Assembly (NCBI RefSeq): GCF_003664645.1
Contig: NZ_RCHC01000001.1
Coordinates: 62,001 to 126,000 of the forward strand
Length of the DNA stretch: 64,000 nucleotides
Direction of reading: 5' to 3'
From: Acinetobacter chengduensis
GTDB lineage: Bacteria > Pseudomonadota > Gammaproteobacteria > Pseudomonadales > Moraxellaceae
Numbering within the stretch: the first letter of the stretch is position 1; each line of letters starts with the position of its first letter. The position numbers were made by a program, and so were the translations under genes. The notes under the pieces were generated by a model. It searched no databases and was not told the origin of the DNA. It saw only the letters and a list, made by a program, of their open reading frames with translations. This document shows positions 1-64,000 of this stretch, in pieces.

Positions 1-1070
1 TGATGCGCACAAGCCTTGTCATAAGCAACCACAGGTAAACCGCTGGCCATAGCCTCTAACACCACATTACCAAATGTTTCAACTTGACTTGGAAAGACAA
101 AAGCATCAGCACTAGCATAAGCTTCTGACAATGCAATACCACTCAAGCTACCCATGAAAATAACGCGATACCCCTGAGCCAAACGCTGAAGTTTTTCACG
201 CTCAGGACCATCACCTACTATAACCAAACACATAGGCTTTGTTTGGTGGTCTTGGCAGGCAATAAAGGCATTAATCAACACATGAAGTTCTTTTTCGGGA
301 GATAAGCGCCCCACATAAAGCAACACCTTCGTATTTTCATCTGCACCCCACTGCTGACGCACCCGAACAGATGTATGCTGAGGATGGAAAATATCAACAT
401 CTACCCCACGCCCAACCACTACAGTTGGACACGTTACGCCTAAAGACTGCAACAACTTGGCTGTGCCTTCACTAGGTACACAGGTTAATTGTGTGCTGTT
501 ATGAAACCAACATAAATAACGCTGAATCGGCTTAAGTAAAAAAGCCAGATCAAAGAACCGACTAAAATCTTGAAAGGCAGAATGGAAACCACTAGAGATT
601 GGAATTTGCTTATTTTTAGCCGCTTGTAATGCCGCCAAGCCCAGTGGTCCTTCCGTTACAATATGCACAACATCAGGTTCAAAACTTTCGATTGCGCCTG
701 AAACTTTTAAAAACTGTGGCCAGCCAAATTTTAAACTCGGATAACGCGGGATCGACTGCGCTACAACCAGACATTCCTGATAGGGCTTAAAGCTCAAGCA
801 TGGATTTTTTTGTTGTGGGCGGATGAGTAAAATTTTATGACCCAGTGCCTGTAAGCCTTTACATAATTGAAGCAAAGATAGCGCGACACCATTAATTTCT
901 GGTGGCCATGTTTCTGTCACAATCGCAATTTTTAATCGTGGCCGCACCAAATCATTCAACTCACGTCTATCCGCTTTAATATGATTGGAGTTTTTATTTT
1001 TAAAATAAAAGCGCAAGTTTTCTGGAAATTGCGGTTGCTTGAACAGGCTTGTCGCGACTTGATCAGACAT
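1..1070 (-). CDS. Glycosyltransferase family 4 (GT-B fold), 3' end cut by window
   Basis: Read directly from the minus strand, starting at the ATG at 1070; the end lies beyond base 1. The N-terminal domain opens with a beta strand and Gly-rich loop (KIAIVTETWPPEINGVA), typical of GT4 enzymes related to the GDP-mannose-dependent mannosyltransferases MgtA/PimB. The C-terminal donor domain shows VLLYVGRLSPEKEL, a GDGPER motif, and FPSQVETFGNVVLEAMASG, which contains the E-x7-E sugar-nucleotide signature. About 356 residues are visible, close to full family length, so only a short tail is missing. Family membership is secure; the sugar donor and acceptor are not determinable. It is on the same strand as the sensor kinase upstream, 86 bp away. 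Confidence 0.88.
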   Translation of the reverse strand, partial: MSDQVATSLFKQPQFPENLRFYFKNKNSNHIKADRRELNDLVRPRLKIAIVTETWPPEINGVALSLLQLCKGLQALGHKILLIRPQQKNPCLSFKPYQECLVVAQSIPRYPSLKFGWPQFLKVSGAIESFEPDVVHIVTEGPLGLAALQAAKNKQIPISSGFHSAFQDFSRFFDLAFLLKPIQRYLCWFHNSTQLTCVPSEGTAKLLQSLGVTCPTVVVGRGVDVDIFHPQHTSVRVRQQWGADENTKVLLYVGRLSPEKELHVLINAFIACQDHQTKPMCLVIVGDGPEREKLQRLAQGYRVIFMGSLSGIALSEAYASADAFVFPSQVETFGNVVLEAMASGLPVVAYDKACAH

Positions 1071-1156
1071 AGGCCACCTATTTATGTTTTTTTGTTTAGC
1101 CTACTAAGATTTCTTTGCATTTTAATGTGGATTCGATGACACTTTTTTGACAATCA

Positions 1157-3121
1157 TTAGGACATTAAACCAATCATTTTCTTTCTTACTGTAACACGTG
1201 TACAACCTGGCTTCGATTCCACTTCAAGCTCAGCATTGATTTTATTCAACCTCGTGCGCATGCTCTTTAAGCCCACACTCAAGCCTGACTCTTTCACTGC
1301 CGTGGTATCAAATCCAACACCATTGTCCTGCACAAAAGCAACTAACTCTTGATTTTGAAAACTCAAACTGACCTCCACACAATCAGCCTGACTATGCTTG
1401 AGCACGTTGGCGAGGCATTCCTCCAAGACGCGTTGCAATGCAATACATTCTGCTGGAGTCAGCATGCCTTGCCAGTTGTCCGGTATTTTCCAACAGATGC
1501 TTACACCCAATTCATCGAACAACTGATTAAAACGATGGCGTGTTGGTGCAACCCATAAAATAGGCGTGCCTGGTACAACAGTATCGAAGCTTGATCCGTA
1601 ATCAATCATAAGTCTTAAGTCATCACGCAAATGCTTAAGTACTGATAAAAACTGACGGTTATTTAAATTTTCACTGTTGTGTTCAATTGATGCCATAGAA
1701 CGCACTAATGAACTCCCCACCCCATCATGCAGGTCATGTGCAAATTGAATTCGCTCCTGCAATTTAGCATTTTTTAGCTCTAACTGATGGCTGTGTAACA
1801 AGCTATCTTCCAGCTCTGTACGCACCTGCTTAACGGTACGTTCAAGGCGGGCGTTAAAACGCTCTGCACCATTCATACTGCGGGTTAAGCGTAAAGCAAA
1901 AATACAGGCTAAAATTACCGCAGTAAAAGGTGATGCATAAACGGTTAATAAATTTCCTTTATGCTGATAAATCGTTAAACAATCATGCACTGATAAAGGC
2001 AAATACACCAAAAACATCACAAAGGCTAAACAATAAGCTTCTGGCTGTTTAGAACGATAAGCAATTATTGGATAAACCAAACAGTTGAATAGGTAAATAC
2101 CAACGCCAACAATAAAACTGCTTTTAAGTAGAAAATCTAAATACTGTGCAGGTGCAAACCAAATGGATAAGAAAAAAACTAAAAACAACCAGACAAATAA
2201 ACGCTCTAATTGAGGTGCTTTATAATTTGCAAAGCGCCATGCATATAAACAAGTAAAAAAAACAAACCCCAGAAAAACCAGACTTTGAATACGTGCAAAA
2301 TCTAATGTTTTTAATGCAAATAATGGCTCTACAACAAGGTTCATACCGATATACAGCACCCAAAGTAAAGTCGCTAAAGCATAGTAACCAAATGCGCTTT
2401 CCTTGGGCCTAAATACCCAAACAAAAATAGCAATTAATCCTAATGCAACCTCTACACAAAGTGTATAGGTGAGTAAATCTCGCATCTCTAGCCAGGCACG
2501 CAGATACTTTGCCATTGTGGATTCATAGTCCCCAATGTAGACCGAACCAATACCTGGATTCAGCTCTGAAACACCCTCCACTCGAATATAAACAGTGTTT
2601 TCACCTGTTTTTAAGATACCAATTGGCAACATCCAGCGCCTGGGCATGTTCCAGTTGCGTGATAAAGGTTCTTCGAGTGATTTGTTTTGCCACAAAAAAT
2701 GGTCATTAATATAAACCTGTCCAGCCATATTTATGAAACTGACTGACAGCATCATGGGCTGATTTTGCTTTTCTTCGCAATGGAATTGCCATGTCAACTT
2801 ATACCAAACCGTACCACTAAATTTGGGCCAGCGGTCATTCCAATAATCTGGCGTAGCTGCAATGGCTTGCCACTGTTTAGCTTCTGGGCGACTTTTACCT
2901 TGTGGGCCAATCCCTTTTGCGCTTTGAATGTGCTGGAGTTCTGCATGACATTTGGTCGCATACTGATATGCCTGCGCCTGTGAACTGATGAAAACTGACA
3001 ATAATAGTAGACAGAGGTTCAAAAATATTTGGCGTAGGTATGCCACATCCACATGATCAATACCTGTGAAACTTAAGCGTAAATTGCAAAATGCATACTG
3101 GAAAAACGCCAAAAGCGTCAC
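1157..3121 (-). CDS. 7TM sensor histidine kinase (7TMR-DISM / HisKA_3 type)
   Basis: Membrane sensor kinase. A leader-like hydrophobic segment (about residues 31-50) is followed by a periplasmic beta-sandwich resembling 7TMR-DISM extracellular domains (about 80-200). Seven hydrophobic helices span about 215-415, and a coiled coil leads into a HisKA_3 dimerisation box AHDLHDGVGSS with the likely phospho-accepting His at about 465. The C-terminal HATPase domain has the N-box region EECLANVLKHS and the G1 box DNGVGFD. This is NarX/LytS-like cytoplasmic architecture. The 654-residue version starts at a GTG; a GTG about 24 codons later would give a more ordinary signal peptide, so the start is uncertain. 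No response regulator lies beside it. A promoter and a Fur-box match lie upstream. Confidence 0.85.
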   Translation of the reverse strand: MTLLAFFQYAFCNLRLSFTGIDHVDVAYLRQIFLNLCLLLLSVFISSQAQAYQYATKCHAELQHIQSAKGIGPQGKSRPEAKQWQAIAATPDYWNDRWPKFSGTVWYKLTWQFHCEEKQNQPMMLSVSFINMAGQVYINDHFLWQNKSLEEPLSRNWNMPRRWMLPIGILKTGENTVYIRVEGVSELNPGIGSVYIGDYESTMAKYLRAWLEMRDLLTYTLCVEVALGLIAIFVWVFRPKESAFGYYALATLLWVLYIGMNLVVEPLFALKTLDFARIQSLVFLGFVFFTCLYAWRFANYKAPQLERLFVWLFLVFFLSIWFAPAQYLDFLLKSSFIVGVGIYLFNCLVYPIIAYRSKQPEAYCLAFVMFLVYLPLSVHDCLTIYQHKGNLLTVYASPFTAVILACIFALRLTRSMNGAERFNARLERTVKQVRTELEDSLLHSHQLELKNAKLQERIQFAHDLHDGVGSSLVRSMASIEHNSENLNNRQFLSVLKHLRDDLRLMIDYGSSFDTVVPGTPILWVAPTRHRFNQLFDELGVSICWKIPDNWQGMLTPAECIALQRVLEECLANVLKHSQADCVEVSLSFQNQELVAFVQDNGVGFDTTAVKESGLSVGLKSMRTRLNKINAELEVESKPGCTRVTVRKKMIGLMS

Positions 3122-3150
3122 CTTATTTTTTTAAATTATAAAGTTGCTCA

Positions 3151-3207
3151 ATCATACGCACGCTTACATAACCAGTACAATAAAAATTTATAATAATATT
3201 CATTATC
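3151..3207 (-). promoter_or_regulatory. Promoter with Fur box for the 7TM sensor kinase
   Basis: On the minus strand, TTGTAC (3175-3180) and TATGAT (3151-3156) are separated by 18 bp. Just upstream, 3189-3207 matches the 19-bp E. coli Fur consensus at 16 of 19 positions by hand alignment. Predicted transcription would begin about 3145, giving a leader of 25-90 nt depending on the start used. Binding is inferred, not shown. Confidence 0.5.
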
Positions 3208-3270
3208 GTTTGTCAGATTTATCTGTGGGGCGAATATCACCCCACCTTATCAAATGATGCTCAGTGTCAA

Positions 3271-4086
3271 TCACTGTATTCGATACATTAAGCCATCTTT
3301 AACCTGAAATAACTGTCCTTCGCCAAAATCGATTTGTTGCTTATCGCCACGCAAGCGCGGAAAACCAACCAATGCATCTAATTGTGCAGAGCGCTGAAAC
3401 TGATGGGTCTTTGGATTAAACATCCAATAGATAAATCGTTTATCTTCTATTTTTTTACCATCGGAAACATCTGAAAGCACCACATCATAATAGCCATCAA
3501 AGTTTACATCCATATAACCAATACTATTTGCAAAGGCAGTAAAACCCGTCAAACTTTGTAATAATTTATTGCTATTTTTATCAATTACATCCACCTGTTT
3601 TAAGATTTTTCCCGATGGATATTGCGCATTGTCTACACCATAAAATTTGAATACTACAACGGGTTTATCGGATGCTTTAAAAGCAGGCTCAAAATTGAGT
3701 GATGTTTTAGCTGCCGAGGTATTCCAACTGGCCTGCATGATGCCAGTGTTGGCATTTAGCGTACCATTTAAAGTTTCATTGTTCGGTGTTGCCATACCAT
3801 CAGCACTCACAGCGAGCAAATTGATTTGATCTGCTTTTTGTGTGCCTTTCAGTGCATAGCTCGTCGCACGCGTTTGATCATATAAAGAGCCATGCGGGTT
3901 CCAAATGCCTGCATAAAGATCTAAAAAGTAACGACCATCGGTAGAGCGAAGCATACGTTGCATAGAAACACGCACGTTATTTAAAGGCTTGAGCTGTTCG
4001 CTGGCAGATGTGGTTTGCGCTGTTTGTGTAAATGCTACACTTGGGAGAGCCAATACAGCAGTACAAAGGAGAATTTTGCTATTCAT
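3271..4086 (-). CDS. Secreted protein with FG-GAP/XAC2610-like C-terminal segment
   Basis: 271 residues with a clear Sec signal peptide (MNSKILLCTAVLALPSVAFT, cleavage near residue 20), so the product is probably periplasmic. The C-terminal half contains DVNFDGYYDVVLSDVSDG, a Ca-binding-like Asp-rich loop as found in FG-GAP and XAC2610-type proteins, followed by an aromatic FIYWMFNP strand. No catalytic motif is visible. It is on the same strand as the sensor kinase downstream, but a 149-bp gap with its own promoter separates them. The function is unknown; only export and the Asp-loop resemblance are supported. Confidence 0.7.
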   Translation of the reverse strand: MNSKILLCTAVLALPSVAFTQTAQTTSASEQLKPLNNVRVSMQRMLRSTDGRYFLDLYAGIWNPHGSLYDQTRATSYALKGTQKADQINLLAVSADGMATPNNETLNGTLNANTGIMQASWNTSAAKTSLNFEPAFKASDKPVVVFKFYGVDNAQYPSGKILKQVDVIDKNSNKLLQSLTGFTAFANSIGYMDVNFDGYYDVVLSDVSDGKKIEDKRFIYWMFNPKTHQFQRSAQLDALVGFPRLRGDKQQIDFGEGQLFQVKDGLMYRIQ

Positions 4087-4372
4087 TGTGAATCTGCTTT
4101 CATAAAGGAGAATGAATTTATGCCTACTGTATCACAATTAAAATTATACCTAATCTACAATAAGCCCCTTTGATTTGTTGTGAATGAGTAAGAAAATTTG
4201 CAGTGTCAAAAATTGTTTAGATTTATAAACTGAGTTCGATTGATGACATGATTATTTAATAAAAAGATATGCAAGCAATTTATTGAATTAGTAAAAATAA
4301 AACTTGAGCTGTTAAGCCATGCCTCAGCTTGGGAGATGGAAATTATACAGTTGAACATGAACCCTCTGAACC

Positions 4373-5617
4373 TCAGGAGTGAAAGCTAAATAGCTCATGA
4401 TTGCAACAAAATTCAAGCGCAAAATCATTTGGGTTTCCAAGATTCAACCATTTCAATTCTAATTTTGCATACTGACATGTTACATACAATTCAAATCCAA
4501 ATCCTAATATTTTATTCTCACCAAGGTACTGCAATGAATCTCTCTCAAGTGTGTGTAAACTTTGGTTAAAACAAATAAAACCTATTTTTTTATCATCAAC
4601 TAGCAATTCAACCCCATTTTTAACAACTTTTGCTGAAAGCCTAGAACAATCAGAAATATAATTATCTCTGCCCTTTAATAAACTATGTACAAAGAGCATT
4701 GAACTCTTTGAGTTATAACCATCCAAAACACTTTTATACCCCCAAGACTTCTCATCTACTATTTCACCGTAGTTTAATGAGCTTTGATATAAGGAATTCT
4801 GCAATACTTTCATTAGACCAAGAGAATGATATGTAAATTCTGCGTCACTAAAATTAATAAGTTTAAGATTCTTAAATAAATTATATTTAGCTAATAATTG
4901 GTGCAAGTCTACGTCTAAAATTTCATCATCCTGCGAAACCAATAAATAATAAAAAGAAATATGCAATGCAAACACCAACCCTTTTGTATAAGGAGCTGTG
5001 ATCATTTGAACATAATCATATTTTTCAGAATCCGCTATATTCATTCGATCAAGTCTTTTTAATATTAGAACCAAATAATCACGGTATGCGCATATACCAT
5101 GATCAACCCCAATATCATTTTTTATTTTTCCAAATTTTTCAGGGGGATTCATCTTTTCTTTTACAATTTCATTCAGTTTTTCATGATCGATTTTCTTAGA
5201 TAAAATATTTAGCTGATCAAGTGAGTACAAATAAATGCTTTCAAATTGCTGTAATGCCTGTTTTTCAAGCTGAGCGCTAATTAGCTCTCGATTTTCAGAT
5301 AACCCTTCTCTAGTTAACTTTAATGTCCACAAAACCCCCATAAGGCTGAGAAATGCAAACAGAGGATTTAACAATCCCCCCATGAAATCACCAAAAGCAC
5401 CCAATGCATTTCGTGGCGTATCTCCCTCCCATAGTATTTTAAAATTAAAGGGATTACCTACTTTCTCAACGTAAACTCCCCAAAGATAATTTGCAAAGAT
5501 AAAACAAATGAATAATGGCAAAATTATATAAAGAAACATTCCCCATAAAAATTTAATAAAAACTTTACCCTTCACCCAACAATCTCTCATTAAGTTCTTC
5601 TTTTTCTTATCATCCAT
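4373..5617 (-). CDS. Membrane protein resembling putative phage abortive-infection (AbiC-like) family
   Basis: 414 residues. A transmembrane helix spans about 23-49. The motif GAFGDFMGGLLNPLFAFLS (about 73-91) runs into a second helix, and a long coiled-coil (about 100-150, rich in E/Q/L) follows. A helical region contains YRDYLVLILKRLDRMN and AP-YTKGLVFALHISFYYL. This order (FGD..G..NP, TM, coiled coil, helical 'ff' block) is that of the putAbiC family (Pfam PF16872). The assignment rests on motif memory, not a search. The gene is clearly more AT-rich than ilvC next door. The ATG at 5617 touches the ilvC terminator T-tract and has no normal RBS. An ATG at 5590 preceded by AAGAAG is an alternative start. 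Confidence 0.6.
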   Translation of the reverse strand: MDDKKKKNLMRDCWVKGKVFIKFLWGMFLYIILPLFICFIFANYLWGVYVEKVGNPFNFKILWEGDTPRNALGAFGDFMGGLLNPLFAFLSLMGVLWTLKLTREGLSENRELISAQLEKQALQQFESIYLYSLDQLNILSKKIDHEKLNEIVKEKMNPPEKFGKIKNDIGVDHGICAYRDYLVLILKRLDRMNIADSEKYDYVQMITAPYTKGLVFALHISFYYLLVSQDDEILDVDLHQLLAKYNLFKNLKLINFSDAEFTYHSLGLMKVLQNSLYQSSLNYGEIVDEKSWGYKSVLDGYNSKSSMLFVHSLLKGRDNYISDCSRLSAKVVKNGVELLVDDKKIGFICFNQSLHTLERDSLQYLGENKILGFGFELYVTCQYAKLELKWLNLGNPNDFALEFCCNHELFSFHS

Positions 5618-5620
5618 AAA

Positions 5621-5648
5621 AAAACCCCGCTTCCGCAGGGTTTTTTAT
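5621..5648. terminator. Intrinsic terminator of ilvC
   Basis: A-tract, CCCCGC-TTCC-GCAGGG hairpin with one mismatch, then T6. Read on the minus strand it ends in T7 and closes the ilv operon 28 bp after ilvC. The T-run is immediately followed by the start codon of the AbiC-like gene. It can act in both directions. Confidence 0.8.
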
Positions 5649-5675
5649 AGCATAAAAATCAGCTAAATAAAGAAC

Positions 5676-6761
<1,086 letters not shown>

Positions 6762-6767
6762 TTAAGC

Positions 6768-6787
6768 GTCTGCCCTCATGGGCAGAC
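6768..6787 (-). promoter_or_regulatory. Intercistronic stem-loop ilvH-ilvC
   Basis: Perfect 8-bp stem (GTCTGCCC / GGGCAGAC) with a 4-nt loop, between the ilvH stop and ilvC start. No T-tract follows on either strand, so mRNA processing or stabilisation is more likely than termination. Confidence 0.5.
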
Positions 6788-6803
6788 ATGTCTGTTTAAA
6801 AAA

Positions 6804-7295
6804 TTAGATGGTTAAAACTTTTTCGCCACGCGCGATGCCTGAAACACCCGAACGCACAACTTCAAGAATGGTATTTTCAGCCAAGGCATCAATAAAACCA
6901 TCAATCTTTTCAGTTGTCCCAGCGATTTGAATCGTATACGTCGTCGGGGTTACATCCACCACTTGAGCACGGAAAATATCCGCTGTGCGTTTGATTTCAG
7001 CACGTGCTGAACCTAATGCTTTCACTTTAATCAGCATCAGTTCACGCTCAATGTGTGCACCTTCAGACAAATCAACTACTTTTACAACTTCAACTAATTT
7101 ATTGAGTTGCTTAGTAATTTGCTCAATCTTGTGGTCATCACCATAAGTCGTCAACGTTAGGCGTGACAGTGTTGGATCTTCAGTAGGCGCTACGTTTAAA
7201 GTCTCAATGTTATAATTACGTTGAGAAAATAAACCCACCAAACGTGAAAGCGCGCCTGCTTCATTTTCTACAAGTACAGAGATGATATGTCTCAT
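6804..7295 (-). CDS. ilvH: Acetolactate synthase small (regulatory) subunit
   Basis: 163 residues, the normal length for the valine-sensing subunit. The N-terminal ACT domain begins [26 protein letters not shown], where the N-E-x-G-A-L-x-R pattern binds the effector. The second half is the IlvN C-terminal domain (ELMLIKV...). Its ATG overlaps the ilvI stop by 4 bp (ATGA), which implies translational coupling and matched stoichiometry with the catalytic subunit. Confidence 0.97.
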
Positions 7296-9019
7296 GATGT
7301 GCGCTCCCCTTTACCTAACCACATGTCTTTCATTGACTGGCCAGCAATTAACATTGGATAAACGTGTTCACTACGATCAACCATCACGTTAATGAATACA
7401 CATTTATCATTAATTGCCATGGCTTCAGCAAGCTTAGACTCAAGCTCATCCGCATGGTCAATTTGAATGCCAACATGACCGTATGCTTCCATCAATTTAG
7501 GGAAGTCTGGTAGTGACTCTACATAAGAGCTCGAATGACGACCTTCGTAGTTCATATCCTGCCATTGTTTCACCATACCTAAGGCACGGTTGTTCAAGCA
7601 TAGAATTTTTACATTTAAGCCATATTGCTTACATGTAGAAAGTTCTTGGATACACATCTGAATAGATGCTTCACCTGTGATACACACCACTTGCTGATCT
7701 GGGAATGCAAGCTTAGCCGCCATTGCATACGGCAAGCCAACGCCCATTGTGCCTAGACCACCAGAGTTGATCCATTGACGTGGACGCGTATATTTGTAGT
7801 ACAACGCGCCAAACATTTGGTGCTGACCTACGTCAGAAGTAATGATGGCTTGGCTATTGGTAATTTTGTCCAATGCTGCAACAACTTGCTGAGGCTTCAT
7901 TGTGCCGTCAGTTGGCGCAACAATTTTCAAACCATGTGCTTCGCGCCATGCATTAATTTGCTTCCACCAATCGGCAATTGCTTCTGGATTTGGCTTAGAA
8001 ACATTTAACTGTTTCAATTGAGCCAACATTTCCTGAAGTACAGGTTCAACTGCACCTACAATTGGAATATGCGCCATAATGGTTTTTGAAATCGTTGCAG
8101 GGTCGATATCAATATGGATCACTTTGGCATTTGGACAGAACTTAGCTGGATTATTGGTTACGCGGTCATCAAAACGCGCACCAATGGCTAAAATCACATC
8201 CGCATTCGCCATGGTCATATTAGCTTCGTATGTACCGTGCATACCCAACATGCCCACAAATTGTGGATCAGTGCCTGGGAATGCGCCTAAGCCCATTAAC
8301 GTGTTAGTTACTGGATAACCCAATAAATGCGCAAGTTCTGTCAATAAAGCTGAAGCATTGCCCTGTACAACACCGCCACCCGTATAAATAATTGGGCGTT
8401 TAGCGCTAAGAAGCTCTTCAATTGCTTTACGAATTTGACCTGAATGACCACGGTGAGGTGGCTGGTAAGAACGCATCTTCACTTTTTCAGGATATTCGTA
8501 AGCGAACTTTTCTGCAGGATTGGTCGCATCTTTTGGAATATCGACAACCACAGGACCTGGACGGCCAGATGAAGCGATATAGAATGCTTTTTTGATAATT
8601 GCCGGGATTTCGCTAGCATGACGCACCTGGAAACTATGTTTTACGATTGGACGAGAAATACCGACCATATCAGTTTCTTGGAATGCATCTTCACCAATTA
8701 AGTGACTCGCAACTTGGCCTGACAAAATCACCATTGGGATTGAGTCCATGTAGGCTGTAGCAATTGGAGTGACTGTATTTGTAGCGCCCGGACCTGATGT
8801 TACGAGAACAACACCAGTCTTACCTGTTACACGTGAGTAAGCATCTGCCATGTGGCCAGCAGCTTGTTCGTGACGTACGAGGTAATGGTTAATTCTTTCT
8901 TGTTGAAATAGCGCATCGTAAATATGCAGTACTGCGCCGCCTGGGTATCCAAAAACATGTTCAACGCCTTCGTCCGCTAATGCGCGAACAAGCATTTCAC
9001 CACCAGATAAAAGTTCCAA
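7292..9019 (-). CDS. ilvI: Acetolactate synthase large (catalytic) subunit
   Basis: 575-residue ThDP- and FAD-dependent enzyme that condenses pyruvate with pyruvate or 2-ketobutyrate. The N-terminal Pyr domain carries the catalytic Glu in [14 protein letters not shown]. The central FAD domain and the C-terminal PP domain ([11 protein letters not shown]...) follow. The diphosphate/Mg motif reads GEASIQM instead of the textbook GDGS; the downstream NN of the motif is present ([13 protein letters not shown]). The start is TTG at 9019 with AGGGTG eight bases upstream. First gene of the ilv operon. Confidence 0.97.
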
Positions 9020-9025
9020 CTTGAT

Positions 9026-9079
9026 TCACCCTAATCTTTTTTCGTCGACAAATAGGAGATATTTGCGACGCTCATTCAT
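9026..9079 (-). other. Possible 17-codon leader ORF before ilvI
   Basis: ATG at 9079 opens MNERRKYLLFVDEKRLG and stops seven bases before the ilvI TTG, with the stop inside the ilvI SD region. It contains two adjacent Leu codons plus Val and a third Leu. It has no convincing SD of its own, and no terminator/antiterminator pair is visible, so attenuation is only a speculation. Confidence 0.25.
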
Positions 9080-9093
9080 TGATTGTCTGCACT

Positions 9094-9122
9094 GTTATAG
9101 CACACAAATTTCATAGTTTTCA
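9094..9122 (-). promoter_or_regulatory. Candidate promoter of the ilvIHC operon
   Basis: Minus strand: extended -10 TGC-TATAAC (hexamer 9094-9099) with a weak -35 TGAAAA (9117-9122) 17 bp upstream. This predicts a leader of about 70 nt before the TTG start of ilvI. Confidence 0.45.
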
Positions 9123-9720
9123 TAGCAATAAGAAAAAAATCTGACCTACTTGCTGTTTGAGCAATATGGGGTCTAAAACATGTTGGGATAAACATATTTT
9201 GTTGGCTTTGTTCATCTTCTCGGCTAGAGAGGAAGTCCATTGCTAAAATGTACTTATTCGAAGGGTGATCGATCTAAGACATATAAAACTAAAGACAGCA
9301 TTTTTGTGGTTTAAACCTTTAATGTCAAGTTTAAAAATTAGCTTTTTCTTGTTTATTTAGAGACCGTTTACTTTTTAGTCTTTGTGAAGTAGTGCGCAAT
9401 CTTGTCTTGCACTGATTTATGAGCATAAATTTTTAAAACAAATAAAAAACTTTTATATATTGAATAAATAATTTAAATATAAAAATCATTCTTCATTTTC
9501 CAAACCCTAAATTCCCTTCAATTCAATTTCTATGACCATTTAAATATTGATGAATTTACAAGCAATAACTGCCTATTTTTAAAACACTGTATTTAATAAA
9601 CACCACTCATCTGTTGTCACACAAAAAGACATAGCGCGTTCATAAAAAAAGGCGCAAAATTTCCCTATAATTTTCATTATCATGATCTGTTATTGACTAA
9701 AAAAAGGATATCTCATCGAC
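9123..9720. other. AT-rich intergenic region between divergent ilvI and DUF4124 gene
   Basis: About 600 bp with no reading frame worth calling on either strand. A TATAAT at 9666-9671 is a likely -10 for the plus-strand gene at 9721. I see no repeat or stable hairpin; an unrecognised small RNA could be present. Confidence 0.5.
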
Positions 9721-10083
9721 ATGAAAAACACTTATACAAAGATAGGCCTATTGAGCCTTTCAATTGCACTAACTGGTCTTGCACCAAGCACATTTGCACA
9801 AAACTTTTATAAATGGGTCGATGCGAAAGGTTCGACACATTACACGGCAACTCCGCCACCAAGTAACGCCAAAAAGAAAAGCAAAGTTGAAACTTATGGC
9901 TGGAAAACAACACCTGCTGTTAAAGCAAACAATGCATCTGAAAGCGAACAGGTAACGCCACCTCAAAATGCACCAACGACTACTCCAGCGCAAACAAGCA
10001 ACCATCAAACACAAAATACGCCAATACCACAGATAAGTAATCCAACACCGCCACAAAGTGCACCATCAGCAAATGCTCGTTAA
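9721..10083 (+). CDS. DUF4124-domain secreted protein
   Basis: 120 residues. A Sec signal peptide ends at about 26 (STFAQ). The DUF4124 core follows: NFYKWVDAKGSTHYTATPPP, the usual 'YKWvDa.G.thYs..PP' pattern. The remainder (about 60-120) is low-complexity, rich in Pro, Thr, Gln and Asn, and probably disordered. DUF4124 proteins are exported, with no agreed function. It stands alone, upstream of leuS in the same direction but with structured RNA between them. Confidence 0.8.
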   Translation: MKNTYTKIGLLSLSIALTGLAPSTFAQNFYKWVDAKGSTHYTATPPPSNAKKKSKVETYGWKTTPAVKANNASESEQVTPPQNAPTTTPAQTSNHQTQNTPIPQISNPTPPQSAPSANAR

Positions 10084-10102
10084 ATAGCATTGTTTGCGCT
10101 AT

Positions 10103-10169
10103 AAAAAGCCACGCTCTTTAAGCTAAAAAGTAACAACAAACTTTGGTTTAAAGATATCCGTGGCTTTTT
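10103..10169 (+). terminator. Long-loop hairpin between the DUF4124 gene and leuS
   Basis: Perfect 11-bp arms AAAAAGCCACG (10103-10113) and CGTGGCTTTTT (10159-10169) enclose 45 nt containing further weak pairing (CTTTAA with TTAAAG). The arm ends in T5, so it can serve as a terminator. The long loop is unusual. Confidence 0.5.
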
Positions 10170-10240
10170 CCCATTTTAAAACATCGTCAAAATTCACTTT
10201 TAGGTGTGTTTTGCGCTATGCTGTGTCACAAACTTTTTAA

Positions 10241-12883
<2,643 letters not shown>

Positions 12884-12897
12884 AGAATCTCCCCTAG

Positions 12898-12944
12898 CCC
12901 CTCTTTTTCAAAGAGGGGAAAAGCCTCCCTTTTTTAAAGGGAGG
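12898..12944. repeat. Double-hairpin intergenic repeat (copy 1)
   Basis: Two adjacent 9-bp perfect hairpins with 3-nt loops: CCCCTCTTT/AAAGAGGGG (12898-12918) and CCTCCCTTT/AAAGGGAGG (12924-12944). A related arrangement occurs at 24137-24222. This pyrimidine/purine palindromic style is common between Acinetobacter genes. Confidence 0.55.
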
Positions 12945-13002
12945 TTTGGAGGGATTAAATCTCTAAATAGAAAAAGGTAGGGATTAAAAAACAATTCCCA
13001 AA

Positions 13003-13031
13003 CAAAGCCCGTTGCCAGTCAACGGGCTTTG
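13003..13031 (+). terminator. Strong hairpin after leuS
   Basis: Perfect 12-bp stem CAAAGCCCGTTG / CAACGGGCTTTG with a CCAGT loop. Few T residues follow outside the stem, but the stem itself ends in TTT. Likely the leuS terminator. Confidence 0.75.
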
Positions 13032-13116
13032 ACTTTACAATCCCATGCATTGAACAAAACAATATTCATCTCAAATTCAGCAGAATGAATTGAGACATTT
13101 CTCTAGAGGACACTGT

Positions 13117-13674
13117 ATGCATTTGGTTCAACGTGTTGCTGCAATTGTATTAACCTTGGGTCTAGGTGCAGGCCTAACAGGCTGCGGCTTTCATTTGAAA
13201 GGCACTAATCCAAATGTTGCCCCTGTCATGTATGCCAACATGAGCTTGTCTTTGCCCAAAAATGCAGATGACCTCGAAGAAAAACTTCAGATTTATCTTG
13301 GTGCTGCTGGTATTAAAGTGAGCAATGACAGTAATAACTATGTTTTACGTGTGCTTGAATATACTCCACGCCGCCTTGAGCTAAACGGGAAACTGATTGA
13401 AACTTTACTGCGTCTGAATGTCACTTTCCGTATTGAAGATGCTCAAGGCAACCCAGTGACTGAGCCTCGTACAGTCATGGCAACACGTACTTACCAATAC
13501 GATGTAGCAACGGTAAACACTGACGACCAAGAACAAGAATACTTAAAGAAAGTCATTATTGATGATGTTGCACAGCAAATTGCACGTCAAATTTCATCTA
13601 ATCGTTTACCGCCAGCAGTACAGCGTACACAAGCTCCCGTGAACGTTACTTTACCTGCATCTGCTACGGAATAA
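13117..13674 (+). CDS. lptE: LPS-assembly lipoprotein LptE
   Basis: Outer-membrane lipoprotein that plugs LptD and helps insert lipopolysaccharide/lipooligosaccharide. ATG at 13117 has AGAGGA six bases upstream; a longer TTG-initiated frame is not needed. The lipoprotein signal peptide ends in the lipobox LTGC (mature N-terminus CGFHLKGT, a family hallmark). The core has YTPRRLELNGK and AQGNPVTEPRTVMATRTYQYD. 185 residues, normal length. It is followed by holA after 12 bp, the standard gamma-proteobacterial pairing. Confidence 0.95.
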   Translation: MHLVQRVAAIVLTLGLGAGLTGCGFHLKGTNPNVAPVMYANMSLSLPKNADDLEEKLQIYLGAAGIKVSNDSNNYVLRVLEYTPRRLELNGKLIETLLRLNVTFRIEDAQGNPVTEPRTVMATRTYQYDVATVNTDDQEQEYLKKVIIDDVAQQIARQISSNRLPPAVQRTQAPVNVTLPASATE

Positions 13675-13686
13675 ACTTAAAACCGT

Positions 13687-14670
13687 ATGAAGCTCGATTA
13701 TCTACAAGCCCTAAAACGTGTTGATGAAGCTCGAGGCGCATGGGTGTTGCATGGCCAAGAACCGCTACTTGAGCAAAATTTAATTGATGCCTTTCGGGCC
13801 AGTTGGCAAAAGCAAGAAATCGAGCGTCAGCGCTTTGATATTACAAGTGTCAGCGATTGGAAAACGGTCTTTAATGCCCTCAATAGCTTATCGCTGTTTT
13901 CGAGTCAGTTGGCCATTGAAGTACATGGCAACATCAAACCCGATGCCAATGGCTTAAAAGAACTTAAAAGTTATTTGCAGCACAATGAGCAAAACTTGTT
14001 ATTGGTGGTGATGCCCAAGCAAGATGCCAGTAGCTTAAAAACTGCATTCTTCCAGACTATTGATGCCAATGGTGTCAATGTTGCATTAACCGCAAACTAT
14101 GCCAAAGACCGTCAACAAATTTTGGCTGTTGAAGCAGAAAAGTTAGGTATAAAGCTAGCCAATGATGCGTGGCAATGGTTAGAACAACACCATGAGCACA
14201 ACTTGTTAGCGGCTAAAAATAGCCTGATGCGTGTGAGTGATACCTTTGCCGATGTCGATATAATTCAAATTGAACATTTGTATTCATGTTTACAAGATCA
14301 ATCGCGTTACACCACCTACGATTTAAACGACGCCATGCTACAAGGCAATTTGGCACAATCGATTAAAATTTTTCAGTATTTAATCGCATCTGGCGAACCG
14401 ATGAGCCTGATCTTATGGAGCATCAGTAAAGATATGCGTTTACTGATGGCGCTGTTTGAACAACCACAGAATGCTCTGCAACTGGGGATTTGGAAAACCA
14501 AAGTCAGTCTGTATCAACAAGCCTTGCGTCGCCTCAATCCGAGTGTTTTTTTAGCATGGCCTGCCCTGCTATTACGTATTGATGTATCCATTAAAGGCCT
14601 CGGTCATGAAAATCCAGAGCATTTAGTCGAACAAGCCATTGCTAGCTTATGCGGTCGAAACCTATTTTAA
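13687..14670 (+). CDS. holA: DNA polymerase III delta subunit
   Basis: Clamp-loader wrench that opens the beta sliding clamp. 327 residues starting MKLDYLQALKRVDEARGAWVLHGQEPLLEQ, the family's usual opening with the GxEP-L-Q loop. The AAA+-like fold is followed by the collar domain; SLILWSISKDMRLLMAL is a typical delta segment. Cotranscribed with lptE. Confidence 0.95.
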   Translation: MKLDYLQALKRVDEARGAWVLHGQEPLLEQNLIDAFRASWQKQEIERQRFDITSVSDWKTVFNALNSLSLFSSQLAIEVHGNIKPDANGLKELKSYLQHNEQNLLLVVMPKQDASSLKTAFFQTIDANGVNVALTANYAKDRQQILAVEAEKLGIKLANDAWQWLEQHHEHNLLAAKNSLMRVSDTFADVDIIQIEHLYSCLQDQSRYTTYDLNDAMLQGNLAQSIKIFQYLIASGEPMSLILWSISKDMRLLMALFEQPQNALQLGIWKTKVSLYQQALRRLNPSVFLAWPALLLRIDVSIKGLGHENPEHLVEQAIASLCGRNLF

Positions 14671-14743
14671 TTTTGTGATAGCTGATCTATAGACTCAATT
14701 GCACAAGATTAAGTCTGCTGTCTTCTTAAACATTCAGCCTTTA

Positions 14744-14762
14744 TATAATAATAATCATTTCT
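14744..14762 (+). promoter_or_regulatory. Possible Fur box upstream of macA
   Basis: Hand alignment gives 14 of 19 matches to the E. coli Fur consensus, with the core AATAATAATCATT intact. It lies about 80 bp before the macA ATG. Iron control of this efflux operon would be inference only. Confidence 0.35.
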
Positions 14763-14840
14763 AATTGTATAAAAAATTCACGATTTATCCGTAATTAAAA
14801 TTTATACTTGAAGCATTCTCATTTAAATTTTCCGACCAAC

Positions 14841-16172
14841 ATGCCGAAAATAAAACCAGCGAAACTGCTCATAGCCATCATTTGCACTCTCGCCATCGCC
14901 CTTACGGCATGGTACTTTTTGAAACCGAAAGAACAACAACCACAATATATTACTGCTGAAGTCACCCGCGGTGATTTAGAGAACTCTGTATTAGCCACAG
15001 GTGTACTAGAAGCGACCAAAATGGTGAGCGTTGGTGCTCAGGTGTCGGGTCAGGTTAAAAAAATGTATGTGCAACTGGGCGACCAAGTCAAACAAGGTCA
15101 GCTGATTGCGCAAATTGACTCTGTACGTCAACAAAATGAATTAAAAACTGCAGAAGCCAGCATTAAAAACCAACAAGCACAGCTCGCGGTTAAACAGGCA
15201 AATTTAGCCAAAGTTGAAGCCGAATATCAGCGTCAGCAAGCGATGTATGCACAAGATGCGACATCACGTGCAGAGCTTGAATCTGCATTGGCCAGCTATA
15301 AAACTGCTCAAGCAGATATCGTAGCGATTAATGCTCAAATTGAACAATCTCGCCTCACCTTAGCCACAACCAAAGAAGATTTAGGCTATACGCAAATTGT
15401 TGCGCCTATGGATGGCACGATTGTGGCAATTGTGACCGAAGAAGGCCAAACGGTGAATGCTAACCAAAGTGCGCCAACTATCGTTAAATTGGCAAAACTT
15501 GACGACATGACCATCAAGGCTGAAATTTCTGAAGCAGATGTCATGAAAGTTGAAAAAGGCCAGCGTGTTTACTTCACAACACTTGGCGACAGTGAAACTA
15601 AACATTACGCAACTTTACGCCAAGTCGAACCCGCACCATCTTCAATTAATAATGAAACCAGCAATAGTTCAACTTCATCATCTAGCACCGCGGTTTACTA
15701 CAATGCATTGTTTGATGTACCCAATGCTGACGGCAAACTGCGTATTGATATGACAGCACAGGTTTATATTATTTTAGATGAAGCACGAAATGTACTGACT
15801 GTACCTTCAGCAGCAATTCAAAGTTCGAACCGTCCACGTAAAGCATCTAGCAGTACAGAAGCAAGCGCACCTGAAGCGTCAAATGCCAATCGTGATGCAA
15901 CAAAACGACCAAGTCGTTTAGAACTCACCGTAGAAGAAAAAGCGCTAGTAAAACAAGGTAAAGCCTCTATGGCAATGGTGCGCGTCGTACAGGCAGATGG
16001 CTCGGCTCAACCTCAGCCTGTTTTAATTGGCTTAAACAACCGTGTGACTGCGCAAGTACTGAAAGGTCTAAAACAAGGCGAAAAAGTCGTTATTGCCGAT
16101 GGTTCAGACACAAGCAATGATTCTGCCAAACGTAGCAGCAACCGTGGTGGCGCTGGCCCAATGAGAATGTAA
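14841..16172 (+). CDS. macA: MacA periplasmic adaptor of ABC-type tripartite efflux pump
   Basis: Membrane-fusion protein bridging MacB to an outer-membrane channel. The ATG at 14841 gives 443 residues; an upstream TTG is open but unlikely. An N-terminal anchor helix ([18 protein letters not shown]) is followed by the biotinyl-lipoyl half motif [19 protein letters not shown]. Next are a long alpha-hairpin coiled coil (about 100-180), the second lipoyl half ([18 protein letters not shown]), and beta-barrel and membrane-proximal domains. A Ser-rich linker and low-complexity tail are less conserved. macB begins 2 bp after its stop. Confidence 0.93.
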
Positions 16173-16174
16173 TC

Positions 16175-18154
16175 ATGAGTCAAAATCAACAACCTCTACT
16201 TGAGGTGAAAGATCTGACACGTGAGTTCCCTGCGGGTGAAACCACGGTTCAGATTCTAAAAGGGGTGAATCTTTCGATTTACCCAGGCGAATTGGTGGCG
16301 ATTGTCGGTCAGTCTGGCTCAGGTAAATCGACCCTGATGAATATTTTGGGCTGTCTTGATCAGCCCACAGCGGGTAGTTATAAAGTCAAAGGACGCGAAA
16401 CACGTGAACTTGAAGCCGATGAGCTGGCACAGCTACGCCGTGAATATTTTGGTTTTATCTTCCAGCGCTATCACTTGCTGGGAGATTTAAATGCTGCAGG
16501 TAACGTCGAAGTTCCAGCGATTTATGCAGGTGTGGATTCATCTGAACGGCAAACTCGCGCAAAAGACTTACTGACTGAGCTGGGTCTAGGTGAAAAAACC
16601 CAAAACCGTCCAAGCCAACTCTCGGGGGGTCAGCAGCAACGTGTATCCATTGCCCGTGCATTAATGAACGGGGGCGACGTGATTTTGGCCGATGAACCCA
16701 CAGGTGCATTGGACAAAAATAGCGGTATTGAAGTCATGCGCATTTTGCGTGAACTCAACGCAAAAGGTCACACAATTATTTTGGTCACCCATGACCATAA
16801 TGTTGCTAAAAATGCCACGCGTATTATCGAGATCAGCGACGGCAATATTATTTCAGACACGCCTAATGTGCCTGAGGTTGAAGGCGAAGCTTTAGTACAG
16901 CAGGAATTACAACCTGCTATTAAAAAAAGAACGTCTGCATGGCGCTCAGTGGTCGACCGTTTAGCTGAAGCCTTTCGTATGGCATTGTTAGCCATGAATG
17001 CACACCGTATGCGTACCTTCCTCACCATGCTGGGCATTATTATTGGTATTGCTTCCGTGGTTTCAGTTGTGGCACTCGGTAATGGCTCACAAAAGCAAAT
17101 TTTAGAAAATATTAGCAGTCTGGGTACAAATACCATTACGGTGTACCAAGGCCGAGGTTTTGGCGATAACTCACGATCCTCACAAGTCAAAACGCTTATT
17201 CCTGCAGATGCGACGGCACTCTCTGAACAGCCTTATGTTGAAGGCGTGAGTCCTACTGTTAGTAGCAGTGTTACAGCCCGCTTTAAAGATACAGAAGCTT
17301 CTGCCACTGTGAATGGTGTAAGTGCAGACTATTTCTATGTTAAAGGCATGGACTTCGCCTCTGGGCAGCCTTTTGATAAAGAGAGTGTGATTGAACAAAC
17401 TCAGGATGTGGTGATTGATGACAATACTAAAAAGACATTTTTTAGTGATGGTACCGATCCTGTTGGACAAGTGATTTTACTCGGCAGTGTACCTAGCCGA
17501 ATTATCGGCGTAGTTGAAGCACAAACAGGCATGATGGGCGGTAGTGATAGCTTAAATGTATATTTGCCCTATTCAACTGTCATGAGCCGTATGTTGGGCC
17601 AATCTAACGTGCGTAGCATTATTGTACGCGTGAAAGACGAATACCCTAGCGCTGCTGCTGAAAATGCGATTTTAAATCTATTGGTGCAACGTCATGGTGC
17701 ACAAGATGTGTTTACTCAAAACTCAGACAGTATCCGTGAAACCATTCAGCAAACCACACAAACTATGACGCTACTGGTCTCTGCGATTGCGGTTATTTCC
17801 TTAGTCGTTGGTGGTATTGGCGTAATGAATATTATGCTGGTGTCGGTCACTGAACGGACACAGGAAATTGGGGTGCGTATGGCTGTTGGTGCACGCCAAA
17901 GCGATATTTTGCAACAGTTCCTCATCGAAGCGATTTTAGTGTGTATTTTAGGCGGTATTTTAGGTGTGCTCCTTTCTTTAGGTATTGGACAATTGATTAG
18001 TCACTTTGCTGGAGGCACATTCCAAATGGCGTATTCAACCACCTCTATTGTCGCTGCCTTTATCTGCTCAAGCTTGATTGGTATTGTGTTTGGTTTCATT
18101 CCTGCACGTAATGCCGCCCGACTCAATCCAGTAGATGCCCTGTCTAGAGAATAA
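16175..18154 (+). CDS. macB: MacB ATP-binding/permease efflux protein
   Basis: 659-residue ABC transporter of the MacAB mechanotransmission type, exporting macrolides, peptides or lipoprotein-like substrates. The N-terminal ATPase has Walker [11 protein letters not shown]-loop FIFQRYHLL, signature LSGGQQQR, Walker [13 protein letters not shown] and the H-loop VTHD. A first TM helix (about 275-300) is followed by a large periplasmic domain (about 310-530). Three C-terminal helices form the FtsX-like permease ([27 protein letters not shown]). The stop is followed by an SD for the outer-membrane gene. Confidence 0.95.
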
Positions 18155-18164
18155 GGAAATAATG

Positions 18165-19580
18165 ATGCAACTGAATTTAACCAAACTTGCAGGCGCACTG
18201 ATTCTTGGCGGGAGCCTGACGGGTTGTGCGGCCATGGTAAAATCGCCTTATCAACAACCAGCAATTGATATGCCTGCTAGCTTTGCAAATGGCAAGGCAA
18301 CAAATCAAAAAATACATGCTGATACCTATGCCGATCAATGGTGGACTTTGTTTGGTGATAGTCAATTAAACCAATTGGTCGATCAAGTTCTAGCTACAAA
18401 TAGTGATTTAGCCGTTGCGGGCATTAACTTACAACAAGCACGAATTCAAGCCAAACAGAGCCAAAGCCAGCAAGGTATTCGTATTGGTACAGCGGGGGCT
18501 TCAGTTGGGCATCGTTTTAGCTTAGATGGTGATGGCAATTCATCGAATGGTATTTCGCTCAATTACCCAGGGCTGAGTTATGAACTAGATTTGTTTGGCA
18601 AACTGGCAAATCAGACTGAAGCTTCACGTTGGGAAGCGTTGGCCTCGGAACAAGATTTGCAAGCAACTACACAAAGTTTGATTGCCACTACTGCCAATTT
18701 GTACTGGCAGTTAGGCTATTTAAATGAACGCTTTGCCGTTGCACAGCAAAATTTAGCCAGCACGCAAAAGACTTATGATTTAGTCAAAGTTCAATATAAA
18801 GCTGGTGCTGTTTCGGGTTTGGACTTAACTTCTGCTGAACAGGCTGTACAAAGCCAAAGAGCCACTTTAAGCCAAATTGAACAGCAAAAAGTAGAAGCTC
18901 GTACCGCCTTGGCACTGTTATTACAACGTCCTGTACAGCAATTAAATATTGCAGAACCTTCACGTTTGCCACGCACAGCCCTGCCCAATATTTCAGCTGG
19001 CCTACCAGCCGAGCTATTGTCACGCCGTCCAGACTTAACTGCTTCTGAATTACGTTTACGTAAAGCCCTAGCAACCAAGGATGCGAATAAAGCCAGCTAT
19101 TATCCTTCAATCAGCTTAACAGGTAGTTTTACAACGGGTGGTAGCAGTACATCATTGACTGAAGTGTTATCGAATCCAGCAGCTATTTTAGGTGCGGGTT
19201 TGTCTTTACCATTTTTACAATGGAATGACATGAAACGTGATTTAAAAGTCAATGAGCTAGAATATGAAAAGTCGATTATTCAGTACCGTCAGACGCTATA
19301 TCAGGCTTTGGCAGATGTAGAAAATGCGTTGTCTGCACGTAATGAGCTAGGCAAACAAGTCCAACTACAAGAGCGTAATGTACAACTGGCTGAAAAGACG
19401 GAGCGTTTAACCGAAGTACGTTACCGTAATGGTGCAATCGCGTTAAAAAACTTGATTGATGCGCAGAAGACGACTCGCGATGCAAGACTGTCTTTGGTAC
19501 AAACCAAGCAAAGTCAATACAATGCTTATGTAACCTTGATGCAGGCTTTGGGTGGGAGTCCAATTAAGCAGTTGCCTTAA
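18165..19580 (+). CDS. Outer-membrane efflux lipoprotein (NodT/OprM-like, TolC family)
   Basis: Outer-membrane channel completing the MacAB-type pump. The second of two tandem ATGs (18165) is chosen for its 7-nt spacing from AAGGA; 471 residues. The lipobox LTGC is near residue 20 and the typical N-terminal WW motif is in DQWWTLFGD. Two repeated coiled-coil halves follow, with the OMF signature segments LLSRRPDLTASELRLRKA and SYYPSISLTGSF. The first macA-macB-OMF genes are spaced 2 and 10 bp, so they form one operon ending at a strong terminator. Confidence 0.9.
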   Translation: MQLNLTKLAGALILGGSLTGCAAMVKSPYQQPAIDMPASFANGKATNQKIHADTYADQWWTLFGDSQLNQLVDQVLATNSDLAVAGINLQQARIQAKQSQSQQGIRIGTAGASVGHRFSLDGDGNSSNGISLNYPGLSYELDLFGKLANQTEASRWEALASEQDLQATTQSLIATTANLYWQLGYLNERFAVAQQNLASTQKTYDLVKVQYKAGAVSGLDLTSAEQAVQSQRATLSQIEQQKVEARTALALLLQRPVQQLNIAEPSRLPRTALPNISAGLPAELLSRRPDLTASELRLRKALATKDANKASYYPSISLTGSFTTGGSSTSLTEVLSNPAAILGAGLSLPFLQWNDMKRDLKVNELEYEKSIIQYRQTLYQALADVENALSARNELGKQVQLQERNVQLAEKTERLTEVRYRNGAIALKNLIDAQKTTRDARLSLVQTKQSQYNAYVTLMQALGGSPIKQLP

Positions 19581-19591
19581 ATATTGATAAT

Positions 19592-19616
19592 AAAAAAGCC
19601 CCGAGGGGCTTTTTTA
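19592..19616 (+). terminator. Terminator of macAB-OMF operon
   Basis: A6-GCCC-CGAG-GGGC-T6 hairpin starting 11 bp after the stop codon. It is symmetric, so usable from both sides. Confidence 0.9.
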
Positions 19617-19800
19617 TTATGCGTATTGAACTGAGCTAAGTCTTGCACTAAAAAATTGACCTGCACAAAATGACTAAATGTTATACGGCCTCAAGCTACT
19701 CGGAATTTATCAAAATATGGCCATCAGCATTTGATTAAAATATGCTTAGTCGCTGCAAAACTCAGTCACTGCATGACCTACATTAGGCAATCACAACTGA

Positions 19801-20580
19801 TTAAGCCAATTTACGTTTAGTCGCAATTTGATCTAATTTCTTGAGTACTTCAGATACAGCTACCATGGCAAAGCTCGACGTTACGACCACCGCTGAGCCA
19901 TACCCTCCACAACGTAAGCCTGCGCTTGGGCATACATCGGCACTTGAAAATGGGTTATCTATAGAATACACACAGGTGATCCCAAATTTATCTTTGGGCT
20001 TTTTACAAATGCCTTTACTACGTAACTGCGCGCGTAGTTTGGCCAACATCGGATCTTGCTCTGTTTTGGATAAATCTGCCACACGAATTTTAAGTGGGTC
20101 TAATTTACCGCCAGCACCACCCGATACAATGAGAGGTACTTTGTTAAAACGACAATGTAGCATCAGTGCAAACTTGGCTTTCACATCATCAATACAATCT
20201 AAAACTAAGTCTGGATTAGCTGCCAAAATGTCTTTAACATTTTCGGGTGTTAAGTAATCGTCAATCAAATTAATTTTAATGCGTGGGTTGATGGCGCGGC
20301 AACGCTCTGCCATGACTTCAATTTTTTCATGACCTAAAGTCGTACTCATAGCAGGTAACTGACGATTAATATTTGATGCAGCCACCACATCCATATCAAC
20401 CAACGTCAATTCACCAATACCTGTACGTGCCAGTGCTTCAACTGCCCATGAACCTACACCGCCAATGCCAATGACCATGACATGGCTTTTTTCATAATGA
20501 TTAAAGTTTTCTTCGCCATAAATTTTAGCGACGCCTGCAAAACGGCGGTCATATTCATCATCTTGAAGTAAGTCAGTCAT
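19801..20580 (-). CDS. tcdA: tRNA threonylcarbamoyladenosine dehydratase
   Basis: ATP-dependent E1-like enzyme that cyclises t6A to ct6A at tRNA position 37. 259 residues. The ThiF/HesA Rossmann motif is VMVIGIGGVGSWAVEALAR (about 34-52), followed by the D-M-D acidic end of beta2 and N-I-N-R-Q typical of the family. The catalytic-Cys region is VYSIDNPFSSADVCPSAG. TcdA ends KKLDQIATKRK. It is a stand-alone gene with no cysteine-desulfurase neighbours. Confidence 0.92.
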   Translation of the reverse strand: MTDLLQDDEYDRRFAGVAKIYGEENFNHYEKSHVMVIGIGGVGSWAVEALARTGIGELTLVDMDVVAASNINRQLPAMSTTLGHEKIEVMAERCRAINPRIKINLIDDYLTPENVKDILAANPDLVLDCIDDVKAKFALMLHCRFNKVPLIVSGGAGGKLDPLKIRVADLSKTEQDPMLAKLRAQLRSKGICKKPKDKFGITCVYSIDNPFSSADVCPSAGLRCGGYGSAVVVTSSFAMVAVSEVLKKLDQIATKRKLA

Positions 20581-20721
20581 AAAGGTTCAAAACAGCAAAA
20601 ACAAGAACGACATATTAACAAATTAAGCATGTTTTGACTGCGCTAATATTTACGTAGCACACTACACTTGCACTTCTTTAGTAAATTCCGCACAATCATT
20701 TTGATTAAAATTTAAACCAAA

Positions 20722-21009
20722 ATGATTCAATATTGTGAAACTCCACGGTGCAAGCTGATGATGCTTTTTACTTTTTTATTATGCTTCAATGGCCTTCTGG
20801 TTATGGCATTTGCAACTTATGTTCTGATCCGCCAACAGAAAAATCTAAAGTTAAGTATCATTATTCGCGTGCTGTTTTTAGCATTATTTTGCATGGTGGC
20901 ATTGGCATACCATACGAGCGAACAACAATTTATCGTGATGATGTGCTTATGGGTGGTTTTTGAAGCTTTTCATTTAAAGAAGTTGCCACAGCACGTAGCG
21001 AAGGAATAG
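20722..21009 (+). CDS. Small two- or three-helix membrane protein
   Basis: 95 residues with hydrophobic spans at about 12-36, 44-62 and 66-82 separated by short polar turns (IRQQKN, YHTSEQQ), and a basic C-terminal tail. An alternative start at Met 13 (20758) would trim a polar N-terminus with Cys residues. No recognised domain. A bidirectional terminator follows, as for a genuine gene. The overlapping frame at 20748 is judged a shadow. Confidence 0.55.
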   Translation: MIQYCETPRCKLMMLFTFLLCFNGLLVMAFATYVLIRQQKNLKLSIIIRVLFLALFCMVALAYHTSEQQFIVMMCLWVVFEAFHLKKLPQHVAKE

Positions 21010-21034
21010 TTACCGATCCAACAATGGGCCATAA

Positions 21035-21056
21035 AAAAGAGGCTTTCGCCTCTTTT
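21035..21056. terminator. Bidirectional terminator between the small membrane gene and orn
   Basis: AAAAGAGGC-TTTC-GCCTCTTTT, a perfect 9-bp stem with A/T flanks on each side, positioned between convergent genes. Confidence 0.85.
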
Positions 21057-21070
21057 CAATCCACCACAAC

Positions 21071-21628
21071 TTAGTCTTTATTCATAATAAAGAAGTATTC
21101 GCGGTAGTACTTGAGCTCTGCAATCGAATCGCGGATATCATCCATAGCCAAGTGTGAGGCATTCTTTTTCAAGCCACCCATAATTTCTGGGCGCCAGCGT
21201 TTTGCTAGCTCTTTTACACTTGATACATCCAAGTTACGGTAATGAAAGAATTGCTCAAGTTCAGGCATTAAGCGATGCATGAAGCGACGGTCTTGGCAAA
21301 TTGAGTTACCACACATAGGTGACGTTTTTGGGTTCACCCACTTTTTCAAAAACTCTAAAGTTTGCTGTTCTACATCTTGTGCAGTTAGTTTACTACGGCG
21401 TACACGTTCAATCAGACCCGACTGGCCATGTTGGCGTGTATTCCATTCATCCATCGCATTTAAAATGATATTTGACTGATGTACTGCAAGCACAGGCCCC
21501 TCTGCCAGAATATTCAAATTATCATCCGTCACAATCGTTGCGATTTCAATAATTTGATCGTTATCTGTATCGAGACCTGTCATTTCTAGGTCAATCCAAA
21601 TGAGGCGAGTATCCGGTGTGCTGCTCAT
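21071..21628 (-). CDS. orn: Oligoribonuclease
   Basis: 3'-5' exoribonuclease that degrades di- to pentaribonucleotides and clears pGpG from c-di-GMP turnover. 185 residues, DEDDh family: Exo I is [10 protein letters not shown], Exo II is near [19 protein letters not shown], and Exo III includes [19 protein letters not shown] with the catalytic His. The functional link to the c-di-GMP enzyme at 42.7 kb is by pathway only. Confidence 0.96.
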
Positions 21629-21750
21629 AAATGTGCAATCTTATTAGGCATAAAAAATCTATAGTAGCAAATTTATTGGGCCTGCGCTGTAATTAGCCCC
21701 CGCTTCATGCTATTTTTGCGGTCTAGTTTCCATGGTTTTTTAGGACACGA

Positions 21751-22809
21751 ATGGCCTTAATTCGCAAGCGCCGCCTGACCGAACAACAGCAGCGCCGCAT
21801 TCAAAAACAGCATAAATCCCGTCAAGAAGACATCGATACATCGAATGATCTTGAAGGACTGGTGGTACAACATTATGGGCGTCAACTTGAAGTTCAAGCG
21901 CTCAGTGAACCTGCTGTTCATGCCGAAAAACCAACTGTTGCTGCAGGTGAGCCTGAACCATTTTGGAAAGCCATTGAATTGGGCAGTATTTGGCGTTGTC
22001 ATACCCGTACCAACTTAGAAGCATTGGTTACAGGTGACCGTGTAAAATGGCAAGCTGACCCAAATACAGGTCTAGGTATTATTACCGCAATTCATCCACG
22101 CCAATCTTTACTTACGCGTCCCGACCGTTATCATAAAGTTAAGCCTGTAGCAGCCAATGTCAGCCTGATTGTGATTGTATTTGCCGCCTTTCCAGAAGTT
22201 GCACCGAGTCTGATCGACCGCTACTTAGTGGCCTGTGAAGATGCCAATATTCCAGCATTATTGGTGCTCAATAAAATGGATTTGGTGAAAGAAGCAGATC
22301 CAATTTTAGATCTTGTAGAAGAATATAAAAACTTAGGTTATGAAATACTGTTGACCCAATCGACAGGCGATCTTTCTGAGCTGGCACAGCGCTTAGCTGG
22401 TGAAACGGTTGTATTTGTGGGCCAATCGGGCGTGGGTAAAAGCTCTCTCATCAATACGATTGTTCCTGATGCTGCGCAAAAAACCAATATCATTTCTGAA
22501 AACTCAGCTTTAGGTCAGCACACCACGACGTCTACACGCTTAATTTCTTTTGGTCAAAATGCAGCATTAATTGACTCACCCGGAATTCGTGAATTTGGCC
22601 TTTGGCATTTAGATATTGAAAATGTGCAAAATGGCTTCCCCGAAATTCATAATTTACTCGGGCATTGCCAATTTCGTAACTGTACGCATAAACATGAGAA
22701 AAAATGTGCTTTGCGTATTGCCGCTGAAGAAGGTCAAATTTTACAACGTCGCTTAGACAGCTTCTTACGTTTAATTGATGAAATTACCGAAGCTCAGCAA
22801 AAAAATTAG
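21751..22809 (+). CDS. rsgA: Ribosome small-subunit-dependent GTPase RsgA
   Basis: Late 30S assembly checkpoint GTPase. 352 residues with a basic N-terminus, an OB fold (about 70-125) and a circularly permuted G domain. In the permuted order, G4 NKMD comes before G1 GQSGVGKSSLIN and G3 DSPGI. A C-terminal zinc knuckle (CQFRNCTHKHEKKC) follows, then a helical tail. Divergent from orn, a common arrangement in this group. Confidence 0.96.
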   Translation: MALIRKRRLTEQQQRRIQKQHKSRQEDIDTSNDLEGLVVQHYGRQLEVQALSEPAVHAEKPTVAAGEPEPFWKAIELGSIWRCHTRTNLEALVTGDRVKWQADPNTGLGIITAIHPRQSLLTRPDRYHKVKPVAANVSLIVIVFAAFPEVAPSLIDRYLVACEDANIPALLVLNKMDLVKEADPILDLVEEYKNLGYEILLTQSTGDLSELAQRLAGETVVFVGQSGVGKSSLINTIVPDAAQKTNIISENSALGQHTTTSTRLISFGQNAALIDSPGIREFGLWHLDIENVQNGFPEIHNLLGHCQFRNCTHKHEKKCALRIAAEEGQILQRRLDSFLRLIDEITEAQQKN

Positions 22810-22838
22810 TTTTATTCTGTTGCAGCCCTTGAAGCGGT

Positions 22839-22869
22839 GATTTTGATCACCATATTTATGAGCTATACT
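22839..22869 (+). promoter_or_regulatory. Candidate promoter for rhodanese-grxC-secB
   Basis: TATACT at 22864-22869 is a good -10. The -35 is TTTTGA or TTGATC near 22841-22848, depending on the spacer chosen. The leader would be about 30 nt to the GTG at 22904. Confidence 0.4.
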
Positions 22870-22903
22870 CTTGGCAATTTTTGAATTGTAATTTAGGTGA
22901 CTT

Positions 22904-23311
22904 GTGGAACGTTGGTTCGAATTTATGGGGAATCACCCCTTCTTATTTGGAACACTCGCTGTATTGGTGGTGCTGTTCTTTATCCTTGAAGGCCAACGCA
23001 ATGGTCGTAAAATTTCACCGCAATCATTGGGTATTTTAGTGAAAGCTAAAAATGCGATGTTGATTGATTTACGTGATGCTAAAGATTTCCGTGAAGGTCA
23101 TATCAGCGGTAGCCGTAATATTCCATACAGCCAAATTACAAAACATCTTGATGAACTTAAAACTTCTGATCGCCCATTAGTATTCGTCTGTAATTTGGGT
23201 CAAGTTGCAGGTTCAGCTTTACAACAAGTTGGACATACAGATGCCTATCGTTTAGATGGTGGCATCAGCAACTGGAAAGCTCAGGGCTTACCCTTGGTTA
23301 AAGCAAAATAA
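22904..23311 (+). CDS. Membrane-anchored rhodanese-like sulfurtransferase
   Basis: 135 residues, GTG start with TAGGTGA upstream. One N-terminal TM helix (about 11-28, FLFGTLAVLVVLFFILEG) is followed by a single rhodanese domain: IDLRDAKDFREGHISGSRNIPYSQ and the active-site loop VCNLGQVAG with the catalytic Cys. Such YibN-type proteins commonly precede grxC and secB, as here; a thiol/sulfur-relay role at the inner membrane is inferred. Confidence 0.88.
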   Translation: MERWFEFMGNHPFLFGTLAVLVVLFFILEGQRNGRKISPQSLGILVKAKNAMLIDLRDAKDFREGHISGSRNIPYSQITKHLDELKTSDRPLVFVCNLGQVAGSALQQVGHTDAYRLDGGISNWKAQGLPLVKAK

Positions 23312-23329
23312 AGATTGAGGAGATTTAAC

Positions 23330-23584
23330 ATGGCTGAAGTAACGATTTATTCTACTACTGTTTGCCCATACTGCATTCGTGCAAAACAGCTCCTTGAGCG
23401 CAAAGGCGTAGCTTATAAAGAAGTTAATCTATCCAATGAAGCGCCTGAAGTTCGTGTAGAGTTAATGCAACGCACTAATCACCGTACTGTGCCACAAATC
23501 TTTATTGGCGAACAATTTATTGGCGGTTTTGATCAACTTTATGCTTTAGAGCGTGAAGGCAAACTCGATGATTTATTGGCTTAA
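23330..23584 (+). CDS. grxC: Glutaredoxin 3
   Basis: 84-residue dithiol glutaredoxin. ATG at 23330 has TTGAGGAG upstream; longer initiation at 23315 would be inside the SD. Active site CPYC (residues 12-15), TVPQIF cis-Pro loop and GG-FDQLYAL GSH-binding region. Reduces disulfides with glutathione in the cytoplasm. Second gene of the rhodanese-grxC-secB set. Confidence 0.95.
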   Translation: MAEVTIYSTTVCPYCIRAKQLLERKGVAYKEVNLSNEAPEVRVELMQRTNHRTVPQIFIGEQFIGGFDQLYALEREGKLDDLLA

Positions 23585-23624
23585 TGATCAATAAACATCA
23601 TATCTTCATAGTAAGGATTAAAGA

Positions 23625-24080
23625 ATGAGTGAAGAACAACAAGCTCCGCAATTAGCATTAGAGCGCATTTATACTAAAGATATTTCTTTTGAAGTACCTG
23701 GGGCACAAGTTTTTACCAAAGAATGGCAACCTGAGTTAAACATCAACCTATCTTCTTCTGCAGAAAAAGTTGATCCAACTCATTTTGAAGTGTCTTTAAA
23801 AGTTGTTGTTCAAGCAAACAATGCAGGTGACACAGCATTTATCGTAGATGTAACTCAATCTGGTATTTTCTTGATTGATGGCGTAGAAGAAGAACGCCTA
23901 CCTTACATTCTTGGCGCATATTGCCCGAATATTTTGTTCCCATTCTTGCGTGAAGCAGTAAATGATATGGTTACTAAAGGTAGCTTCCCACAACTACTTC
24001 TTACACCAATCAACTTCGATGCTGAGTTTGAAGCAAATATGCAACGTGCTCAAGCGACTGCAGCTGAAGGCCAAGCTTAA
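23625..24080 (+). CDS. secB: Protein-export chaperone SecB
   Basis: 151 residues. Tetrameric chaperone that keeps pre-proteins unfolded and delivers them to SecA. Family segments include [15 protein letters not shown] and [11 protein letters not shown], and the SecA-binding region is [20 protein letters not shown]. Located 40 bp after grxC and closed by a strong terminator. Confidence 0.96.
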
Positions 24081-24098
24081 TCGTAAAGCCTCAGATCT

Positions 24099-24125
24099 AA
24101 AAAGACCGCTCTTGCGGTCTTTTTT
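24099..24125 (+). terminator. secB terminator
   Basis: AAAAAGACCGC-TCTT-GCGGTCTTTTTT, an 11-bp perfect stem with a T-run. Confidence 0.9.
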
Positions 24126-24136
24126 ATGCTCTATTT

Positions 24137-24222
24137 ATCCCCTCTCTTTCTAGGAGAGGATTAGGGAAAGGTTATTGATGAGATAACTAAAATCCCCCTA
24201 AATCTCCCTTTAAAAAAGGGGG
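24137..24222. repeat. Double-hairpin intergenic repeat (copy 2)
   Basis: Two small hairpins, CCTCTC/GAGAGG (24141-24159) and CCCTTT/AAAGGG (24206-24220), with the same C-rich then G-rich style as 12898-12944. Here about 45 nt of unrelated sequence lies between the hairpins. It sits between convergent secB and fabI. Confidence 0.45.
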
Positions 24223-24234
24223 ACTGTAAATGAC

Positions 24235-25041
24235 TTACTCAGCATCCAGCATTAATTCTGCACTCATACCGACAGTATTAAAGCCTGCATCTACATACAA
24301 AATTTCGCCCGTAATACCATTTGCCCACGGTGAGCATAGGAATAATGCAGCATTACCCACATCTTCAATGGTCACATTACGGCGTAATGGTGCAACTTTT
24401 TCATTCAAATCTAACATTTTACGGAAAGATTTAATGCCTGATGCTGCCAAGGTACGAATTGGGCCTGCAGAGATGGCATTTACACGAATGCCTTCTGCAC
24501 CTAAGCTAGAAGCTAAATAACGTACACCTGCTTCTAAAGACGCTTTTGCCATACCCATCACGTTGTAGTTTGGCATTACACGCTCAGAACCTTGATAGGT
24601 CAATGTAAGTAAACAGCCTTGGCGCACTTGCAATAAAGGCTTCGCTGCACGAGCCATTGCAATAAAGCTATACGCACTGATGTCATGCGCAACATTAAAG
24701 CCTTCGCGGTCTGTGACCTCTGTAAAATCACCGTCTAGTGTATGTGCTGGCGCAAAACCAATTGAATGTACAACGCCATCTAGGCCATCCCAATGCTTCG
24801 CTAATTCTGCAAATGCGGTGTCAATTTCAGCATCGACAGCAACATCACATGGGAATACTAAGGTTGAACCAAACTGTTCTGCAAAATCATCAACACGTTT
24901 TTTTAATTTTTCATTTGGATAGGTAAAAGCAAGTTCAGCACCTTCACGATGTAATGCTTGTGCAATACCAAATGCGATTGATAATTTGCTGGCAATCCCT
25001 GCGATTAAAAAGCGCTTACCTGCCAATAGTCCTTGTGCCAT
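24235..25041 (-). CDS. fabI: Enoyl-[ACP] reductase (NADH) FabI
   Basis: Last reduction of type II fatty-acid elongation and the triclosan target. ATG at 25041 gives 268 residues; the 5' extension to a TTG is not family-like. The SDR-type N-terminus [21 protein letters not shown] contains the FabI G-I-A-S-x-x-S-I-A motif. The catalytic Tyr-x6-Lys is [21 protein letters not shown] is the substrate-loop region. Confidence 0.96.
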
Positions 25042-25166
25042 GTGAATCTCACTCGAAAAAATTTTTAAGCATAATGCCAAGTCTAAAGCATTTTAGACAT
25101 TGCATAATGCACCTTTTTTTAAACTTTATTAGTTTAGCTTCGTGTCAGTCAAACCAAGAGTCACGT

Positions 25167-25979
25167 TTAAGCCAATGATAAAGCATCCAAACTATTAAGC
25201 CATAACTGTGCTGCAAGTTGCTGTTCATTTTGTCCCAGACTTTGCGCCAAGGCTTGCAATACATAAGGCAAATTAACAGGTGTATTACGCGTTCGGGCAC
25301 CATCTCCGTGCTGGCAACACAGTGGTGTCATATCAGGGCAATCAGTTTCTAATACCAAATGCTCAGACCCTACTGCCTGTACCACTGCATGTAATTTTTT
25401 GGCATTCGGGTTGCTAATTTGCCCTGTGACACCAATTTTAAAACCCAATTTCACAAAGGCTTTGGCCTCTTCTACCCCACCACTAAATGCATGCGCAATT
25501 CCACCTTGCCGAAATTTCTGGCTTTTCAGCATTTTTAATACCTCAGCATGCGACTTACGAATGTGCAATAAAATCGGCTTTTGGTAATGCTGCGCCAGTG
25601 TCATTTGACTGGCAAAAAAATACTGTTGCCGTGCAAACATGTCAACTTGCTTATGCTGGGGCATAAAAGTGTCTAAACCAATTTCGCCAATGGCTACACA
25701 GTGCTCGGTTTGTAGAATCTGCTCTAAATCTAGCAAATGCTGTTCATGGTGCTGTTCTATATAAAAGGGATGCAACCCTGGAGCCAAATAACTACGTGGT
25801 GCATTGGACAACTGCTGTACAAAATGATGACTTTGAATTAATTCTGCAAAGCGTGACTGTAAAAAACCAATATGCACCAAGGCCTCTACCCCCACAGCCT
25901 TGGCGGCTAGAGCGAGTTCAGCCCGATCTGCATCAAAATCAGGCACATCAAAGTGCGTATGAGTATCAAACAGTTGCAT
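25167..25979 (-). CDS. TatD-family metal-dependent hydrolase / DNase
   Basis: 270 residues, TIM-barrel metallo-hydrolase. Metal ligands appear in FDTHTHFDVPDFD, GEIGLD, HIRKSHAEVLKML, GGIAHAFSGG and LETDCPDMTP. TatD proteins act as 3'-5' exonucleases or in quality control; the exact paralogue (TatD, YcfH, YjjV) is not settled, although the short length and opening suggest YjjV-like. Twelve bp downstream of the lipoprotein gene at 25992. Confidence 0.9.
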   Translation of the reverse strand: MQLFDTHTHFDVPDFDADRAELALAAKAVGVEALVHIGFLQSRFAELIQSHHFVQQLSNAPRSYLAPGLHPFYIEQHHEQHLLDLEQILQTEHCVAIGEIGLDTFMPQHKQVDMFARQQYFFASQMTLAQHYQKPILLHIRKSHAEVLKMLKSQKFRQGGIAHAFSGGVEEAKAFVKLGFKIGVTGQISNPNAKKLHAVVQAVGSEHLVLETDCPDMTPLCCQHGDGARTRNTPVNLPYVLQALAQSLGQNEQQLAAQLWLNSLDALSLA

Positions 25980-25991
25980 AAATTCAGTCTG

Positions 25992-26945
25992 TTACTTCGA
26001 CGCAGCTTTTGGCTGAGCTTCTGACGCGACTGCTTCTACCTTGGCAGGTAAATACTGCGCTTTTAGCACTGTTTCTAGTTGCGTATATGGAATCGTTAAA
26101 CGAGGTAGTCCCACTACGTAAGGTCCAATGTCATATTCGCCATATTGTAAAATTAGACCATCTTTAGATAAGTAATAGTTTTCGCTCAGTTTAAATTTCC
26201 ATGCCTGTTCATAATCTTGCACATTGTCGGCTAATTTCGAATCCATCACCCATGTTTTAAAAGCTTCATGTGCTAATTGTTCTAAACGAGGCTTTTGTTT
26301 TGGCAAAAGCAAATCATCTAAGCTGACTAATTTTTTACTTTTAAGATCAAAGTTATAATACTGCTGTGCAGCGGCGCCATGCGCCCCACCTAAATAACTA
26401 CTGCTATTTAACACAACCGTAGCGATAGGCTGTCCAGAATTTAAGATCTTAGGCTTAATCATCAAGCTAATTTGTTGTGCTGAACTTAAGGTCTTTAACT
26501 CTTTATCTAAAGCCAAAAATGCGTGTAAATACGGCTCGACCTGCTGTTGCATTTTGATTTGTGGCGTTTGTACATTGGCCAATGATTTTACTTCAGATGC
26601 TGCTTGAACCTCACTTGCCACTAAGTTTGCCTTTTGCTGTTCAGGCTCTATAGACAGCATTGCGCCCAACTGCTCTAAAATTTTCTGATCAATAAACTCA
26701 TCAATAAAGCTTTGATTACTGTTCAGACGATCTAGCGAAATTTCCGGACAGCTTTTGCCATTACAGTCAGGCAATTGAATTTTTAACTTTTCTGCATCAC
26801 CAATGAGTTTGGCACTTAAATCTGGTGCTGGCTTGGTCGCTTTTTCAGGTTCAGCCTTAGGCTCAGCTTGTGGTGGTTGACATGCAACTAAGCCCATCGA
26901 CAACACTAAAATGCTGAATAATCCAATATTTTTATGCTTTACCAT
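25992..26945 (-). CDS. Lipoprotein with RsiV/DUF3298-like C-terminal domain
   Basis: 317 residues with a lipobox LVAC near residue 22 and a Pro/Glu/Lys-rich linker after it. The C-terminal half contains SSYLGGAHGAAAQQYYNFDLKSK, the DUF3298/RsiV signature 'gGAHg....y.nfD..tGk', then LDDLLLP and GPYVVGLPRLTIPYTQL. In RsiV this fold binds lysozyme; a function here is not claimed. The paralogue at 27079 shares the layout. Confidence 0.8.
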   Translation of the reverse strand: MVKHKNIGLFSILVLSMGLVACQPPQAEPKAEPEKATKPAPDLSAKLIGDAEKLKIQLPDCNGKSCPEISLDRLNSNQSFIDEFIDQKILEQLGAMLSIEPEQQKANLVASEVQAASEVKSLANVQTPQIKMQQQVEPYLHAFLALDKELKTLSSAQQISLMIKPKILNSGQPIATVVLNSSSYLGGAHGAAAQQYYNFDLKSKKLVSLDDLLLPKQKPRLEQLAHEAFKTWVMDSKLADNVQDYEQAWKFKLSENYYLSKDGLILQYGEYDIGPYVVGLPRLTIPYTQLETVLKAQYLPAKVEAVASEAQPKAASK

Positions 26946-27078
26946 TTTATTAACCTATCGCCTAAAGGTGCACTTACATCATGTCAGTGATTGCGTGCTT
27001 TGTCATTTTCTATACACAAAATGTACCTATTTACATCACTAAACCGATACGTATTTATATCAAATTTCAGTATTTTAC

Positions 27079-27915
27079 TTAAAACATGGATGGGTAGATA
27101 TCCGCTTTTAGTACTTGTTGCGTCTGTTCTTTTGTTAAATAAATATCCAACTGTTGCCCATCTTTCACAATCTCGTTGGAACGATAATGCAGACCAATAC
27201 CCTCTTGGTCAAAAAACCAATCTGCCTGCCCCCAATATAATTTTTTAGGTGCTGCACTGCGCGCCAATGTATTTTGTTCTTTAAGCCACTGGGTATAGGC
27301 TTGTTGCACAAAGGTATCCATTTGAGCTTGTTGTTTCGGCTCAATAATATCAAGCGCGGTTAAGTTTTTTTGTGTCCGTCGATCCGCGACAAAAAAGTAA
27401 TAGCGCTCTTTTACTTTAATATTTTCTTGGGCGCTATCGACACCCACTTGCATCAAAACAAATTGATTTCGCTGATACGGAATTCGCGTATATACCGCCA
27501 ACTCATAGGCATGATTGGCTTTAAACTCGGCTTGCCATGCATCTGACTTTTTCACATAAGCATTCACGGCTTGCTGCAAGCTCATTTGTTGTTTTAAACC
27601 AATTTGGTCTTGAATCACTTGCGCCTGCTTTTGTTCAATCCATGTATTTAGCCAACTGTCTTTGGTTTTTAAAGTTTGAATTTCGAGCTCAAGACAGTTT
27701 TTAGTTTCACAAAATGGCAAAGCAATTTGTGCGGTTTGCTCTTGAATATTCAAATAAGGTAAGACTTCTGCCAATTCTTTTTTAGGTACAGGCTGTACAG
27801 ATTCTGAAGCCACTTTCGCATCGGATGCTGATGGTTTTGCACGATCATCACAAGCGCTCAAGCCTAAACTGAGCGCGATGAATGATAAAAATGCAGTGTG
27901 CTTAAGAAGCTTCAT
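27079..27915 (-). CDS. Lipoprotein, paralogue of the 25992 gene
   Basis: ATG at 27915 (278 residues) gives a normal lipoprotein signal peptide ending LSAC. Despite low identity it has the same order of features as its neighbour: a CETKNCLELEIQ Cys pair matching CNGKSCPEISLD, a helical middle, LTALDIIEPKQQAQMDTFVQQAYTQW matching the LDDLLLPKQ segment, and a C-terminal YLTKEQTQQVLKADIYP matching YTQLETVLKAQYLP. The GGAHG loop is absent, so this copy is diverged. Role unknown. Confidence 0.75.
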   Translation of the reverse strand: MKLLKHTAFLSFIALSLGLSACDDRAKPSASDAKVASESVQPVPKKELAEVLPYLNIQEQTAQIALPFCETKNCLELEIQTLKTKDSWLNTWIEQKQAQVIQDQIGLKQQMSLQQAVNAYVKKSDAWQAEFKANHAYELAVYTRIPYQRNQFVLMQVGVDSAQENIKVKERYYFFVADRRTQKNLTALDIIEPKQQAQMDTFVQQAYTQWLKEQNTLARSAAPKKLYWGQADWFFDQEGIGLHYRSNEIVKDGQQLDIYLTKEQTQQVLKADIYPSMF

Positions 27916-27962
27916 AACAAGCAAATAACCTATAAAAGTTAAATTAAATTTATCACAAATTA

Positions 27963-27986
27963 AAACAGCTTCCTAAGAAGCTGTTT
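27963..27986 (-). terminator. prfC terminator
   Basis: AAACAGCTTC / GAAGCTGTTT, 10-bp stem with a CTAA loop; on the minus strand it is followed by a T-rich tract. About 30 bp beyond the prfC stop. Confidence 0.7.
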
Positions 27987-28018
27987 GCAATAGATCATAT
28001 CAAAGTAAGAGTGTACTT

Positions 28019-29608
28019 TTAGTGTTCGCGCGTATTACGGAACACAATATCAGGATAACGCTCTTGCATTAACTGTAAATTTACACGGCTCGGCGCAAGA
28101 TAAGTCAAATGACCGCCACCATCGACAGACAGTTGGTCATGTGCTTTTTTCTTAAATTCATTGAATTTTTTCTCATCATCACACGATACCCAACGCACTG
28201 TGTTGATGCTTACTGGCTCGTATACACAGTCAACTTTGTATTCTTCTTTCAAGCGATAAGCCACCACTTCAAACTGAAGCACACCGACAGCGCCCACAAT
28301 TAAGTCGTTACTGTTTTGTGGCATAAAGACCTGAGTTGCACCTTCTTCAGAAAGCTCTTTTAAGCCTTTTTGTAATTGCTTAGATTTCAATGGATCTTTT
28401 AAGCGTACACGGCGGAACATTTCTGGCGCAAAGTGCGGAATACCCGTAAATTGAAGATTTTCACCTGATGTGAATGTATCACCAATTTGGATTGTACCGT
28501 GGTTATGCAAACCAATAATATCACCCGGCCACGCTTCTTCTAAATGCTGACGGTCGCCAGCTAAGAAAGTTAAAGCATCTGAAATACGTACATCTTTACC
28601 TAAGCGTACATGTTTCATTTTTAAACCTTTTTCATACTTACCTGAACAGATACGCATGAATGCAATACGGTCACGATGCTTTGGATCCATATTGGCTTGA
28701 ATTTTAAATACAAAGCCTGTGAAGCCCTCTTCAGTTGCTTCTACTTTACGATCTTGAGTCGGATGTGCTTTCGGCTCAGGTGCATAGTTACTGAATGCAT
28801 CTAACACATGGTCTACACCAAAGTTACCCAATGCCGTACCAAACAATACTGGAGTTTGACGACCAGCTAAGAATTCTTCACGGTCGAGTGGCTCATTGGC
28901 CATTTGTACCAATTCTAATGATTCTTCAAATGCAGCCCAAGCCAACTCACCCACTTTTTCACGAAGGTCAGCATGGTCATAGCCATCACGTACTTCAATG
29001 TCAGTAATGGTTGAACCAAAACCTGCTTTATATACATAGAATTTTTCTTCAATCAGGTTAAATACACCTGCGAAGTCACGACCAGTACCTAAAGGCCAAG
29101 TCAAAGGTACACATTTAATTTTTAATACGTTTTCAATTTCATCTAACAGTTCTAAGGGCTCACGGATTTCGCGGTCCATTTTGTTGACGAATGAAATGAT
29201 TGGTGTGTCACGCATACGACACACTTCCATCAATTTAATGGTACGGTCTTCGACACCTTTTGCACCATCAATCACCATTAACGCTGAGTCAACAGCAGTT
29301 AATGTACGATAAGTATCTTCAGAGAAATCTTCATGCCCTGGGGTGTCAAGAAGGTTAATCATCTTGTCTTTGAATGGGAACTGCATTACTGACGTGGTAA
29401 TTGAGATCCCACGTTCTTTTTCCATTTCCATCCAGTCAGATGTCGCCGCACGGTCAGACTTACGGCTTTTTACCATACCCGCAACTTGAATCGCTTGCCC
29501 CCATAACAACAGTTTTTCTGTCATGGTGGTCTTACCGGCATCGGGGTGGGAAATAATCGCAAAAGTCCTGCGAGTCGCTACTTCTTTAGCTAATTGCTCT
29601 TTAAACAT
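28019..29608 (-). CDS. prfC: Peptide chain release factor 3
   Basis: Translational GTPase that recycles RF1/RF2 after peptide release. ATG at 29608 gives 529 residues, the family length. G1 [15 protein letters not shown], switch region [14 protein letters not shown]3 [17 protein letters not shown]4 NKMDRE; then EF-Tu-like domain 2 and the RF3 C-terminal domain. Upstream lies a structured, decayed region. Confidence 0.97.
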
Positions 29609-29800
29609 AAGGGAAATCTTCAATATGTGCACACACTTATCAATGTGTATTAAGCCTGTGCAGTGATAACTTAAAATTGGCGCAATTGTAGCAGATTTAT
29701 ACTTATTTTTTGGTTATACAATATTATTTATCATTTGGAGCAACCCACTATCTAATAGATATGGTTGAATAACCAACCACACTTTTTGCTCCATAATCTA
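29609..29800. other. prfC upstream region with a nested stem-loop
   Basis: TGGAGCAA (29736-29743) pairs with TTGCTCCA (29786-29793), and GGTTG pairs with CAACC inside. No T-tract follows. Could be a structured leader or a terminator relic; no gene is present. Confidence 0.4.
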
Positions 29801-30285
29801 TTACAAATCATTATCCCTCGATCTAAACTCAATTTTGTCTATTGAAAAGACAATAACTCCATCCACATCGCCTGCCAAGCCACTCATCTCATCTCATCTC
29901 ATCTTGATATGTTGGTATATCTCAGTTGATAGCGTAGTAGCAGCACTGTATATATTTCCTTTCCTCAAACCTGCTTCACAGTTCTCCAGTATTGTTCTTT
30001 CTAGAATTTCAATAGGCTACTCATGTATGATTTTAATGGCTTTTCATCTTTTTTAGGCTGCCCGCTAGCTTTCTACTTTGCTCATATATTAAACGCATTA
30101 ACTATTGTTTTTTATAAGTTTTTATTGCCGATATATCTGCTATTTTACTCAAACACTAATATTATTCAATCTTCAAAACTTAGCTGGCTATATGAAAAGA
30201 TAGCACACCAACATTCCATTTAATTTAGATGCTGATCTCACACTACAAATTGTAGTTCGTATGTTTTCACATCTCTGTCGCTCAT
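29801..30285 (-). pseudogene. Decayed protein-coding remnant, family not recognised
   Basis: On the minus strand, protein-like pieces run in order but are broken by stops and frame changes. An ATG at 30285 opens MSDRDVKTYELQFVV. Next come KASGQPKKDEKPLKSYMSS, then IEILERTILENCEAGLRKGN continuing to EIYQHIKMR. After a stop inside the CTCAT repeat comes GDVDGVIVFSIDKIEFRSRDN, ending at a stop at 29801. The pieces are amphipathic and richer in Glu/Lys than random AT-rich translation. I cannot assign a family. Plus-strand frames at 29835 and 30023 are judged shadows. Confidence 0.4.
29883..29904. repeat. Pentanucleotide tandem repeat (CTCAT)n
   Basis: Four full copies of CTCAT plus two bases. 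On the minus strand the unit is ATGAG, and it introduces the in-frame TGA that splits the coding remnant there. Confidence 0.8.
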
Positions 30286-30853
30286 CTTATAAAATATACG
30301 AGCTTGTCCAAGTAAAATTAAAACTATCACAACAGAAGGCTACTCAGCTAAACAGCATCAACTTACTAATCACCTTTCTCTATAAAAAGAAAAACCTCTA
30401 CTTCAGCATCCGTTTAAGTTGAGTTTGAATAATTCGATCTTATACACCACACCATAAAGCACACAACAAATTGGAATTTCTGTGACATCTACATTCGTAT
30501 TATTCCTGTCTATATTTTGGCTCAAGCAAATTTTCGTAAAGCTTTTTTAAATGTATTCCATCCAATAGCGATGGACTTACACAAAGAAAATGCATTTGTA
30601 AATTCGCAGTAAAATAATGAATATTTTTGATCTTTAAAATAGAACCAATATATTTATTTAAAAAATAAATCATCAACAATATTATTATAAAAAACACTTA
30701 CTATAAAAATAAATAAAGTATCAAATATATTATAACATTCAATTCTTAAGGATTTCTTAAGCTATTGATATTATATTAATTATTAATTACAACAATAATT
30801 AATCCTTAACTGTTAATATATAGATATTATTTTAATCTGGCAGTTTCTTTAGT
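30286..30853. other. AT-rich decayed stretch upstream of the Fur-like gene
   Basis: A minus-strand frame at 30500-30697 (65 residues, N-terminal hydrophobic) and a following open stretch in another frame look like further broken coding sequence. Near 30405-30445 a minus-strand frame ends IIQTQLKRMLK, reminiscent of a transposase C-terminus. None is an intact gene. The last 100 bp hold the promoter and operator region of the gene at 30854. Confidence 0.4.
30775..30803 (+). promoter_or_regulatory. Perfect dyad upstream of the Fur-like regulator gene
   Basis: ATTAATTATT and AATAATTAAT, 10-bp arms separated by 9 nt, 50 bp before the start codon. The AT-rich dyad resembles a Fur-superfamily operator in shape; autoregulation is a guess. 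Confidence 0.35.
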
Positions 30854-31288
30854 ATGGTATCAAAAGAATTTAATTCTGTGATTATGGGCATTTTGCACAG
30901 TGAAAAGCTTCGTGCCACCATACCAAGAGTCTTAGTATTGAGTGCTTTAATCGAGAAAGACAAAGAACTCACAGCAATTGATATCCATAAAATCATATCA
31001 ACAGATTATAATGAAGATCTATATATATCAACAATATATAACTCTTTACGTGCTTTTGAAGAAACAGGAATCATTCAAAAATTTAAAGTGGGTGATCAGC
31101 AAGCTTTTTATTCTATAAAAAAGAAAAGTGGTTCCATTCGAGCGATTTGTAGCGAATGTAAAAGAACTTATTTTATTAATGATGATGGACTAGAAGCATA
31201 TATTAAAAACTCTGCAAAGAATATTAACTCCCAATTAAACTCTTTCTCCGCTTTACTCCAAATCACATGTGAGCATTGTAAAAAATAA
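30854..31288 (+). CDS. Fur-superfamily regulator lacking the regulatory metal site
   Basis: 144 residues. The N-terminal winged helix (LRATIPRVLVLSALIE, then YISTIYNSLRAFEETGIIQKF) matches the Fur 'TxxR..il..l' and 'TVYR.L..l...Gi' pattern. The dimerisation half keeps both zinc CxxC pairs (C99-x2-C102 and C139-x2-C142). Where canonical Fur has HHHDHxxC, this protein has KKSGSIRAIC, and the position of the hinge His also lacks a His. It therefore probably binds structural zinc but senses no iron in the usual way. It lies 146 bp upstream of a TonB receptor and is AT-rich. Confidence 0.8.
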   Translation: MVSKEFNSVIMGILHSEKLRATIPRVLVLSALIEKDKELTAIDIHKIISTDYNEDLYISTIYNSLRAFEETGIIQKFKVGDQQAFYSIKKKSGSIRAICSECKRTYFINDDGLEAYIKNSAKNINSQLNSFSALLQITCEHCKK

Positions 31289-31383
31289 GCAATTTCTTAT
31301 TTGGAATAATTATTATTAAGGATAGTTATTCCAAATAACTCTCCCCTATTGTAAAATACGATAATTACAGTATTGCAAGAATA

Positions 31384-31402
31384 AATAATAATTATTATCA
31401 TT
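31384..31402 (+). promoter_or_regulatory. Fur-box-like site upstream of TonB receptor
   Basis: AATAATAATTATTATCATT, 13 of 19 positions match the E. coli Fur consensus and fit repeated NATWAT hexamers. It is 33 bp before the receptor start codon, a repressor position. Confidence 0.5.
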
Positions 31403-31434
31403 CGCAAAATTTTTAAATTTTGGGGTGCCTATTA

Positions 31435-33708
31435 ATGTCATTTATTAAAACACGTAAGAAAATTGTATCTTCTGCAATTGCCTCTTCACTGTCAGTTATC
31501 GCAGTAAATGCAATTGCACAAGATCAAGTGACTAAACTTGAAACGATTCACCAAGATGTTGTTACTGAACAAGCAAAAAGCTTAAAAGTGGACAAATCTG
31601 CGAATAGCAAGTTCATTGCCCCTCTTCTAGATACAGCTAAATCTGTCACTGTTATTCCAAAACAATTAATTGAAGATACTCAAGTAACGACGCTGAGTGA
31701 TGCTTTGCGTACTGTTCCTGGTATTACATTAGGTGCAGGTGAAGGTGGTAACCCGAACGGTGACCGTCCATTTATTCGTGGCTATAGCTCTGAAAGCTCA
31801 ATGTATGTGGATGGCGTACGTAATTCATCTTCACAAAACCGTGAAATGTTTGCCGTTGAGCAAGTTGAAGTCACCAAAGGTTCAGCATCATCTATGGGCG
31901 GCGCAGGCTCAGTCGGCGGTAGCATCAACATGATTTCTAAAGTGGCTAAAAAAGGCGACTTTTTAGAAGGTTCTGTTGGCGCAGGTACTGATGATTACCA
32001 ACGTATTACCTTAGATGGTAACAAAGACTTCGGCAATGGTGTTGCAGCTCGTGTTGCAGTAATGGGTCATCATAATAATAAAGCAGGCCAAGGCGATGAT
32101 GGTGCTGAATACGCACGTTTTGGTATTGCTCCAAGCATCACTTTTGGCTTAGATACAGATACCCGTGCAACATTAAGCTATTACTATTTAAAATCTGACG
32201 ATACACCAGATTCAGGCATTCCATATAGCTACGGCTATAACAGTGTTACAGGCAAAAATGGTGTAGTCGGAAAACCTGTAAATGTACCGCAAGGCACATA
32301 CTACGGCTGGCTAAATCGTGATTTCCAAAAACAAGAAAACCACATCGGCACAATCAAATTAGAACATGATTTGAATGAAGATTTAACTTTAAGCAACGTT
32401 GCGACCTATAACAAATCAAAAAATGATTATGCTTGGACACAGCCAGATGACTCACAAGGCAACGTAGCCAATGGTAAAGTATGGCGTCGTGCGAACTCAC
32501 GTATTACTGATACAGATACTTTTAGCGATCAGCTTTCTTTAAAAGGTAAGTTCAATACTGGTGCTTTTAAACATAATTTTAATACCGGTATCGAATACAG
32601 CCATCAAAAAACAGATATTGGCGCTTATGACATCACAGATCCGAATACATCAGTGATTAATGGTGGCGCATGTGCATTGCCTGTTTCAAATGGTTGGTGT
32701 ACTTCCCTAACCTCGCCTAATTCACGTGATCCTTGGTTAGGTTCAATTTCAGAAAATAAAGCAAAAACAACTCAAACATCTAAAAACACGGGTGTTTACT
32801 TTGCAGACAACATTGAAATTAATCCTCAATGGCTAATCGATTTAGGCTTACGTTGGGATAAATTCGACACTGAGCTACTGTATAATCAAGAAGCAACATC
32901 TGGACGTGGTGCAGCAGCTGTTAAAATTCCAGCAGGCACAAAATATGAGAGTGATCCTGATTTTTGGAGCTACAATTTAGGTGTTACTTTCAAGCCAGCT
33001 AAAAATGGCGCGATCTATGCTAGCTTTGCTACTTCTGCAAACCCTGTAGGTATCAATGCTGGTGACGGCGACAACAATGAAAATATTGGTACTGGTACAT
33101 CAGCATCAATTAACGAGCTAAAACCAGAAGAAGCTCGTACATTTGAAATTGGTACAAAATGGGATTTGTTTGATGACAAGCTCAATGTAACTGCAGCTAT
33201 TTTCCGTACTGAAAAACAAAATACCCGTATTGCAATTGATGCCAATACAACTGTCAATGCTGGTGAAAGCAAGGTTGATGGTTTCGAACTTGGACTTTCA
33301 GGTAATATTACTGACAAGTGGGCAGTCTTTGCTGGCTACAGCTACTTAGACAGCGAACTGACTAAAGTTGCTTATAACGATACCGCAAGCCAAGGCAAAC
33401 AATTACCTCAAATGGCAAAAAACAGCGGTACGCTGTGGACAACCTATGACCTAACAAATCAATTTACTGTTGGTGCAGGTGCTGTAGCTTCGGATAAAGT
33501 TTACGGTAGCTCGAACAACAGTATCTGGGTTCCTGGCTATGTCCGCTATGATGCAATGGCTCGCTACAATGTAAATAAAAATGTTGATCTTCAACTAAAC
33601 GTTAACAACTTGTCTGACAAACGTTACTTCAGCAAAGCATACGCTTCACATTACACAACTGAAGCCGAAGGTCGCAATGCAGTATTATCTGTGAACTTCA
33701 AATACTAA
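31435..33708 (+). CDS. TonB-dependent catecholate-type siderophore receptor
   Basis: 757 residues from the ATG at 31435, which has GGGGTG upstream. The signal peptide ends near INAIAQ-type residues 30-33. The plug domain shows KSVTVIPKQLIED, TLSDALRTVPGI, DRPFIRGYSS and MYVDGVRN. The beta barrel ends LSVNFKY with the terminal aromatic residue. The N-terminal half (GAGSVGGSINMISK, SYYYLKSDDTPDSGIPYSYG) resembles Fiu/PiuA/BfrD-class receptors for catechol siderophores; the true ligand is not determinable. Expected in the outer membrane and powered by TonB-ExbBD. It is followed by a terminator and then a two-component system. Confidence 0.92.
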   Translation: MSFIKTRKKIVSSAIASSLSVIAVNAIAQDQVTKLETIHQDVVTEQAKSLKVDKSANSKFIAPLLDTAKSVTVIPKQLIEDTQVTTLSDALRTVPGITLGAGEGGNPNGDRPFIRGYSSESSMYVDGVRNSSSQNREMFAVEQVEVTKGSASSMGGAGSVGGSINMISKVAKKGDFLEGSVGAGTDDYQRITLDGNKDFGNGVAARVAVMGHHNNKAGQGDDGAEYARFGIAPSITFGLDTDTRATLSYYYLKSDDTPDSGIPYSYGYNSVTGKNGVVGKPVNVPQGTYYGWLNRDFQKQENHIGTIKLEHDLNEDLTLSNVATYNKSKNDYAWTQPDDSQGNVANGKVWRRANSRITDTDTFSDQLSLKGKFNTGAFKHNFNTGIEYSHQKTDIGAYDITDPNTSVINGGACALPVSNGWCTSLTSPNSRDPWLGSISENKAKTTQTSKNTGVYFADNIEINPQWLIDLGLRWDKFDTELLYNQEATSGRGAAAVKIPAGTKYESDPDFWSYNLGVTFKPAKNGAIYASFATSANPVGINAGDGDNNENIGTGTSASINELKPEEARTFEIGTKWDLFDDKLNVTAAIFRTEKQNTRIAIDANTTVNAGESKVDGFELGLSGNITDKWAVFAGYSYLDSELTKVAYNDTASQGKQLPQMAKNSGTLWTTYDLTNQFTVGAGAVASDKVYGSSNNSIWVPGYVRYDAMARYNVNKNVDLQLNVNNLSDKRYFSKAYASHYTTEAEGRNAVLSVNFKY

Positions 33709-33750
33709 GTTGATGCTTAAGTCTATCCATTAGTACATAGATTTAAATTG

Positions 33751-33780
33751 AAAAATAGCCTCTTTATAGAGGCTATTTTT
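33751..33780. terminator. Terminator of TonB receptor gene
   Basis: AAAAATAGCCTC / GAGGCTATTTTT, perfect 12-bp stem with a 6-nt loop. Confidence 0.9.
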
Positions 33781-33968
33781 GTCACGAATAGAATCTATTC
33801 TTACAAAATGTATTGTTATAATTCTTAAAATCTAAAATGCTCAAGTTTAATAGTCAATTCAATGATATAGCTCAATATATAAATTAAGCTGAGCTCAGTC
33901 ATACAGATTTAGTTTTATTCAATATATCCGTTTTACAGATAGATGAATATATTTAATTGGTGTTTTAA

Positions 33969-34649
33969 ATGATAAAAATTTTATATGTTGAAGATGATGT
34001 CATGATTGGTAAAACTACTTTTCATTTGCTTCAGCATGAAAAATTTGAAGTAGACTGGGCTAAAACTGGCACTGAAGCATTAAATTTATTATTTTCTAAT
34101 CTCTATCACATCGTGCTTTTAGACTTAGGTTTACCTGAACTCGAAGGCCTAGACATATTAAAACATATTCGCAATAAAGCGGATTTAACCAATATGTGTG
34201 TCATCATCATTAGTGCGCGAGATCAAAGTAAAGATAAAATCTTAGGGCTAAAATGCGGTGCCGATGATTATATTGTTAAACCTTATGACTTTGATGAATT
34301 AGTCGCACGTATTGAAACAGTACTAAGAAGAGGTAAATTTAATCAGGCGATTGAAGAAATCTGTTTTTGTGCAAAAGATGTTTGCTTATTTCCCCAAACA
34401 CATAAAGTACTGAAAAATAATATTGAAATTGAACTCGCACCCAAAGAGTGGGCCATTTTAGAACCTTTGATGATGTATCAGCGTCAAATTTTCTCACGTC
34501 AAATGTTGGAAGAAAAACTTTATGATTGGGATGGGCCAATCAGCAGTAATGCCATTGAAGTGCATATTCACAAATTAAGGCAAAAACTTGGCAAAGACTT
34601 CATTCGAACAGTAAGAGGTCTGGGATATTGCATAGATTTGGATGAATAG
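33969..34649 (+). CDS. OmpR-family response regulator
   Basis: 226 residues. The receiver domain has the acidic pair EDD (8-10), phospho-Asp in IVLLDLGLPELEG (about 52), Thr/Ser switch IIISARD and Lys in VKPYDF. The C-terminal winged helix ends HKLRQKLGKDFIRTVRGLGYCI. The order next to a histidine kinase and a siderophore receptor recalls the Pseudomonas pirR-pirS-pirA set, so control of iron uptake is plausible but unproved. The stop TAG abuts the kinase ATG. Confidence 0.93.
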   Translation: MIKILYVEDDVMIGKTTFHLLQHEKFEVDWAKTGTEALNLLFSNLYHIVLLDLGLPELEGLDILKHIRNKADLTNMCVIIISARDQSKDKILGLKCGADDYIVKPYDFDELVARIETVLRRGKFNQAIEEICFCAKDVCLFPQTHKVLKNNIEIELAPKEWAILEPLMMYQRQIFSRQMLEEKLYDWDGPISSNAIEVHIHKLRQKLGKDFIRTVRGLGYCIDLDE

Positions 34650-36008
34650 ATGAACATCAAGCCTTTCAGCAAATTTAATTCTTTATATAAGAATCAAGCA
34701 CTCAGCACCCGAATGATTTGGAGTATTTCTATACTCAGTGTAATACTACTTATTCTGCTTGCATTGGCTGCCTACTCGATTGCCTTAGAGGAATCAGAAG
34801 AAATCATTGATCAGCAAATGATTGAGATGTCTAACTTTTTATCGAGAGAAGTAAAATCTGAAGTACGTTCTGTATTTGATTTTAAGAGAAGATATGGCGA
34901 AAGAGATCTTTTTATTGATATTACGAATAAAAGCTCATTAGAAACTAGAAGTAACCGAGACAACTACATTGTTCCAGAGCTTCAAGCTGCTCAATTTGTG
35001 ATTAAAAAATCTTCACGTGGTACTTTAAAAATCTATGTAAAACCAACAGCAACGCAACAAATACAAATCAGTCAACCGATCATTGTCCGTAAAAATTTGG
35101 CCAAAGAATTAGCCTTTAATATGCTAGTGCCTTACCTGATTCTGATGCCACTCAGTATTATTGCAATTTATTTATTAATTCGTTTCCATTTAAGGCCATT
35201 AGAGCAATTAAAATTGGCATTCGCTCAGCGCGATTATAATGATTTATCTGAAATACAAATTAAAGAACTGCCAATTGAAATTAAGCCTGCTATGAATGAG
35301 CTCAACTCTTTATTTTTACGAATAGAGGAAGCACAAATGCAGCAGAAAGTCTTTGTGGCCAATGCCGCTCATGAGCTTCGCACACCGTTGACGTCATTGA
35401 GCCTTCAGTCTGATTTACTCATTAAAACCAAACCAGACAGCCCTATTTATAATGAAAATATTATTGATTTAAATTTAAGTCTAAAGCGCATGACGCATTT
35501 AGTTGGACAATTAATGTCGTTGGCGCATCAAGAAACGCTACAAGATGAATCCCTACAATCGTTGCACCTCATTGATTATGTTAGGCAATGTGTATCGCAG
35601 ATGCTAGCAAATGCGCGTCATAAAAATATCGATATACAAGTAGATTGTGAATCAGAAAATATTGCGGTTCTTGCTAAGCACTCATCATTAGAAAGTATTC
35701 TCATGAATCTAATCGATAATGCGGTGAAATATAGCCCTCAATTTGGTCAAATTCTGATTGTCATTTATGCCACCGATCAGCATGTTTATCTCGAAGTTCA
35801 TGATAGTGGATCGGGGATATCAGAAGAACAACGCGACTTAGTGTTCCAACGTTTCGTACGACTACAAGAAACCCAAAATCAAGTCATAGGAAGTGGTTTA
35901 GGGCTCTCTATCGTTCAATCTGCTGTTGAGTCAATCCATGCATCCATTCAACTGAATAGCTCCGAACAGTTAAAAGGCTTAAAAGTCTCTGTTATTTTTA
36001 AAAAATAA
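34650..36008 (+). CDS. Sensor histidine kinase (QseC/PmrB-like)
   Basis: 452 residues. TM1 is at about 19-43, a periplasmic sensor of about 110 residues follows, and TM2 is at about 160-178 (LVPYLILMPLSIIAIYLLI). A short HAMP-like linker leads to HisKA with NAAHELRTPLTSLSLQ, then HATPase N-box NLIDNAVKYSP and G1 DSGSGI. It pairs with the adjacent regulator, no gap between them. The signal sensed is unknown. Confidence 0.93.
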   Translation: MNIKPFSKFNSLYKNQALSTRMIWSISILSVILLILLALAAYSIALEESEEIIDQQMIEMSNFLSREVKSEVRSVFDFKRRYGERDLFIDITNKSSLETRSNRDNYIVPELQAAQFVIKKSSRGTLKIYVKPTATQQIQISQPIIVRKNLAKELAFNMLVPYLILMPLSIIAIYLLIRFHLRPLEQLKLAFAQRDYNDLSEIQIKELPIEIKPAMNELNSLFLRIEEAQMQQKVFVANAAHELRTPLTSLSLQSDLLIKTKPDSPIYNENIIDLNLSLKRMTHLVGQLMSLAHQETLQDESLQSLHLIDYVRQCVSQMLANARHKNIDIQVDCESENIAVLAKHSSLESILMNLIDNAVKYSPQFGQILIVIYATDQHVYLEVHDSGSGISEEQRDLVFQRFVRLQETQNQVIGSGLGLSIVQSAVESIHASIQLNSSEQLKGLKVSVIFKK

Positions 36009-36192
36009 TTTAATTCAAATGATTTGTACGTATAAACACAGCCTTGAGTCGCGCACTTATGTTTCATGTGCATGTACAGCATGCTCCGCACATACTCAGT
36101 AGAAAAGGCCCAATCTACTTCTGCCCGACGCATTTTTGAAAATGTGAATCTTAAACTTAAATAGATATGAAGCAAATAAGACCATCCCAAAC

Positions 36193-36879
36193 TTATAAAA
36201 GTGCCAACATTTCTAAGGTTATTTTTTTAACAGCATCACGGCTTTGAATAATATGGGCACGAATGCTGTTTAATGCTAAATCTTTATTTTTACTCAGTAT
36301 CTGTTCTAATATCTTTTGATGCTCCGCATAAGTTGCATCAATGCGATAATCCTTAGAAAAATCTAAACGACGAATAATGCGGATTTTCTCACTAACATCA
36401 CGATGCACCTTCGCCATTTCTGTATTGCCAATTGCCTCAACCAATTGACAATGAAAAGCTTCATCTTGCATCGACACAGTTTTTAAATCATGTAAATACT
36501 GTGCAGGCTGAATACACCATAAATTGACTAATTCCTGTAAAGCCTGCTTGAGCTGTTCAGACGGCATGTTACAAAGTTGCTCAATGGCATAGCATTCCAG
36601 CAAAATCCTTAAATCATACAGCTCTTCATAGGCTTTAAAATTCAGTGGCTTCACTTCCCAGCCACTACGAAAATGCACCCGTACATAACCGTCTTGTTGC
36701 AAGCGATACAAAGCCTGCCGTACAGGCGTACGGCTCACTTCATATAGTTCAGCAATTTCAGATTCTGTAAAACGCGCACCAGGTTTGAGCTGAAAATCAA
36801 AAATATCGTTTTTAATTTTTTGGAAAACCAGCTCAGACAAATTGTCTGAGCTTTTCCCAACAGTTGTGGTCGAGGTCAT
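36193..36879 (-). CDS. GntR/FadR-type (FCD) transcriptional regulator
   Basis: 228 residues. The N-terminal winged helix LYEVSRTPVRQALYRLQQDGYVRV is the GntR signature. The C-terminal all-helical FCD domain carries His/Asp ligands (AFHCQLVEAIGN, YAEHQKILEQI) that typically bind metal and an organic acid. It begins 3 bp after the urea carboxylase stop and so belongs to the atzF-uca-gntR operon. It probably regulates that operon. Confidence 0.9.
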   Translation of the reverse strand: MTSTTTVGKSSDNLSELVFQKIKNDIFDFQLKPGARFTESEIAELYEVSRTPVRQALYRLQQDGYVRVHFRSGWEVKPLNFKAYEELYDLRILLECYAIEQLCNMPSEQLKQALQELVNLWCIQPAQYLHDLKTVSMQDEAFHCQLVEAIGNTEMAKVHRDVSEKIRIIRRLDFSKDYRIDATYAEHQKILEQILSKNKDLALNSIRAHIIQSRDAVKKITLEMLALL

Positions 36880-36881
36880 AT

Positions 36882-39800
36882 TTATTCCATATAAACCAGT
36901 GGCTCACCGCTATGTACCGTTTGTCCCGCACGGCAGATAATCGCTTTTACAATGCCGTCATCATCGGCATACACTGGCAACTCCATTTTCATCGCTTCAA
37001 TAATTGCGATAGTTTCACCTTTCTTTACAGACTGACCAGCTTCAACAAAGATCTTCCAAATATTGCCTGTCATGGATGCATTTAGAGCTGCATATTGGCT
37101 ATAGTCAGTATCGTCTTGCAGAATTTCAATTTCTGCTGGTGCATCGAATTCATCTTTCCAGCGCTCAACTTCGGTGGTGAAGGCTTGCTGTTGCTGAGCT
37201 TTAAATGCAGCAATACTTTCCTTCTCTGTTTCCAAAAAGGCTTGATAGGTTGCAAAATCAAATTCGGTCTCTTCAATTTTAATTTCAGCCACACCATTGG
37301 CAAAATCTGAACGGAATTGATCGAGTTCGGCTTCCGTCACTTCATAATATTTAATTTGGTCAAAGAAGCGTAAGAACCATTGCTGATCACCAAACTGCTT
37401 GTTCTTTTTAAACTTATTCCAAATCGGCAAAGTACGGCCAATCAATTGATAGCCACCCGGTGAGTCCATGCCGTAAATACACATGTACATCCCACCAATA
37501 CCAACAGTACCTTCTGCCGTGAAGGTACGTGCAGGATTGTATTTTGAGCTGAGTAGACGATGGCGTGGGTCAATTGGTACAGCGCATGGTGCAGTCAAAT
37601 ACACATCGCCTAGACCTAAAATCAGGTAATTGGCATCAAAAATAATCTCTTTAACTTGCTCACGGTTGTCTAGACCATTAATACGTTGAATAAAATCAAC
37701 GTTATTGGGTAACCACGGCGCTTTTGCGCAGACACTTTCTTGATAGCGCTCGACCGCCCCTAAAGTTGCTGAATCTTCGAAGGCCATTGGTAAATGAATA
37801 ATGCGTGATGGAATTTTGATTTGACTCAAATCGCCCATGTCATTTTCTAGCCCTAATAAAAACTGGATTAAATTGGCTTGGCTAAAGCGTAGACCGTCAT
37901 ATTTAATTTGCAGTGAACGCACACCCGGTGAAAGCTCTAAAATTCCGTCAATATTGGCCTCACGAATCAACTGCATTAAACGATAGACACGTAAGCGTAA
38001 GGCTAAATCGAGGACGTTTTCACCATATTCAAGCAAGATATAACTGTCTCCTGCCTGGCGGTAAATCGCTTTGGGTGCATGCTCATCTGCCTCACGCACA
38101 GCCAATACACCTTCAGCTTTACATTCAAAATCAGTGACTTCTGTAAATTCAGGTGCATCTGCAAAGTTTTGAATATCTGCAATTTGCTGCACTTCGAGTG
38201 CATTGGCCTGCTCTATACTCATTGGATAAAAACTGATCTTATCATCCGCTTTAAGCTGACCAATTTTCCAAAGCTCTGCTTTAGCAATAGTCACAGGGCA
38301 AACAAAACCACCTAAGCTTGGCCCATCTTTGGCCAAAATCACTGGGAAATCACCCGTGAAGTTAATCGCACCAATCGCATATTCACAGTCATGCACATTG
38401 GATGGATGTAAACCTGCTTCACCACCGTTTTCACGTGCCCAGCTTGGTGTTGGGCCTGTTAAACGGATGCCTAAACGGTTGGAGTTGAAATGAACATTCC
38501 ATGTCGAAGCAAAAAACTCTTCAATATATTCAGGTTTAAAAAAATCAGGTGCGCCATGCGGGCCATAAAGCACACCAATTTTCCATTCCTTTCCATAACT
38601 CGGAATGCGCTGTGCGTCCAAAGCTTGCGGTGTGGCTGTTGCAAGCTCCAAGCCATCTAAAGGCAAGCTTGGATTGACCATTTTAATCATGTCGCCAGCA
38701 CGTAACACACGCCCAGCGTGGCCACCAAAATTACCTAAGGCAAAGGTTGAACGGCTACCCAAATACTCAGGCACATTTAAACCATTCCTTACAGCTAAGT
38801 AAGTACGACAACCAGATTCAACTTGGCCTAGCGTTAATGTTTGCCCTGCTTGAATATTGATCGGTTGCCAAAAAGCGACATCTTTACCCTCTAAAGTTGC
38901 ACGACATGGTGCACCCGTAAGCGCCACAATACTGTCCGCATGAAACTTCAGACTTGGCCCTTGTAGGGTAAACTCAAAACCAGCAGCTGACTGTGGATTA
39001 CCGACAATTTGATTTGCCAACTGAAACGCATAATCATCCATTGGGCCTGATGGTGGTACACCGATATCCCAATAACCTACCCGCCCTGGATAATCTTGAA
39101 TAGAACTTTGTGTCCCTGCTTGTAGCACCTCAATCACATTTGGCACGTATTTAAAATCGTCTAGTAAGCGTGTCCAGATTTGCATATTTTCAAATCGTGC
39201 ATCTGACACCACCGTATGCGCATAGTCTAAGTTGGTACTAATGCCATTCAATCGCGTTTCAGCCAGCGCTGTTTTTAGCTTGGCAATCGCGCTGTCTCGG
39301 TCTTCAGCATGCACAATAATTTTGGCAATCATGGGGTCAAAATATTGCGAAATTTCAGTGCCTGTAGACACCCATGTATCTACTCGGATATCTTCAGGGA
39401 AATATACATCGGTTAAAATACCAGGGCTCGGCTGAAAGTTTTTGACTGGATCTTCTGCATAAATTCGCACCTCAATGGCTGCGCCTTTTGGCTGAATGTG
39501 ACTGAGTTTGTCCCAGTCTAAAGCATCTCCTGTAGCCACTTTGAGCATACATTCAATTAAATCTAAGCCTGTTACCATTTCAGTCACAGGATGTTCGACC
39601 TGCAAACGGGTATTCACCTCAAGAAAGTACACTTCATCACGAGCGGCATCATAAATAAACTCAACCGTACCCGCACTGCGGTACTTGACCAATTGACCAA
39701 GTTCAACGGCAGCACGGTGCAATTTTTGACGCGTTGCTTCAGGCAAATGCGGTGCAGGTGTTTCCTCAACCACTTTTTGGTTACGACGTTGCAATGAACA

Positions 39801-40481
39801 ATCACGCTCGCCAAAAGCCACCACTTGGCCCAAGCCATCACCAAAAATTTGTACTTCAACATGGCGTGCTTTATCTACAAAGCGCTCAAGAAATACGCCA
39901 GCATCTTTAAAAAATTGTTCACCAAGACGTTTTACACTTTCGTACGCATCTTTGAGTGATTGTTCATCATCACAACGAGTTAGACCAATACCACCACCGC
40001 CTGCGGTACTTTTCAGCATGATTGGATAACCAATTTCAGCTGCCGAAGCAAGTGCTTCATCCAAACTAGCCAATAGCCCTGTACCTGGGGTCATAGGTAC
40101 ATTAGCAGCTGCTGCCAACTCACGGGCACGATGTTTCAAACCAAATTCTAAAATTTGTTCAGCTGTTGGCCCCATAAAAGCAATGCCATTTTCTTCGCAG
40201 GCGCGGGAAAATTCGGCACTTTCAGATAAAAAACCATAGCCTGGAAAAATCGCCTCAGCACCCGTTTGTTGAGCAGCTTGAATCAATTTTTCAATACTTA
40301 AATAGGTGTCTGCAGGTTTAATGCCTTCAAGTGAAACGGCTACATCTGCATCTAATACGTGTTGAGCATAACGATCAGTGTCTGAATACACGGCAACCGA
40401 TTGCACGCCTAGCTTTTTTAAAGTACGAATCGCACGAACAGCAATTTCACCACGGTTTGCAATTAACACTGTTTTAAACAT
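36882..40481 (-). CDS. uca: Urea carboxylase
   Basis: Biotin enzyme making allophanate from urea, bicarbonate and ATP. 1199 residues. Biotin carboxylase domain (about 1-450): FKTVLIANRGEIAVRAIRT, ATP-grasp KSTAGGGGIGLTRC and EVNTRLQVEHPVTEM. KipA/KipI-like allophanate-synthesis domains follow (about 465-1080; SGPMDDYAFQLANQIVGNP, GGMYMCIYGMDSPGGYQLIGRT). The C-terminal biotinyl domain has EAMKMELP with the biotinyl Lys. This full order separates it from acyl-CoA carboxylases and from the split 5-oxoprolinase subunits. Confidence 0.96.
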   Translation of the reverse strand: MFKTVLIANRGEIAVRAIRTLKKLGVQSVAVYSDTDRYAQHVLDADVAVSLEGIKPADTYLSIEKLIQAAQQTGAEAIFPGYGFLSESAEFSRACEENGIAFMGPTAEQILEFGLKHRARELAAAANVPMTPGTGLLASLDEALASAAEIGYPIMLKSTAGGGGIGLTRCDDEQSLKDAYESVKRLGEQFFKDAGVFLERFVDKARHVEVQIFGDGLGQVVAFGERDCSLQRRNQKVVEETPAPHLPEATRQKLHRAAVELGQLVKYRSAGTVEFIYDAARDEVYFLEVNTRLQVEHPVTEMVTGLDLIECMLKVATGDALDWDKLSHIQPKGAAIEVRIYAEDPVKNFQPSPGILTDVYFPEDIRVDTWVSTGTEISQYFDPMIAKIIVHAEDRDSAIAKLKTALAETRLNGISTNLDYAHTVVSDARFENMQIWTRLLDDFKYVPNVIEVLQAGTQSSIQDYPGRVGYWDIGVPPSGPMDDYAFQLANQIVGNPQSAAGFEFTLQGPSLKFHADSIVALTGAPCRATLEGKDVAFWQPINIQAGQTLTLGQVESGCRTYLAVRNGLNVPEYLGSRSTFALGNFGGHAGRVLRAGDMIKMVNPSLPLDGLELATATPQALDAQRIPSYGKEWKIGVLYGPHGAPDFFKPEYIEEFFASTWNVHFNSNRLGIRLTGPTPSWARENGGEAGLHPSNVHDCEYAIGAINFTGDFPVILAKDGPSLGGFVCPVTIAKAELWKIGQLKADDKISFYPMSIEQANALEVQQIADIQNFADAPEFTEVTDFECKAEGVLAVREADEHAPKAIYRQAGDSYILLEYGENVLDLALRLRVYRLMQLIREANIDGILELSPGVRSLQIKYDGLRFSQANLIQFLLGLENDMGDLSQIKIPSRIIHLPMAFEDSATLGAVERYQESVCAKAPWLPNNVDFIQRINGLDNREQVKEIIFDANYLILGLGDVYLTAPCAVPIDPRHRLLSSKYNPARTFTAEGTVGIGGMYMCIYGMDSPGGYQLIGRTLPIWNKFKKNKQFGDQQWFLRFFDQIKYYEVTEAELDQFRSDFANGVAEIKIEETEFDFATYQAFLETEKESIAAFKAQQQQAFTTEVERWKDEFDAPAEIEILQDDTDYSQYAALNASMTGNIWKIFVEAGQSVKKGETIAIIEAMKMELPVYADDDGIVKAIICRAGQTVHSGEPLVYME

Positions 40482-40499
40482 GATTATTCCCCGATTTTT

Positions 40500-42326
40500 T
40501 TAATTTGATTTTGCTGTTGTTTGTTGTAGTGATTGGATATAAGCGCGCCAGCCACCAAACTCACTGATATTTTTCGCACCATTTAAACCATAAGGCTCAC
40601 AAATAAAACCCTTAACCCAACGGCCATCTGCGAGTTCTACATTTCCCATCCCCAGTGGCGTTGGGATTTCTGCAACAAATTCACCAAAACGTGCTTTTGG
40701 AATATCCCAAAGTTCAACAATAATTTTTTGGCCTTCGTCCTGACGGGCCAAGCCAGGTTTGGGTGGTACAGTCCCAGGCAAAGCAAATAAGGCATAATCA
40801 GCAGATGTGGTGGTGGTTTCCACATGTACGGCTTGACGTGTCGTCAGTTGGAAATTCAGTGGCATCCCTGAGAGATGTGCACCAACGACTGCAACACGAA
40901 AATGCTGTGCAGAGGGTGCAGAAATAGCACGAGAAGATTCAGGCCATTTTTTATTGATTGCACCTAGTGGTAATTGCAGATGCTGTTGCCATGTTTGTGC
41001 AAAGTCGGCTAAGGCTGCATCGTGCCAAGCAGGAGCAATTAAGGTGATGCCAAATGGCAAGCCATCTGCTCGAAAGCCTGCGGGTACAGCAATGGCACTC
41101 AGGTCAGCTAAATTAGTAAAGTTGGTATACGTACCAAAATGGCTATTATTTTCAATCGGCGCTTCTGCCATTTCAGCAAGCGTATGAATGGTTGGCGAAC
41201 TTGGCACTACTAGTGCATCAAATTGGGCCAACGTTTGTTGAATGTTACGTGCCAAATCTTGTTTTAAATACTCTGCCCGATAAGTATCGACTGCGCTGTA
41301 TTGCTTACCTTTTTGAATAATTTCTAAAACTGTTGGGTCAAAGTCCTGAGCAGATGTTTCTAATAAATCAGCGACCGCAGCAGTCCGTTCTGCAACCCAC
41401 GAACCTTGGTAAAGTTGGCTCGCCAATTGATTAAACGCACTGAAATCAATTTCAGTAATCTCTGCGCCTAAGTTTTTCAATTGAAGTAATGCTTGTTGGA
41501 ATGCATCAGCAGACTGAGTATCGCCAAAAAATTCTAATTGCTTGGGAATGGCTAATTTTAATTTTTCGCTCAATTTTGCAGGTGCTGTTGCAGGATTGAC
41601 ACGTGAATAGCTATCTTGAACATCAAAGCCTTCCATGAGCAATGCAACATCGTTGGCATCTGCAACGGTTAAAGCAAAGATTGAAATGCAATCGATACTT
41701 TTACATGCTGGCAATAAGCCAGTATTAGAAAAGCGTCCTTTGGTTGGCTTTAAACCCACGATATTATTAAAGGCTGCAGGTATACGCCCCGAACCTGCGG
41801 TATCTGTCCCCAGTGCAATCGGCACTAAACCACGAGCCACCACACTGCCTGAACCAGAGCTTGAACCACCGCTTACATAGTCAGGATTAAAAGTATTCTG
41901 TACTGCGCCAAAAGGCGAACGTGTGCCGACTAAGCCTGTGGCAAATTGATCTAAATTGGTTTTGCCAACAATGATCGCACCTGCCTGCTTTAAGCGTTGT
42001 ACGACATAAGCATCCTGTGTTTTTAAATATGTGAATAATTTAAAAGCGGCCGTTGACGCAAAGCCCGCCACATCAATATTGTCTTTAACTGCAATAGGTA
42101 CACCAAATAAAGCTAAAGTTGTCGCATTTTCAATTTTTTTTAATGCGTCAATCTGTGCAGTTAATTGTTCTTTAGATGCAATTGAAATCCATGCAGGATC
42201 TGCACGATCAAATTGCTCGACCAATGCATATAAGTCTTCGAGTTGAATTGTGTTGTCCGCGTAGCCCGCTTTCCATTCTGCTAAAGTCCAGCCTAAAGTT
42301 TTTATTGGGTTCATTGATGTGCTCAT
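40500..42326 (-). CDS. atzF: Allophanate hydrolase
   Basis: Hydrolyses allophanate to ammonia and CO2, completing ATP-dependent urea breakdown. ATG at 42326 (608 residues) is chosen because a sigma-54 promoter at 42354-42369 places the transcript start near 42342, after the longer frame's start. Amidase-signature motifs: AVKDNIDVAG (catalytic Lys), GGSSSGSGSVVARG (cis-Ser) and GTDTAGSGRIPAAF (nucleophile). The C-terminal domain (about 470-608) is the allophanate hydrolase tail that carries out decarboxylation. The 18-bp gap to uca implies one operon. Confidence 0.95.
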   Translation of the reverse strand: MSTSMNPIKTLGWTLAEWKAGYADNTIQLEDLYALVEQFDRADPAWISIASKEQLTAQIDALKKIENATTLALFGVPIAVKDNIDVAGFASTAAFKLFTYLKTQDAYVVQRLKQAGAIIVGKTNLDQFATGLVGTRSPFGAVQNTFNPDYVSGGSSSGSGSVVARGLVPIALGTDTAGSGRIPAAFNNIVGLKPTKGRFSNTGLLPACKSIDCISIFALTVADANDVALLMEGFDVQDSYSRVNPATAPAKLSEKLKLAIPKQLEFFGDTQSADAFQQALLQLKNLGAEITEIDFSAFNQLASQLYQGSWVAERTAAVADLLETSAQDFDPTVLEIIQKGKQYSAVDTYRAEYLKQDLARNIQQTLAQFDALVVPSSPTIHTLAEMAEAPIENNSHFGTYTNFTNLADLSAIAVPAGFRADGLPFGITLIAPAWHDAALADFAQTWQQHLQLPLGAINKKWPESSRAISAPSAQHFRVAVVGAHLSGMPLNFQLTTRQAVHVETTTTSADYALFALPGTVPPKPGLARQDEGQKIIVELWDIPKARFGEFVAEIPTPLGMGNVELADGRWVKGFICEPYGLNGAKNISEFGGWRAYIQSLQQTTAKSN

Positions 42327-42353
42327 TCTTGTATCCAAGTTTGAATACTGTGT

Positions 42354-42369
42354 TGCACACATCATGCCA
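42354..42369 (-). promoter_or_regulatory. Sigma-54 (RpoN) promoter of the atzF-uca-gntR operon
   Basis: Minus strand TGGCATGATGTGTGCA. It has the invariant GG-N10-GC spacing of -24/-12 promoters and differs from TGGCACG-N4-TTGCW at two positions. Predicted start near 42342. Possible NtrC half-sites (TGCACC 42487-42492; GGTGAC 42505-42510) lie upstream, but not with canonical spacing. Confidence 0.6.
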
Positions 42370-42665
42370 AAAATATTTTATTACTATTTTTCAAATACTT
42401 AATATTTAAATAAAGATTTTAATCATTCTAATCTAAATCATTATAATATCGCTGTGTTCTAAAATAGATCATCGAGCCTCCCAACTTGCACCACATCAGT
42501 TTCAGGTGACTGCGCGTATCCTCTATCTCAATGCGACATTAGAGCTAGGCTATTATTTTTCTCATGGCTTATCTTCGGCCAAGCTTATCTATCTATTCTT
42601 GGCTTGTTTAAAACAATATCTATATCTGAGACACAAAATTAAACACTGATACTCATCTATTGAAA
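42370..42665. other. Upstream control region of the urea operon
   Basis: No gene. AT-rich near the promoter, more mixed from 42480 on, with separated TGCACC and GGTGAC half-sites. Compatible with an enhancer region for a sigma-54 activator. Confidence 0.4.
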
Positions 42666-44729
42666 TCAAACATATTCGCGCGCTTCTAGACGCGCTACAT
42701 CTACAGGTAATCCCAACAAATAACCTTGCATCTGTTGGCAACCTAAACGCGTTAAAATTTCTGCTTGTAATGGCGTTTCAACACCCTCAGCCGTTACCGT
42801 TAGGCCTAACTTAATCGCCAAATGTACAATACTTTCTAAAATCATTTCTTCTTTTGAAGATGCGGTTAAATCATGAATGAAGCCTTTATCAATTTTTAAC
42901 TCATCCACAGGTAAGTTTTTTAAATATAAAAAGCTCGAATGACCTGTACCAAAGTCATCAATAGCCAGCTTAATCCCCATACTGCGTAAATGCTCAAACG
43001 TACGAATACTAATATCAATATGATGCATGGCCGTAGATTCAGTAATCTCAATCATTAAATGATTGGGATTAATTCGATAACGATCAAACAGCGCTTCTAA
43101 GGTTGAAAATAAATGCTTGTGTTCAAATTGAATCGCAGACAGATTGACCGCAATCGGAAGGAACTGCTCATTTTCGCTGTCTTCCCAAAGTTGAATTTGT
43201 CGGCACGCTTGCTCAAGTGCCCAATACCCCATTGGAATAATCAGACCTGTTTTCTCTGCCCCCCCAATAAACATATTTGGCGTAAGCAAACCTAAGGTTG
43301 GATGCTTCCAACGAATCAGGGCTTCTACACCACACATGCTTAAATCGCCAGCATTAAACTTCGGCTGATAAAACAAAATAAATTGTTGTTCTTCTACGGC
43401 CTTATATAAATCATTAATGAGTTTGGTTTGGCTTTTGGTTTCGTGTTGATCGATGGTATAGCTAAAAATTGAATAGGTATTGCGACCTTGGTATTTCGAG
43501 GTCAGCATCGCCGCATCAGCATTGATTAATAAATCTTGTAAATTACTGCCATGTTCAGGATACATGGCAATGCCAATACTGCCCGATAAGTTAATTTCTT
43601 TGCCTGCAATTAAAAAGCTTTCTTGAATGATTTCAAGTATGCGCTGGGCAACTTGAGTCGCTTGCTCAGTTTCGGTGTGTTCTAACACCATCAGAAATTC
43701 ATCACCACCAATTCTTAATAGTTTTGAACGTGAGTCCAGCAAGCGGTGTATACGATTAGCCAATTGAATGAGTAGTTGATCGCCAACATGATGTCCAAAA
43801 ACATCATTTACTGCTTTAAAACGATCTAAATCGATATATAAAAATGCAATTTTTTCTTGATTGCTTCGATGTTCTGTAAACAGTAAATGAGCATATTCTG
43901 CTAAAAACAAACGATTGGGTAATTTGGTTAAATTGTCTTGTACTGCTTGATTTGCTAGTTCTTTATTGGCTTTTGATAATTGCTTATTACGGTCTTCTAA
44001 ACGTTGTTCGAGTAGCGCGACACTAAAAGCCGCAATAAAAATTAAAGCCGTAATAAAAAGTACTGTAAACAGGAGCATATCATGGCTAGATTGCGCTTGA
44101 ATTAAGCTTTGTTGTACATCTATTTCTATAAATTTTGTAGCAGCCATGCCAATAAAATGCATGCTCACAATAGTCATCGTTAATGCTGCAGATACCGCCA
44201 GTTTAGCCAAAAGATTACGGTACTGATTTAATTTATTTTTAAAGGCTAACCAAAAGGTTAAACCTGAACCGCAAATAGCAACCACAATAGAACAGGTGAC
44301 GACCAATGGGTCATAGTAAATATCATGACCTTTCACCATGAGACCCATCATACCAGTGTAATGCATCCCAGAAATCCCCAGCCCCATTAACACAGCGCCT
44401 AAAATTAAGCGGGCGAAAGGCAAAGTCGGACGTGTGGTTAACCAAATAGCAAAGGTTGATGCAATAAAAGCAATAATGTATGAAGTAAACGTTAAACCAA
44501 AATCAAAATGATAAGGCCCAGGCATCATACTTGCCTGCATTCCTATAAAATGCATGCACCAGATTGCCACCCCTAAAATGATACCGCTTGCTACTAAGAT
44601 CATTCTTTCGTATTTAGGCTTAGAACTGCGAAATAACAACTGTTCTAAAGAAACTGCTAAATAACAGACCACCAAGGCCACTACTACTGATCCAAGCACT
44701 AGACTGTAATCATAATGTATATGAGTCAT
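42666..44729 (-). CDS. MHYT-GGDEF-EAL membrane c-di-GMP enzyme
   Basis: 687 residues. The N-terminal MHYT sensor (about 1-245) has repeated M-H-[YF]-[TIS]-G-M motifs (MHFIGMQASM, MHYTGMMGL, MHFIGMAATK) in seven helices, proposed to bind copper or a gas. The GGDEF domain (about 265-430) keeps RIGGDEFLMV. The EAL domain (about 440-687) keeps GVEALIRWKHP, EITES, DDFGTGHSSFLYL and the late ETPLQAE. Both active sites look intact, so cyclase, phosphodiesterase or both are possible. Single gene. Confidence 0.93.
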   Translation of the reverse strand: MTHIHYDYSLVLGSVVVALVVCYLAVSLEQLLFRSSKPKYERMILVASGIILGVAIWCMHFIGMQASMMPGPYHFDFGLTFTSYIIAFIASTFAIWLTTRPTLPFARLILGAVLMGLGISGMHYTGMMGLMVKGHDIYYDPLVVTCSIVVAICGSGLTFWLAFKNKLNQYRNLLAKLAVSAALTMTIVSMHFIGMAATKFIEIDVQQSLIQAQSSHDMLLFTVLFITALIFIAAFSVALLEQRLEDRNKQLSKANKELANQAVQDNLTKLPNRLFLAEYAHLLFTEHRSNQEKIAFLYIDLDRFKAVNDVFGHHVGDQLLIQLANRIHRLLDSRSKLLRIGGDEFLMVLEHTETEQATQVAQRILEIIQESFLIAGKEINLSGSIGIAMYPEHGSNLQDLLINADAAMLTSKYQGRNTYSIFSYTIDQHETKSQTKLINDLYKAVEEQQFILFYQPKFNAGDLSMCGVEALIRWKHPTLGLLTPNMFIGGAEKTGLIIPMGYWALEQACRQIQLWEDSENEQFLPIAVNLSAIQFEHKHLFSTLEALFDRYRINPNHLMIEITESTAMHHIDISIRTFEHLRSMGIKLAIDDFGTGHSSFLYLKNLPVDELKIDKGFIHDLTASSKEEMILESIVHLAIKLGLTVTAEGVETPLQAEILTRLGCQQMQGYLLGLPVDVARLEAREYV

Positions 44730-44990
44730 ATTTAGCTTTTCCGCATCAGCTCTGATTATTGTTCTTTACACCCAAAATGCCACACACACAAAAAGGTAGA
44801 TGAATAGGCTTTTATTAAAAGACTACCTATAAAACAACCAATTGCCTTAAGAATCCATTACTCTGTCTATAAGGTCAAGTGTTTATTCTGCGTTTTATTA
44901 CCCCTTGTCGAAATCCTGAATTTTGATTTGAATTAGGTCACTCAACTGACAGAAGTTGCTAATTTATACCGATTTATGACACTTTTCCAC
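44730..44990. other. Intergenic region upstream of the MHYT gene
   Basis: No reading frame or RNA structure of note before the prc terminator. Presumably carries the promoter for the MHYT-GGDEF-EAL gene. Confidence 0.4.
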
Positions 44991-45024
44991 AAAAAAACCA
45001 GTGCATTCGCGAATGCACTGGTTT
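44991..45024 (-). terminator. prc terminator
   Basis: Perfect 30-bp palindrome (44995-45024, centre TTCG/CGAA) followed on the minus strand by T7. A very strong intrinsic terminator, 22 bp after the prc stop. Confidence 0.92.
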
Positions 45025-45046
45025 CATTTTCTACGGATAAGAGGTT

Positions 45047-47245
45047 TTAAGAAGCAGGCTTATGTTTCGCCTGTAAACTTGCATAATCCAACAGTACATT
45101 AGCAGCTTCATTCACAAAGGTTTCTTCCTCTGGCAATGCTGGGCGTTGGTTCGCTTTCATTTTGGCACGCGCTTCAACCAATGCATCTAAAGACGCTTGG
45201 TAACTCTCCCAATTGCTATAAGGTTTCAATCCAGTCGCTGTACGGCGAGCATTTTCTGCATCTAAGGTTTTTTGCTCAAGATCAAGCAATTCTTTTTTAC
45301 GTTGCTGTAAATCGAGTACCACTTGCTTTTGCTCATCAGTTTTTTTCGCAAGGCTGGTACGTTGCTCTAAGTACTTAAACTGAGGATCAATGCTGACACG
45401 TTGCTGTGAAGATTTAACCAAGTCAGGCACATAGTTTTTAATTGAGCCTTCACGTTTGAATGGTGCGGTTGGAATCGTATCCCATTTTAGGGCATTTTTT
45501 GCCTTACGCTCACCAAACTCTTCATTGTAAATATCGACCAATTTCACATCTGGAATAACCCCTTTATTTTGGGTACTTCCACCGGTAATACGGTAAAACT
45601 TACGTTGTGTCAGCGTTGCTTGACCGTAAGCCAACGAGTCTAATTGAACCTGTGCGGTACCTTTCCCTGTGGTTGTGCTACCAATCACAATCCCACGTTC
45701 ATAGTCTTGAATCGCAGCTGAGTAAATCTCACTTGCCGATGCAGATGCGAGATTAATCAGAACTGCCAATGGGCCTGCATAGGTTTGCGCACCACCGTCG
45801 TCATCTTCAAATACGCTGACATTGCCATTACCGTCACGAATTTGTACCACTGGGCCAGACTTAATCACTTGCCCCAACATACGCGATACTTCATCCAAAG
45901 AACCACCTGGGTTATTTCGTAAGTCGATAATAATCCCTGCCACATTTTGAGCATTTAAAGCTTTTAATGCTTTGTTGGTATCTTCAGACACTGAACGATA
46001 CTCTGCCCCTGCACGACGGGCACGGTAGTTCAAATAGAAAGATGGGATTTCAATTACCCCAAACTTATACGTTTTGCCATCACGTTGAATATCAACAGTC
46101 CGTGAACGTACACCCGCATCTTCTTCTTGAATCACATCGCGCACAATAGTCACATTACGGGCTTGGCTCATTGAGGCGCCTGCACCCAATAAACGTACAG
46201 TCACTTTAGTACCACGCTTACCGCGAATCAGCCCCACAATTTCATTGCTTGGCCAACCCACTACATCCACCATTTTGTCACCATCTTGTGCGACGCCAAT
46301 GATGCGATCACCCGATTTAACTTGGCCAGATTTACTTGCAGGACCACCTTCTACAATGGTTTCAATCTTGGTGTAATCTTCATTGCCACGCTCTGGACGA
46401 ATTGACACCCCAATCCCTTCCAGTTGAAGCGTGGTTTGACGGTTTAACTCCATCGCATCTACAGGTGGGAAATAGTTACTGTGCGGATCGTAAGTCAGCA
46501 TCATCGCATTCAGTGTTTTATCTAATACATCATCACTTTTTAAACGACTGATACGCTCAAGTTGGCGGGTATAACGCTTGGTCAGCGTCTGTACTGGTGT
46601 TAAATCTTCTGGACCTTTTAGGTCTTGTCCATTGGCTAACTCAGGATTATCTTTCAGCGCTTTTTGTTTGGCTTGCTCTTCTTCTTTGCTAATCGTGAGA
46701 TTGATCAGCTGAGAAACCAACATTTTGTTCCAATGTGCACGTTGCTCTGCTTCAGTTTTAAAGAACGGCGCTTTTTCACGATCCGTTTCAATCACCACAT
46801 TCGGCTGATTTAAATTTTGTGGTTTTTTAAGTTCAGCCAACATATAGCTATAGAACTGTTTTAAACGTGCGCGATACTGCGTATGAATTTCATAAGGCCC
46901 AGACAAGTTGCCTGCTTTTAAATTGGCACCAAAATTTGCACCGAAACGCTTTTTATAGTCTTCAACTTCAGATGCCAAGAACAAAGTATGTTCAGGGTCT
47001 AAGCTGTCTAAATAAAAATCTAGAATTCGATTAGATGTATTGGCGTCTAAACGCTGATTTAAATAATGCTGACGATCTACTAAGGTAGCAAGCTGGCGTG
47101 ATACCAAGGCTTGTTCTTGCGTTGGTTGAATCGATTGCGTGGTTGCTGGTGCATTTTCCGCAGCAATCGCTTCATTCACCACATGTGTAAAAAATAAACC
47201 ACCTGTTGCCAAGGCAACGGCGCAAGCTAAAGTTTGAAGTTTCAT
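45047..47245 (-). CDS. prc: Carboxy-terminal processing protease Prc (Tsp)
   Basis: Periplasmic S41 protease that trims lipoproteins and murein hydrolases and degrades misfolded proteins. From the ATG at 47245 it has 732 residues with a Sec signal peptide; a GTG 33 bp upstream would only lengthen the n-region. An N-terminal helical domain precedes the PDZ domain (about 235-320; GVSIRPERG, IVEGGPASKSGQVKSGDRI). The Ser-Lys catalytic segment reads ASASASEIYSAAIQ and GSTTTGKGTAQ. The C-terminal Prc-specific domain is Lys/Glu rich. Divergent from nagZ. Confidence 0.94.
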   Translation of the reverse strand: MKLQTLACAVALATGGLFFTHVVNEAIAAENAPATTQSIQPTQEQALVSRQLATLVDRQHYLNQRLDANTSNRILDFYLDSLDPEHTLFLASEVEDYKKRFGANFGANLKAGNLSGPYEIHTQYRARLKQFYSYMLAELKKPQNLNQPNVVIETDREKAPFFKTEAEQRAHWNKMLVSQLINLTISKEEEQAKQKALKDNPELANGQDLKGPEDLTPVQTLTKRYTRQLERISRLKSDDVLDKTLNAMMLTYDPHSNYFPPVDAMELNRQTTLQLEGIGVSIRPERGNEDYTKIETIVEGGPASKSGQVKSGDRIIGVAQDGDKMVDVVGWPSNEIVGLIRGKRGTKVTVRLLGAGASMSQARNVTIVRDVIQEEDAGVRSRTVDIQRDGKTYKFGVIEIPSFYLNYRARRAGAEYRSVSEDTNKALKALNAQNVAGIIIDLRNNPGGSLDEVSRMLGQVIKSGPVVQIRDGNGNVSVFEDDDGGAQTYAGPLAVLINLASASASEIYSAAIQDYERGIVIGSTTTGKGTAQVQLDSLAYGQATLTQRKFYRITGGSTQNKGVIPDVKLVDIYNEEFGERKAKNALKWDTIPTAPFKREGSIKNYVPDLVKSSQQRVSIDPQFKYLEQRTSLAKKTDEQKQVVLDLQQRKKELLDLEQKTLDAENARRTATGLKPYSNWESYQASLDALVEARAKMKANQRPALPEEETFVNEAANVLLDYASLQAKHKPAS

Positions 47246-47445
47246 ATCTATGTCGTACTTCCTTGGTTTACGAACCAAATTGCCTTGCCATTTTTAGACT
47301 AGAATTAAATATTTTCAAAATCTTAAATGACTTAATCTGTTTATGTCGTGTAGTTTTATCATAATCTGTGCTGACAAAGTGTAGCAAAACATTGCAGAAT
47401 TCAGGTATTGTTTTTCCCTAAAAATACCAACACGGACCCCCGAAT

Positions 47446-48471
47446 ATGATTGGCGCATTAATGCTCGACATTGCTGGCACAGAACTTACTCAAGAAGATA
47501 TTGAACTATTAAAGGCACCGCAAGTTGGTGGCATGATTTTATTTGGTCGAAATATTGTCTCACCACAACAAGTACGTGCTTTAACCGACCACATGCGCCA
47601 AGTTCGCCCTGACATTTTAATTGCAGTCGATCAAGAGGGTGGCCGTGTACAACGTCTTAAAAATGGTTTCACGTTGCTTCCTGCTATGGGACAGTTTGGC
47701 GAACTTTACTTAACCGAACCTGAAAAAGCCCTCGACTTAGCCGAGCAATGTGGATGGCTGATGGCCACTGAAGTATTAGCAGTTGGGATCGACTTTAGTT
47801 TCGCACCTGTACTAGATCTGAATGACATTAGTGATGTGATTGGTGACCGTGCATTTGCCAAAAACATGCAAGATATTGTGCCTTTAGCGAGTGCCTTCTT
47901 GAAAGGGATGAAGCGTGCAGGCATGGCCTCTACAGGTAAACACTTCCCTGGTCATGGTTCTGTTCAAGCAGACTCACATGTGGCAGCTGCTGTAGATAGC
48001 CGTAGCTATGAGGAAATTTATCAAAAGGACATGCAAAGCTTTATTCAGTTGCAAACGCAATTAGATGCCTTAATGCCAGCGCATGTGATTTATGAAAAAG
48101 TCGATCCAAATCCTGCGGGCTTTTCGCCTTATTGGATTCAAAAAATCCTACGCCAAGAGTTAAAATTTGATGGCGTACTCTTCTCTGATGATTTAAGCAT
48201 GCAAGCAGCCTGTGTGGCTGGCGGTGCAGACGCACGTATTCAAGCCGCATTAAATGCAGGTTGTGATATGGGCCTAGTTTGTAATAATCGCGAATCTGCG
48301 TGTACTGCATTGGCAGGGATTGAAAATTTACCCCTTCCAAATCAAGAGCGTCTAGAACGTATGCGCGGGCAAATTCCACAAATCAGCATTGGTGAGCAAC
48401 TTGAGTTGGGTGCAGAATGGATAAGTATCCGCGACCGTATTACGGCATTTAAACAAGGGGGAAGCATTTAA
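47446..48471 (+). CDS. nagZ: Beta-N-acetylglucosaminidase NagZ
   Basis: Cytoplasmic GH3 enzyme of peptidoglycan recycling; releases anhydro-MurNAc peptides that feed AmpR-type signalling. 341 residues starting MIGALMLDIAGTELT. The GH3 bacterial signature KHFPGHGSVQADSH supplies the His/Asp pair, and the nucleophile region is FSDDLSMQAA. AVDQEGGRVQRLK is the N-terminal family motif. Start lacks a strong SD. Terminator follows at 48508. Confidence 0.95.
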   Translation: MIGALMLDIAGTELTQEDIELLKAPQVGGMILFGRNIVSPQQVRALTDHMRQVRPDILIAVDQEGGRVQRLKNGFTLLPAMGQFGELYLTEPEKALDLAEQCGWLMATEVLAVGIDFSFAPVLDLNDISDVIGDRAFAKNMQDIVPLASAFLKGMKRAGMASTGKHFPGHGSVQADSHVAAAVDSRSYEEIYQKDMQSFIQLQTQLDALMPAHVIYEKVDPNPAGFSPYWIQKILRQELKFDGVLFSDDLSMQAACVAGGADARIQAALNAGCDMGLVCNNRESACTALAGIENLPLPNQERLERMRGQIPQISIGEQLELGAEWISIRDRITAFKQGGSI

Positions 48472-48507
48472 ACGCTATTTTGACTGAATCAATCCACACT
48501 TTTAAGC

Positions 48508-48539
48508 AAAAGGAACACGACAAGTGGTTCCTTTTTCTT
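48508..48539 (+). terminator. nagZ terminator
   Basis: AAAAGGAAC / GTTCCTTTT, 9-bp stem, 10-nt loop, T-rich tail. Confidence 0.75.
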
Positions 48540-48607
48540 TATGATGAACATAACAATACATTGCAATATAAAGCAAAAATTAAAATAAAATCTAAGGCTT
48601 AATTCTC

Positions 48608-49480
48608 ATGACTCAACAACTTTCTGTGCATCGTCATATTTCTTTTACAGCTCATTACACAGGCTATATTTGGTACAGCATGGGGATTTCCAATCCAGTT
48701 TTCGCAACATCTAAAGGGAAGTTTTTAGCAAAATTGGTACATCCCTTAGAAAGCTGGGCCGAAAAGCATGTGGGTGGCAGTATGCGTACTACACTCAAAC
48801 AGCGCCACACCTTAATTGACCGTGAATTAACGCAACTAATCCAACAGCATCCACAACTCCAAGTGCTTGAAATTGCCTGCGGTCTATCCCCTCGAAGTTG
48901 GAACTTTCGCCAGAAATTTCCAACCATCGATTATCGCGAACTTGATTTGCCAGATATGGCAAGAATTAAAACTCAAGCACTACAAAAACTCGATCAAAAT
49001 GCCCCTGAAGTCCTCACCGCAGATATTTTTAGCCAAGACTTTGAGCGTATTTTTCAAGTATTTGACCCGAAGCGCCCCTTAGTGATTATTAGTGAAGGCC
49101 TTATTAACTACTTCGATAAAACCTTGCTCAATCGTTTATTACAAGGCATTAGCGAGTATGGACAAGATTTTGAACAATTACATTATTTGACCGATATTTA
49201 CCCTGAACCAGTCAAAAACAAGCTGGCCAATTTTATTTGGACCAGCAGTAAATTATTAAAAGTAATGTCTCGAAGTTCTTTTACTTTTCATTTTATCAAT
49301 CCATTGCAAATTCATGAATTTTTTCAAAATGCTGGCTTTCAACAGATTGAGGTCTTACAACCCATCAATAGCCTTAGACAAGAACAGACCAGCAATGTGA
49401 TTCCTTTTCTAAATCCTGATGAGCATGGTGGTGACTTGGTTTGGGTCATTCACGCGGTCATAAAAAAACAGCGCTCATAG
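48608..49480 (+). CDS. LCMT/PPM1-family class I SAM methyltransferase
   Basis: 290 residues. Family features are an N-terminal Tyr-rich segment (ISFTAHYTGYIWYSMG), an unusual SAM motif LQVLEIACGLSPRSWNF, a D-L-P end of beta2 (YRELDLPDMARIKTQ), and LVIISEGLINYF, which matches the LCMT 'EG.l.Yl' motif. Bacterial members methylate small molecules, and some act in polyketide or siderophore pathways. No such neighbours occur here, so the substrate is unknown. The stop codon falls inside the terminator hairpin. Confidence 0.8.
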   Translation: MTQQLSVHRHISFTAHYTGYIWYSMGISNPVFATSKGKFLAKLVHPLESWAEKHVGGSMRTTLKQRHTLIDRELTQLIQQHPQLQVLEIACGLSPRSWNFRQKFPTIDYRELDLPDMARIKTQALQKLDQNAPEVLTADIFSQDFERIFQVFDPKRPLVIISEGLINYFDKTLLNRLLQGISEYGQDFEQLHYLTDIYPEPVKNKLANFIWTSSKLLKVMSRSSFTFHFINPLQIHEFFQNAGFQQIEVLQPINSLRQEQTSNVIPFLNPDEHGGDLVWVIHAVIKKQRS

Positions 49481-49491
49481 CGCTGTTTTTT
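49462..49491. terminator. Terminator between convergent methyltransferase and hydrolase-PilZ genes
   Basis: A7-CAGCGCT-CAT-AGCGCTG-T6 hairpin. The methyltransferase TAG is inside the 3' arm; the reverse strand also ends in T7, so both genes can use it. Confidence 0.88.
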
Positions 49492-49515
49492 GTTTGGAAA
49501 AAGCATGCTAAAAAA

Positions 49516-50847
49516 TTAACAGACCTCATCCAATAACTCCACTTGAACTTTTTGACGCTGAATAAAGCGTAGTAAACGCTCAGCAATATCAAAGCTACCA
49601 TGCTTAAATAAAGCGCGAATTTCATTTTGCTCCGTTTCAAAAATCAGACATTCAATTTGAAATTGACCTTCTTCATCTTCTAAATGGAGTGCCAAATCAC
49701 GAGGATATTGTGTTGCTTGCAGAACTGCCTGTTCACTTTGCAAAGTGAGTAATACACCAAAGTAGTTAAGATCAACAATTGTGGTCTCTAGACACAAATC
49801 TGAATGGCGATGCGTTAATACTGTATCTGCTTGTTGTACAGTCACACGGGCTTCACCACGACGATCAATACGTGCCATTTGCTCACGTGTCATTGGAATA
49901 ATACCATCCAAAGATTGGATCGATTCTCCACGTAAAAAGGTTGCAAATAAACCCATGGTTTCTTTACGGCGCTGTAATTGAGGCACATGATCTGCATTGG
50001 CAATCATGGCGAACTGCATATTTGGACATTGTAATGCAAAGTTGGCATTTTCATGGGGCAAGGTAAAACTGTCATATTGACCACATGCGACTAAAACTTC
50101 ACACTCAGGAATAGGGACATTGGTTAAACGCAGTAAGCGATTACAGTTAATGTCATAACGGTCTTGTTCTGTGGCCGTAAATTCTGCCATTTGACGAAAG
50201 AACAAACGTTTCGCTGTCGGAGACATGCGGGTCAAATCCATTTTTGCATGGTTCACCAAGTACAAAATCACTGCTTGGCCAAACTCATCCATGCGTTGTT
50301 CTTTCATTAGATGCAAAGATTCTTCAAGTAACATGCGCCAGCTTTTACGGGTTTTTTGCATTACACCCATCAAAATCATGCGTTCTACAACGTCAGGGCG
50401 TTGATGCGCTAAGCAAGATGCGACCACTGAGCCCAAAGACATGCCTAAAACAGCCACTTTTGGCATGTGTACTAAATCGAGCCACGTACCAAGCATGCCT
50501 GCAAGATCTTCAAGTTCTAAAGTGCCTGCAGAGATGCCTGTATCTACATTGGTAATTTGTTGATTCGCGCCCATTGAAGGCAAATCAATCAGAATAATCG
50601 GGCCTGCATCAAACAATTGTTCAACACAATATTTATAAGAATTAAAGTTTTGAAAAGCACCACCAATAATGACCATTGGTGTTCTGTGTAAGGTATCTGC
50701 ACGGGCAATGGCCATGTATTCAACTTTCCAACCGTCGATCCAAGTTGTACGAGGGGGTTGTTTAAAGCTGTTACGGTCATATAAATCAAAGAAACCATAG
50801 TGCGTACTTGCCTGTACTTCAGGTTCCATTTGGATAACGGAATTCAT
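49516..50847 (-). CDS. Alpha/beta hydrolase fused to a PilZ-like domain
   Basis: ATG at 50847 follows GGAGGAAAGGAAC and gives 443 residues (positions below count from the in-frame ATG five codons earlier). Alpha/beta-hydrolase domain (about 50-310): the oxyanion region VIIGGAFQNF, nucleophile elbow LGMSLGS (Ser 142), Asp in GQYDS (264) and His in ADHVP (292) form a complete triad. The C-terminal domain (about 325-448) has RRGEAR, an RxxxR (335-339), and DLNYFG, a D-x-N-x-x-G (364-369). This resembles the PilZ c-di-GMP pair RxxxR...[DN]xSxxG with Ser to Asn. A c-di-GMP-gated lipid or ester hydrolase is the hypothesis. Confidence 0.75.
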   Translation of the reverse strand: MNSVIQMEPEVQASTHYGFFDLYDRNSFKQPPRTTWIDGWKVEYMAIARADTLHRTPMVIIGGAFQNFNSYKYCVEQLFDAGPIILIDLPSMGANQQITNVDTGISAGTLELEDLAGMLGTWLDLVHMPKVAVLGMSLGSVVASCLAHQRPDVVERMILMGVMQKTRKSWRMLLEESLHLMKEQRMDEFGQAVILYLVNHAKMDLTRMSPTAKRLFFRQMAEFTATEQDRYDINCNRLLRLTNVPIPECEVLVACGQYDSFTLPHENANFALQCPNMQFAMIANADHVPQLQRRKETMGLFATFLRGESIQSLDGIIPMTREQMARIDRRGEARVTVQQADTVLTHRHSDLCLETTIVDLNYFGVLLTLQSEQAVLQATQYPRDLALHLEDEEGQFQIECLIFETEQNEIRALFKHGSFDIAERLLRFIQRQKVQVELLDEVC

Positions 50848-51148
50848 GTTCCTTTCCTCCATCCTTGCTTATTTTTATTGTGCAAGAAATCATGTAGAGA
50901 TCTCTGCTTGCTTCAAGCGTCCTGCTCTATCGCGAATTTATCAGACGTCAATGTCCTTTATGTTTCATTCTATACAGGAGATGTTTTTACAAGCAACTGC
51001 TTCTTGCACCACTCATCTGTTTTCAAGTGAAAAACATTTTCAAAATGTGAATAACGCAACTGTTTCATACGTTTTTTCTTCTTGAGACTTCTTTGCGAAC
51101 AGATAGACTGCTAATATCAAAGGGTAATTTTTATGTGATCACAGCGCT
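50848..51148. other. Intergenic region between divergent hydrolase-PilZ and proA genes
   Basis: About 300 bp carrying the two promoters. No clear -35/-10 pair could be chosen, and the plus-strand frames here have no protein-like character. Confidence 0.4.
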
Positions 51149-52414
51149 ATGCAAGAGTCTATTGAACAATATATGCACACGGTAGGTCAGCAAGCACGTC
51201 AAGCATCCCGCGTGCTTTCCAGTGCGTCTACCCAAATTAAAAATCATGCTTTATCTGCTATTTATACTGCTTTAGAAAATAGTGAATCGGCTATTTTAGC
51301 AGCCAATAAAAATGATATGGCTAAAGCACACAATAATAATTTAGACAGTGCGCTTCTTGATCGCTTAGAACTTACCCCCACACGCTTTAAAGGCATGCTA
51401 CACGGTCTGAAAGATGTGATTGGTCTAACAGACCCCATTGGTGAAATTACCGATTTAGCGTATCGCCCTTCGGGTATTCAATTGGGTAAAATGCGCGTAC
51501 CACTCGGTGTTGTCGGTATGATTTATGAATCACGCCCGAACGTGACTTTAGAAGCAGCTTCATTGGCCCTTAAGTCTGGTAATGCCATTATTTTACGTGG
51601 TGGTTCAGAAGCTTTAGAGTCAAACCAAGCAATTGCTGTAGCCATCCAACATGGGCTCAAAACAGCAGGCTTACCTGAGTCTTGTGTACAGGTCATTAAT
51701 ACCACAGACCGTGAGGCCGTTGGTCAGCTCATTACGATGTCTGAATATGTCGATGTGATTGTGCCACGTGGTGGTAAAGGCTTAATTGAACGTATTACTA
51801 ATGATGCGCGCATTCCTGTGATTAAACATTTAGATGGTAACTGCCATGTGTATGTAGAAGCACAAGCCGATTTACAAAAAGCACTTCCAATTGCTTTAAA
51901 TGCGAAAACCCACCGTTACGGCGTGTGCAATGCAATGGAAACTTTGTTGGTCGACGAAAAAATCGCGGATGAGTTTTTACCACGTATCGCGGAACTCTAT
52001 GCAGAAAAGCAGTTAGAGCTAAGAGGTTGCGCTAATGTACGTCGTATCTTAGGCGACCAAGTGAAGCCAGCCAGCGAAGAGGATTGGTATGAAGAATATC
52101 TTGGGCCAATTTTAGCGATCAAAATTGTATCTGGTATGGACGAAGCGATTGACCATATTAATAAATATGGCTCACATCATACTGATGCCATTATTACTGA
52201 AAACTTCAGCCTAGCGCGTCAGTTCCTTGCACGTGTGGACTCAAGCTCAGTGATGATTAATGCCTCTACTCGCTTTGCCGATGGTTTCGAGTATGGTCTG
52301 GGCGCTGAAATTGGGATTTCTACAGATAAAATCCATGCCCGTGGCCCTGTTGGTTTAGAAGGCTTAACATCTCAGAAATGGGTTGTATTTGGTGATGGTC
52401 AAATCCGTCAATAA
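51149..52414 (+). CDS. proA: Gamma-glutamyl phosphate reductase
   Basis: Second step of proline synthesis: reduces glutamyl-5-phosphate to the semialdehyde with NADPH. 421 residues, ALDH fold. [17 protein letters not shown] is the proA signature, IILRGGSEA the nucleotide loop, and the catalytic Cys lies in [18 protein letters not shown]-like [22 protein letters not shown] near the C-terminus is also diagnostic. proB is not adjacent. Confidence 0.96.
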
Positions 52415-52443
52415 AACTGTCTTTTGAGTTTGATCTTTTTAAT

Positions 52444-52475
52444 CCCCTCAGTGGAGTCATCTGCTGAGGGGTTTC
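52444..52475 (+). terminator. proA terminator
   Basis: CCCCTCAG / CTGAGGGG with a 12-nt loop followed by a short T-rich stretch. Confidence 0.75.
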
Positions 52476-53057
52476 TATCTCAGTATTGATCACGAGTTTT
52501 ATTTAAATGCTCATTCATGTTCTTATGAAAATGTTATGGCCTATTCAGCCTGATAACCGTGTGGCTTAAACACAAATACTAAAAAACCAATTTAGCCACT
52601 CATGCACTATGATAAACACAATAAAAAAAGAAAGGGAAGATAAGCGCAGGCGAAATTGGTTGCCCGTCACCATTGAGACATCCACTCAAAAACCTTAATA
52701 AATAAATGTTTATTCTAATTTTTTTAAAAGAAATGCAAATCTAAAATGCAATAATTGAATACAGTTTTAAACCCAAACAAGTATAAATTTTATGCTAATC
52801 TAATGATTAATGAACAAGATAAAGGGTATTTTTTCTTGGGTGAACCATTTCATTAGTAAATGAAAACTATCAACTGATAAATTTTAATTATAATTGTACA
52901 TGGGGTCGATAGTGCTTAAGTCTAATCTCCTAAAGTCTATCTAGGACTAGAAAAACACACATGATAAAACATCATTATTACTGATCTACAACGCAGCTCA
53001 CTGTGTTCAGATCACAAAATGGATAAATAATTTAATTAGAATTCGGGTAAGAAAAAC
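52476..53057. other. Long leader or intergenic region before ackA
   Basis: About 580 bp, AT-rich. A 29-codon frame at 52609 has no SD and was not called. GGGTAAG at 53046-53052 is the likely ackA ribosome site. The length suggests a regulated promoter, but no clear operator was found. Confidence 0.4.
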
Positions 53058-54275
53058 GTGTCTACATCAGTATTAGTAATTAACTGCGGGTCTTCTTCAA
53101 TTAAATATGCGTTGGTTTCTGAACGTCGTGAAGACCGTATTTTCGGCTTAGCGGAAAACCTAGGCTCACCTGAAGCTCGAATCAAAGGAATTACCACTGG
53201 TGGCCAAGAACTTGAATTGTCTATTCCAAATGCCGATCATGAAAAAGCATTGGAAACAATTCTTGAGCGTTTATCACATCATAACCCACAAGCGATTGGT
53301 CACCGTGTTGTACATGGTGGCACACTCACCAAAGCTGAATTGCTTACTCCAGAAATTATTGAACGTATTCGTGAAGCGACACCACTTGCACCACTGCATA
53401 ACCCTGCCCATTTAGTGGGTATTGATGCCACTATGCGTTTGTTCCCGCACTTGCCACAAATTGCGGTATTTGATACAGCATTTCACCAAACTATGCCTTC
53501 GCATGCGTACCGTTATGCATTACCTAAATTCCTCTACACCATGCACAATGTACGTCGTTATGGCTTCCATGGTACCAGTCATGCTTATGTATCAGAACGC
53601 GGCTCTCAACTTGCAGGAAGTTTCAAACAAGGTGGTTGGTTAACAGCACACTTAGGCAATGGTAGTTCAACCTGTGCGATTTGGAATGGTCAATCAGTAG
53701 ATACTTCTATGGGCCTTACCCCACTTGAAGGCGTGGTGATGGGCACACGAAGTGGTGATGTCGACCCGAGTATTCACAGCTTCTTGGCATCGAATCTGGG
53801 CTGGGATATTTATAAAATTGACAAAATGTTGAATAGCCAATCAGGTTTACTCGGTTTATCAGACCTCTCTAATGATATGCGTACGCTGATTGAAGCAGCA
53901 GATGAGGGCAATGAAGATGCAGCCCTTGCAATTGAAGTCTTCTGCTACCGTTTAGCAAAATCTTTAGCTGCACTTAGCTGTGGCTTACCGCGTATTGATG
54001 GCTTGTTCTTCACAGGCGGAATTGGTGAAAACTCAGCGCTCATTCGTGAAAAAACTTTGGCTTACCTGCCACACTTCGGTTTTAACTTGAGTAAAGAAAA
54101 TAACAATGCATTAAAACGCGGTACTGAAGGACGTATTGATGCAGGTACAGGCCCACAAATTTGGGTAGTTCCAACCGATGAAGAAGGCCGTATTGCCAAA
54201 GAAACAGAGCATGTCGTAGCTACTTTGGAGCATGCTACAACAAAAAAGTCTGAAGCAGAAACTGAAGTTGCATAA
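53058..54275 (+). CDS. ackA: Acetate kinase
   Basis: Interconverts acetate + ATP with acetyl phosphate. 405 residues, GTG start. ASKHA-fold motifs: [14 protein letters not shown] (N-terminal phosphate loop), [28 protein letters not shown] and [13 protein letters not shown]. It is followed 69 bp later by pta, giving the reversible acetate activation/overflow pathway. The C-terminal tail is Glu/Thr rich and probably disordered. Confidence 0.96.
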
Positions 54276-54344
54276 GCAACTTCAGGGTTCATTTCAGCCA
54301 CTATTTTAATATATTTACAAACTTAGCTTTTTGATTTTGACATT

Positions 54345-56486
54345 ATGAAAACGATTTTACTTGTACCCACTGGGGAAAGCGTAGGTTTAACCTCTGCATG
54401 CTTGGGCCTAATTTATGCGTTGGAATGCCAGGGCATTAAAGCTGGTTTTTTAAAACCTTTTGCACAAGAAGCGCAAAACACAACAGATCGTACAACGGCG
54501 CTTTATCGTCATCTTTTTAGCAATGAAACAGTTGAACCCATCAGTTATGCTGAAGTTACACGTCGTTTAAGCCACGATGAAAATGACGAACTATTAGAAG
54601 ATGCTGTTCGCCTACATCGTGAAATTGCAAAAAAACATGATCTGATTATTGTTGAAGGTTTAGTACCAAATAACCAAGATTCTTTTGCATCAGAACTTAA
54701 TGCAGACCTTGCCAAAGCTCTTGATGCGAAAGTGGTGATTGTCAGTACAGCAGATATTCGAAATCCAACAGCGACGCTGGAAAAAATTGAAGCACCATTG
54801 CGTGCTTTTGGTGGAGCAAACAATTCACGCTCAGCAGGCGTATTGTTTATGCGAACCAAAGGTTTGCCAGAAAGTGCAGCCCAAGTGCCTGTAACATTGG
54901 ATCCAAGCCTACGTTTAATTAGTGATAGCACTCAATTTGCAACACAACTACAAGCTTTAAATGCACATATTGGTTCTGAACATTTTCCAATGATTGGCTT
55001 AGTACCTTTTAGTAACACCCTAAGTGTGCCACGCATGTCTGATCTTGCATCGCATATTGCGGCACACTGGATTAATGAAGGCGAAGCCAAACAACGTCGT
55101 GTGTTACACAGCAGTTTAATTGCATCCAACATCGAACATGAGCTACATAAATTTGTTGCGGGCGAACTAATTATTAGTGCATCTGACCGTATCGATGTAT
55201 TACTCGCGAGTAGCCTTGCAAGTAGCAATGGCATTCCACTGGCTGGTTTAGTACTGACCGAACACCATAAACCGAATGAAAATGTTTTAAATTTCTGTCA
55301 GACAGCAATCAAACAGGGTTTACCTATTTTACATACGCCGCTCAGCACTTTTGAAACTGCAGAAAAACTGGCGAAGCTCAGTAATGAAATTCCAGTCGAC
55401 GATACTGAACGTGCCGAGCAAGTGACACGTTTTGTATCAAGTCATATCGACCCTGAATGGATAACTCAATTGGTAAATGGCTCTTACAAACCTCGCCTGT
55501 CGCCTTCTGCATTCCGCCATGAGTTGGTACAAAAGTCGATTGCAGCCAAAAAACGCATTGTATTGCCTGAAGGAGATGAGCCACGCACCGTACAGGCAGC
55601 TGCAATTTGCCAAGCACGTGGCATTGCTCAGTGTGTGCTCCTTGCAAAACCTGAAGATGTAGTTGAAGTGGCAAAAGCACGTGGTATTGAACTCCCACAC
55701 GATCTTGAAATTATTGATCCAGACTTAATTCGCGATAACTATATTGAGAAAATGGTTGAGCTACGTAAAGGCAAAGTGAACGAACTGCAAGCCCGCGAAC
55801 AACTACAAGATACTGTTGTGCTAGGCACTATGATGCTAGCACTCGATCAAGTTGATGGTTTAGTTTCAGGTGCGGTACATACCACTGCCAATACTGTACG
55901 CCCTGCTTTCCAGCTGATTAAAACTGCACCAGACTATTCATTAGTATCATCTGTTTTCTTCATGCTACTACCAGATGAAGTCTATGTATATGGCGACTGT
56001 GCAATTAATCCAGACCCAAGTGCAACGGAATTAGCAGAGATTGCTATTCAGTCAGCTGATTCTGCTAAAGCATTTGGCATTGATCCACGCATTGCCATGA
56101 TTTCTTACTCAACAGGCACATCAGGCGCTGGTGCAGATGTGGAAAAAGTTGCTGAAGCGACCCGTATTGCACAAGAACGCCGTCCAGATTTACTTATCGA
56201 TGGCCCATTACAATACGATGCTGCATCTGTAGAAAGTGTTGGACGCTCTAAAGCTCCAGACTCCCAAGTTGCAGGCCGTGCCAATGTGTTTATTTTCCCA
56301 GACTTAAATACAGGTAATACAACTTATAAAGCGGTACAGCGCTCTGCTGATGTAGTCAGTGTTGGCCCAATGTTGCAAGGCTTAAACAAACCAGTGAATG
56401 ATTTATCACGTGGTGCACTTGTAGATGACATCGTATTTACGATTGCATTAACTGCCATTCAAGCAGAACAACAAACAGCTGAGTAA
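54345..56486 (+). CDS. pta: Phosphate acetyltransferase (long form)
   Basis: Converts acetyl-CoA and phosphate to acetyl phosphate. 713 residues, the long enterobacterial-type layout. An N-terminal BioD-like P-loop domain has TILLVPTGESVGLTSACLG. A DRTGG domain (about 215-330) follows. The catalytic PTA_PTB domain (about 380-713) contains KKRIVLPEGDEPRTVQAA, GMMLALDQVDGLVSGAVHTT and SYSTGTSGAG. Works with ackA. Confidence 0.96.
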   Translation: MKTILLVPTGESVGLTSACLGLIYALECQGIKAGFLKPFAQEAQNTTDRTTALYRHLFSNETVEPISYAEVTRRLSHDENDELLEDAVRLHREIAKKHDLIIVEGLVPNNQDSFASELNADLAKALDAKVVIVSTADIRNPTATLEKIEAPLRAFGGANNSRSAGVLFMRTKGLPESAAQVPVTLDPSLRLISDSTQFATQLQALNAHIGSEHFPMIGLVPFSNTLSVPRMSDLASHIAAHWINEGEAKQRRVLHSSLIASNIEHELHKFVAGELIISASDRIDVLLASSLASSNGIPLAGLVLTEHHKPNENVLNFCQTAIKQGLPILHTPLSTFETAEKLAKLSNEIPVDDTERAEQVTRFVSSHIDPEWITQLVNGSYKPRLSPSAFRHELVQKSIAAKKRIVLPEGDEPRTVQAAAICQARGIAQCVLLAKPEDVVEVAKARGIELPHDLEIIDPDLIRDNYIEKMVELRKGKVNELQAREQLQDTVVLGTMMLALDQVDGLVSGAVHTTANTVRPAFQLIKTAPDYSLVSSVFFMLLPDEVYVYGDCAINPDPSATELAEIAIQSADSAKAFGIDPRIAMISYSTGTSGAGADVEKVAEATRIAQERRPDLLIDGPLQYDAASVESVGRSKAPDSQVAGRANVFIFPDLNTGNTTYKAVQRSADVVSVGPMLQGLNKPVNDLSRGALVDDIVFTIALTAIQAEQQTAE

Positions 56487-56525
56487 TTTAAACGTTATTC
56501 AACTTTCCGCAGTGTGTATCGAATG

Positions 56526-56555
56526 CCACCCAATCAGAAGATTGGGTGGTTTTTT
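56526..56555 (+). terminator. ackA-pta terminator
   Basis: CCACCCAATC-AGAA-GATTGGGTGG-TTTTTT, perfect 10-bp stem with a T-run. Confidence 0.92.
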
Positions 56556-56654
56556 ATATGGATTTTATATAAAGGAGCGATTATTTAAGGCGAATAAATG
56601 TAAAAATGATTGATGCTTACAACGGCCTATATTCATCAATAAAGTCTCAACATT

Positions 56655-57071
56655 ATGAAAAATAACGGTAGTTGCCTGTGTGGGAAAGTTAAATTTATCA
56701 TCAACAAAGATCTTCCGATGATTTACTATTGCCACTGTAGTTTATGTCGCAAACAAAGTGGTACAGGAGCAAATTCAGCGACATTGGTGAAAGATACGTT
56801 ATTTGAATGGGTTTCTGGTATAGACTGTATTGCAACATTTAAAAAAGAATTAGGTTTTACTTCTTGTTTTTGTAAAAATTATGGATATCCAGTTCCTAAC
56901 CCAGTTGGAAATACCTCATTCATTTGGATTCCACTTAAATTATTAAATGATACACCAGTATTTCAGAAAAATTTAAGCTTCTGCCTCAATTCGAAGATTA
57001 GTTGGTCACCTGTAATAGCAGTAGATCAGGAATACTTAGAGTTACCCAATTGGAATGAACTAGAAGATTAA
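56655..57071 (+). CDS. GFA/CENP-V-family zinc protein with incomplete zinc site
   Basis: 138 residues. The family N-terminus SCLCGKVKF and the CHCSLCRKQSG motif are intact. The third motif, normally FCxxCG, reads FCKNYGYPV, so one expected zinc Cys is a Tyr; the FIWIPLKLLNDTP strand is normal. GFA proteins bind zinc and some bind glutathione, but most members have no proven reaction. AT-rich and isolated, possibly acquired. A 14-bp dyad (57065-57095) overlaps its stop codon. Confidence 0.8.
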   Translation: MKNNGSCLCGKVKFIINKDLPMIYYCHCSLCRKQSGTGANSATLVKDTLFEWVSGIDCIATFKKELGFTSCFCKNYGYPVPNPVGNTSFIWIPLKLLNDTPVFQKNLSFCLNSKISWSPVIAVDQEYLELPNWNELED

Positions 57072-57095
57072 TTTTAGATTTTCTAAAATTAATCT
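57065..57095. repeat. AT-rich perfect dyad at the GFA gene's stop
   Basis: AGATTAATTTTAGA / TCTAAAATTAATCT, 14-bp arms with a TTT spacer. No T-run follows outside; could terminate weakly in both directions. Confidence 0.5.
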
Positions 57096-57242
57096 AATAC
57101 GCCAGAATTGAATTTTAGTTTATAAAAATCAATAATTTAAATTAAAAATATAAATCATGCTGATTGACTTTTTAATAAAAATAATCATATTTCACAGGCA
57201 ACATTTAATCCTTACGCCACATGATTATATAACCTGATTTAA

Positions 57243-57854
57243 TCATAACTTTCGCGCCAGCCACACCGTATGCCCTGCACATTCAGCATCTTCTACAATC
57301 ATCTTTAGTACTTCGAAACCATGTTCTGCCAGTAAGTCACGATACTCCTGTTGCGATAAACTCGCATGATATAAGGCTTCACCAAACATATTGCCAATAG
57401 CCACACCTTCAGCTGGGCCACTGCTAAACATGAGCACCGTACCCTGAGTCGAAAATTTAGAAAATTGGTGAAACATTTGACGCTGATCATCTGGCGTTAA
57501 ATGAAAAAAACTGTCCCATGCCAAAATACCTCGATAAGTCTGGTTCAATTGCACAGAGCGCATATCTGCAATCAGCCAAGTTTGATTAGGAAAATTTTGT
57601 TCCGCCAATTCGATCATGACTTCTGAACTATCAACACCGGTTAATGTATGACCATGTTGTATTAAATATTTGGCAATCGGTTTACCTGAACCACAGCCCA
57701 AATCTAGAATTGTCGCCTGCTGTGCTAATAAGGCCAGAAAAGCATCTAGCCAGCTTTTTTCATATAAATACTCGCCACGTAATGCTGTCCATGCACGACC
57801 ATATTTCTTATAAATATCAATAATATTATTGGCAAGATGCTGTTGTTCGCTCAT
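57243..57854 (-). CDS. Class I SAM-dependent methyltransferase
   Basis: 203 residues from the ATG at 57854, with AGGA just upstream. Motif I ATILDLGCGSGKPIAKYL, acidic end of beta2 TGVDSSEVMI, motif II-like IADMRSVQLN and post-motif GILAWDSFFHL are all present. Methyltransf_25/11 type. Substrate unknown. It lies downstream of the microprotein unit on the same strand, but that unit has its own terminator. Confidence 0.85.
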   Translation of the reverse strand: MSEQQHLANNIIDIYKKYGRAWTALRGEYLYEKSWLDAFLALLAQQATILDLGCGSGKPIAKYLIQHGHTLTGVDSSEVMIELAEQNFPNQTWLIADMRSVQLNQTYRGILAWDSFFHLTPDDQRQMFHQFSKFSTQGTVLMFSSGPAEGVAIGNMFGEALYHASLSQQEYRDLLAEHGFEVLKMIVEDAECAGHTVWLARKL

Positions 57855-57943
57855 CAGGAATGCCTCAATGATTTTGAATGAGTATAGCGAAGGCAAAAAG
57901 ATAAAATATTATTATTAGGCATTGGAGATAAAATGATAGACAT

Positions 57944-57980
57944 AAAAAAAGAAGATGAAGTTTTAAACTTGATCTTCTTT
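57944..57980 (-). terminator. Intrinsic terminator of the microprotein gene
   Basis: Minus strand: 16-bp arms (57965-57980 and 57948-57963) with one mismatch, followed by T7 (57944-57950, shared with the stem base). The last six sense codons and the stop are inside the hairpin. Confidence 0.75.
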
Positions 57981-58052
57981 CTGTCCGTACATCCACGTTG
58001 CGGCGATATAAATTGAAAAGCCAACAACCATCAAAACACTTGTAACTGTCAT
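57963..58052 (-). CDS. 29-residue single-span membrane microprotein, PhoB-box controlled
   Basis: Found by reading the minus strand; too short for routine gene calling. Product: MTVTSVLMVVGFSIYIAATW continuing MYGQKEDQV. One hydrophobic helix (about 3-20) is followed by a polar, charged tail. SD CAGG is eight bases before the ATG. Upstream at correct spacing are a -10 (CATAAT, 58082-58087) and a PhoB box (58098-58115), and an intrinsic terminator overlaps the 3' end. A transcript of about 130 nt is predicted. Size and topology recall regulatory or accessory micropeptides (CydX, KdpF, MgrB types), but the sequence matches none that I recognise. Confidence 0.65.
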   Translation of the reverse strand: MTVTSVLMVVGFSIYIAATWMYGQKEDQV

Positions 58053-58081
58053 TATGATGACCTGTGATTTATGTTGAGTTT

Positions 58082-58115
58082 ATTATGCGAAAGTTTTATG
58101 ACAGTTATATGACAA
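58082..58115 (-). promoter_or_regulatory. PhoB (Pho) box and -10 of the microprotein gene
   Basis: Minus strand TTGTCATATAACTGTCAT (58098-58115) differs by one base from the consensus CTGTCATAWAWCTGTCAY. CATAAT follows ten bases later (58082-58087), the usual spacing for a PhoB-activated promoter lacking a -35. A weaker third 11-bp repeat (CTTTCGCAT) continues downstream. Confidence 0.65.
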
Positions 58116-58354
58116 ATTTGTCATAATTATAATTATTATTTTTAATAAATAAAAACAATCACTTAATTACTTTATTTTAATCTTAAATCAAAAAAATGTT
58201 GAAATTTGTCATCATGAATAATCATATCATGATGTAGGGTTTACATCAGGACATCTGTGTAGAATTTATTGCTCTGCCCTATTCGGTCGCTCAAATAGGC
58301 TTATATCTTCTTGTGTGATCTGTAGCATCCTCAAAATTATTTATCTTAATGAAT
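58116..58354. other. AT-rich intergenic region upstream of the microprotein
   Basis: No gene seen. A TGACAAATTTGTCA palindrome partly overlaps the upstream edge of the PhoB box. Confidence 0.4.
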
Positions 58355-58382
58355 AAAAATGGGAGCTTAAGCTCCCATTTTT
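58355..58382 (-). terminator. Terminator of the gentisate operon
   Basis: Perfect 28-bp palindrome, AAAAATGGGAGCTT / AAGCTCCCATTTTT, about 80 bp after the transporter stop. Confidence 0.85.
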
Positions 58383-58464
58383 GAATTCGTATAAAGTCTA
58401 AACTGTTAAGTTTTAGACCATTCCAATCATTGTCTAAACTTAATTCGTAGAGTTAAAACCTATC

Positions 58465-59823
58465 TTAAGCTTTTCCCATACTTGGTTTAATGACTTGTTG
58501 GCCTGAACTTTTTAAGCGTTTAATCATAAATAATGAGAACGCGGCAAAAACTGCTGGAATTGCCAAAATCGACATGATTTCAAAACTTGAAAGATTGAGT
58601 GACATTAACCAACCACCAATCACAGATCCAACGACAGAACCAGAGCGGCCTACTGCATTGGCCCAACTTACGCCTGTTGCACGGCAATACGTCGGATAAA
58701 AACCTGAGGTAAACGCATTCACACCAACTTGCGAGCCACTAATACCCACACCTACACCAAACATAGCAAGCATGAGTAACAGCATATTGGCTTGCTCAAT
58801 ACCAAAACCTAAACAAATAAGGAATAGGCCACCTAATACATACACAAAACTCAAGACTTTAACAGGCTCAATTTTATCCATGCATAGACCAATCACAATA
58901 GCGCCAATGGTGCCACCAATTTGGAAAATTGAGGTTAACCAAGATGCATTCACCAAGTTAAAACCTTCATTGGTTAAAAGTGTTGGCATCCAGCTTGAAA
59001 TCATATAAATGATTAACAAGCTCATAAAAAATGTACACCAAATTAAGATCGTACCCAAAGCAAATTGACGACTAAACAATGCCTTAATACTGACTTTATT
59101 TTTTGCTTCACTGGTACTGGGTAAAAGTTTTGGTAACTGAGTTAAATGCGGTGCAATGCTTTTTAGAACTTTATCAATTTTATGCTGTGCATGATTTTTC
59201 AACACCATAAATCTTAATGACTCAGGCAAAAACCACATGAGAAAAGGCACGATTACTAATGGCATAATGCCACCAATCAATAAAATACCATGCCAACTTA
59301 CGTACGGGAGTAACTGAGCGGATGCAATACCACCAAGCGCTGAACCAATAGTAAAACCACAGAACATAAGGGTAACAAGACTTGAACGACGTTTGGATGG
59401 GCTATATTCAGACGTTAAGGTAATCGCATTTGGCATAGCGCCACCTAAACCTAAGCCTGTAATAAAACGCCAAATAATTAAGGAGTGTAAATCTGTAGTA
59501 AATGCACTCACTAAGCTTGCCAAACCAAATAAAATTACAGAACCAACTAAAATAGGTTTACGGCCAAACTTATCTGACAGTGGACCAAAAATCAGTGCAC
59601 CAGCCATCAGACCAAATAAACCTGCACCAAATAATGGTGCTAAATCTGCTGCTTGTAATGCCCATTCAGCTTTTAGTGCGGGTGCAATAAAACCAACGGC
59701 TGCAGTATCAAAACCATCAATTGCAACGATTAAAAAACACAGCCAAATAATGCGTTTTTGTGCACTAGATAAAGGATTATCGTCTATAAAATTTTGTACA
59801 TCTACGTGTTGATTGTGAGACAT
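58465..59823 (-). CDS. MFS aromatic-acid transporter (AAHS family)
   Basis: 452 residues, 12 TM helices. AAHS signatures: DGFDTAAVGFIAPAL in TM1, GPLSDKFGRKPILVGS between TM2 and TM3, RFITGLGLGGAMPNAITL in TM4, and the central-loop helices before TM7. Homologues (BenK, PcaK, MhbT, GenK) import benzoate-type acids with protons. As the last gene of a gentisate operon, it most likely imports 3-hydroxybenzoate or gentisate. A terminator hairpin precedes it, so its level may be set separately. Confidence 0.9.
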   Translation of the reverse strand: MSHNQHVDVQNFIDDNPLSSAQKRIIWLCFLIVAIDGFDTAAVGFIAPALKAEWALQAADLAPLFGAGLFGLMAGALIFGPLSDKFGRKPILVGSVILFGLASLVSAFTTDLHSLIIWRFITGLGLGGAMPNAITLTSEYSPSKRRSSLVTLMFCGFTIGSALGGIASAQLLPYVSWHGILLIGGIMPLVIVPFLMWFLPESLRFMVLKNHAQHKIDKVLKSIAPHLTQLPKLLPSTSEAKNKVSIKALFSRQFALGTILIWCTFFMSLLIIYMISSWMPTLLTNEGFNLVNASWLTSIFQIGGTIGAIVIGLCMDKIEPVKVLSFVYVLGGLFLICLGFGIEQANMLLLMLAMFGVGVGISGSQVGVNAFTSGFYPTYCRATGVSWANAVGRSGSVVGSVIGGWLMSLNLSSFEIMSILAIPAVFAAFSLFMIKRLKSSGQQVIKPSMGKA

Positions 59824-59870
59824 TCATCTCTCCTTTTGTCGCCTAGTCAGCGCCCTACATCCCTTCATCA

Positions 59871-59900
59871 AAAAAATACCCTCAAATGAGGGTATTTTTT
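59871..59900. terminator. Hairpin terminator inside the gentisate operon
   Basis: A6-TACCCTC-AAAT-GAGGGTA-T6, between the hydrolase stop (59909) and transporter start (59823). T-runs on both sides; expected to reduce read-through into the transporter gene. Confidence 0.85.
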
Positions 59901-59908
59901 CTTTTTCA

Positions 59909-60613
59909 TTAAGCAACTTTTACTGTAATGCCAGTTAAACCTGCAACTTCAGCACGCATTTCATCTCCACGTACAACAGCACCCACTCCTTCTGGTGTAC
60001 CTGTGAAAATTAAATCACCTTGTTTAAGTTCAAATAATGTAGAAAGGTTTGCAATTGTTTCAGCAATATTCCAAATCAAATGCGTTACATCACTACGTTG
60101 TTCTGTTTGACCATTTACAGTTAAGTGAATATCACCTGAATTTAATTCGCCCGTTTGTGAAATTGGGTGAATCAAACCAATTGGCGCTGAGTAATCAAAT
60201 GCTTTACCCACTTCCCAAGGACGACCTTTTTCACGTTGTGCCATTTGTAAATCACGACGTGTCATGTCTAAACCAACTGCATAACCATAAATATAGTTCA
60301 CAGCATCTTCGACTGAAATATTTTTACCATCCTTACCAATTGCAACAACCAACTCAATTTCATAGTGATAGTTAGAGGTTAAGCTTGGATAAGGGATCGT
60401 TACTGCTTCATTTTCCGGAACAGGTACAATTGACTCTGGGTCGTTTGGCTTACAAAAGAAAAATGGCGGTTCACGATCTGGATCGAAACCCATTTCACGT
60501 GCATGCGCAGCATAGTTACGACCTACACAGTAAACACGACGTACTGGAAATAATGCATCTGTATCTTTTACTGGTAAACCAACAATTGGCATTGGATTAA
60601 ATACGAAACTCAT
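59909..60613 (-). CDS. Fumarylpyruvate hydrolase (FAH family)
   Basis: Cleaves fumarylpyruvate to fumarate and pyruvate, the last step of the gentisate pathway. Start placed at the second ATG (60613), six bases after AAGGA; 234 residues. FAH-fold motifs: VYCVGRNYAAHAREMG, FFFCKPNDPESIV, HYEIELVVAIGKDG (metal-binding E-x-E) and FTGTPEGVGAV. Operon neighbours fix the substrate better than sequence alone, which also fits acylpyruvases. Confidence 0.92.
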   Translation of the reverse strand: MSFVFNPMPIVGLPVKDTDALFPVRRVYCVGRNYAAHAREMGFDPDREPPFFFCKPNDPESIVPVPENEAVTIPYPSLTSNYHYEIELVVAIGKDGKNISVEDAVNYIYGYAVGLDMTRRDLQMAQREKGRPWEVGKAFDYSAPIGLIHPISQTGELNSGDIHLTVNGQTEQRSDVTHLIWNIAETIANLSTLFELKQGDLIFTGTPEGVGAVVRGDEMRAEVAGLTGITVKVA

Positions 60614-60647
60614 GTTCATTCCTTGTTTATTTCAATATTTGGCTGGA

Positions 60648-61286
60648 TTACACAGCATCAGGTTGATTTTTTGGGCTAGCGTTTTGAAATGCATCTAATT
60701 GCATACACGCATCATAAACACGTTGAATATTTGGATATTGCGTCATATCAACATGAAAACGTTTGGATGAATCCACTTGTGGAATCACGTAGGCATCTGC
60801 AATCGTAGGGCTATTCCCTACACAGAAATCACCACGTTGTTGATCTTGTTCAAGCAGTTGTTCTAAAGCACTAAATCCTTCATGAATCCAATGCTGACAC
60901 CATGCTTCAACTTGTTGATCATCAAGTTTTAAAGTATTGCGGAGATACTCTAAAATGCGTTTGTTATTAATGGGGTGAATATCACAGCCAACCAAAGCGG
61001 CAATAGCACGCACTTTAGCACGTGCAGGCTCTTCTTTTGGCAATAATGCGGGAGTTGGATACTGCTCTTCTAACCATTCAATAATTGAAGGGCTTTGAAT
61101 CAGCTTTTGATCATTTACTTCAAGTACAGGCACAAAACCTTGTGGATTAATTTCTTTAAAGCTCGCCAGTTTATGCTCATTTTTCATTAATGAAATTGGC
61201 TGAAAGTCGTAGCTAATTTGCTTTAAATTTAAAATAATACGTGTTCTGTGCGATGTACCACTGCGGAAAAAACCATACATTTTCAT
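60648..61286 (-). CDS. Maleylpyruvate isomerase (zeta-class GST)
   Basis: Glutathione-dependent cis-trans isomerisation of maleylpyruvate to fumarylpyruvate. 212 residues. The thioredoxin-like N-domain FRSGTSHRTRIILNLK carries the zeta-class Ser; VPVLEVND is the cis-Pro loop and IIEWLEEQYP the GSH-binding end. The helical C-domain has GNSPTIADAYVIPQV. Related to MaiA and NagL; gentisate context favours maleylpyruvate over maleylacetoacetate. Its ATG overlaps the hydroxylase stop by 4 bp. Confidence 0.9.
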   Translation of the reverse strand: MKMYGFFRSGTSHRTRIILNLKQISYDFQPISLMKNEHKLASFKEINPQGFVPVLEVNDQKLIQSPSIIEWLEEQYPTPALLPKEEPARAKVRAIAALVGCDIHPINNKRILEYLRNTLKLDDQQVEAWCQHWIHEGFSALEQLLEQDQQRGDFCVGNSPTIADAYVIPQVDSSKRFHVDMTQYPNIQRVYDACMQLDAFQNASPKNQPDAV

Positions 61287-62503
61287 GCTGCATTTCCTGT
61301 GTAGTTTTTCACTGCATCTAAACAGTTTTCAACATTCCAGTTATACAACCAAGACATGGCATCATAAAAACCCTCATTCGGGCGACCACGCCATAAATCG
61401 TTACGTACCATGCGCTGTACGCCTTTTGCATGATAAAGCTTGCCCATTTCACGTGACGATAAAACGATACGAGCAGTACGCGCTACTCGCGCACGTTGAT
61501 AAATATCAAACGCTTGGTCAATATTATTATCAGTTACACGCAGTGCCTCACCCAAAGTCACAGCATCTTCCATAGCCATACATGCACCTTGTGCCATGTA
61601 CTGTGTTGTTGGATGTGCGGCGTCACCTAGTAACGTAATACGACCATAAGTCCATTGGTCAATTGGTTCACGATCTGCAGTAGCCCAACGTTTCCAAGAC
61701 TTTGGTAATTCAATGAGTTGGCGTGCTTTTGGGCAGATGCTTTGGAAGTAAGACAACACTTCCTCTTTAGAACCATCTTTTACGCCCCATTCTTCTTGCT
61801 CACGGCTATGGAAAGTTACAACGACGTTGTACTCTTCACCACCGCGTAATGGATAATGCACTAAATGACAGTTTGGACCGACCCAAATACTTGCAGCATT
61901 CCATTGTAAATTTTCAGGAAATTCTGCTTTTGGTACAACAGCACGATAAACCACATGACCTGTTACGAGTGCAGGATCACCTACATATTTTTCGCGCACA
62001 ACAGATTTCACACCATCTGCACCAATTAAAGCTTGGCCAGTATATGAATGACCTTTATGGTCGGTAATGGTCACACTATTGGCATCTTGTTCTACGTTTA
62101 CAATTTTGCAATCTGTAATGATTTCAATATCACCACTTTCTTGCGCGCCTTCAACCAAAGACGTATGAATATCTGCACGATGAATCACGGCATAGGGGTT
62201 ACCAAAACGTTTTAAAAATGCTTCACCCGTTTCAATACGCCCGACCTGATATTCATTCAAGGCATCATGCATCACCATGTAATCAGTATAAACTGCTCGA
62301 GCGCGAGCTCGATCACCAATGCCTAGCGCATCAAATGCGTTAAATGCATTTGGCCCCAATTGAATACCTGCACCAATTTCACCAATTTCTGGCGCTTGCT
62401 CAAAAACTTGTACTTTGAAACCACGTTTTGCTAAAGCTAATGCTGCAGCAAAACCACCAATACCACCACCGGCAACCAAAATAGGCATTGTTTGATTTGA
62501 CAT
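61283..62503 (-). CDS. FAD-dependent 3-hydroxybenzoate 6-hydroxylase
   Basis: NAD(P)H-dependent flavoprotein monooxygenase that makes gentisate. ATG at 62503 is eight bases after AGGA; 406 residues (three more if the upstream ATG is used). GxGxxG FAD motif in ILVAGGGIGGFAAALALAKRG, DG motif ALIGADGVKSVVRE, and second FAD motif LLGDAAHPTTQYMAQGACMAMEDA. Salicylate 1-hydroxylase and 5-hydroxylase relatives exist, but the gentisate dioxygenase directly upstream supports 3-hydroxybenzoate. Confidence 0.88.
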   Translation of the reverse strand: MSNQTMPILVAGGGIGGFAAALALAKRGFKVQVFEQAPEIGEIGAGIQLGPNAFNAFDALGIGDRARARAVYTDYMVMHDALNEYQVGRIETGEAFLKRFGNPYAVIHRADIHTSLVEGAQESGDIEIITDCKIVNVEQDANSVTITDHKGHSYTGQALIGADGVKSVVREKYVGDPALVTGHVVYRAVVPKAEFPENLQWNAASIWVGPNCHLVHYPLRGGEEYNVVVTFHSREQEEWGVKDGSKEEVLSYFQSICPKARQLIELPKSWKRWATADREPIDQWTYGRITLLGDAAHPTTQYMAQGACMAMEDAVTLGEALRVTDNNIDQAFDIYQRARVARTARIVLSSREMGKLYHAKGVQRMVRNDLWRGRPNEGFYDAMSWLYNWNVENCLDAVKNYTGNAA

Positions 62504-62525
62504 GTTCTTCATCCTTTAAAAACGA

Positions 62526-63563
62526 TTATTCACTGCGAGCACGAACTGAATACAAACCTAGTTTTTTCTGAATTGGTGCTTCATCAGCTATAAAAATAAA
62601 GCAAGGTCTATTAGACTTATTGATTAAATCAATATTTGCAAAACAAGGTGCGCAAGCTGTATCTGATTGGTCAATTACAAAAGTTTTTTCATCAATTGTA
62701 ATTTCAGCCTCGCCCTCAATTACATGAAATACCATCGCAGCTGAGCGAGGTTGTAATTGAATTTTTTCACCTGGTCTTACCATAAGTGCTGAATAACCAA
62801 TAATTTTTTGACAATCTTCACCAGTTTCAGGGTTCACGTAAGCGACTTGAATTGGACCTTCAGACTGTTTTTCTGATAAATCAATCAATAGCTGTTTTGC
62901 ATCTTTCCATGGGTAGCGAAGCATCGGATAATTTTTTTCGGCACGAATATGGTGCTGTACAGGGACCAAACCTGCTGCATAACTTGTTTTATTTTCTACA
63001 GTTTTTATCGCTTGCGACTCACCGCCTTCTACAAATGATGCTTCCATGTAGTACACCAATGGTAGGTCGAGCACATCTAACCAAATCACAGGTTTATCAC
63101 CATCATGACCATGTTCATGCCATAACCCAGATGGTGTTAAAATTAAATCACCATGTTCCATTGGGCATTTCACACCTTCAACGGTGGTATAAGCTTTTTC
63201 ACCTTCTACAATAAGACGGACTGCATTAGGTGTATGGCGATGCGCCGGAGCCCATTCATTTGGAAGAAGCAATTGCATACCAAGGTAAATCACTGAAGTT
63301 GCACGCATATTCTCTAAACTATGCCCTGGGTTTGCGAGCACTAAAACACGTCTTTCAGCTTTTTCAATAGGAGTTAACTCACCTGCTTCTAATAGTAATG
63401 GTTTAATTTCACTATATTTCCACACCAAACTTTGTGTGTGTGGAAGCGGTTTTACAGGTGGTAAAACATTGCGAAGACTTGGCCAGAGTGGGACTAAATT
63501 GCTTTGTTCTAGATGTGCTAAATAGCTTTCCGGCAGATCTGCTAATGTTGCAAGCTGCTCCAT
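62526..63563 (-). CDS. gtdA: Gentisate 1,2-dioxygenase
   Basis: Fe(II) ring-cleavage enzyme: gentisate + O2 to maleylpyruvate. 345 residues, bicupin. The N-terminal cupin carries the iron ligands in PAHRHTPNAVRLIVEG and later WHEHGHDGD; SGLWHEHGHDG is typical of gentisate dioxygenases. The C-terminal cupin (about 225-330) keeps the fold (VFHVIEGEAEITIDE) but has lost the His pair. First gene of the catabolic operon, with GAGGG before the ATG. Confidence 0.95.
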   Translation of the reverse strand: MEQLATLADLPESYLAHLEQSNLVPLWPSLRNVLPPVKPLPHTQSLVWKYSEIKPLLLEAGELTPIEKAERRVLVLANPGHSLENMRATSVIYLGMQLLLPNEWAPAHRHTPNAVRLIVEGEKAYTTVEGVKCPMEHGDLILTPSGLWHEHGHDGDKPVIWLDVLDLPLVYYMEASFVEGGESQAIKTVENKTSYAAGLVPVQHHIRAEKNYPMLRYPWKDAKQLLIDLSEKQSEGPIQVAYVNPETGEDCQKIIGYSALMVRPGEKIQLQPRSAAMVFHVIEGEAEITIDEKTFVIDQSDTACAPCFANIDLINKSNRPCFIFIADEAPIQKKLGLYSVRARSE

Positions 63564-63608
63564 AACTTACCCTCTTCCATTGATGAATAATGCAACCGAA
63601 GTTCGCAT

Positions 63609-63637
63609 TTAATATTTGTTGTTTTTTAATCTATCAA
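63609..63637 (-). promoter_or_regulatory. Promoter of the gentisate operon
   Basis: Minus strand TTGATA (63632-63637), 17-bp spacer, TATTAA (63609-63614). Predicted start near 63601, about 38 nt before the gtdA ATG. Confidence 0.5.
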
Positions 63638-63647
63638 CCGAAATTAC

Positions 63648-63703
63648 TTGAATCTATTCGCTAGATTCAATAGTCTGTATTGATATAATCAATACAGACT
63701 ATT
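63648..63703. promoter_or_regulatory. Two adjacent perfect dyads: LysR operator of the gentisate operon
   Basis: Dyad 1: TTGAATCTA (63648-63656) and TAGATTCAA (63662-63670), 5-nt spacer. Dyad 2: 16-bp perfect arms 63669-63684 and 63688-63703, spacer ATA, with inner ATTGAT-N3-ATCAAT that satisfies T-N11-A. Dyad 2 covers a TATAAT (63684-63689) that would serve the lysR gene. Confidence 0.7.
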
Positions 63704-63715
63704 TTTGTATACTTT

Positions 63716-64000
63716 ATGAGCATTGATACCCGTTTATTAAATATTTTTGATGCTATTTTTAAGCATCGTAGTGTTTCAAGAGCTTCGGAAGAACTTGGAA
63801 TTGGACAACCAACAGTTAGTATTGGTTTAAATAAATTAAGGGAACATTATCATGACCCTTTATTTATTCGTGTAGGAAATGAGATGCAACCAACTGATTT
63901 ATCAGTTAATTTATCAAAAGGAGTTCAAAGTGTATTAGCACAAATTCAAAGCATTAATGATTTTAATATGGAATTTGACCCCAAAACTTCAAATCAACAA
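63716..64000 (+). CDS. LysR-type regulator, 5' part only
   Basis: Opens at the ATG at 63716 and runs off the window after 95 codons. The LTTR helix-turn-helix is clear: DTRLLNIFDAIFKHRSVSRA, then SEELGIGQPTVSIGLNKLRE and a wing YHDPLFIRVGNEMQPT. This phrasing is NahR/NodD-like (LxxFdai...SVSxAAexLgigQPaVS). Divergent from gtdA, with the paired dyads between, so it is almost certainly the operon's regulator and represses its own promoter; the effector is probably gentisate or 3-hydroxybenzoate. Confidence 0.9.
   Translation, partial: MSIDTRLLNIFDAIFKHRSVSRASEELGIGQPTVSIGLNKLREHYHDPLFIRVGNEMQPTDLSVNLSKGVQSVLAQIQSINDFNMEFDPKTSNQQ

Follow-up and report, generated by a model that had tools for sequence, protein, structure and literature searches.

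Organization of the locus

The window, by which we mean the whole 64,000-nucleotide stretch of Acinetobacter chengduensis DNA that was analysed, carries on its forward strand genes for a Fur-family regulator of 144 aa in which the Cys4 zinc site is present and the iron-sensing site is lost (30854..31288; from the ORF, Pfam, alignment and predicted structure), a PiuA-type TonB-dependent siderophore receptor of 757 aa (31435..33708), an OmpR-type response regulator that is a paralogue of PmrA (33969..34649) and a QseC/PmrB-like sensor histidine kinase (34650..36008). A PmrA-type direct repeat, CTTAAG-GATTT-CTTAAG (30745..30761), lies 92 bases before the start codon of the Fur-like gene, and a Fur box lies before the receptor (31386..31400). 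The order Fur-like gene, receptor, PmrA-type regulator, kinase is shared by all four orthologous loci, with a PiuC gene between receptor and regulator in the three relatives and none beside the window receptor.

The first-pass annotation of this DNA had placed a TonB receptor downstream of the Fur-like gene, which is borne out by an ATG at 31435 and by Pfam plug and barrel domains. The nearest solved relative of this receptor was 5fp1 (1038 bits), which we take to be A. baumannii PiuA, followed by 5nec and 5fok; the Fiu model gave 446 bits, under its cut-off of 686. The Fur-like protein had also been proposed to regulate the receptor. The linkage behind that proposal stands, as the gene lies directly upstream of the same receptor in 4/4 orthologues; regulation itself we infer from sequence. 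A second PiuA-like receptor and a PKHD hydroxylase (PiuC-like) lie approximately 43 kb away in the same genome (L199:2510-4918 and 5031-5714; G000:C1:136510-139714), and with 1177 bits this second receptor is nearer to the window receptor than is its counterpart at the orthologous locus L034 (1122 bits).

The Fur-like protein has a Fur fold and is under purifying selection

Residues 18-130 of the Fur-like protein matched Pfam FUR (57.1 bits, E = 2.5e-15, cut-off 23.1). Its predicted structure, from a five-sequence alignment, was a Fur fold (mean pLDDT 81.6, pTM 0.62) whose best solved match was P. aeruginosa Fur (Z 15.3, rmsd 2.4, 132 residues), followed by other Furs, so the winged-helix Fur fold first read from the translation at 30854 is upheld. 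The protein nevertheless scored far under the curated cut-offs of all seven NCBIfam Fur/PerR/Irr models that it matched, including the equivalogs for Fur (NF006999, 46.5 bits v 146), PerR (NF052545, 35.8 v 180) and Irr (NF045677, 34.6 v 170). No Zur model was among these seven matches, and the 3.77-Mb window genome contains three FUR-family genes, namely true Fur (152 bits), the Fur-like gene and a separate Zur-like gene (L003).

Orthologues with 47–49% identity were found in three other genomes, making 4/175 Acinetobacter genomes including the window's own. This rarity would suit a decaying Fur duplicate without function. However, the ORF is intact, the gene order and promoter box are conserved, and dN/dS among the three orthologues (L034, L035, L036) was 0.048, 0.068 and 0.084. 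Values of 0.05–0.08 indicate that the gene is not decaying, and we consider decay extremely unlikely. Between the window gene and the three relatives, dS was 2.0, 3.4 and saturated.

The regulatory metal site is lost

The S2 regulatory iron site of F. tularensis Fur comprises His33, Glu81, His88, His90 and Glu101 (PMC6123631). The numbering is the same as in E. coli Fur, and the window protein has none of these five ligands (H33→E38, E81→S87, H88→S94, H90→R96, E101→F107), while all four structural-zinc cysteines are present by alignment (Cys99, Cys102, Cys139, Cys142). At H87, D89, E108 and H125, which we take to be site S3, E108 alone survives, as E114; its equivalent is present in the window protein and its three close orthologues. 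Thus, the first reading that both zinc CxxC pairs were kept, and that the HHHDH stretch and its associated His/Glu ligands were replaced, was correct.

We found no conserved alternative metal site, judged by conservation across five related proteins: none of the three His residues of the Fur-like protein is invariant among these, and the only invariant possible ligands outside Cys4 are E34 and E69. The PerR-type sensing positions, which presumably coincide with S2, are also replaced. The protein has four Cys, all within the zinc pairs, and therefore lacks an Irr-type haem motif, the feature that we take to mark the Irr class. The sequence thus predicts a Fur fold unable to sense iron in the normal way, as had been suggested. 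Redox or haem sensing, raised at the same time, gained no positive support from the cysteines, which are only those of the zinc site, or from histidines, none being invariant in the five relatives.

Iron-blind Fur paralogues with a zinc site recur in the genus

At least three FUR-family matches were present in 75/175 genus genomes. A profile (A1) was built from 14 proteins in 13/175 genomes; these scored above 160 bits, as its own members do by construction, and nothing else exceeded 120 bits. L213, which is A1-like at 120 bits, lacks the zinc cysteines and was left out of the set. Cys4 is complete in 14/14 A1 proteins, and S2 residues are absent from 13/14, with E101 alone remaining in L038. 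An unusual sensor, in which S2 has gone and another site (around E114 or Cys4, for example) detects metal or redox state, would be in keeping with the invariance of Cys4 in all 14 and with the retention of the E108 equivalent in the window protein and its three close orthologues. The loss of S2 across the same 14 proteins (L038 keeping only E101) and the want of any invariant His among the five related proteins make such a sensor very unlikely.

A TonB receptor lies within 3 kb of 12/14 A1 proteins. With 20 plug domains in the 3.77-Mb window genome, we estimate that roughly 4% of random places would be equally near one. For the other two, L037 and L041, no TonB receptor was seen in the DNA viewed, which for L037 extends only 2.4 kb on one side. 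Several A1 loci also carry a PiuC-like gene, or FecI/FecR and haem oxygenase genes (confirmed by Pfam in L043 only). At L043, L044, L045 and L047 the iron-blind Fur-like gene lies near haem oxygenase-like, FecI/FecR-like and large TonB receptor genes, an arrangement that in our view resembles the hemO cluster of A. baumannii.

These surroundings bear on the possibility of a local repressor whose DNA binding needs no metal and which a siderophore, haem or redox signal would release. The receptor adjoining the Fur-like gene, and the occurrence of related proteins in loci that carry a receptor as well as FecI/FecR and haem oxygenase genes (FecI/FecR and haem oxygenase Pfam-checked in L043 only), would agree with it. 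Yet E34 and E69 are the only invariant possible ligands beyond Cys4 in the five proteins, there is no Cys outside the zinc pairs to form an Irr-type haem motif, and a two-component input already supplies a signal. Ligand-released repression is therefore, in our judgement, quite unlikely.

A single-sequence search of genome contigs returned no relative, and an alignment-based search returned four matches (A. ursingii, A. guerrae and two Acinetobacter sp.). An order-wide A1 search (E <= 1e-26) found matches in 3/293 genomes, of which the two outside Acinetobacter scored 94.8 bits, a value near true Fur. Plasmid records gave 10 matches to the Fur-like protein, the best of them at no more than 32% identity.

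The genus also has FUR-family proteins that are more degenerate and lack the C-terminal Cys pair. We hand-picked 18 FUR-family loci and viewed the neighbours of 13. In 7/13 a TonB receptor was adjoining or one gene off (Pfam), a count that includes L099 with its shortened ORF, and 5/13 lay behind a PadR-like gene (by resemblance). The proteins at L082, L084, L086, L093 and L095, which lack the S2 ligands and the C-terminal Cys pair, recurrently follow this PadR-like gene. At L099:6042-6320 a shortened Fur-like ORF of 92 aa, which may be a broken copy, lies directly behind a TonB receptor. L088 represents one receptor-side type, in which no more than one of the zinc cysteines is left; three A. 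baumannii records contain a protein with 91% identity to it. In the remaining one of the 13, a Fur-family protein of a different type that keeps Cys4 lies beside a COG0523-like GTPase gene at L092:6267-6698, 3 kb from a Fur paralogue with a partly lost zinc site.

A conserved PmrA-type box precedes the Fur-like gene

The A. baumannii PmrA site is given as HTTAAD-N5-HTTAAD, with TTTAAG-N5-TTTAAG supported by gel shift and calorimetry (PMC10927774). The repeat at 30745-30761 fits this pattern, which makes the promoter of the Fur-like gene a predicted PmrA target. An exact CTTAAG-N5-CTTAAG lies upstream of the Fur-like gene in 4/4 orthologous loci. The most conserved 17 columns 5' of the gene start at 30744/30745, with 14/17 identical in all four loci, and the exact box was retained although synonymous sites are near saturation between the window and its relatives. 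As the three relatives are mutually close, this conservation amounts to two lineages. The exact box arose in 0/1000 shuffles of the 1.2-kb intergenic region, where the degenerate YTTAAK-N5-YTTAAK averaged 0.029. In the same promoter region the best Fur box match was 11/14, reached by 23% of shuffles, and so is unsupported.

Two exact copies of the box occur in the 3.77-Mb window genome. Across the genus we found 22 sites in 21 of 172 genomes (G134, outside this sample, also has one), three of them at Fur-like loci, and we inspected all 19 others. Five of the 19 are followed at 70–90 bp by a gene of the YdjC family (two of these checked by Pfam), which we take to be the family of naxD. A published PmrA target is naxD itself (PMC10927774). 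These five therefore serve as a positive control, and the remaining 14 do not, having no known PmrA target downstream. Two of the 14 represent one site common to the window genome and G022 (L122:1501-1517, L133:1501-1517), just 5' of a 106-aa ORF that follows a TonB receptor gene; the remaining 12 form a mixed group, with at least four inside ORFs. Thus, the exact sequence alone is no proof of a PmrA site. The degenerate pattern was at chance level genome-wide (40 matches v 49 for the reversed control), and our analysis used only the exact form. We find the box before the Fur-like gene convincing as a putative PmrA-type site by its place and its conservation, and not by its motif alone.

The first-pass annotation had drawn attention to a 10-bp perfect dyad upstream of the same gene. 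The dyad exists, with 10/10 bp paired around a spacer of 9 (30775-30784/30794-30803), but is probably due to chance: one as good was found in 12% of dinucleotide shuffles of the local 84% A+T stretch and in 5.5% when the 1.2-kb intergenic region was shuffled, and the three orthologous loci keep no more than 4, 5 and 5 of its 10 pairs. Its span has 15/29 columns identical across the four loci, compared with 90/254 for 30600-30853, so the sequence there is somewhat conserved and the dyad itself is not. With chance-level shuffles and pairing lost in the relatives, we rejected it as an operator.

A PmrAB-like system lies beyond the receptor

PmrA was the best NCBIfam model for the window regulator (205 bits, under the cut-off of 330), and its nearest solved relatives were BasR/PmrA. 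The best models for the kinase gave 174 and 150 bits, also under their cut-offs. A separate gene, placed after an EptA gene, encodes the genome's own PmrA-type regulator, with which the window regulator shares 50% identity. In the C-terminal recognition region the two are equal at 23/29 residues, v 19/29 for own PmrA and another paralogue.

Relatives of the window regulator (E <= 1e-75) occurred in 19/175 genus genomes, and we examined 6–11.5 kb around the regulator in the 15 that lack the Fur-like gene. Within these spans 0/15 loci showed an exact box, the Fur-like gene or a window-type receptor, and two had weakly similar receptors; the looser HTTAAD form was present at 6/15. The upstream neighbour of the regulator was EptA-like in 14/15 (by resemblance, with Pfam on one, L195). 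G029, G134 and G169 each have two regulator copies, the second of which follows an EptA-like gene in G169 and, by resemblance, in G029. These EptA-type surroundings suggest that a two-component system of lipid A type was copied to a place beside the receptor, and that the Fur-like gene and its box came with it. The box, the wider paralogue set and the PmrAB-like system as the probable input were absent from the first-pass annotation.

Fur and the Fur-like protein may meet in the receptor control region

The 7-1-7 Fur box consensus, which we take to be TGATAATNATTATCA, is matched at 13/14 positions by TAATAATTATTATCA at 31386..31400, a score reached by 0/300 shuffles. A Fur-like box before the receptor, as originally proposed, is thus confirmed in the window. 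Against the 19-base E. coli Fur consensus the best match was 14/19, reached by 2.8% of shuffles. The box is weaker in the three relatives, whose best scores out of 14 were 12 (0.7% of shuffles as good), 12 (2.3%) and 11 (14%). A further 7-1-7 repeat, GAATAATTATTATTA (31304..31318), is a candidate operator for Fur or for the Fur-like protein; it aligns with TAATAATCATTATTA, a perfect palindrome, in two relatives and with CAATAATCATTATTA in the third. We could distinguish no operator of the Fur-like protein from Fur boxes. Right after the Fur-like stop codon there is a 17-nt inverted repeat (94%; 31297-31338) without a T run, which may limit read-through into the receptor.

A rival reading is an anti-Fur, which would work mainly by pairing with true Fur in heterodimers or by covering Fur boxes without causing repression, leaving receptors on. 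The predicted full-length Fur fold and the Fur box in the target region would allow this, and another Fur homologue, P. aeruginosa PA2384, promotes iron acquisition (PMC10281387). The recognition helix is unlike that of Fur, however, with R57 replaced by N63 in the window protein and by S, T or Q in the remaining A1 proteins, 13 in all; the genome's own true Fur is only 27% identical over residues 14-139; and the tie to a single receptor points to a local target more than to a global one. We consider an anti-Fur unlikely.

A possible dosage-controlled regulator of one receptor

We tentatively propose that the gene at 30854 encodes a metal-independent local regulator with a Fur fold, through which a PmrAB-like system controls a Fur-repressed PiuA-type receptor, and we put the probability of this reading at about 0.48. 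The loss of the ligands, purifying selection, the conserved box, the conserved linkage and the Fur box are in the sequence. That the regulator binds the box and that the Fur-like protein binds the receptor promoter we infer, as we do the sign of the effect. The Zn(Cys4) site would stabilise a DNA-binding protein of Fur fold that no longer senses iron; loss of S2 under purifying selection implies that the protein is wanted without iron sensing. The neighbouring PmrAB-like system, or PmrA itself, would bind the CTTAAG-N5-CTTAAG box and set the amount of Fur-like protein. As the gene's own promoter has a PmrA-type box but no Fur box could be detected there, this amount should follow the two-component system.

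The output would be the 31289-31434 control region, which the Fur-like protein most likely targets and to which true Fur is also expected to bind. As the Fur box lies within it, two inputs would converge on one receptor promoter: iron status by way of true Fur, and a signal from the envelope or a ligand by way of the two-component system and the iron-blind paralogue. Two-component systems linked to receptors usually induce their receptor. Together with the promotion of iron acquisition by PA2384, this weakly favours a positive effect, and we slightly favour a protein that would relieve Fur repression or activate the receptor.

A bolder reading is that Acinetobacter repeatedly made Fur into metal-free switches of the one-receptor-one-regulator kind, with a Glu-Arg/Lys salt bridge locking the DNA-binding shape and with control by gene dosage, here through a PmrAB-like envelope sensor. 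Glu at the Fur His33 position (DNA-binding domain) and Arg/Lys at the His90 position (dimerisation domain) co-occur in 11/14 A1 proteins, so that a salt bridge could replace the tie that iron makes between the domains through His33 and His90. With few independent lineages, the E33/R90 pairing could reflect shared descent and not compensation; the lock is only a hypothesis, and we regard the whole proposal as speculative and doubtful. If true, control would move from iron to dosage, and a siderophore receptor would escape or override Fur. More broadly, the locus would show an iron sensor rebuilt as an iron-blind, receptor-specific regulator, and would link a circuit of PmrAB (polymyxin-response) type to a PiuA-type receptor. 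Receptors of the PiuA class have been connected with the uptake of cefiderocol, a siderophore-antibiotic conjugate (PMC10483418).

Comparison with known systems

The Fur-like protein shares with Fur (P. aeruginosa 6h1c/1mzb, F. tularensis 5nbc) the winged helix, the dimerisation fold and the Pfam FUR domain, and its zinc cysteines are as in most Furs. It differs from them in lacking the S2 iron ligands, in the replacement of the R57 equivalent and in an identity of only 20–27%.

Two Fur homologues elsewhere are alike by description. P. aeruginosa PA2384 is induced by iron starvation and promotes iron acquisition, its transcription is modulated by the two-component system AlgZR, and its reported effects are global (review PMC10281387); the likeness lies in a Fur homologue tied to iron acquisition and to two-component input. 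ABAYE1887 of A. baumannii AYE is an uncharacterised second FUR-like gene beside siderophore genes, up 164-fold in low iron and with a predicted Fur box upstream (PMC3055841); here the likeness is a Fur-like gene adjoining siderophore genes. The Fur-like gene fits the kind that we take these two to stand for, in which an iron-uptake locus encodes a Fur domain whose iron ligands are missing. Our search for such regulators in Acinetobacter, made largely outside the subscription literature, yielded only mentions of ABAYE1887 and of ABUW_2074, another Fur-family gene, in AB5075 (PMC5382811). In the literature so covered we found no description of how the sensor was lost, of the link to a receptor or of the PmrA-type box.

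The direct-repeat box is like that of PmrAB (BasRS), and the window regulator has 50% identity with the PmrA-type regulator found elsewhere in the genome. Unlike in PmrAB, the box here precedes a Fur-like gene beside a siderophore receptor and not a lipid A gene. PirRS and PfeRS of Pseudomonas, which we take to be siderophore-receptor two-component systems, resemble this locus in that a two-component system adjoins a catecholate-type receptor; they differ in that the regulator here is of PmrA type and its putative box lies before the Fur-like gene.
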